In this document: positions 1-27,038 of the stretch, piece after piece
How positions within the stretch are numbered: position 1 is the first letter of the stretch
Layout: every line of letters begins with the position of its first letter
The notes under the pieces: generated by a model
Database searches by the model: none
The model's input: the letters and a program-made list of their open reading frames with translations, nothing else
Told to the model about the DNA's origin: nothing
Virus record (IMG/VR): IMGVR_UViG_3300034418_013122
Location: 1 to 27,038 of that record
Length of the DNA: 27,038 nt
Reading direction: 5' to 3' (one strand)
Origin: a virus
Program-made: the position numbers and the translations under genes

Positions 1-132
1 TATTTTTTTAGCAACGTGTTGAGCCCATTCACTTTCGGGTGTCATACTTAACTGGTCTCTATCTCTTAATGAATTAAGAGTACCTAAACTATTTAATAGA
101 ATTACTTCTATTTCTTGTTCAAACTGTGTCAT
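1..132 (-). CDS. N-terminus of unknown protein (cut by window edge)
   Basis: A 44-codon open frame begins with ATG at 132 and runs off the left edge, so only the N-terminus is present. It starts MTQFEQEIEVILLNSLG and continues charged and probably helical, with no motif I recognise. It begins 3 bases after the folE stop codon on the same strand, so it is probably co-transcribed with folE from the promoter at 884. No function can be assigned. Confidence 0.6.
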   Translation of the reverse strand, partial: MTQFEQEIEVILLNSLGTLNSLRDRDQLSMTPESEWAQHVAKKI

Positions 133-135
133 AAC

Positions 136-831
136 TTAAATATTGTGTCCTCCGTTATTAATCTTTAGACTGTCAAAAAATTCTTTACGTGCATTATTTG
201 TATCATCTCTAAATGCTCCTGATGCTTTAGTAGTAACCATTGCTGCACCTTGGTGTTTAACACCTCTACAAGATACACAATTGTGAGTACCTACAATAGT
301 AACAATTACACCTAAATTACCTTCAGTAATTTTATTTACAGCATTGTGGATTGCTGCTGTTAATTGTTCTTGGATAGCACCTCTACGACCAAATAATTCT
401 ACAATTCGGTTTAATTTAGATAAACCAATTACTTGCCCATCTTTACCTGCAATATAACCGATATGAACTACACCCCCAATTGTTTGGTGGTGGTGTGAAC
501 ACATTGAGGTAAGAGGAATATTACGCTCAATAATTACTCCATCGTAACCATCTGAAGGAAATGATGTAATAGGAGACATTGCTGTATATCGACCTTCCCA
601 TAAATCATTTACATATGCTTTTGCTACGCGGCGAGGTGTTTCCATTGAATTTGGATCATTTCTCCAATCACACTTTAAAGCATCAAGAAATTTACCGAAT
701 GCTTCTTCAGCTTCGTCAATCATTGATAGTTTCTCTTTTTCTGTGAATGGGAATCCTGGTGCAACCCCGTTTGCAAACCCTGTTTGTACTACTTCTAAAT
801 CTTCGTGTAGTTTTCTACGTTTGTTTTCCAT
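136..831 (-). CDS. folE: GTP cyclohydrolase I (FolE)
   Basis: FolE converts GTP to 7,8-dihydroneopterin triphosphate, the first step of both folate and 7-deazaguanine (queuosine/preQ0) synthesis. The 231-aa protein has the family zinc site: C111 and H114 within TSMCSHHHQTIGG, and C185 within GTHNCVSCRGVKHQGA. The C-terminal MVTTKASGAF block is also typical. Length is normal for the family with a modest N-terminal extension. It is the last complete gene of the 7-deazaguanine cluster and is the only one there with an additional promoter of its own (854-884), whose -35 lies inside the end of the preceding phosphoribosyltransferase gene. In this setting its product most likely feeds QueD rather than folate synthesis. 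Confidence 0.95.
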   Translation of the reverse strand: MENKRRKLHEDLEVVQTGFANGVAPGFPFTEKEKLSMIDEAEEAFGKFLDALKCDWRNDPNSMETPRRVAKAYVNDLWEGRYTAMSPITSFPSDGYDGVIIERNIPLTSMCSHHHQTIGGVVHIGYIAGKDGQVIGLSKLNRIVELFGRRGAIQEQLTAAIHNAVNKITEGNLGVIVTIVGTHNCVSCRGVKHQGAAMVTTKASGAFRDDTNNARKEFFDSLKINNGGHNI

Positions 832-853
832 GAATTATAATTTTTTACTTGAT

Positions 854-884
854 GTAATATACGAACCCTATTTAGAGAGCCCAA
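854..884 (-). promoter_or_regulatory. Bacteroidota-type promoter for folE
   Basis: On the minus strand TTG (884-882) is followed by exactly 20 bases and then TATATTAC (861-854), matching the host-type TTG/TAnnTTTG consensus. The spacer ends in GTTCG as in most other copies in the window. It lies 23 bases upstream of the folE ATG and partly inside the 3' end of the upstream gene. Confidence 0.75.
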
Positions 885-1375
885 ATTGATCTTAAATTTC
901 TATTATGTCCATTTTCATCATCCATACCATAACCAATAACCCACTCATCCTTAATAGTAAAAGCTTTATATAGTTTTTGGGTTGGAACTGGAGATGTTTC
1001 TCGGGTGATTAATGATACAATTGAAATTGAGGCTGGGTGTTTTACTTCTAGATATTCTATAACAGCAGCCATAGTATTTCCTGTATCATAGATATCATCT
1101 ACAATATAAACATGCTTACCTTTTATAGGTGTTTCGAGGTCTTTAGTGATTTGTATATCGCCTTGCTTGCGCTTTGCATACGATTTAACGCGCATAAAAT
1201 CACATTCCACCACAATCGGCATAGCACGCACTACATCGCTGTAAAACGCGTAACAACCATTAAGTAACCCCACCATAACCACAGGTGTTTTATCATCTCT
1301 ATGGTTATCTGATATTCTTTTACCTAAGATTTTGGTTTGGATATTAATATCCTCAGCTGTAATTAATTCTCTCAA
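872..1375 (-). CDS. HPRT-like purine phosphoribosyltransferase
   Basis: A 167-aa type I phosphoribosyltransferase close to hypoxanthine/guanine phosphoribosyltransferases. The PRPP-binding loop is clear as VYIVDDIYDTGNTM (about residues 89-102), and a VGLLNGCYAF block near residue 36 corresponds to the LKGG/PPi loop region. Such enzymes join a purine base to PRPP to give the nucleotide. The start is an unusual TTG at 1375 whose bases overlap the TGA of the nuclease gene (TTGA); an in-frame TAG lies just upstream and the next ATG is at residue 34, so TTG is the only start that keeps the fold. It may salvage guanine for GTP, or act on a deazaguanine base; the latter is speculation from context. 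Confidence 0.85.
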   Translation of the reverse strand: MRELITAEDINIQTKILGKRISDNHRDDKTPVVMVGLLNGCYAFYSDVVRAMPIVVECDFMRVKSYAKRKQGDIQITKDLETPIKGKHVYIVDDIYDTGNTMAAVIEYLEVKHPASISIVSLITRETSPVPTQKLYKAFTIKDEWVIGYGMDDENGHNRNLRSIWAL

Positions 1376-1992
1376 TTGATTCTAAAATAATTCCAATCTT
1401 TTCCTGCTACATCTTTATTAGGAAAAGTGAAAGTATAACTTTCATTATTAAAAGTTAAAGTTTTAGTAAACCCACTTGGAACTGTAGCCCCTGCTGGGAC
1501 AACAACTAGTGGTAATTCAAATAAAACTTCAACAAATACATCTACTTTGCCATAAATTTTAACCAAATCACGTTCAAATCTTTCTAATTCTTTCCAAGGG
1601 CCTCTATTTAATCCCTGGTGTTGAAGAGCACAATTTAGATAAGTAAACGTTAATTTTAAATCTTCTCTAGTACAATTAAAAGAAGCAGCAGGTGCTAAAT
1701 GACCTTTATCCCATACATTATTTTCATAATCTTCATCACTTGAGGTTTTTATTCCCCTAACTTCTCTAAAATTAATTCCTCCTCTTTCAACTTTACCATC
1801 AATACAGGTTACAGTATACCACAATTTAATAGGTTGTTCTAATTCTTCAGAATAAACAACTTTAAAGATATTATTTTCTATGGTTTTTACTCCAAGCTTA
1901 GGATATAAAATTGCTCCTAAATTTGATTCGACCTGCCCAAATAGAGGAAATGACAATATATAAGTTAATAATAAGATATTAAATTTTTTCAT
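1372..1992 (-). CDS. Secreted DNA/RNA non-specific endonuclease
   Basis: A 206-aa member of the Serratia/NucA-type nuclease family, which cuts DNA and RNA without sequence specificity using one Mg2+ ion. The active-site block is D95-K96-G97-H98 in WDKGHLAPAASF, a conservative change from the usual DRGH, with H98 the general base. The metal-binding block is GLNRGPWKELE, with N129 and E137 in the expected places. Residues 1-20 (MKKFNILLLTYILSFPLFGQ) form a signal peptide, so the enzyme should act in the periplasm or outside. It is translationally overlapped with the phosphoribosyltransferase gene downstream and sits inside the DNA-modification operon. Family assignment is firm; role during infection is unknown. 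Confidence 0.88.
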   Translation of the reverse strand: MKKFNILLLTYILSFPLFGQVESNLGAILYPKLGVKTIENNIFKVVYSEELEQPIKLWYTVTCIDGKVERGGINFREVRGIKTSSDEDYENNVWDKGHLAPAASFNCTREDLKLTFTYLNCALQHQGLNRGPWKELERFERDLVKIYGKVDVFVEVLFELPLVVVPAGATVPSGFTKTLTFNNESYTFTFPNKDVAGKDWNYFRIN

Positions 1993-2008
1993 TTTTTTAT
2001 ATTTTTAA

Positions 2009-2878
2009 TTAAACACATCTTTCAGTATTAAAGGCCATTATATGTGCTCTACCTGTAAATTTGTATCCTTTATCTCTACACATGTTCATTACTACTGGGT
2101 ATGATTCAAATAATGATTCCCTATCATCACCCGCAGGCATACACCATGTTTTAGATTTTAAATAACTAATGGTATCATATAAGCTTTGGGGATTGTAGTC
2201 AAAATTTTCCCACCCTAAATCTAACAATTTATTTGCTAGTTTTTTTATAAATTCTTCTACTTCAGGTAATACAGCCAAATCTTTATCTATAACCGGTTTA
2301 AGATGAAAATTATCGTGGAAATAAATCATTTTAGCAATGTTTTCAACATTCATTCTAAATTTATTATGTTGAATTACCATTTTTTCATCTACAACCTTTC
2401 CTTGAGGTGTAACAGCACCTACAACAGGAACACTATTTTTAAACTTAGGAGAAATTGATAATAAGCCAATAGGGTAATCTGTTTCTACAAAATGGGAACC
2501 TTCAGTTTCAATCGTAATGAAAATTTTTCTTTGATTAGCAAAATGAGTTAATTCATTTACTAAAGCAGCATGCATTGTTGGTGAACCTCCAGTAAGCATC
2601 ATTTCTTTAATATGGGGGTTTTTATCATACATTTTAATAATATCATTAAATGTATAAGTTCCTTTTTCAGGGTGGATTGAAGTATACCAACTATCACACC
2701 ATCCACCTTCACCAAAATAACATCTATGAGTGCAACCTGTAGTTCTAATTACAATTGTAGGATAACCCTGACGACTGCCTTCAGATTGAACAGCAGTATA
2801 TAATTCTAATACTGGAAGGGTTTTAGTATAATCTTCTATTCTATTCTTCATAAATTGAGGAATTATTATCATTTTCAA
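2009..2878 (-). CDS. queE: 7-carboxy-7-deazaguanine synthase (QueE)
   Basis: QueE is a radical-SAM enzyme that contracts 6-carboxy-tetrahydropterin to 7-carboxy-7-deazaguanine. Family landmarks are the N-terminal YTAVQSEGSRQGYPTIVIR block (substrate lid and first strand), the cluster motif at C49, C53 and C61, MLTGGSPTMH (in place of GGEP), and TIETEGS. The cysteine spacing is CX3CX7C rather than the usual CX3CX2C, so about five residues (FGEGG) are inserted in the cluster loop. At 289 aa it is longer than typical QueE (about 210-240). The frame opens at 2878, overlapping queD by 38 bases; the ATG at 2851 (residue 10) is an equally good or better start. Confidence 0.9.
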   Translation of the reverse strand: MKMIIIPQFMKNRIEDYTKTLPVLELYTAVQSEGSRQGYPTIVIRTTGCTHRCYFGEGGWCDSWYTSIHPEKGTYTFNDIIKMYDKNPHIKEMMLTGGSPTMHAALVNELTHFANQRKIFITIETEGSHFVETDYPIGLLSISPKFKNSVPVVGAVTPQGKVVDEKMVIQHNKFRMNVENIAKMIYFHDNFHLKPVIDKDLAVLPEVEEFIKKLANKLLDLGWENFDYNPQSLYDTISYLKSKTWCMPAGDDRESLFESYPVVMNMCRDKGYKFTGRAHIMAFNTERCV

Positions 2879-3317
2879 AACATTCTACTTTAATACACTT
2901 ACATCTCCCTGCATCAGTTTTAGATAAAACATCATTAAAATGTTCATATACTAATCTAGCACAAGATTCTGCTCCCATTTTTTCTAAAAAATGTACTTTA
3001 GCTAATCCTGATACCTGTAACATTTCAAACATATCTCTATAAGGATCATCAGCTTGGATTAAAGTTGTATGATCCCACATATGATTCATCCAATCTTTTA
3101 AACCATTACCATGAGGGGGAGTTTTAAATCCACCATAGTCAACAATCCAATTCATATCATCTAATTGTTTATCAATATTAGGTTCATTAGATGAAAACCA
3201 TACTTTAAATTTTAAAGCATATCCATGAAGCAATTGACAATGTGAGTGTTGTGCTTTCCATTGTCTAATTGCTACTGAGTAATTCTCAAATAATTTAGTT
3301 GAAATATATCTTGCCAT
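2841..3317 (-). CDS. queD: 6-carboxy-5,6,7,8-tetrahydropterin synthase (QueD)
   Basis: QueD turns dihydroneopterin triphosphate into 6-carboxy-tetrahydropterin, the QueE substrate. The 158-aa protein has the catalytic cysteine and zinc region in AQHSHCQLLHGYAL: C27 and H31 have the family spacing CxxxH, but the usual HGH is HGY, so the third zinc histidine is Y33, with extra histidines at H24 and H26 nearby. A downstream MWDHTTL block supplies the Asp/His of the active site, and ESCARLVYEHF matches the family helix. It begins on the stop codon of thioredoxin (TAATG) and overlaps queE, so the genes are translationally coupled. Position between QueC and QueE supports the call. Confidence 0.87.
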   Translation of the reverse strand: MARYISTKLFENYSVAIRQWKAQHSHCQLLHGYALKFKVWFSSNEPNIDKQLDDMNWIVDYGGFKTPPHGNGLKDWMNHMWDHTTLIQADDPYRDMFEMLQVSGLAKVHFLEKMGAESCARLVYEHFNDVLSKTDAGRCKCIKVECFENDNNSSIYEE

Positions 3318-3580
3318 TATTTACTTAAATTAAATTGATTAAAAGTATTAATATATCTTTGTTCAGTTTGAACTCCTGCCATTCTTGTATGTTCTTTATT
3401 ATTATCATCTATTAATACTACTGTAGGGATATTACGAATCCCAAATTGGGATACCAAATCATTATTAGTATCTACATCAATTTTTTGAATGTTAATTCCA
3501 CTATTTTTTACTCTTTCCATAATTGGTCCTAACATTTTACAAGGCCCACACCAACTAGCTGTAAAATAAAGATATTTCAT
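3317..3580 (-). CDS. Thioredoxin-like protein
   Basis: An 87-aa minimal thioredoxin fold. The redox motif CGPC is at residues 11-14 in TASWCGPCKMLGPIM, and the cis-proline loop is NIPTVVLIDD. It has no signal peptide and should be cytoplasmic. It would reduce disulfides in partner proteins; ribonucleotide reductase encoded in the same window (C565/C568 tail) is an obvious candidate partner, as in other phages that carry thioredoxin-like proteins. It sits in the 7-deazaguanine operon, overlapping the queD start by one base. It is shorter than cellular thioredoxins (about 105 aa), lacking part of the first strand and helix. Confidence 0.9.
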   Translation of the reverse strand: MKYLYFTASWCGPCKMLGPIMERVKNSGINIQKIDVDTNNDLVSQFGIRNIPTVVLIDDNNKEHTRMAGVQTEQRYINTFNQFNLSK

Positions 3581-3610
3581 ATTTATTATTTATTTAATTG
3601 TTTTTAATTT

Positions 3611-3790
3611 TTAAACTAATTCCTCTAAAATTCCTATTACCTCACTTAACACAAGAATAATTGTTGCAACTAACAAATCAAATGGAATAAATCCATACCC
3701 CAGGATTCTGACAGTTGATTTTATAAATGAAATTTTCTTGTGCCAATATTGATTGGGCATTGATTCGATATTTTTATTTTTTTTACTCAT
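3611..3790 (-). CDS. Small membrane protein (59 aa)
   Basis: An open frame of 59 codons fills the gap between queC and thioredoxin. ATG at 3790 overlaps the queC stop (ATGAGTAA), typical of the tight coupling in this operon. The first 28 residues are basic and polar (starts MSKKNKNIESMPNQYW); residues about 29-52 are hydrophobic and end in SEVIGILEELV, giving one membrane helix or a pair of short ones. No function is recognisable. Overlap with queC, absence of stops and the amphipathic layout make it a likely real gene. Confidence 0.65.
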   Translation of the reverse strand: MSKKNKNIESMPNQYWHKKISFIKSTVRILGYGFIPFDLLVATIILVLSEVIGILEELV

Positions 3791-4652
3791 GGTTATTTAA
3801 AACTTTAGTTACTTCTGTTACTACATGTTCCCAAGACACAGGACCAGTCTCATCAGCATATTCTACAGGATCAGGATGACCAAGTTTTAAAAATGCTTCT
3901 ACACGTTCCACACTAGATGCTGATTTATAGTCTGAATACCATTTGTAAGCATTAGTTTCTGGGCGATAGTAGATTTTAATAGGTTTGTAAGAAGTATTAG
4001 TACGTTTATAAACCTCATCAAAATCAATACCTAATTTTTCACATAATACTTCTCCATCTTGTAAGATAGTAAATTTATCTCCTTTAAGATAAGGTGTCCA
4101 ATAACTTACCATATCAGCCCCCCAATTCCCTTCTCTAAAAGCAGCATCATCTGCATCTCTAAATTCTTGTCTACAGTCAGGATAAATTGCATGATCACCT
4201 GCATGAATTCCTAAAGCAATGTCTGTTCTTTCTCCTGTTTTATTTGCTACCGATAAAGCAACTGCTTGGGTAATAGAAGCAAATATTTTATTTCTATTAG
4301 GTACTACTGTTGCTTTCATATTATCTTGCTCATAGTGTCCCTCAGGTACCTCATCACCACCTTCCACTAAAGCTGAATCTAATAAATCAACTAAACCATC
4401 TAGTTTAATTTGTTTATAGTTTATTTTACATCCTTTATAGCAATCATTTTTATCACAGTTATCATTTAAATAATCTATTAATGATTGAGCTCTTTGTAAT
4501 TCTACTCTATGTTTTTGACCATAGTCAAATGATAAAGCGGTTACTGTTTCATACTCATTTAGTGCTTTAAGCAACAACGTTGAGCTATCCATACCACCTG
4601 AGAGTGATACTACTACGTGTTTTCCTTTGTTAAAATCAAATTCTAATTGCAT
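3783..4652 (-). CDS. queC: 7-cyano-7-deazaguanine synthase-like (QueC)
   Basis: QueC uses ATP and ammonia to convert 7-carboxy-7-deazaguanine to preQ0. The 289-aa protein has the PP-loop SLSGGMDSSTLL (residues 16-27), an ALSFDYGQKH block, and the family signature ATVVPNRNKIF. The C-terminal region that normally carries a four-cysteine zinc site (SCY...CGxCxxCxxR) is recognisable as NTSYKP ... YKSASSVERVEAF, but every zinc cysteine is replaced (Ser/Tyr/Asp). Three other cysteines (C66, C71, C75) occur in an insertion absent from typical QueC. The protein is longer than usual (about 220-230 aa). It should still act on the deazaguanine pathway; whether it makes preQ0 or another derivative cannot be told. 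Confidence 0.88.
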   Translation of the reverse strand: MQLEFDFNKGKHVVVSLSGGMDSSTLLLKALNEYETVTALSFDYGQKHRVELQRAQSLIDYLNDNCDKNDCYKGCKINYKQIKLDGLVDLLDSALVEGGDEVPEGHYEQDNMKATVVPNRNKIFASITQAVALSVANKTGERTDIALGIHAGDHAIYPDCRQEFRDADDAAFREGNWGADMVSYWTPYLKGDKFTILQDGEVLCEKLGIDFDEVYKRTNTSYKPIKIYYRPETNAYKWYSDYKSASSVERVEAFLKLGHPDPVEYADETGPVSWEHVVTEVTKVLNNHE

Positions 4653-4675
4653 TGTTTTTATATAATTAAATTTGC

Positions 4676-4705
4676 CAGGTATTATTAAGCGTATAGGCTT
4701 ACGCT
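4676..4705 (-). other. Hairpin overlapping a stop codon upstream of queC
   Basis: On the minus strand the sequence AGCGTAAGCCTATACGCT can fold as AGCGTA/TACGCT with a six-base loop. It covers the stop codon of the 165-aa gene and ends about 35 bases before the queC ATG. It lacks a T-tract, so it is more likely an mRNA structure or processing/attenuation point than a strong terminator. It does not resemble a preQ1 riboswitch. Confidence 0.35.
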
Positions 4706-5196
4706 ATGTTTAATTTTTTTTCTAATCTTTCAAACTCAGGTTCGATAATATCATCCCAAAAATATTCATAATCATCTTCATCTTCATCTATTACCGTTTC
4801 CAATTCTAGGTATTGACCTGCGTCTGTAATCTTAAGTACACCAATAGGATCATATGCTTCATCCCAGTAGCGTGCTGTGAATATAATATCAGGATCTATA
4901 ACAGCCAACTGACGATGCATTTCTTTTAACATATCTGAAGGAGGATAATTAGCTGATTCTAGACCAAATTCATATGATGTTTCATCATCCCAAAAGATTT
5001 CATATTGAGAAATCCATTTAGAACCTACCTTATCGATAAACAATTCAGCATCAGCTCCAAATACATCTACAATGTGTGGGTTTTCTTCTTCATTTGGGTA
5101 TTTTCCATCATGACAACTTTCATACTTTTCTTTAAAATATGAGATTGCTTCTTTTGATCCTTGGATCTTAACGTCTGTTCTACAAGTATTTGCCAT
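4699..5196 (-). CDS. Acidic protein, possibly YubB/Api92-like
   Basis: A 165-aa protein encoded between the DpdA-like gene and queC, with its start overlapping the DpdA stop region. The N-terminal MANTCRTDVKIQGS and the later ESANYPPSDMLKEM resemble the ferredoxin-like domain of phage/plasmid Api92/YubB-type proteins (MANWC...; W/N-YPP motifs), but I am only moderately sure. The C-terminal third is very acidic (DEDEDDYEYFWDDIIEPEFE). It has no signal peptide or membrane segment. Being embedded in the modification operon suggests a role there or in DNA mimicry/anti-restriction, which is inference only. Confidence 0.7.
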   Translation of the reverse strand: MANTCRTDVKIQGSKEAISYFKEKYESCHDGKYPNEEENPHIVDVFGADAELFIDKVGSKWISQYEIFWDDETSYEFGLESANYPPSDMLKEMHRQLAVIDPDIIFTARYWDEAYDPIGVLKITDAGQYLELETVIDEDEDDYEYFWDDIIEPEFERLEKKLNIA

Positions 5197-5972
5197 TATT
5201 TTATAAATTCTTTAAATTTATTTACATTATACATTACAATATCCCAATTTTTTTCATCACCCACAAATTTATCTACTTTGTGAGGTAATTTATCAGTTAA
5301 TCCATAATCCTCATATTTAACCCCTGCTAAACCATGAATTACAGGATTTGAAGTATCAATAGTTTCTATAAAAGGCATATTTTTATACCAAGCAAATTCT
5401 TGGGGGATGTTGCAACCTAATAAATGAACTCTATCACTTTTTTCAATTAATCCTCTTTCATAAAAATCTTTAACAGTATTGTAACGACCATAAGCTTTGG
5501 TTACATAATCATTTTCCATTTTTTCAGCTTGATCTAAATACCAACTAGCTCCATATGAAAAAGCAATTTTTTTATAACCTTGCATTTTTAGAATGTTATA
5601 ACATTCCCATGCTTCTTCAACATTATTAGCTTGCACTACAGCAACGGGGGTGGTTCCTTCAGGATATTGAAGATTTGACCATAATTTTGCGGTAACTAAC
5701 GTTTTATTTTTATCCTGCCAATAATCAGGAACAATAAATTCATTAGGTTTAAAATAATTTAACCAGTAGGATAATCGTTTAGAATCATAAGGAGTACCTA
5801 ACTCATGAAGGGAATTATCCATGATGATATATCTCCCCAATTCTTTAGATTTTTGAAAGAAATTAAAATATTCTTTACTTTCATCCAGAAGGTGAGGTAG
5901 ACAATAATCATAATCATTAAAAGCTCTACTTTTTTCTAAAAAGGGAATAGGTACTTCGTGACTTACTTTCAT
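5196..5972 (-). CDS. dpdA: DpdA-like DNA/tRNA-guanine transglycosylase
   Basis: A 258-aa protein with the TIM-barrel pattern of the tRNA-guanine transglycosylase superfamily, as in phage DpdA proteins that swap guanine in DNA for a 7-deazaguanine. Landmarks: GRYIIMDNSLHELG with D52 in the place of the DSGG aspartate; an EFIVPDYWQDKNKT strand-loop; PVAVVQANNVEEAW; YKKIAFSYG; HLLGCNIPQEF; and ETIDTSNPVIHGL with D206 as candidate nucleophile. The typical zinc domain of bacterial TGT is absent, as in DpdA. Genomic linkage to folE, queD, queE and queC strongly supports DNA rather than tRNA as the substrate. Subfamily cannot be decided by eye. Confidence 0.82.
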   Translation of the reverse strand: MKVSHEVPIPFLEKSRAFNDYDYCLPHLLDESKEYFNFFQKSKELGRYIIMDNSLHELGTPYDSKRLSYWLNYFKPNEFIVPDYWQDKNKTLVTAKLWSNLQYPEGTTPVAVVQANNVEEAWECYNILKMQGYKKIAFSYGASWYLDQAEKMENDYVTKAYGRYNTVKDFYERGLIEKSDRVHLLGCNIPQEFAWYKNMPFIETIDTSNPVIHGLAGVKYEDYGLTDKLPHKVDKFVGDEKNWDIVMYNVNKFKEFIK

Positions 5973-6105
5973 TATAACTTTTTACTTTAAAATAAATATA
6001 TGAAACAATTGGTGAGGAACCAAGTCCTCCTAAAATAAGAGTAAATAAATTTGGGTGATAATGTTCACCACAAAATCCTAAGGCGTGTTTAATAAATTCT
6101 AACAT
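5926..6105 (-). CDS. Small membrane protein overlapping dpdA start (59 aa)
   Basis: ATG at 6105 opens a 59-codon frame that ends with TAG at 5926, 47 bases inside the dpdA coding region in another frame. The peptide starts MLEFIKHALGFCGEHYHP, followed by a hydrophobic stretch (about residues 19-40) and a basic tail. Conserved-looking G/C/H residues before the membrane segment suggest a real gene rather than chance. The start is preceded by the window's usual A/T-rich leader (AAAAAGTTATG). The function is unknown. Confidence 0.6.
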   Translation of the reverse strand: MLEFIKHALGFCGEHYHPNLFTLILGGLGSSPIVSYIYFKVKSYNESKSRSTYSLFRKK

Positions 6106-6130
6106 AACTTTTTAATTTGATAAAGGTGCT

Positions 6131-6382
6131 TTAATTGTTGGGTATAATTCCTAATTCTTTTAATTGTTCTGGTGTTAATGGTTTTATTGGTTCAGGTTCT
6201 ATAAATTTAGGGAATGTTCTTTTAAGTGGTTCTTTCTTAAAGGAGTATCCGGTAATATCTACATAGCGTAATAATTCTTTATCACCTTCTATTGTAAGGC
6301 CAGGACCAATTTTAATCATTACAATTTTGTATCCTATCTTATGGGATAACCATTTGATAAATTTTATGTGTAATCTTTTCAT
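6131..6382 (-). CDS. Unknown 83-aa basic protein
   Basis: An 83-aa protein with a basic amphipathic N-terminus (MKRLHIKFIKWLSHKIGYK) and a proline-rich C-terminal half (FIEPEPIKPLTPEQLKELGI). There is no signal peptide or recognisable domain. It is the second gene downstream of the promoter at 6977, before the 59-aa membrane protein and the DpdA-like gene, so it is probably expressed with the modification operon. The N-terminal helix might bind membrane or nucleic acid. No function assigned. Confidence 0.75.
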   Translation of the reverse strand: MKRLHIKFIKWLSHKIGYKIVMIKIGPGLTIEGDKELLRYVDITGYSFKKEPLKRTFPKFIEPEPIKPLTPEQLKELGIIPNN

Positions 6383-6421
6383 AATTTAAATGCTTTATCG
6401 GACTTTTTGATTGGGTAAGTA

Positions 6422-6931
6422 CTAATTAATTGTATGTTTTGGTTTTCTACCACGTTTTGATCTTAGAGGAATAGCATATTCCCCAAATTTTTGTTTACAG
6501 TGAAAGTAAAAATCTTCTAATGAACCATCAAATTCTATTACTTCTTGTTCATAATCTTCTTTACTCATTCTAAAGGTTAAAATAAATTCTTTTTGGATTT
6601 GTTTTAGTTTTTCAGCTTCATCTTTTTCAAAATCCTCATATAAACGTTTTCTTCTAGCTCTGTCTACTTGAGTTTCTTCCATCCATCTACCATCATCATT
6701 TAATTGAAGATATTTTTCATTCAGTTCAATTTCACAAAATTGAGCTTGCCAATAATAATGTGAATAGTCGAAATCACCATTACGAATTTTATCTAATAAG
6801 GGTTTTAATTTGTGGAGTGGTTTATTTTTTGAATCCCATCTCCTCCACCATCTAAACTGGTTATAATTGAGTGGTTGTAAATTAGATAATTTTTCTAAGA
6901 CCACTTCTTTTGAATGGGTTTTATATATCAT
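6422..6931 (-). CDS. Unknown protein with basic AT-hook-like tail
   Basis: A 169-aa protein and the first gene downstream of the promoter at 6947-6977. It is rich in Trp/Tyr near the N-terminus (QFRWWRRWDSK; YSHYYWQAQF), then a long charged helical region (about residues 90-120), and ends with RSKRGRKPKHTIN, resembling an AT-hook that would bind the minor groove of AT-rich DNA. No catalytic motif is evident. As the promoter-proximal gene of the 7-deazaguanine operon it could be DNA-associated, but this is inference. Confidence 0.8.
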   Translation of the reverse strand: MIYKTHSKEVVLEKLSNLQPLNYNQFRWWRRWDSKNKPLHKLKPLLDKIRNGDFDYSHYYWQAQFCEIELNEKYLQLNDDGRWMEETQVDRARRKRLYEDFEKDEAEKLKQIQKEFILTFRMSKEDYEQEVIEFDGSLEDFYFHCKQKFGEYAIPLRSKRGRKPKHTIN

Positions 6932-6946
6932 TAACCTTTATTTCCC

Positions 6947-6977
6947 TAAATATACGAAACCTATTTTAAATATCCAA
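6947..6977 (-). promoter_or_regulatory. Bacteroidota-type promoter of the 7-deazaguanine operon
   Basis: TTG at 6977-6975, 20-base spacer ending TTTCG, then TATATTTA at 6954-6947 on the minus strand. It is followed by the leader AAATAAAGGTTA and the ATG at 6931. No other promoter of this type is seen until the one before folE, so it probably drives the whole 6.1-kb run of genes. Confidence 0.75.
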
Positions 6978-6979
6978 AT

Positions 6980-8146
6980 TTAATATGTGATTTGGTTTGG
7001 GTTATCAGATTTTCTTTGTTTTAATATTTTATTTTTTCTCCATTGAGAAATAGAAGGATCACCTAACATTGCATCTTCTTTTCTTTTTAATTCATCTTGA
7101 TCTAAAACCCCATCATTATTAGTATCCCATACTTTTTCTTCTTCTGATAGTTCTTTTTTAGCTAAATTTTCTAAGAATTCTCTATCATCCGCATCCCAAG
7201 GTTTATCTTCTAAACCATCATTTAAAGTTGAGTCCCATTCTTCATATAATCCATCTTCTTCATCAGCTTTCATCATATCAACTATATGTTGATGTTGTTC
7301 TTCTTTGGAAATTGGAACTTTTTCTCCATAAAGATTAGACTTATATTTTTTTCTAATTTGCTCAAAAGCAAAATTAGCTGCAATTACTAAAGCAATAGCT
7401 AAAGGATCAAATACAAAAATAATAGTTAAAAGTAAATAATTAATAATTTTGTCCATTGGAATCTCAGTTAAACCTGAAAGATACTTAAGGGGACCTAATT
7501 CACCTGCTAGATTATTACCTGTTTGGATTTCTACTATTTCAGTCTCATAATCAAATAATTGAGTATTTAAACCATCTATTTTAGTATTTAGTTCAGTTTG
7601 TCTTTCAATTGCTTGATCTAATTGTCTTTCTAATGCTTTACGAGTTGAACTAGAGGTTGTTGTTATAATCTCACCAGTTTCTCTATCTTTATACTGTATA
7701 ACATTGTTTGCTAAACCAGCTTGCAAATCAGCTACTGCCCCGTTAATGGTGCTTTTTTCCGCATTATATACTGCTAACTGGTCCCTAATGTTATCTCGTT
7801 TGGTTTCAATTAAAGCTATTTGAGCATCAATATTACCGGCTTTATTAGCTGTTTCTTGATAAGCAGCAGATAAGAAACCATAAATACCCATACTAGTAAT
7901 CCCAATTAGTACTATACAAGCTATTGTAAGATAAAATTTAAGGAAAAATGGAAGAGTTTTTCTATATTGGTACAATAAAGAAGCAATTACTAATTTTCCT
8001 GCCTCTAAAGAAGCAGCCATAATAGTAACAGCAAAGGCAGCACCTGCAAAAAGTTTACTAAGACCACTAATTGAATAGAAAGCAGCTGAAGCTGAAACTG
8101 ATAGTGCTGATAAAGCAATCAAAAAAGGAAATAATTTTTGTTTCAT
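6980..8146 (-). CDS. Four-helix membrane protein with coiled coil and EF-hand
   Basis: A 388-aa protein starting with ATG at 8146, two bases after the stop of the preceding gene (the frame is open upstream to 8191, but that would overlap it). Predicted membrane helices lie at about 8-25, 31-56, 73-93 and 236-258, with a long charged coiled-coil region (about 100-210) between helices three and four. The C-terminal 130 residues are highly acidic and contain a canonical EF-hand calcium loop at D341-E352 (D-x-N-x-D-G-V-L-D-x-x-E). It is the last gene of the lysis/signalling run. The fold suggests a calcium-responsive membrane sensor or scaffold; no enzyme motif is visible. Confidence 0.85.
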   Translation of the reverse strand: MKQKLFPFLIALSALSVSASAAFYSISGLSKLFAGAAFAVTIMAASLEAGKLVIASLLYQYRKTLPFFLKFYLTIACIVLIGITSMGIYGFLSAAYQETANKAGNIDAQIALIETKRDNIRDQLAVYNAEKSTINGAVADLQAGLANNVIQYKDRETGEIITTTSSSTRKALERQLDQAIERQTELNTKIDGLNTQLFDYETEIVEIQTGNNLAGELGPLKYLSGLTEIPMDKIINYLLLTIIFVFDPLAIALVIAANFAFEQIRKKYKSNLYGEKVPISKEEQHQHIVDMMKADEEDGLYEEWDSTLNDGLEDKPWDADDREFLENLAKKELSEEEKVWDTNNDGVLDQDELKRKEDAMLGDPSISQWRKNKILKQRKSDNPNQITY

Positions 8147-8147
8147 T

Positions 8148-8858
8148 TTATTTTTCTTTTGAGGCATGTTTAACACCCATAATAGTACCAATAATACTAA
8201 ATGAATTTGTCAATAGAATACCAAATAAATTGGACCATGTTGATTCTATGATTTTAGCATCTAATCCTTTCATCATCACAAATACATATAGGGCTGTGGT
8301 AACTAAACCTACCCCCATAATTACCCAAAGTGCAACTTTTACAATGTTACCCATTAATTCCGTTTGAGTTTTCTTTTGAAGTAAACTTAAATCTTGTTCT
8401 GCTTTAGATTTAGCATTTTCTGCTTCTAGCTTTAGTCTTTGAGTTTCTATATGGGCTTCTTCTGCTTCTTTTAATGCTTCTGTTAGTTTTTGATTTTGTT
8501 CTTTTTCTTTTTTTTCTGTATTTCTAAAATGGGTTTTAGATGAAATTAATAATTCTTCTGCTTTTTTCCTAGCTCCTTCTGTTTCTTCTAATGCCTTTTC
8601 TAATTGTCTATTTACTCTTTTGTTTTCTTTTGCAGCTTGTTCTAATTCAGAATTTTGTTTTTGAATTTGTTTTGTAATTTCTAAACGTTGTTTTCTTTTA
8701 TCAGAATCCTTTTCTTTACATACTTTAAGATATTCCTCAAATTCAGTATCACCATCAGGGGCTTTTAAAATTTTAAGAAAATTACCTTCTACATAAACTT
8801 TCTTTTGTTTAGCAACCTCTAATAGAACATTCCTTGTATGTTCCGTTACTTTTATCAT
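8148..8858 (-). CDS. Coiled-coil membrane protein
   Basis: A 236-aa protein: a short N-terminal domain (1-50), a long, almost uninterrupted coiled coil rich in K/E/Q (about 55-165), then two membrane helices (about 173-195 and 210-229) and a short basic tail. There is no signal peptide, so the coiled coil is probably cytoplasmic and C-terminally anchored. The gene starts two bases after the response-regulator stop and ends two bases before the EF-hand membrane protein, so all are co-translated. It may be the effector or scaffold of the adjacent kinase/regulator pair. No known family recognised. Confidence 0.82.
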   Translation of the reverse strand: MIKVTEHTRNVLLEVAKQKKVYVEGNFLKILKAPDGDTEFEEYLKVCKEKDSDKRKQRLEITKQIQKQNSELEQAAKENKRVNRQLEKALEETEGARKKAEELLISSKTHFRNTEKKEKEQNQKLTEALKEAEEAHIETQRLKLEAENAKSKAEQDLSLLQKKTQTELMGNIVKVALWVIMGVGLVTTALYVFVMMKGLDAKIIESTWSNLFGILLTNSFSIIGTIMGVKHASKEK

Positions 8859-8860
8859 TA

Positions 8861-9298
8861 TTACCTATAAACTTTAAAAGGAGCTGTTCGAGCTTTATAT
8901 CCTTCATAATCCTTTTTAAATTCTTCTAAACGTGGTTCAATATCATCTGATTTGATAATCCAAAATTGGGCGCCTACAAGTTTTGCTTTTTCAATTTCTT
9001 GTTCGTCTTGAGAAGATGAAATAATACCTACAACACAGCCATTACCATATTCATGATTAATTTTTCTAATCATTTCAATTCCATCAAATGAAGAACCTAT
9101 AATATTTAAATCTACAAATACACATTCAGGTTTTTCATGGTTTGGATCATCTGGAAACCATTTTTTAAACATTTCAGCAGCTTTATCACTACTATCTAAA
9201 GCTTCAATTGAAAGAGCCATATCTAGTAAAGAACATGCATCCTCAAATACTAGATGAAATAAATTTTCATCATCAATCAACATTAAAGTATCAATCAT
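8861..9298 (-). CDS. Stand-alone response regulator receiver
   Basis: A 145-aa CheY-type receiver domain with no output domain. The acidic pair is D9-D10 (LMLIDDEN), the phosphoacceptor is D63 (VFVDLNIIGSSFDGIEMI), the switch hydroxyl is S94-S96 (VGIISSS), and the conserved lysine is K116 (FWIIKSDD). Its start overlaps the histidine-kinase stop by 8 bases, the classical arrangement of a cognate pair. With no DNA-binding domain it must act through protein contacts, for example with the coiled-coil membrane protein encoded directly downstream. Phage-encoded receivers are uncommon. Confidence 0.9.
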   Translation of the reverse strand: MIDTLMLIDDENLFHLVFEDACSLLDMALSIEALDSSDKAAEMFKKWFPDDPNHEKPECVFVDLNIIGSSFDGIEMIRKINHEYGNGCVVGIISSSQDEQEIEKAKLVGAQFWIIKSDDIEPRLEEFKKDYEGYKARTAPFKVYR

Positions 9299-10388
9299 TG
9301 TTTCCTATCTTTATTTTTATTTTTGTTCCTACTACTGTTTTAAGGTGAGAGGGAATCCATTGAACAAATAATTTTGGTGTATTCCCTCCTCGTTTTATTT
9401 GAAGAAATCCTTTATATTCGTTTTTCTTTGCTTCATCTTCAACCCGCTCTCTATTATAAATATAACTATTAGGTTGCCAGGCAATTTTTTCTTCTAATTT
9501 ATCAAGTTCTTGTTTTAAAAATTCTTCATTTTTATAAACTTTTTCTACAAAAATTTCAAACCCATGTTCTTCTATAATAGCATTACAAATATTTAATCCT
9601 AAACCAGAACCACTTTCTTTTTGTCCTTCTTTTCTAACATAAGGTTTAGATAATTCTTCAAAATCCTTTTGATTAATTCCTCTACCATTGTCTTGAATAA
9701 CAATAAAATTTTCTTCAGAATATAATTTAACCCATTTTGTTGGTGAGTCATTATATTTTAGCCCATTTCTAATTAAGTTATCAATTGCAGTGCAAAAAAG
9801 TGGTTCGTTTACTTCTAATTCTGTAGGTAAATTATCATCTAAAAGAACTTGATTTTTATATGCAGTTAAGCGTAAGTAATCCTCTAATATATTTTTAATA
9901 TTATGAGGTTGTTTACTCATTTGTACATTTTGTTTTACTAAATTAGTAAATTCATATACCCCACTATATACTTTTTGAGCATGATACAATCCATCTTCAA
10001 TTAACTGAAGAGGTGCTTGTATTTTTAAATCTTGTATTTGTTGTTCTGATATTCTTCTTTTTAAAGATTTAATACCTCGAGGTAAATAGGTATTAATTCC
10101 AGAATGCATATCATGCCTAATAATTTTAGCTGCGTGTTCTAAGAATATATTTTTAGCAAATAAATCTTCTTTGATTTTTTCTTTATTTTGTATAAATTCA
10201 TATACTACTTTAAAGAATGGTGGCATAAAGAATACAACACAACCCCAACCAAATTTAGCTAAAAAGAGTGTAGGTTCACATACCCCAAATACAATACAGG
10301 TTTGTACTGTAAAGAAGGTCATCATAATTAAACCTGCAACTATTAGGGAGATTTTGGAATTTATAGATATTCCATCTAGAGCTTTCAT
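9291..10388 (-). CDS. Membrane histidine kinase
   Basis: A 365-aa sensor kinase. Two membrane helices (about 11-35 and 39-63) are followed by a phosphoacceptor helix IIRHDMHSGINTYLPRG (H92 candidate) and a GHKL ATPase domain: N-box DNLIRNGLKYN (203-213), G1 box QDNGRGI (232-238; D233) and G2 box GSGLGL (260-265). Between the G2 box and the last strands (GTKIKIKI) is an unusual charged insertion of about 65 residues (283-346). There is almost no extracytoplasmic loop, so sensing is probably of the membrane itself or of partner membrane proteins. It partners with the overlapping receiver gene and lies immediately downstream of the holin-like genes. Confidence 0.9.
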   Translation of the reverse strand: MKALDGISINSKISLIVAGLIMMTFFTVQTCIVFGVCEPTLFLAKFGWGCVVFFMPPFFKVVYEFIQNKEKIKEDLFAKNIFLEHAAKIIRHDMHSGINTYLPRGIKSLKRRISEQQIQDLKIQAPLQLIEDGLYHAQKVYSGVYEFTNLVKQNVQMSKQPHNIKNILEDYLRLTAYKNQVLLDDNLPTELEVNEPLFCTAIDNLIRNGLKYNDSPTKWVKLYSEENFIVIQDNGRGINQKDFEELSKPYVRKEGQKESGSGLGLNICNAIIEEHGFEIFVEKVYKNEEFLKQELDKLEEKIAWQPNSYIYNRERVEDEAKKNEYKGFLQIKRGGNTPKLFVQWIPSHLKTVVGTKIKIKIGNND

Positions 10389-10589
10389 TTACAACTCTGT
10401 TTTCTTAAACCCACATTTTTCAAAAAAGTATTTTGAAGGACAGAATCCCGTCCAAACACCAATTTGCAACATTAAACATACAAATATTACAATTTCCCAT
10501 AAACGAAATATATATCCTACTATCAATACCATTGACATTAGAAAGTAAACCATTCTGGTTGATGTTATATATTGTAGTAATGTTTTCAT
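10389..10589 (-). CDS. Small membrane protein with Cys-rich tail (66 aa)
   Basis: A 66-aa protein with two hydrophobic segments (about 11-28 and 30-48) and a short C-terminal tail (CPSKYFFEKCGFKK). The start codon overlaps the stop of the holin-like gene (ATGA) and the stop abuts the kinase ATG, so it is locked between lysis and signalling genes. The hydrophobic pair plus WTGFCPSKYFFEKCGF resembles small DUF2892-like inner membrane proteins (YgaP tail type), a tentative resemblance. The role is unknown; antiholin or kinase partner are possibilities. Confidence 0.72.
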   Translation of the reverse strand: MKTLLQYITSTRMVYFLMSMVLIVGYIFRLWEIVIFVCLMLQIGVWTGFCPSKYFFEKCGFKKTEL

Positions 10590-11005
10590 TTTCGTTCTCC
10601 TTTATGTTGGTCAATTTTATCAAGAATCTTATTAAGTAACTCTGTTTTGATGAAACCTGCCATAGAAGCATTTTTAAGAGCTGAAATAAGTTGGAAAATA
10701 ATAAAAGGTATTAAAATGGTTTCTGATAGCCAAGATGTGCCTTTAAATCCTAATTCTACTGAAAGAATTACTGTTAATATTAATATCCAAGCAAATAGTG
10801 TTTTTAAAACTTTAACTGCTTTGTATGTTTTGAATCCTTCTCTTTTAATTCCAGCAATAAGACCAAAGAATCCATCTAATAGAACAACTGCAACTAATGC
10901 AAGATATTGTTCAGTATTCCCCATGTAGAGATTGAGGAAGTAAGAACATAAAAAGGATATAGTTGTAGATACAACAGTTATAAGGGATAGAATATTAGTT
11001 TTCAT
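10586..11005 (-). CDS. Holin-like membrane protein
   Basis: A 139-aa protein with about four membrane helices (6-28, 34-52, 66-88, 93-110) and a basic C-terminus (DKIDQHKGERK). The VVLLDGFFGLIAGIKREGFKTYKAVK loop matches the pattern of phage holins of the Cph1/toxin-secretion type (holin family 4). It starts on the stop codon of the M15 peptidase gene (TAATG). A holin would permeabilise the inner membrane to trigger lysis. Assignment rests on topology, the D-G-x-x-G loop and gene context. Confidence 0.75.
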   Translation of the reverse strand: MKTNILSLITVVSTTISFLCSYFLNLYMGNTEQYLALVAVVLLDGFFGLIAGIKREGFKTYKAVKVLKTLFAWILILTVILSVELGFKGTSWLSETILIPFIIFQLISALKNASMAGFIKTELLNKILDKIDQHKGERK

Positions 11006-11475
11006 TATTTAGACCAATTTTCATAATAGGTCTTTCCTTTAGAGTTTCTTTTAGCTACTAAAATTTGACCTCTTTGTTCTCCATCACTATTATATGAAAC
11101 ATGAACCCAATCAGGTCTTTCATCAGTACCAAATTCCCAAATTAATTGATCAAATGGTAAATTTTCTCTAATGTAATGAAACACTTCTTCGTTTTCTGGG
11201 CCCCCTCTATGGTCCATATCTATATCAATGGCTTCGCCTTTTGAATGCTGTGAAGTTTTAGAGCCACCAATTGCTTCATTTAGAGCCATGCTTCTATATC
11301 CTGAGGAAATAAAGATTGGTTTGCCAAAATGTTCTCTAATTGGTTGGAATATTTTTTCAGCTAATAATTTAGCTGCTTCTAAATGTTCACCCTTAGGGGT
11401 ATTATCGATACCTCTACGTTTAGCAGTTTGGGATCTAGTAAATTCTCCTAATGATAAGTTAGCTGATAATTTCAT
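11005..11475 (-). CDS. M15-family peptidase, likely endolysin
   Basis: A 156-aa peptidase of the M15A/VanY type (D-Ala-D-Ala carboxypeptidase or L-Ala-D-Glu endopeptidase). Motifs: the N-terminal LSLGEFTRSQTA block, FISSGYRSMALNEAIGGS, the zinc ligands H and D in SQHSKGEAIDID, and the third ligand in PDWVHVSYN, with an acidic E upstream (WEFGTDERP). It has no signal peptide, consistent with a holin-dependent endolysin that cleaves peptidoglycan cross-links. It overlaps the small membrane gene upstream (ATGA) and the holin gene downstream. Confidence 0.9.
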   Translation of the reverse strand: MKLSANLSLGEFTRSQTAKRRGIDNTPKGEHLEAAKLLAEKIFQPIREHFGKPIFISSGYRSMALNEAIGGSKTSQHSKGEAIDIDMDHRGGPENEEVFHYIRENLPFDQLIWEFGTDERPDWVHVSYNSDGEQRGQILVAKRNSKGKTYYENWSK

Positions 11476-11702
11476 TCTTCTCCTTTTTTAAATATTTTAG
11501 TTATACCATCAATTCCAAATGATCCAAGAGTAATAATTACAAAAGAATTATAAATAAATTCTTGAACTGGAAGATCTTTACTTAAAAATCCTGTTACAAT
11601 ATCTGCTACTGCAAATAAAGTCATTACAGCAAAAGAAGCAAACCCTACAATATTTTTTTCATTAAGGGTATTATCATCTTTAAACATTTCATTAAATTTC
11701 AT
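11472..11702 (-). CDS. Small two-helix membrane protein of lysis module
   Basis: A 76-aa protein starting MKFNEMFKDDNTLNEKN, with two hydrophobic helices (about 18-38 and 50-66) and a basic end (KIFKKGEE). I chose the ATG at 11702 because its leader AAATAAAATTATG fits the pattern of the other genes; the frame is open to an ATG at 11729, which lies in a weak promoter-like TTG-N19-TATTATG. It ends overlapping the endolysin ATG, so it belongs to the lysis operon and may be a second holin, pinholin or antiholin. Confidence 0.75.
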   Translation of the reverse strand: MKFNEMFKDDNTLNEKNIVGFASFAVMTLFAVADIVTGFLSKDLPVQEFIYNSFVIITLGSFGIDGITKIFKKGEE

Positions 11703-11769
11703 AATTTTATTTTTTAAATAATTTACCATAATAAAAAACTTTTAGGGGGTAACAATTTACTATAAATAT

Positions 11770-11797
11770 TAAAAAAGGGACACTAATGTGTCCCTTC
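11770..11797 (-). terminator. Intrinsic terminator after the 78-aa gene
   Basis: On the minus strand AAGGGACAC-ATTA-GTGTCCCTT forms a perfect nine-base-pair stem with a four-base loop, followed by a T-run (TTTTAATA). It lies 21 bases after the stop of the 78-aa membrane gene and isolates it from the lysis operon downstream. Confidence 0.88.
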
Positions 11798-11817
11798 TTA
11801 TTAATAATTAACAAATA

Positions 11818-12054
11818 TTACATTTTATCTTTAAAAAGATGATATAATACAAAAACACCAACTAATCCTAACAATCCTTCATTGCTAAGAGAGCCTAAAA
11901 TATCCATAATATTATTTACTACTGATAAATTAGGCCAGAAAGGAATAGAAATACCTCCAAACAAAATTTCAATTACAATTGCTAAAGATATAAGACTAAT
12001 CCCAATTTCGGTTAGTTTTTTAGCCCAAGAACCAATTTGGCTTAAAATTTCCAT
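11818..12054 (-). CDS. Small membrane protein (78 aa)
   Basis: A 78-aa hydrophobic protein with an amphipathic N-terminal helix (MEILSQIGSWAKKLTE), a membrane helix (about 18-36), and a second one (about 60-74) ending in LYHLFKDKM. It forms its own short transcription unit between two terminators, upstream of the lysis genes. Size and topology suit a holin-like or membrane-active phage protein; no family can be named with certainty. Confidence 0.72.
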   Translation of the reverse strand: MEILSQIGSWAKKLTEIGISLISLAIVIEILFGGISIPFWPNLSVVNNIMDILGSLSNEGLLGLVGVFVLYHLFKDKM

Positions 12055-12140
12055 AAGATAAAATTTAAGGGTTAAACAGAATAAAACTACCGTCGGTTTA
12101 AGTAATTAATGAAAGAGTACTTTTTTCATAGTTATACATA

Positions 12141-12171
12141 TTAAAAAAGGAGTACTAATCTACTCTTTTTA
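12141..12171 (-). terminator. Intrinsic terminator of the nrd/replication operon
   Basis: On the minus strand AGAGTA-GATTAG-TACTCC folds into a short stem followed by TTTTTTAATA. It lies about 22 bases after the nrdA stop. Its loop (ATTAG) and T-tract resemble the terminator at 11770-11797. Confidence 0.75.
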
Positions 12172-12192
12172 TATTACTTCTATAAAATTTTA

Positions 12193-13905
12193 TTACCCAT
12201 CGCAACTCAAACAATCTTCTGATGTTCTTGAACCAATGTCTCCTTTAATTACTGAATCTGTTCTTAAGTAATAAAGAGTTTTAATACCTAGCTTCCAGCT
12301 TTCCATATGGACTTGATTAATCCATTTTGGGGAATCTGTGGGTGAAAACGCTAAATTAAGTGATTGAGTTTGGTCAATATATCTTTGGCGAATTGCAGCC
12401 TGTTGTACTAATCCTAATTGATTTACCTCGGCAAATGTTAAAAATATTTCTTTTTCACTTTCATTTAAAATTTCATTAGGTAAATTTTGCACTGAACCAT
12501 CATCAGCTAAAATTTGATCCCAAACTTTACTAACATTACGTCCTTTTTCTTCTAGTAATTTTTCTAAATAGGGATTTTTAACTATAAAAGTACCTTTAGC
12601 TCCATTAAACACATAAACATTAGCAGGATAAGGTTCAATCCCAGCTGAACAATTATTAATTCTAGAGTTAGATACTGTGGGGGCAATTGCTAATAGGTGA
12701 GTATTTCTCATACCTGTACCTCTACACCATAAAGGTTCACCATATTCTTGAGCTAATTTTCTTGAAGCAGCTTCTGCTTTTCCTCTAATATCATTAAATA
12801 TTGTATGAGTCCATGCTGTAGAAGCAATTGAATTAAAAGGTAAATTCTTTTGTTGTAAGAATGAGTGCCACCCCATTACTCCTAAACCTAATGCTCTACC
12901 TTTTTTAGCATGTCTATGGGTTCTAATCATTGATTCTTTACCATTGGTTTTTTCAATGAATTCTTCCATAACCCCATCTAAAAAGTAAATAGAGGTTTCA
13001 ACAACATCAGTATCTTTCCATTCATCATATTTTGCTAAGTTAAGAGATGATAAACAACAAATAAATGAATGTTCCTCATCTGTATGGAGTGTAATTTCAG
13101 TACAAATATTAGTCATAGAAACATTTAGATTATTCATCATATAAGCTAAAGGATTTTGTTTATTAATATTATCCTTAAACATTATATAAGGTTCACCTGT
13201 TTCTACTCTAGATTTTAAAATCTCTAACCACAAATTCATAGCCTCAGGATCTCGATCATTTAATCTTTTCATAAAAGGATCGTCTACAACTACGCATTGA
13301 TGTAAATTTAAACATTGTCTATTAGGATCTCCTTTAGGTCTTCTAATTTGTAAAAATTCTTTTATATCTAAATGATTAATATCTAAGTTAACTGAAGATG
13401 CTCCTCTTCTTACTGAACCTTGATTAGTAGCAATAATTGTAGAATCATAAATTTTACACCAAGGGACTACTCCTTCTGATTTCCCATTTCCTCTGATTTC
13501 TGTTCCTCTTGGTCTAATTCTTGAAACTGAAATTCCAACTCCCCCTCCGTATGAGGTAAGTCGCATGAGTTCAGCGTTTGTGAGCCCAATACCTCTGATT
13601 GAATCCGGAGTATCGATGCCAAAACAACTGATTGGTAATCCCCTGTCTGTTCCCGTGTTTGAGAGAACAGGGCTTGCAAGTCCAATCCATCCATTCCAAA
13701 TATATTTAAAAAATTTATTAGCTAAATCTGGTCTATTTAGCCTATCGGCCACAGCATTAGCTACGCGTCTATACGCTTTTCGGGGTGTTTCCCCTGGGAG
13801 TAAGTAACCTTTAGAAATAGTTGATAAAGCTACTTCATCCATATACTCAGGAAAATCTTTTCCTCTCTCCCATTGTTTATAATCTGCTATTAAATTATTA
13901 TCCAT
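12193..13905 (-). CDS. nrdA: Class I ribonucleotide reductase, large subunit
   Basis: The 570-aa catalytic subunit reduces ribonucleotides to deoxyribonucleotides for phage DNA synthesis. All key residues are visible: the redox cysteine C94 (PISCFGIDTP) with partner C283/C284 (FICCLSSLN), the radical triad N266-x-C268-x-E270 (NICTEI), the radical-transfer tyrosines Y545-Y546 (LYYLRT) and the C-terminal cysteine pair C565/C568 (DCLSCDG) that would accept electrons from thioredoxin. There is no N-terminal ATP-cone, so overall activity is probably not shut off by dATP, as in many phage enzymes. The gene follows nrdB by 10 bases. Part of the 5' region (about 13480-13800) is richer in G+C than the rest. 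Confidence 0.96.
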   Translation of the reverse strand: MDNNLIADYKQWERGKDFPEYMDEVALSTISKGYLLPGETPRKAYRRVANAVADRLNRPDLANKFFKYIWNGWIGLASPVLSNTGTDRGLPISCFGIDTPDSIRGIGLTNAELMRLTSYGGGVGISVSRIRPRGTEIRGNGKSEGVVPWCKIYDSTIIATNQGSVRRGASSVNLDINHLDIKEFLQIRRPKGDPNRQCLNLHQCVVVDDPFMKRLNDRDPEAMNLWLEILKSRVETGEPYIMFKDNINKQNPLAYMMNNLNVSMTNICTEITLHTDEEHSFICCLSSLNLAKYDEWKDTDVVETSIYFLDGVMEEFIEKTNGKESMIRTHRHAKKGRALGLGVMGWHSFLQQKNLPFNSIASTAWTHTIFNDIRGKAEAASRKLAQEYGEPLWCRGTGMRNTHLLAIAPTVSNSRINNCSAGIEPYPANVYVFNGAKGTFIVKNPYLEKLLEEKGRNVSKVWDQILADDGSVQNLPNEILNESEKEIFLTFAEVNQLGLVQQAAIRQRYIDQTQSLNLAFSPTDSPKWINQVHMESWKLGIKTLYYLRTDSVIKGDIGSRTSEDCLSCDG

Positions 13906-13915
13906 TATATATTAT

Positions 13916-14899
13916 TTAAAAAATACTTTCATCCCAATTCATGTGTGCCTTAGAATAATTAGTTACTCTATTAGCAAAAAAATCTGTATGTTGTTTCCCT
14001 GCTGAAAGAGCATCAAACCATTTCATTCTATTAACAGCATTCATATCAATATCATCTATAATAGGTTTATAACCTAAATCTCCTAATTTAGCATTTACTC
14101 TATTTTTGATGAAGTTTTGTAAATCATATTTATTACAACCCTCTAAATCTCCAAGTTCATAAACTTTATCAATAAAATCTAATTCTAATTTTAAAGAAAG
14201 CAAAGCTGCTTCGTTGATAGCTGCCTCTAATTCTAAAGTTTTTAGTTCGGGTTTTTCCTTAATTAAGGTTTTAAATAACCAACATCCTGCTTCTGAGTGC
14301 ATTGATTCATCTCTAATACTCCATTCAACAATTTGTCCTACTCCTTTAAGTTTATTTTGCATTTTAAAAGATAATAAAACAGCAAATGAAGAAAATAAAT
14401 TTACTCCTTCAGTAAAGGCTGAGAATATTGCTAGTGATTTAGCTCTTTCATGCCAGTTAACTTCGTTATTAAATGAATCTCTTACTTTCATTAAATTTTC
14501 AATTTTGGCCATTGTGGTTTCATCTTCTAAAAATTCAGAAAAATCATCTAATCCTAAAGTTTCATTTAATAATGAATAAGCCTCAGCATGAATAGTTTCA
14601 AAGGCTCCAAAGGTTGTGGCCATCATAATAATTTCTGGTTTACGAAACCATTTAGTAACTAATCCTGACCAATAATCATTAACGATTGTTTCAGTTTGAG
14701 CAAATCCTTTTAAAATAGAACCTATAATATTTTTTTCAGTTTTATTTAGATTTTGCTTCCAATCATTCAAATCAGACATCATAGGTACCTCAGTGTGTAA
14801 CCAATGTGCTTGTTGTTGTTTGAGCCAATAATCATAAGCCTTATCATATTCAAAGGGTTTATAGATAATTCTCTCCTTAGTTAAATCTAACTTTGCCAT
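13916..14899 (-). CDS. nrdB: Class I ribonucleotide reductase, small subunit
   Basis: The 327-aa ferritin-like subunit houses the di-metal centre and radical. Ligand motifs: an N-terminal acidic residue in GFAQTETIVNDYW, then AFETIHAEAYSLL, in which E-x-x-H is followed four residues later by Tyr, the expected radical tyrosine position, and a second E-x-x-H in RDESMHSEAGC. The C-terminus (MNWDESIF) fits the tail that docks into the large subunit. Length is somewhat shorter than E. coli NrdB. Gene order helicase-nrdB-nrdA, with nrdB starting 20 bases after the helicase gene, indicates co-transcription with the replication operon. Confidence 0.95.
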   Translation of the reverse strand: MAKLDLTKERIIYKPFEYDKAYDYWLKQQQAHWLHTEVPMMSDLNDWKQNLNKTEKNIIGSILKGFAQTETIVNDYWSGLVTKWFRKPEIIMMATTFGAFETIHAEAYSLLNETLGLDDFSEFLEDETTMAKIENLMKVRDSFNNEVNWHERAKSLAIFSAFTEGVNLFSSFAVLLSFKMQNKLKGVGQIVEWSIRDESMHSEAGCWLFKTLIKEKPELKTLELEAAINEAALLSLKLELDFIDKVYELGDLEGCNKYDLQNFIKNRVNAKLGDLGYKPIIDDIDMNAVNRMKWFDALSAGKQHTDFFANRVTNYSKAHMNWDESIF

Positions 14900-14918
14900 T
14901 TTTTATTAATTTTATTAA

Positions 14919-16286
14919 TTAGGAATTTAATTCAAAAAACTTACTTTTTAACATTTGTTTATCAAATGTGTCAAAATTATCATAACTATTAGAGTTAGAA
15001 TTAGTAGTTTCTGTTTCAAATTCCTCATCTGGGTCGTAATCGTGAACTTCGAAATGGCCTGTAGAGGTATTAGCTTTTACACCAAAGGTTAAACCATCCA
15101 TTCCGTATCTGTTCTTCATAATATGAAATCTACCTGTTCCGTTAACTTTATCTTTTGCTTTTCTTGAAAGAGACATACAAAAATCGGTAATCATAATTTT
15201 ATCATATGAACCCGCTGCTTTATCACCTTCAATTACTTCATCTTTTGCACCTGCTCTATTAACTTGAGAAACACTCCAAATAGGGATATTTAATTCTCTA
15301 GCTAATCCTTTGGTGCTAGTATAAATATCATCTATTTCACCTTTACGATCTGCAGTTCGTTTTCTTGTTGAGAGAAGATCAACGTAATCAATAATTACTA
15401 AATCAGGTTTAATACCTAAGTCATTAACTTTTTTAAGATGAGATTCAACAGTAGAAATAGTAGCTCTCCCTGTTGGGAATTCTTTAATAACTAATGTTCC
15501 TGGGAGATGAGGAATAATTTCTTCTACTTTTTCACGGGATTTAAGAATTTTATCTACAGGAACTTTAGTAAAAAAAGCATCATATCTTCTACCTACATAA
15601 TCTTCTCCCAATTCAAGGGTATAGTGAATTACATTATAACCTAAACGTACAGCATAACCACCTAATGCTACTAAAGACCATGATTTACCTCCACCAGGAT
15701 TACCAAATATTAGACCAAAATCACCATTTCCTAAACCACCTTGAGTTAATTCATTAATACGTTCCCAAGGTGTCGGAACTACAGTTCTAGAATCTTCTCT
15801 AAATCGTGATTCAATATCTTTATTATATTCGTGGCCTACATTTTTATCTTGTCCTGCTTTTAAAGCATTTTCAACTATCATTTTTATTGAATCATAATCT
15901 CCAGCTTTAAGTAAATCAACACTGCTAAGTAGAGCTTGTTTTAATTGTTGATTTTTACAAAAAGAAGAAAATTCTTCTCTAATATATTCTAAATCTTCTT
16001 TAGAGGCATTATATGCTTCTCTAAGTTGTTCTTTAATAGAAACTTTAAGTACTTCATTTGTTACTTTTTGTAATTCTACTTTAAGAACATCCATTGAAGG
16101 AGTTGTATTGTACTTATCATAATAATTTAGAATTTCTTTAATAATCCATTGATGAGCTTGATTATCCCAATATTCCTCACTAATAATATCATGTATATTT
16201 GTTAAAAACTCTTTATGAGTTAACAATGCTGATATTACTTTAATTTGGAATGCTGTACCATATTGATTTAAATTTACTAGTGTCAT
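14919..16286 (-). CDS. DnaB/gp41-type replicative helicase
   Basis: A 455-aa RecA-fold helicase that would unwind DNA 5'-3' at the phage fork. The N-terminal domain (1-140) is helical like DnaB-N. The motor domain has Walker A GNPGGGKS (195-202), HYTLELGEDYVGRR, Walker B LVIIDYVDLL (D300), and SQVNRAGAKDEV corresponding to motif H3/H4. The C-terminal 30 residues are acidic and Ser/Asn-rich. It is comparable in length to T4 gp41. Its ATG overlaps the end of the exonuclease gene (ATGA), and it is followed by nrdB. No separate primase is visible in the window. Confidence 0.92.
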   Translation of the reverse strand: MTLVNLNQYGTAFQIKVISALLTHKEFLTNIHDIISEEYWDNQAHQWIIKEILNYYDKYNTTPSMDVLKVELQKVTNEVLKVSIKEQLREAYNASKEDLEYIREEFSSFCKNQQLKQALLSSVDLLKAGDYDSIKMIVENALKAGQDKNVGHEYNKDIESRFREDSRTVVPTPWERINELTQGGLGNGDFGLIFGNPGGGKSWSLVALGGYAVRLGYNVIHYTLELGEDYVGRRYDAFFTKVPVDKILKSREKVEEIIPHLPGTLVIKEFPTGRATISTVESHLKKVNDLGIKPDLVIIDYVDLLSTRKRTADRKGEIDDIYTSTKGLARELNIPIWSVSQVNRAGAKDEVIEGDKAAGSYDKIMITDFCMSLSRKAKDKVNGTGRFHIMKNRYGMDGLTFGVKANTSTGHFEVHDYDPDEEFETETTNSNSNSYDNFDTFDKQMLKSKFFELNS

Positions 16287-17314
16287 TTATTATAACTTAA
16301 TTTTTCAAAAACATCTTTTATCCAAAACTCTATATTTCTAATCATCCCTCCTAATTTATCTTCATTATACATAGAAATGAATTGATCAGGAATATAATTT
16401 AACTCTTTGGATTTAACAACCTGATTTAAATATTTTTTATCATTTTCATCTAACATTGGGTTTGATAAATCCATAATTTTATAATTTTTCTCTAATACAT
16501 CAATATCTTGAATAATACGAGCATAAACTAAATGTTCTTTAAATTTACCTTCACAAATGTTATAAACATCATTTAATGTTAAATCTCTTTCCTGAAGTTC
16601 AGGGAATAATTTATGCAATTTTTTTTCACCTAACCCTTTAACACCTTTAACTTTATCAGAATTATCACCCATAAGTGTTTTATAAATGATAAAATTAGAA
16701 GGAGACATATTATATTTTTCTTTTACGGTTTCTTCAGTGTAAAATTCTTTTTCTATGGGACGATATACAATTACGTTTTTATCAATTAATTGTATAAAAT
16801 CTTTATCTGAGGAAACAATAAATACTTTATCTTTATCTTGTTGAGGTAAGGTTTTACTCAAATAAGCAATAATATCATCAGCTTCTACTTTATCAATTGA
16901 TACTGTTTTAACTGGTAGGGTTTTTAAATATTGAATAATACGAACAATTTGATCAATTTTAGAATCATCCTCATCTTCATGACTGTCAAATACGTCCCAA
17001 TTAGTAATACGTTGTAAATTTCTACCTGATTTATATTCGGGGAGCAGATTCTTTCTATTATTAGAAGAACCTGCCCCGTCGAATACTACATAAACACTAG
17101 TTGGATCAATTTGACGTATTAGAGCACCCAGTGAACGAAAGAATCCACCTAATCCCCCAACATGAATACCATCAGGATTAACTGCATTTAACATTGCAAA
17201 ATTTCTAAAGAATAAATTTAAACCATCTATCATTAAAATTCTTTGTCCTTCTACAGTTTCTTCTCCTTGCTCGTTAAGATTATTAAGGAGCTTAAGTAAA
17301 TCTTTTTTATTCAT
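16283..17314 (-). CDS. 5'-3' exonuclease / RNase H (FEN-type)
   Basis: A 343-aa PIN/FEN-family nuclease resembling T4 RNase H and the 5' nuclease of DNA polymerase I, which removes RNA primers and flaps. Metal ligands are visible in order: D30 (RILMIDGLNLFF), D79 (VYVVFDG), E144/D146/D147 (VEADDII), D170/D172 (IVSSDKDF) and D217/D220 (MGDNSDKV), followed by the helix-three-turn-helix GVKGLGEKK that grips DNA. It lies between uvsX and the helicase with 3- and 4-base junctions, so it is part of a coupled replication operon. Confidence 0.93.
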   Translation of the reverse strand: MNKKDLLKLLNNLNEQGEETVEGQRILMIDGLNLFFRNFAMLNAVNPDGIHVGGLGGFFRSLGALIRQIDPTSVYVVFDGAGSSNNRKNLLPEYKSGRNLQRITNWDVFDSHEDEDDSKIDQIVRIIQYLKTLPVKTVSIDKVEADDIIAYLSKTLPQQDKDKVFIVSSDKDFIQLIDKNVIVYRPIEKEFYTEETVKEKYNMSPSNFIIYKTLMGDNSDKVKGVKGLGEKKLHKLFPELQERDLTLNDVYNICEGKFKEHLVYARIIQDIDVLEKNYKIMDLSNPMLDENDKKYLNQVVKSKELNYIPDQFISMYNEDKLGGMIRNIEFWIKDVFEKLSYNK

Positions 17315-17317
17315 AAT

Positions 17318-18394
17318 TTATTCTGGTTCGTTTTCAAATGAGGTAATATCAGTATAATCTTGATCTTCCTCAATAATATTGAAATCTACACCTCCTAAGA
17401 TGGCTTTCCAAGCATCTGCATGGTCATCTTTATAGGATTTTAATGCTTTATCAGTATCAAGAATAAACCCATGAGGAGTCATTACGATTTTACCTCTAGT
17501 AGTAACTCCATTAATGTGATTTTTGTCAATCTGGATGTTAGTACGTTTAGCAAATTCTACCTGCTTACCATCTTTAATTGCTTTAATTTTAGATGTACCT
17601 GCAGACATAACATTACCAAATGTTACAACAAATGTTGAATCAAACCACATAGCGTATCCTCCTTTATTCATCAACTTAGGTTGCCCCATTGGTGATTCCG
17701 GTTTTAAAGTCCATACCTTATTAATACACACAAGGGTATTAGTGTATGGATTACTCTCTTTACGAGACATTACAATACGCTGATTAACGTTGTTACCAAA
17801 TTGGGTTGACATAGCACCTGCGTTCCATTCATTGTTATTTTTATTTGAGCGAACAGATAATTCACAAGGTACTGAGCCAATTGAATCCCATAAGAATAAT
17901 AAATCATAAGGTAAATTACCTTTTTTCTGCTCATCAAGTAAATCCAAAATAAACGCTGCTACGTCTTCAATTGTGTTAATTGTTTCACGATCCACATAAA
18001 TAAAACTTCCATTGTAATCTACAATTTCACCAGTTTCTTCATTTACAACCTCATTAACTTCAAGGCCCATTTGAACAGCATGTTCCCAGTTCCATTTCAT
18101 CTCAGTGATAATGAATACTGGTAAAATGCCTCGCTTCTGGGCTGATACGGCTGCTTCAATTAAAGCAGTTGTTTTACCCGTATCAGAATGCCCACGAAGC
18201 AGCACAATATGGCCTTGAGGAATACCTGGTACAGAAGTAATTTCTTGAAATGCATCCGAAAGTGGAATCCAGGTTTGCTCTTTAAATTTAGCTTTTGATG
18301 TAAGTCCCTTCTTATTTTTAAAGCTATCTAGATTAAAGTTTGCTTTAATTTCAGAGGAGACTGCCTCTGATAGAGACTTTTTAGTTCTTGCCAT
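17318..18394 (-). CDS. uvsX: UvsX/RecA-like recombinase
   Basis: A 358-aa strand-exchange ATPase. The Walker A motif is GHSDTGKTT (68-76) after IPQGHIVLLR; the Walker B region is DLLFLWDSIGSVP; RecA-type loop regions follow (QFGNNVNQRIVMSRKE, then LVCINKVW). The C-terminus is acidic. It would form filaments on SSB-coated single strands for recombination-dependent replication and repair. It is placed directly downstream of the gp32-like gene (13-base gap), a functional pairing in T4-like phages. The lineage is distant from T4 UvsX, so the symbol indicates the functional class. Confidence 0.88.
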   Translation of the reverse strand: MARTKKSLSEAVSSEIKANFNLDSFKNKKGLTSKAKFKEQTWIPLSDAFQEITSVPGIPQGHIVLLRGHSDTGKTTALIEAAVSAQKRGILPVFIITEMKWNWEHAVQMGLEVNEVVNEETGEIVDYNGSFIYVDRETINTIEDVAAFILDLLDEQKKGNLPYDLLFLWDSIGSVPCELSVRSNKNNNEWNAGAMSTQFGNNVNQRIVMSRKESNPYTNTLVCINKVWTLKPESPMGQPKLMNKGGYAMWFDSTFVVTFGNVMSAGTSKIKAIKDGKQVEFAKRTNIQIDKNHINGVTTRGKIVMTPHGFILDTDKALKSYKDDHADAWKAILGGVDFNIIEEDQDYTDITSFENEPE

Positions 18395-18407
18395 ATTATT
18401 TTTTTAA

Positions 18408-19244
18408 TTAAAAAGGTAAATCATCATCTTCATCATCAAACATTTTATCAAATTCATCTACTTTAGTAGATTTTTGTTTAACATTTAATGAATAATTTGA
18501 TTTAGGTTCTGATTTGAGATCTGAATCAAAATCTTCAGCAGGTTCAGAAACAATATCTCCTTCTTCTTCTGAATCTTCAGGTGACAACCATTCTTGAAGT
18601 GTTTCTTTTATTTCATCATAAGAAAGTGGTTTAAATACTTTCATAGGGTCAGCTTGATTATCAAGCAATGATTGAACTGTATCTTCACTATCAGCAAGTG
18701 CAGATGTTTTTAGTGAAGGACCAATAGAGGTTTTATTGTAAGGAGTACCTGTAACTTCAGGACCTACAGTCGTCAATTTGATATCACGACCTGAAATAAT
18801 ATCAGTAAAATCACCAATTTCTTCATCAGCAGCCATATTTAGAAATTCTTGGTAAACTTCTTTACCAAACTGCCACAATTTAACACCTTCATCTTCTTGG
18901 CCACGAACTACAATAGGAGCAAAAACACGAACTTTAGCATCAAGCTTTTTAGCTAAACGCCAATTTTCTTTGTCATTTGTTCCTCTAAGTTGTTTTGCAA
19001 ATTCCATAATAGGATCTTTTTCACCCCAGTTTGCAGGTGAAGCCATTACACGTTTACTACCAATACCGTAGTAAAACATCATTTCGGTAAATGGGTTTGC
19101 TTTGTTGTACTTAGAAGGAACAACACGAATAAGTTGTTTACCTATTGAAGGTTTCCAAAATAAATTTTTATTATTATTTCCACCGCTGTTATTTGCCTGC
19201 TTGTTCAGTGATTCCAAGCGTTTTTTGATTACGTTTAAATCCAT
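18408..19244 (-). CDS. gp32-like single-stranded DNA-binding protein
   Basis: A 278-aa protein matching the organisation of T4 gp32: a basic N-terminus (about 1-25), a core beginning NLFWKPSIGKQLIRVVPSKY that includes aromatic-rich MMFYYGIGSKRV and SPANWGEKDPIMEFAK, and a very acidic C-terminal third ending DDEDDDLPF, the SSB-type tail that recruits replication proteins. No zinc-binding Cys/His cluster is visible, unlike T4 gp32. It is the first gene after the promoter at 19277-19307 and heads the replication operon, consistent with need for high expression. Confidence 0.88.
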   Translation of the reverse strand: MDLNVIKKRLESLNKQANNSGGNNNKNLFWKPSIGKQLIRVVPSKYNKANPFTEMMFYYGIGSKRVMASPANWGEKDPIMEFAKQLRGTNDKENWRLAKKLDAKVRVFAPIVVRGQEDEGVKLWQFGKEVYQEFLNMAADEEIGDFTDIISGRDIKLTTVGPEVTGTPYNKTSIGPSLKTSALADSEDTVQSLLDNQADPMKVFKPLSYDEIKETLQEWLSPEDSEEEGDIVSEPAEDFDSDLKSEPKSNYSLNVKQKSTKVDEFDKMFDDEDDDLPF

Positions 19245-19276
19245 AATTATAAATTAATTTTTAATGTTTATATACA

Positions 19277-19307
19277 ATAATATACGAAATATAAGTGAGA
19301 TATACAA
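19277..19307 (-). promoter_or_regulatory. Promoter of the replication/nrd operon
   Basis: TTG at 19307-19305, 20-base spacer ending TTTCG, TATATTATTG at 19284-19275 on the minus strand. It lies 33 bases upstream of the gp32-like ATG and just beyond the stop of the 51-aa gene. It is slightly more diverged than the other copies (no GGCT after TTG). Confidence 0.68.
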
Positions 19308-19310
19308 GTT

Positions 19311-19466
19311 TTAGTTTTTATTTTTTAATTCTTGTATAAGACTTCCTATCCACCATCCTAACCCCATCATTCCTATACATAAAGATATTAAATTAGGATA
19401 TTGTGTGTAACTTACCCAACCTATTAGGGTAATAAGACTAATTATAAGGTCTATTTTTTTATTCAT
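19311..19466 (-). CDS. Small membrane protein (51 aa)
   Basis: A 51-codon frame from ATG at 19466 to TAA at 19311 fills most of the space between the lipoprotein gene and the replication operon. It starts MNKKIDLIISLITLIGWVSY and contains two hydrophobic segments (about 6-20 and 27-42, the latter with GMMGLGWWIGSLI), ending in a basic KNKN tail. The leader AATTAAATGTTATG fits the local start pattern. The function is unknown. Confidence 0.6.
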   Translation of the reverse strand: MNKKIDLIISLITLIGWVSYTQYPNLISLCIGMMGLGWWIGSLIQELKNKN

Positions 19467-19481
19467 AACATTTAATTTTAG

Positions 19482-19503
19482 GAGCCTATCAAACCGATAG
19501 GCC
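19482..19503 (-). other. Hairpin between lipoprotein gene and 51-aa gene
   Basis: GCCTATC-GGTTT-GATAGGC forms a perfect seven-base-pair stem. It lies 8 bases after the lipoprotein stop codon. There is no T-run after it on the minus strand, so it is a weak terminator or an mRNA-stabilising structure. Confidence 0.45.
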
Positions 19504-19510
19504 AGATAGA

Positions 19511-20209
19511 TTATTCAAAAATTACTTTTAGATCGGTTTTATAAACTACATGAGCCTTTTTTGCATGGGGGTTTTGTGATAACATCCATTCATCTGCATA
19601 ATCAATTTCAATAAAAAATGTAGCTGTATCTCCTTTCAATTCTCCTAGATTGAAAATATTGAAAGTTGGATGTGTGTTATATTTAGAATAAACTCCAAAT
19701 AAAGTACTGGAATATGGACAATCCATACAAGTATGGGGAGTTATTTCATATCCTACTAAATTTGTAACACTTTCATCATTTAAAATCAATTCATTAATAG
19801 TATAAGTTGTATCACCAATAGGAAGTGGAGTATTCATACTAGGTGTACTATACCAACTTAAAAAACCATACATAGGAGTAGTAAATGAAATGTTACCAAA
19901 GGTTACCCAATAATCTGAATCCATTGCAACACTAACATCAGGAATATCATTAATATGGTAAAAATCATAAGGTTCTTCTAATTCACCTATAATTTGAAAA
20001 TACCGAAGACCCCCTGTAAAAACATGCCAATAACCATTTTCATCTAAATAGGCATTAGGTTGTTGTTGAGGGTTAATTTTAAAACTATATTCACAATCAC
20101 CTCCAGGACAAGCTGTTTCAGGAGTATCTTCATAAGGATCATATTTTTCACAACTTGCAAGAGCAAAAAACAGCAATGAATACCAAAACAATTTAACTAT
20201 ATCTTTCAT
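19511..20209 (-). CDS. Phage-encoded lipoprotein
   Basis: A 232-aa protein with a lipoprotein signal: MKDIVKLFWYSLLFFALASC, with C20 in an LASC lipobox. The following residues are acidic (EKYDPYEDTPE), as expected for surface-directed Bacteroidota lipoproteins, although the export signal is not exact. The mature part is rich in aromatic and beta-forming residues, has cysteine pairs (CPGGDC near the N-terminus and HTCMDCPYS later), and no catalytic motif. It is the third gene after the promoter at 20759. Plausible roles are receptor masking or superinfection exclusion; this is inference from localisation only. Confidence 0.82.
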   Translation of the reverse strand: MKDIVKLFWYSLLFFALASCEKYDPYEDTPETACPGGDCEYSFKINPQQQPNAYLDENGYWHVFTGGLRYFQIIGELEEPYDFYHINDIPDVSVAMDSDYWVTFGNISFTTPMYGFLSWYSTPSMNTPLPIGDTTYTINELILNDESVTNLVGYEITPHTCMDCPYSSTLFGVYSKYNTHPTFNIFNLGELKGDTATFFIEIDYADEWMLSQNPHAKKAHVVYKTDLKVIFE

Positions 20210-20213
20210 CTTT

Positions 20214-20426
20214 TTATTTATTAAAAGCTTTATAAATTACGTTAATATCAAAAGAAAGAGATGGAAGAAATCTAATTAACTCTCCAACTTCCCCCATTGT
20301 TAATTCTATTACAAATTCTTTATTTTTAAGAACATTAATTAAATTACCACACGATACAGGATATGTTTCTTTATCCTTTTCTAATTGTTCTCTAAATTCA
20401 GGTTTTAGTTGTTCAAATAAATTCAT
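20214..20426 (-). CDS. Unknown 70-aa protein
   Basis: A 70-aa soluble protein, charged in its first half (EQLKPEFREQLEKDKETYP) and more hydrophobic later (ELTMGEVGELIRFLPSLSF). No motif recognised. Its ATG overlaps the stop of the 91-aa gene by one base (TAATG) and it lies 4 bases before the lipoprotein gene, so the three form an operon. Confidence 0.75.
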   Translation of the reverse strand: MNLFEQLKPEFREQLEKDKETYPVSCGNLINVLKNKEFVIELTMGEVGELIRFLPSLSFDINVIYKAFNK

Positions 20427-20701
20427 TACAGTGAAAGTTTTACAAATGGTACAATATTATTAACTATATAATCTTGCATTCTTAAACAATCTTGTTTAGC
20501 TTGTTCAGAAGCAAAGTTTAAAACTTGAACATAATGTTCAGATTGATGATACATAATTGAATCATCCATAATCCCTTCTTTAGGAATTAGATAAACTCTT
20601 CCATACCCTTCACCACTATCAATAGTATATTGAGGAAATTCATTTTCTACAAAGGCATAAAACCTTTTATTAATTTGACGGTGATACTCTTTTTTTAACA
20701 T
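20426..20701 (-). CDS. Unknown 91-aa protein
   Basis: A 91-aa protein, first gene after the promoter at 20759. It is mixed alpha/beta in appearance (FPQYTIDSGEGYGRVYLIPKEG, then HYVQVLNFASEQAKQDCLRMQDYI) with no signal peptide or membrane helix. The start is well supported by the leader AAATAAAAATAAAAGTTATG. The function is unknown. Confidence 0.78.
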   Translation of the reverse strand: MLKKEYHRQINKRFYAFVENEFPQYTIDSGEGYGRVYLIPKEGIMDDSIMYHQSEHYVQVLNFASEQAKQDCLRMQDYIVNNIVPFVKLSL

Positions 20702-20727
20702 AACTTTTATTTTTATTTCTTTAATAC

Positions 20728-20759
20728 GTAAATATACGAACTATCCTTCGCTATTCCAA
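20728..20759 (-). promoter_or_regulatory. Bacteroidota-type promoter for the 91-aa/lipoprotein operon
   Basis: TTG at 20759-20757, 20-base spacer ending GTTCG, TATATTTAC at 20736-20728 on the minus strand. The -35 and spacer lie inside the end of the 44-aa gene. Confidence 0.75.
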
Positions 20760-20875
20760 CCCTTCTTATGCTTTTCTTTTCGAAAATATTTTTTCTTATT
20801 TCGATGGGGAGTTGGTACTTTGAGAGAATTAAACCATTCGTGTTGTGTTAATTCTATTTCTTTTAACTTTTTCAT
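20741..20875 (-). CDS. Small very basic protein (44 aa)
   Basis: ATG at 20875 opens a 44-codon frame ending in TAG at 20741. The peptide begins MKKLKEIELTQHEWFNSL and continues strongly basic (PHRNKKKYFRKEKHKK). Its end overlaps the promoter of the next operon. It is divergent from the plus-strand gene at 20934, whose TATAAATA box lies 6 bases from its ATG. It may bind nucleic acid; no family recognised. Confidence 0.5.
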   Translation of the reverse strand: MKKLKEIELTQHEWFNSLKVPTPHRNKKKYFRKEKHKKGWNSEG

Positions 20876-20880
20876 TATTT

Positions 20881-20888
20881 TATAAATA
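20881..20888 (+). promoter_or_regulatory. T4-like late promoter box TATAAATA
   Basis: A perfect match to the T4 late-promoter consensus TATAAATA, 46 bases upstream of the plus-strand 46-aa gene and at the only clear strand switch in the window. An eight-base A/T word can occur by chance in this genome, so support is mainly positional. Confidence 0.42.
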
Positions 20889-20933
20889 TACAAAGGAGAT
20901 TTGACATAATCACATATTTATTAATAAAAAATC

Positions 20934-21074
20934 ATGGCAAAGGTTAAAACCCAAACTTTATCTCATTTAGAAAAATCACCAGTTAAAAGACCAGGAGTAC
21001 ATTCTAAAAATAAAACCTCTAAACTTAAGTCTAGTAAAAATTATAAAAAAGCATATAGGGGACAAGGTAAATAA
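20934..21074 (+). CDS. Small Lys-rich protein (46 aa), likely late
   Basis: ATG at 20934 opens a 46-codon frame on the plus strand. The peptide is extremely basic (starts MAKVKTQTLSHLEKSPVKRP, ends KNYKKAYRGQGK) with about 14 lysines/arginines and almost no acidic residues. Such short K/S/G-rich proteins next to structural genes could bind DNA or be packaged in the capsid. It is preceded by a TATAAATA box and followed by the second plus-strand gene, suggesting the start of a late region. The function is not established. Confidence 0.68.
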   Translation: MAKVKTQTLSHLEKSPVKRPGVHSKNKTSKLKSSKNYKKAYRGQGK

Positions 21075-21158
21075 TATTTTAACCAACTAAGCTTATTTTA
21101 CCAACCCCCACCACTCCCAATATCCGTATATACAAACCGGATTGAATTTTAACATATT

Positions 21159-21166
21159 TATAAACA
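21159..21166 (+). promoter_or_regulatory. Possible late promoter box (TATAAACA)
   Basis: One mismatch from TATAAATA, placed 9 bases before the ATG of the 118-aa gene, which is too close for a normal leader. It is weakly supported and may simply be A/T-rich leader. Confidence 0.2.
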
Positions 21167-21174
21167 AAAAATAA

Positions 21175-21531
21175 ATGGCAACTTACAGCTCCGCAGAATT
21201 AGATGGTAATGGTATTTTATTAAAATCAAGCCTTAATGCTTCAACAACTTATACAGTAACGATTTCCGGAAAATCAAATCTATCGGGTTCATGTTATTTA
21301 TTTTTAGAGACAACCCCACACCTACAAGGAAATGCTGTTACCGCATCTTTCCAAGACATGGTAGTAGACAATAAAACCAATGCTGGGGGTGAAATCATAG
21401 AGGATTATAAAATGGGTATTGTGATAGATAAAGAAGGATCAACTACATTTGATCTCACCCCAGCAAGTAAAATTGATGCTACTAAAGTAAGAGTAAAAGC
21501 AACTGGAAATATTGGTTGTGAAATTGCGTAA
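21175..21531 (+). CDS. Beta-rich protein, probable virion component
   Basis: A 118-aa protein on the plus strand, unlike the surrounding genes. Sequence is rich in Thr/Ser/Gly/Val with alternating hydrophobic residues (TTYTVTISGKSNLSGSCYLFLE; GSTTFDLTPASKIDATKVRVKATG), typical of small beta-sandwich structural or decoration proteins. There is no signal peptide, catalytic motif or membrane segment. It follows the 46-aa Lys-rich gene after a 100-base gap containing a C-rich tract. Orientation and composition suggest a late virion protein; this is inference and no family is recognised. Confidence 0.72.
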   Translation: MATYSSAELDGNGILLKSSLNASTTYTVTISGKSNLSGSCYLFLETTPHLQGNAVTASFQDMVVDNKTNAGGEIIEDYKMGIVIDKEGSTTFDLTPASKIDATKVRVKATGNIGCEIA

Positions 21532-21548
21532 TGAGTTGTGGGCTCATT
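21530..21548. terminator. Hairpin between convergent genes
   Basis: AATGAG-TTGTGGG-CTCATT forms a six-base-pair stem that overlaps the stop codons of both convergent genes (21531 plus, 21547 minus). There is no strong T-tract on either side, so it is at most a weak bidirectional terminator. Confidence 0.45.
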
Positions 21549-22044
21549 AACTAAATTCGGTTGCACTAGAAACCCTTAAACCATCAATTTCTTTATCATA
21601 ATATTCTTCCGGGTTACTCATCCAACTGTGATGTTCAGTCGTATCAAAGTATTCTTTATTAGCAACTAAACCATTAGGTTCTCCCCATTCTAAAGCCATA
21701 GTAATGAATTCTTCTACATTCATTTCCTCACCATACTCATCCACTACTCTACCTGTACGAATAAAGTTTAAAAGAGATTCTTTATTGGTATAGTATTGGT
21801 TATTATGAAAGTTCCAACAAAACTTCCAACCACTACTTCTTTTACCAAGATGTACATTAGTTCCATCGATAAACTCATCCCATGGGGAAAGTGAAGACCA
21901 CTCATCATTAGGATTATCAATAAACCTAAAATCATCTCCTATAACAGAAGGTGTGATAGACATAGTTCGAATGCGAGATTGTAACAATTCCTTTCTTCTT
22001 TCCATTCCTCTTTCCGTAGGTATTCTATAATAATTTGTTCCCAT
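21547..22044 (-). CDS. Conserved-looking phage protein (165 aa)
   Basis: A 165-aa soluble protein. MGTNYYRIPTERGMER at the start and the central GTNVHLGKRSSGWKFCWNFHNN recall a widespread uncharacterised phage family (MGTNYY ... HIGK-S-GW-F), whose function is unknown. The C-terminal half is acidic. It is downstream of the 44-aa gene and the promoter at 22260, with no terminator between. The first zinc-like CxxC seen in some relatives is absent here. Confidence 0.8.
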   Translation of the reverse strand: MGTNYYRIPTERGMERRKELLQSRIRTMSITPSVIGDDFRFIDNPNDEWSSLSPWDEFIDGTNVHLGKRSSGWKFCWNFHNNQYYTNKESLLNFIRTGRVVDEYGEEMNVEEFITMALEWGEPNGLVANKEYFDTTEHHSWMSNPEEYYDKEIDGLRVSSATEFS

Positions 22045-22074
22045 AACTAAATAATATTTAACATTACCATAGAT

Positions 22075-22209
22075 TTATAACTGATTGTATTGTAGTTTAT
22101 TAATTAAATATTCAAGTTCCTTTATTGCTTCATATCGATCATTTTCTTCAAGCAACATTAGAATATGCATTAATTCTTTATACAAGCGTTCTTTTACTTC
22201 ACTATCCAT
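22075..22209 (-). CDS. Small helical protein (44 aa)
   Basis: ATG at 22209 opens a 44-codon frame ending at 22075. The peptide is a single amphipathic helix rich in Glu/Lys/Leu (MDSEVKERLYKELMHILM; IKELEYLINKL). It lies 20 bases downstream of the promoter element at 22229 and 30 bases upstream of the 165-aa gene. The function is unknown. Confidence 0.55.
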   Translation of the reverse strand: MDSEVKERLYKELMHILMLLEENDRYEAIKELEYLINKLQYNQL

Positions 22210-22228
22210 TTCTCATTTTTCAATATAT

Positions 22229-22260
22229 GTAAATATACGAATATATCCTCATATAGCCAA
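22229..22260 (-). promoter_or_regulatory. Bacteroidota-type promoter
   Basis: TTGGCT with TTG at 22260-22258, 20-base spacer ending TTCG, TATATTTAC at 22237-22229 on the minus strand. It drives the 44-aa and 165-aa genes. Confidence 0.78.
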
Positions 22261-22359
22261 ATTTTTTTTAAGAGAAGTTTTTTAAATGTTGTGGATTTTT
22301 GATCAAAAGGGGTAAAATGCAAAACGTATCGCATTGTGGGGGGTATAATTGATTTAACG

Positions 22360-22500
22360 TTAATTCTCCAATATTACCTCACATAACTCACCAATCAATT
22401 CATTGCGTTTTGTTCTAGAATTAACATCATATGGATGTTGTGTAAGGTGTGAGTTCAACTCTTGAATTTGGGTTGCTAGTAATTGTAATTTCTTTTTCAT
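22360..22500 (-). CDS. Small helical protein (46 aa)
   Basis: The frame is open from 22656, but the upstream part crosses a G+C-rich intergenic segment and reads unlike protein. ATG at 22500 gives a 46-aa peptide (MKKKLQLLATQIQELNSHLT, then TKRNELIGELCEVILEN) that is two short amphipathic helices. The leader ATTTTAAAAATC is A/T-rich as for other genes. It may be a small regulatory or coiled-coil protein. Confidence 0.55.
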   Translation of the reverse strand: MKKKLQLLATQIQELNSHLTQHPYDVNSRTKRNELIGELCEVILEN

Positions 22501-22708
22501 GATTTTTAAAATATAAGTATATACTTGTCGGGGGTGGAAAGGTGTACGAGTGCTCTTCATTACCATAGACCCTTTTTCCGTATACCCCACCATCGACGGA
22601 CATCTGCGTACGTGGGTAATACTATGGTGCACGGTACGTACGCCCCCCGCCACCATATAATACGGGGGCCCTCATACCGCGGACCCCCATATCGGGTTAT
22701 GTATTTTA
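22501..22708. other. G+C-rich intergenic segment with inverted repeats
   Basis: This 208-base gap is far richer in G+C than its surroundings. It contains GCGTACGT (22606-22613) and its complement ACGTACGC (22636-22643), able to form an eight-base-pair stem with a 22-base loop, and GGGGGCCC/GGACCCCC (22664-22688), an imperfect stem. Runs such as CGGGGGTGG and CCCCCCGCC recur. No gene is credible here. Confidence 0.5.
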
Positions 22709-23509
22709 TTAATTTGCGTATTCTAATGCTAAATCAAACAATTCGGCATTCACACGTGCATCCTGTTGGAAGTTCTTAATACGACGTGCTTTACGGGATT
22801 TACTTCCGGATGTGTAATTGAATCCACCGTTAATGAGTTTTTCCTGGATTCTATTAAATACCACCCACACATCATCTCCCTTGTCTTCGTTTCGGTCTAC
22901 CTCCAACAATTGGTTAACATCAATTGCAATGCGATTCATTTGAGCGGTATCGAATCTAATTTCCAGGGCACGGTTAGCGAATTCAACCATTTTATCCTCA
23001 CTTAATTGTACCTGCTTCATCTTATTCATTGACTCAACAGTTAAAGGTAGACGTTCAACCATGGTACGGATTTGCTCTTGCAATTCCTCAAATGTGTAAC
23101 CCATGTGACGCATCTTTACTTTCTCAAAATCTTGAGTTGAAATAACTAACCCATTCTCACAAACCATACGGAATAAACCAGCTTGGAATTGGAATGCATT
23201 CTTACCATCATGTGAATTGGTAAGTAAGATCTGAGGATACACTGTATCTCCATCCTCACCATTCACCACCACATCTGGGTTTCTAAATACCACTAGGTGT
23301 TTTTGGGTACCTTGAGATTTTCTTGCTTTAACTTGCTTAGCATCAACAACATCCCAACCCAATGTTCTCATATCCTCAATTACACGTGAGGTAGGAATGT
23401 GGGTATAGTGTTGAGACACATTACTTGAAGGCTTATCAGTGAATACTGATGGAGCGATTTGTCTGATTTCTGAATTGCTTAAAAACTGATCTGAATTGTA
23501 ATTTAACAT
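22709..23509 (-). CDS. DUF932-family protein
   Basis: A 266-aa protein matching the phage/plasmid DUF932 pattern: LLTNSHDGKNAFQFQAGLFRMVCENGLVIS (about residues 94-123), a helical middle with EQIRTMVERLPLTVESMNKM, and a C-terminal block ARRIKNFQQDARVNAELFDLA. The biochemical role of the family is not established; members are common in phage and plasmid early/accessory regions. It has its own promoter at 23534-23565 and the standard leader AAATAAAAGTTATG. Base composition is higher in G+C than the replication genes, hinting at a different history. Confidence 0.85.
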   Translation of the reverse strand: MLNYNSDQFLSNSEIRQIAPSVFTDKPSSNVSQHYTHIPTSRVIEDMRTLGWDVVDAKQVKARKSQGTQKHLVVFRNPDVVVNGEDGDTVYPQILLTNSHDGKNAFQFQAGLFRMVCENGLVISTQDFEKVKMRHMGYTFEELQEQIRTMVERLPLTVESMNKMKQVQLSEDKMVEFANRALEIRFDTAQMNRIAIDVNQLLEVDRNEDKGDDVWVVFNRIQEKLINGGFNYTSGSKSRKARRIKNFQQDARVNAELFDLALEYAN

Positions 23510-23533
23510 AACTTTTATTTTTCTTTATTATAC

Positions 23534-23565
23534 ATAAATATACGAACAATATCTTGGGTAGCCAA
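23534..23565 (-). promoter_or_regulatory. Promoter for the DUF932 gene
   Basis: TTGGCT (TTG 23565-23563), 20-base spacer ending GTTCG, TATATTTATG at 23542-23533 on the minus strand, 25 bases upstream of the ATG. Confidence 0.78.
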
Positions 23566-23577
23566 GTCTCCTGTGCA

Positions 23578-23847
23578 TTACTTTTCCTCTAAATGAGATG
23601 TATCTATTTGCTCAATATCACCTGTAATATTATTTTGGGTGAAGAAAACCATCTCACCCTCTAGATATGTACCTACTCTGAGTAGTGATTTACCTAAGCT
23701 CATAGCATATAATTTCATTCTCTCATACCATGGATTTATTTCATCCAATTCGAGATAATAAGTATCTTCTAATACAATATCATCTGAACCATCATCCGAG
23801 CATGCTAGTAAAGCATACTTAAATTCCCATGTCAATGTCTCTAACAT
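23578..23847 (-). CDS. Unknown acidic protein (89 aa)
   Basis: An 89-aa acidic soluble protein (SDDGSDDIVLEDTYYLELDEINPW). It contains alternating beta-like segments and no known motif. It is preceded by the 99-aa gene with a 5-base gap that includes the leader AAAAATAAAGGTTATG, and so shares that gene's promoter. The function is unknown; strong acidity would allow DNA mimicry but this is speculative. Confidence 0.76.
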   Translation of the reverse strand: MLETLTWEFKYALLACSDDGSDDIVLEDTYYLELDEINPWYERMKLYAMSLGKSLLRVGTYLEGEMVFFTQNNITGDIEQIDTSHLEEK

Positions 23848-23852
23848 AACCT

Positions 23853-24152
23853 TTATTTTTTATTTTTTGATTGAACTAGTAACATTAGAGCATTAATTTG
23901 ACCTCTATCTTGCCAACCCAAAACATCATCATTCAAATCAGGTATAAATTGCTTTGTAACCCAATCACCATTTTGATCAATTACTCCCACCTCAAATGAG
24001 ACAAAATCATCAGGTGAATTACTTTCATCATTAGGTGTACTATACTTACCAGGACCTGCAACTATACTTAGTCCAAACCCATTATCAAATTTTGGGGATG
24101 ATGCTACACCATCAAACCAACTTTTCCATTCTAAATCCTTAAATACTAACAT
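23853..24152 (-). CDS. Unknown acidic protein (99 aa)
   Basis: A 99-aa acidic protein beginning MLVFKDLEWKSWFDGVASS; the central part (GFGLSIVAGPGKYSTPNDES, then FVSFEVGVIDQNGDWVTKQF) looks like a small beta-sheet domain. There is no signal peptide or membrane helix. It is first in a two-gene unit with its own promoter at 24175-24206. No family recognised with confidence. Confidence 0.78.
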   Translation of the reverse strand: MLVFKDLEWKSWFDGVASSPKFDNGFGLSIVAGPGKYSTPNDESNSPDDFVSFEVGVIDQNGDWVTKQFIPDLNDDVLGWQDRGQINALMLLVQSKNKK

Positions 24153-24174
24153 AACTTTTATTTCTTATTATGGG

Positions 24175-24206
24175 GTAAATATACGAACCCTATTTCGGGA
24201 AGCCAA
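24175..24206 (-). promoter_or_regulatory. Promoter for the 99-aa/89-aa genes
   Basis: TTGGCT (TTG 24206-24204), 20-base spacer ending GTTCG, TATATTTAC at 24183-24175 on the minus strand, 23 bases upstream of the ATG. Confidence 0.8.
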
Positions 24207-24212
24207 ATTTTC

Positions 24213-24497
24213 TTAACTCCACATTGCGTCTTCTAACCAACGCTTTGCGGTCTCTACGTCTGGAGCCCCGGCATCCAAACATCTCTGGATGGCTACTTCT
24301 TCTGCCTTGGCATACTCTTCTTCTTCCCTAGCAACAATGTCAGAAAAGAAATTAACCTCTGCTGCAAGCTCCTCAAAGCTCATCGAAGCCCAATCCCGGT
24401 TACGTACCCTGAAGCCATAAGCCTCCTTTGACAGATCAGAGATCCATAATAGACAATCATTGAACTGCTCCTGAGATGTGATGATGAATTGTGACAT
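24213..24497 (-). CDS. Unknown protein (94 aa), higher G+C
   Basis: A 94-aa acidic, mostly helical soluble protein (FNDCLLWISDLSKEAYGFRV; ADIVAREEEEYAKAEEVA is approximately the middle; end AKRWLEDAMWS). No motif recognised. The coding sequence uses many more G/C-ending codons than its neighbours. It has its own promoter (24521-24552) and leader AAATAAAGGTTATG, and its stop lies close to the next promoter's -35. Confidence 0.77.
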   Translation of the reverse strand: MSQFIITSQEQFNDCLLWISDLSKEAYGFRVRNRDWASMSFEELAAEVNFFSDIVAREEEEYAKAEEVAIQRCLDAGAPDVETAKRWLEDAMWS

Positions 24498-24520
24498 AAC
24501 CTTTATTTTTTCTTTATATT

Positions 24521-24552
24521 GTAAATATACGAACGATTCCTCGGGGAGCCAA
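24521..24552 (-). promoter_or_regulatory. Promoter for the 94-aa gene
   Basis: TTGGCT (TTG 24552-24550), 20-base spacer ending GTTCG, TATATTTAC at 24529-24521 on the minus strand, 24 bases upstream of the ATG. Confidence 0.8.
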
Positions 24553-24570
24553 GTTTTTCTGTGGAAGCTT

Positions 24571-24762
24571 TTAATTAATATCTTTTAATACAGCTTTCAT
24601 AGCATGTTCAAATGCTTTCCTCTCTTCTTCATCTTCGTAAAGTACATTCTCATTAACATAATTCATTATGTCATTATAAAATTTGTTTGTTTTTCGGTTG
24701 TAACTTTTTTCCAATTTCATAGCATGTTCAAATGCTTTCCTCGAATTTTTTGAATTTTTCAT
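24571..24762 (-). CDS. Small protein with internal repeat (63 aa)
   Basis: A 63-aa basic/acidic helical protein in which the nonapeptide RKAFEHAMK occurs twice, at about residues 8-16 and 48-56. The repeats are separated by NRKTNKFYNDIMNYVNENVL and an acidic DEEE run. It has its own promoter at 24810-24841 with a longer leader than usual (47 bases). The function is unknown; duplication suggests two copies of a binding helix. Confidence 0.7.
   Translation of the reverse strand: MKNSKNSRKAFEHAMKLEKSYNRKTNKFYNDIMNYVNENVLYEDEEERKAFEHAMKAVLKDIN
24595..24622. repeat. 28-bp direct repeat, copy 1 (within the 63-aa gene)
   Basis: The 28 bases here are identical to 24715-24742, exactly 120 bases away and in the same reading frame. 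Within the repeat AGCAT-GTTCAA-ATGCT is also a small inverted repeat. It encodes the (R)KAFEHAMK repeat of the 63-aa protein. Confidence 0.9.
24715..24742. repeat. 28-bp direct repeat, copy 2 (within the 63-aa gene)
   Basis: Second identical copy of the 28-base repeat at 24595-24622, located near the start of the 63-aa gene on the minus strand. Confidence 0.9.
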
Positions 24763-24809
24763 AACCTTTATTTTTAAATAACAACTCGGCTTCGCGCCTC
24801 ATTTACCTT

Positions 24810-24841
24810 GTAAATATACGAACAGTCCCTCGAGTAGCCAA
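24810..24841 (-). promoter_or_regulatory. Promoter for the 63-aa gene
   Basis: TTGGCT (TTG 24841-24839), 20-base spacer ending GTTCG, TATATTTAC at 24818-24810 on the minus strand. It is the last copy before the gene-free region. Confidence 0.8.
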
Positions 24842-25427
24842 ATAGGAGCCCAAGAAAGGCGCTCGAGGCACCGCTTTTTTTTAATTCCAATACATTTTTT
24901 TGCAATTAAGTCTATTGATAGGTGGCACTGTTGACATTCTTATACGCAATAAACACGGGTCGGGCCGGAGTTCTCACCTTAATTACGGTGATAAATATAT
25001 GAAAAAGAAGTAAGATCGCCAAGGATATGTGAAGGGGGGCGGGGGATCCCCCACCCCCGTATATACTTTTTAGAGAGATAAAAAATTTGGATGCGCAATG
25101 AAAAGGGGTTAGGGACACCTCACCTCCACCCCACATACCACACCTCCATTTTGTCACATACCATCATACCACCCTATCAACCCAATAGGCCCTATAGAAT
25201 ATATAACTCCGGTTGGTCACACTTTATCACGTTTAATCAACACAACTTATTCCAATGCATGGAGATGGGTGATCTTGAGCCTACAACACATTATAACCCA
25301 GATTTTACCGTAACTATATTATATTTAAAATTATGGTTGTTGTTTTATTCTTTCATTGACCCCGTATCTGGATTATTCATATTATTCGTATTCGTATTAT
25401 CCCTCCCCCATTGCTGTTTTATTATTA
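24842..25427. other. Gene-free region with G/C-run palindrome
   Basis: No convincing gene is seen in these 586 bases. A 121-codon plus-strand frame (25091-25453) and an 82-codon minus frame (24912-25157) are open but have non-protein-like composition and no leader. The stretch holds a weak hairpin followed by T8 (GGCGC-TCGAG-GCACC, about 24869-24892, plus strand), the G/C palindrome at 25035-25058, and a C/A-rich tract at about 25117-25190. It could be a replication origin, packaging or regulatory region. Confidence 0.5.
25035..25058. repeat. Imperfect G-run/C-run palindrome
   Basis: GGGGGCGGGGGATCCCCCACCCCC: 11 bases each side of AT, complementary except for one C/A position, with a perfect 12-base core GGGGGATCCCCC. 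In this A/T-rich genome it stands out. It is followed by GTATATAC and then CTTTTTAG. Confidence 0.9.
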
Positions 25428-25727
25428 TTAGAAGTAAATGGAGAGTAGTTTAACTAGTTTATATCCAATAAAAGCACCTAATGCTGTTGGTATAGGGAAT
25501 ACTATGAACTTACCTAATGAGGTTACATACTTAGGTCTATTAACTACTTTACCAACAAAAAAATAATACGACATATACGCAATCAAAACCGCAATATCAA
25601 CCCCTAATGTAATAAACACTACAATGATTGAACCTAAGAATCCATAAGTAAAGTTTTCAAATATAGCTTCCCATATTTCTTTTTTAGGAGTTTCTCTATA
25701 CTCCGATTTCATTTTCTTTAAACTCAT
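25428..25727 (-). CDS. Small membrane protein (99 aa)
   Basis: A 99-aa protein with a charged cytoplasmic N-terminus (MSLKKMKSEYRETPKKEIWE), two or three membrane helices (about 28-55 and 71-97) and a VVNRPKYVTSLGKF loop. There is no recognisable family. The A/T-rich leader ATTTTAAAATAAT precedes the ATG; no TTG-N20 promoter copy is seen upstream, but a G-rich tract at about 25765 is. Confidence 0.75.
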   Translation of the reverse strand: MSLKKMKSEYRETPKKEIWEAIFENFTYGFLGSIIVVFITLGVDIAVLIAYMSYYFFVGKVVNRPKYVTSLGKFIVFPIPTALGAFIGYKLVKLLSIYF

Positions 25728-25803
25728 ATTATTTTAAAATTGTAATAATCATATATACGTATAAGAGGAGGGTGGGTGTTATTAAAAGCCTTGCAAATTT
25801 ATC

Positions 25804-26151
25804 TTATACAAATAATCTTTCTAATATCCAAAGCTCAATAGCTTCTATTTTGCTTGGCTTTCTTTGCCCCCATAAGATGCTATCCGACAATCTATCATAA
25901 CGTTTCCATAACCTGTTTCTCAACCAAAGCACATCCCATTCTTCTACAACAATCCGTTGTCTTGTAGTACGGTTAGGCAGTGAGATAAAAAAGGATACTA
26001 AGGAATAATCGTGGAATTCATATTGAAAGGTACAAAACCTAAATCCTAACTCTTCAGTATATCCGAGATTCATTGTGAATAATTCAAACTTGTAATTCCA
26101 TCTTCGGATCTTCCATCCTAATTTGGCTCCTAATTCATGTATTGTTTTCAT
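25804..26151 (-). CDS. Unknown basic aromatic-rich protein (115 aa)
   Basis: A 115-aa soluble protein rich in Trp, Phe, Tyr and Arg (KLGWKIRRWNYKFELFTMNLGY; EEWDVLWLRNRLWKRYDRL). The start overlaps the stop of the 88-aa gene (ATGA), making it the last gene of the 26.9-25.8 kb operon. No motif is recognised. Confidence 0.75.
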   Translation of the reverse strand: MKTIHELGAKLGWKIRRWNYKFELFTMNLGYTEELGFRFCTFQYEFHDYSLVSFFISLPNRTTRQRIVVEEWDVLWLRNRLWKRYDRLSDSILWGQRKPSKIEAIELWILERLFV

Positions 26152-26414
26152 TTCTTATATCTTATTACTGCGTTACATATTCCTTTTGATTCTTCAAATC
26201 TACATTTGATTATCTCTGTATCTGATTGAGCTATGAATACCTTACAAGTTTTGTCTGGCTTTACACATATCTCAATTGTTTCTTTATCAAATCGAAATCC
26301 TTCTTCTTTGAACTTATCCTTTACTTCTTTTTCATTTAGATTTAGATAAGATGATTGTGATTTGAGTATTACTGATGATACTAATAGAATGATTATGATA
26401 ATGAGTTGTTTCAC
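26148..26414 (-). CDS. Small secreted protein (88 aa)
   Basis: An 88-aa protein with a strong N-terminal hydrophobic signal (MKQLIIIIILLVSSVILKSQ) and a mature region with three cysteines (ICVKPDKTCKVF; KGICNAVI) and many Lys/Glu. The start codon is GTG at 26414, overlapping the TGA stop of the upstream gene (GTGA). It would be periplasmic or surface-exposed. No family recognised. Confidence 0.72.
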   Translation of the reverse strand: MKQLIIIIILLVSSVILKSQSSYLNLNEKEVKDKFKEEGFRFDKETIEICVKPDKTCKVFIAQSDTEIIKCRFEESKGICNAVIRYKK

Positions 26415-26743
26415 CGTAATACTTCTACAAATCCAACCTTATTAATATCGTTGGATTTAACACGCATTACCAATCGATACACGAATGTTGATTCACTAAC
26501 ATTAGAACCCCACCATGTACCATCCCAATATTGATTGGAATCTCTTGTTTCAAATATAAGTTGACCACTACGTGTATATACTTCTAACAGGTAATCTGAA
26601 ACCGTCAATGTATCATCAAATATAGGTTTCCAATAATCATTCCTCATATCACCATCAGGAGTGAAGGCATTTGGAATATAAACATCTTGTGCGAATGCAG
26701 TTGTTCCAACAAACATTGCCGCTATTACTAATAACTTTTTCAT
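26411..26743 (-). CDS. Secreted CHU_C/T9SS type B-like domain protein
   Basis: The frame is open from 26866, but ATG at 26743 gives a clean signal peptide (MKKLLVIAAMFVGTTAFAQ) and starts 2 bases after the upstream stop. The 110-aa protein then consists almost only of one domain: VYIPNAFTPDGDMRNDYWKP, LEVYTRSGQLIFET, YWDGTWWGSN, FVYRLVMR. This is the pattern of the gliding-motility-associated C-terminal (CHU_C, T9SS type B sorting) domain: FIPNAFTPNGDGxND, RWGxxVF, WDG, YxY. Such domains normally end large secreted proteins of Bacteroidota and direct export by the type IX system. A free-standing phage copy is unusual. The final Lys/Arg-rich strand is short (VGFVEVLR). Confidence 0.82.
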   Translation of the reverse strand: MKKLLVIAAMFVGTTAFAQDVYIPNAFTPDGDMRNDYWKPIFDDTLTVSDYLLEVYTRSGQLIFETRDSNQYWDGTWWGSNVSESTFVYRLVMRVKSNDINKVGFVEVLR

Positions 26744-26744
26744 A

Positions 26745-26900
26745 TTATTCAAATTTTTCAATACATTCGCAGTTATCTGATTGGTAATATGCTGCATGAT
26801 TGATAACATTAACTTCTTTAGTTCCGCATCGGTATAATTTGCAATCATCGTGTTTCTCACATCCAATTAATATTGCTGCTACTATTAATAACTTTTTCAT
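26745..26900 (-). CDS. Small Cys-rich lipoprotein (51 aa)
   Basis: ATG at 26900 opens a 51-codon frame ending TAA at 26745. The N-terminus MKKLLIVAAILIGCEKHDDC is a lipoprotein signal with lipobox LIGC (C14), followed by a short mature part with four further cysteines (CKLYRCG; DNCECIEKFE). Its first codons closely resemble those of the next gene's signal peptide (MKKLLVIAAM), at both peptide and DNA level, suggesting duplication of the leader. It lies between the partial gene at the right edge and the CHU_C-like gene. Confidence 0.65.
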   Translation of the reverse strand: MKKLLIVAAILIGCEKHDDCKLYRCGTKEVNVINHAAYYQSDNCECIEKFE

Positions 26901-26901
26901 A

Positions 26902-27038
26902 TTATTTGATTATTTGATATTGATACAACATAAATTTAATATAAGCAATAGGCATCCTGGTGTAAATGTACCATTTAGAATACCCTTCCATATACTCCAT
27001 ACTGGTACGGTAAAACCATTTTGAATATTCAATAAACT
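26902..27038 (-). CDS. C-terminus of unknown protein (cut by window edge)
   Basis: A frame open from the right edge ends with TAA at 26902, one base before the lipoprotein ATG. The 44 visible residues are aromatic-rich (FIEYSKWFYRTSMEYMEGYS, then WYIYTRMPIAYIKFMLYQYQ). Tight spacing with the next gene suggests a real gene whose start lies outside the window. An alternative parallel frame is also open, so confidence is limited. Confidence 0.45.
   Translation of the reverse strand, partial: FIEYSKWFYRTSMEYMEGYSKWYIYTRMPIAYIKFMLYQYQIIK

Follow-up and report, generated by a model that had tools for sequence, protein, structure and literature searches.

A phage QueC without its zinc-binding cysteines in a 7-deazaguanine DNA-modification cluster

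Introduction

The window analysed here (27,038 nucleotides in full) is a 27-kb phage record from IMG/VR, and it encodes a QueC variant that has lost its zinc site and is not a canonical QueC. We consider it probable that this protein is a working, zinc-independent preQ0 synthase that has abandoned the C-terminal zinc knuckle and feeds a DpdA-type DNA guanine transglycosylase. From sequence, conservation, phylogeny, gene context and predicted fold we infer its QueC activity, its product, its metal-free state and a structural rather than catalytic role for zinc; it is the zinc that looks replaceable, not the chemistry that looks new. The literature that we searched, which was incomplete for the modified bases of such phages, contained no report of a zinc-less QueC.

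The gene cluster and its QueC

The minus strand of the window carries a 7-deazaguanine DNA-modification cluster (DpdA-like, QueC, QueD, QueE and FolE) with thioredoxin, nuclease and HGPRT-like proteins interspersed among its genes; folE, queD and queE are linked to queC, all inside 136-4652. Neither RNA families nor tRNAs were found within the window. The cluster genes are as follows.

136..831, minus strand: FolE, GTP cyclohydrolase I (Pfam 4.7e-42)
872..1375, minus strand: HGPRT-like phosphoribosyltransferase, inside the cluster (NCBIfam HGPRTase 2.3e-42, slightly below the cut-off)
2009..2878, minus strand: QueE radical SAM enzyme (PHROG 2076 QueE-like, 1.5e-44)
2841..3317, minus strand: QueD (PTPS Pfam 2.5e-11; PHROG 2389 QueD-like)
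3783..4652, minus strand: zinc-site-less QueC (PF06508), 289 aa (Pfam E 4.5e-36; PHROG 1550 QueC-like, E 1.7e-40)
5196..5972, minus strand: DpdA-like DNA guanine transglycosylase (identity to the CP220 protein and immuto DpdA)

The nearest annotated phage is Flavobacterium phage vB_FspM_immuto_2-6A, whose QueC (YP_010114440.1) is 77% identical to that of the window and likewise has S/D/S/S at the former zinc positions. The immuto phage differs from the window in having QueF and a formyltransferase and in its DpdA, which is only 34% identical. Its cluster also holds a phosphoribosyltransferase gene, adjoining FolE (L138, 3932-4327), and its QueE shares with the window QueE (2009-2878, minus strand) a Cx3Cx7C cluster motif, CTHRCYFGEGGWC in the window, in place of Cx3Cx2C. 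The interval between the window DpdA and QueC genes encodes a 165-aa protein (4699-5196, minus strand) that matched nothing in Pfam, PHROG or NCBIfam. Further along, at 8861-10388 (minus strand), lies a phage-encoded two-component pair, a response regulator gene (PF00072) next to one for a histidine-kinase ATPase (PF02518).

The QueC reading frame (3783-4652, minus strand) encodes 289 residues with no internal stops, and the protein scores 124.8 bits against PF06508, for which the gathering score is 22. It falls under the NCBIfam TIGR00364 equivalog cut-off (120 versus 150.3 bits), a point of difference from canonical QueC; by the same model the QueC proteins of the window, MGII and Pirellulaceae together score 120-128 bits. 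The first-pass annotation had put the excess length at about 60 residues, and this agrees with a median of ~222 for canonical QueC (PMC13329287). Against the canonical enzymes (B. subtilis 3BL5, E. coli; PF06508 cluster 1, PMC13329287) the window protein has some 65 extra residues, with a predicted hairpin and a helix at the C-terminus, and its four zinc cysteines are replaced; it has in common with them the fold, SGGxDS, YxQxHxxE, VPxRN, YPDC, the essential tyrosine and lysine, and the operon partners. The earlier reading of the PP-loop and VPNRN signatures as intact was borne out, and the relevant features of the protein are these.

4584..4601, minus strand: PP-loop SGGMDS, residues 18-23, intact
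4500..4523, minus strand: YGQKHRVE (YxQxHxxE motif), residues 44-51, intact
4428..4457, minus strand: insertion with C66, C71 and C75, residues 66-75, a variable-length loop
4290..4304, minus strand: VPNRN, residues 117-121, intact
4173..4184, minus strand: YPDC substrate motif, residues 157-160, intact
3933..3980, minus strand: beta-hairpin region predicted by AlphaFold2, strands 225-230 and 235-240, between former ligands 1 and 2
3903..3992, minus strand: former zinc site, residues 221-250 (S221, Y222 ... D241, S244, S247, R250), S/D/S/S in relatives

In E. coli QueC the mutants Y35A, R99A, Y131A and Y189A are inactive and Y131F leaves partial activity (PMC13329287). Counterparts of all four of these residues (Y35, in the YxQxHxxE motif, R99, in VPxRN, Y131 and Y189) were found in the window protein, as was the conserved lysine (K193). 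Both C160 of YPDC and Y222, the equivalent of Y189, are kept in 63 of 63 distinct proteins from the best 80 of 379 relatives.

The former zinc site

The C-terminal zinc motif of QueC has been treated as a family hallmark and serves to identify members. The canonical SCY...CGxCxxCVER aligns to TSY...DYKSASSVER in the window protein, which lacks the C(x)8CxxCxxC motif and carries S221, D241, S244 and S247 at the positions of the four cysteines. Loss of the zinc cysteines, as first claimed, thus stands on a correctly aligned C-terminus anchored by TSY and VER. A misalignment there can be set aside, given these two anchors and the before-and-after forms of the site in a second zinc-less clade (see below), for instance HTCYAGEYPPCGKCHACVLRA versus its counterpart in the other state.

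A search for the window family, from which the best 80 of 379 relatives were taken, gave 82 alignment rows, all of them with S/D/S/S, as have 63 of 63 distinct proteins, window included, in the same set. Synonymous change exceeds amino-acid change in pairs of window-family QueC: of six pairs, five have a dN/dS of about 0.15-0.25, and the closest pair has 0.44. A canonical-type QueC on a viral contig (L261) has one zinc cysteine changed to aspartate (CCCD), a possible intermediate state.

The first-pass annotation had pointed to C66, C71 and C75 as a potential new metal site. The three cysteines are indeed present in an insertion; their proposed role is not upheld, since they recur in only 9, 5 and 9, respectively, of 63 proteins from the best 80 of 379 relatives, and such unconserved residues provide no common metal site. 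Nor do they form a LarE-type three-cysteine [4Fe-4S] cluster, as they are unconserved and the QueC motifs are present.

Predicted structure

An AlphaFold2 model of the window QueC, built on a 45-sequence alignment, gives a confident QueC fold (pLDDT 92.2, pTM 0.90). It matches Cap9 with Z 19.9 (2.0 A over 178 residues), B. subtilis QueC (3BL5) with Z 19.2 (2.5 A over 187) and QatC with Z 18.1; other PP-loop enzymes reach Z 12.9 and below. The predicted hairpin region has a pLDDT of about 96-97. Among relatives from the best 80 of 379, the spacing from Y222 to D241 ranges over 8-40 residues, so the hairpin itself is probably non-essential.

Repeated loss of the zinc site

In a tree of 86 QueC proteins, from which the zinc-site columns were left out, the window family, MGII and Pirellulaceae form one clade (100/95) that is entirely zinc-less. 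The QueC of phages of the Rhizobium/Achromobacter type, also zinc-less, forms a separate clade (100/97) adjoining CAjan-type QueC (100/99). Constraining the zinc-less forms together costs 85.9 log units (p-AU 0.0006), which rules out a single origin, and the zinc-less state arose at least twice.

Like the window protein, the QueC of Rhizobium phage RHEph05 and Achromobacter phage ART has lost the four zinc cysteines and kept its catalytic motifs; unlike it, these proteins have a clade of their own, a different motif, no predicted hairpin and zinc-bearing members among them. The zinc-less RHEph05-type protein (L095) gives a model as confident as that of the window QueC, with a pLDDT of 93.1 and Z 21.8 to B. 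subtilis QueC. The zinc-bearing members, L123 and L129, lie inside the second zinc-less clade with all four cysteines in near-identical surrounding sequence, and the neighbours of L123 make up the usual QueC, QueD, QueE and FolE set. Three changes are needed on the tree within this clade, and the nesting of L123 and L129 implies repeated loss, regain or recombination.

Zinc-less QueC in MGII and Pirellulaceae

The genome-contig scan, and a viral scan with canonical QueC, each took the best 80 loci, and prevalence figures from them are not unbiased. Within the best 80 genome loci, the best cellular matches were from MGII/Poseidoniales and two Pirellulaceae, at 43-47% identity over the full length; the six of these with an intact C-terminus are zinc-less, and 73 other loci of the 80 are CCCC. 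For the MGII order, QueC of the zinc-less clade was found in 55 of 60 sampled genomes (55-100% identity), the zinc-less motif was seen in all 30 loci fetched, and nine further loci from a phylum search likewise start TSYxPD; other members of the phylum contributed 12 QueC loci with the normal SCY...CGxCDSC. Three Pirellulales genomes have zinc-less QueC of the same clade. Two MGII contigs (L161, 5992-7083, and L165) encode a zinc-less QueC that continues at its C-terminus into an MsrB methionine sulfoxide reductase domain, the MsrB domain of L161 matching NCBIfam at 1.9e-41.

These cellular proteins share with the window QueC their zinc-less state and their clade. They differ in being chromosomal, in probably serving tRNA archaeosine or queuosine, and in their former ligand positions, S/(S,H,D)/(S,T)/D as against S/D/S/S. 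In seven MGII/Pirellulaceae genomes (G030-G036), which, like the others of these groups, are draft MAGs, the zinc-less QueC is the sole strong PF06508 match. TGT (tRNA-guanine transglycosylase) was found in five of these seven, QueF in both Pirellulaceae (G033 and G034), and QueA in the same two and in the third Pirellulales genome, G203; on contig L161, FolE, QueE, QueC-MsrB and QueD are consecutive. We infer archaeosine or queuosine in MGII and Pirellulaceae from the genes, and if these pathways work, the zinc-less QueC would yield preQ0.

DpdA, QueF and the product of the pathway

The product of 5196-5972 appears to be a DpdA-like guanine transglycosylase, with a putative role in DNA guanine exchange. 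It is homologous to a protein annotated as DpdA in a phage genome, that of immuto, to which it is 34% identical, and it shares 36% identity with a Campylobacter CP220 protein. Among 15 window-family records, in which QueF and the formyltransferase were tested together, QueF occurs in six, namely immuto and five IMG/VR records, and a PurN-like formyltransferase occurs in exactly these six. The QueF of immuto aligns with solved NADPH-dependent preQ0 reductases (1e-47) and keeps the SNC, QPDW and FHE regions (catalytic Cys/Asp/His). No QueF was found in the 27 kb of the window or in its relatives G001-G003 of about 150-166 kb.

The DpdA proteins of the six QueF-bearing records are about 35% identical to window DpdA and form their own group; those of the QueF-less records are mostly 46-51% identical to it, the others 38-39%. 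The end of the pathway thus varies while QueC is unchanged, which fits preQ0 as the common product, although host QueC could be the source of preQ0 for the phage QueF. DpdA3, a dPreQ1 formyltransferase named DpdN and formylated dPreQ1 were reportedly described by Cui et al. in 2023. For the window phage, dPreQ0 would be our first guess at the final base, and dADG is possible.

Discussion

In the scheme that we favour, FolE, QueD, QueE, QueC and DpdA would constitute a phage 7-deazaguanine DNA-modification pathway, in which QueC most likely converts CDG to preQ0 in two ATP-dependent steps by means of its intact PP-loop, YxQxHxxE, VPxRN, YPDC and SxY residues. That the window QueC probably makes preQ0 from CDG is suggested, indirectly for its QueF-less sub-lineage, by the co-occurrence of its relatives with QueF, TGT and QueA. 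The zinc may have been replaced structurally by the enlarged region ahead of the SxY motif together with the beta-hairpin, variable in length, that separates the first two former ligands, with conserved serine and aspartate residues occupying the four former ligand positions. DpdA would then exchange guanine in the phage DNA for the deazaguanine base, which in the sister phages could be extended by QueF and the formyltransferase.

The first-pass annotation had suggested that the enzyme might stop at another intermediate. Loss of zinc does not imply this, since the same zinc-less QueC co-occurs with the preQ0-dependent QueF, since seven MGII/Pirellulaceae genomes have no other strong match to QueC, and since Campylobacter phages CP20 and CP21, which belong to the dADG genus, keep all four zinc cysteines; it is thus not supported that zinc loss marks enzymes whose end product is ADG. 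For the QueF-less sub-lineage the suggestion survives as an unlikely alternative, by which QueC would stop at, or mainly release, ADG and DpdA would insert ADG to give dADG DNA, as in CP220. The window and its relatives are QueF-less and their DpdA groups apart from that of the QueF-positive records, and besides immuto the nearest characterised-phage relatives of window DpdA are those of the Campylobacter Firehammerviruses, for which 100% dADG was reported, the DNA of CP220 and CPt10 being fully so modified (PMC8306585). However, the zinc state does not track with ADG, the same zinc-less QueC is present in the QueF-bearing phages, its catalytic motifs match those of enzymes that make preQ0, and CP220 DpdA groups with the QueF-positive DpdAs and not with window DpdA, in a tree with long branches and a midpoint root. 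That the zinc-less QueC of QueF-less, window-type phages is an amide-forming enzyme halted halfway, releasing ADG for insertion by a dedicated DpdA, we regard as quite unlikely.

Alternatively, zinc or another metal might still be bound, via D241 and its neighbours or via C66, C71 and C75. Members of the window family (best 80 of 379 relatives) all have aspartate at one of the former ligand positions, and MGII and Pirellulaceae have aspartate, with histidine as well in two Pirellulaceae, at others; yet no plausible ligand position is held clade-wide (S-D-S-S versus S-S-S-D or S-H-T-D), the three insertion cysteines are missing from most relatives, and serine and threonine are poor zinc ligands, all of which makes residual metal binding very unlikely. 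The predicted fold, which fits Cap9 and QueC equally (Z 19.9 and 19.2), could be taken to mean that the window protein has been repurposed in the manner of Cap9 or QatC to attach a deazaguanine to protein. This we find barely credible, as the gene sits in a FolE/QueD/QueE/DpdA cluster; QatA/QatD- or CD-NTase-like genes are absent among the scanned neighbours, and the neighbours identified, with no CD-NTase or QatA/QatB/QatD beside QueC, are deazaguanine and phage genes. Cap9 and QatC share the core fold with the window QueC and differ from it in protein modification (proposed for QatC), in their other neighbours and in keeping a zinc site, with all four cysteines in Cap9. Loss of a hallmark motif might also signal a decaying or mis-sequenced gene, an explanation with practically no chance, given that 82 rows carry identical replacements, selection is purifying, the frames are open and the model is confident.

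The zinc site of QueC has been dispensed with in a large phage family, in one group of abundant marine archaea and in some planctomycetes. A second phage clade represents a separate loss, with zinc-bearing members still within it, and comparison of such natural pairs of zinc and zinc-less enzymes offers a direct test of whether the zinc is structural or catalytic. Strict cut-offs in annotation models leave the QueC of the zinc-less organisms unrecognised. We speculate that a zinc-free QueC may benefit phages that make much of the enzyme without drawing on zinc.
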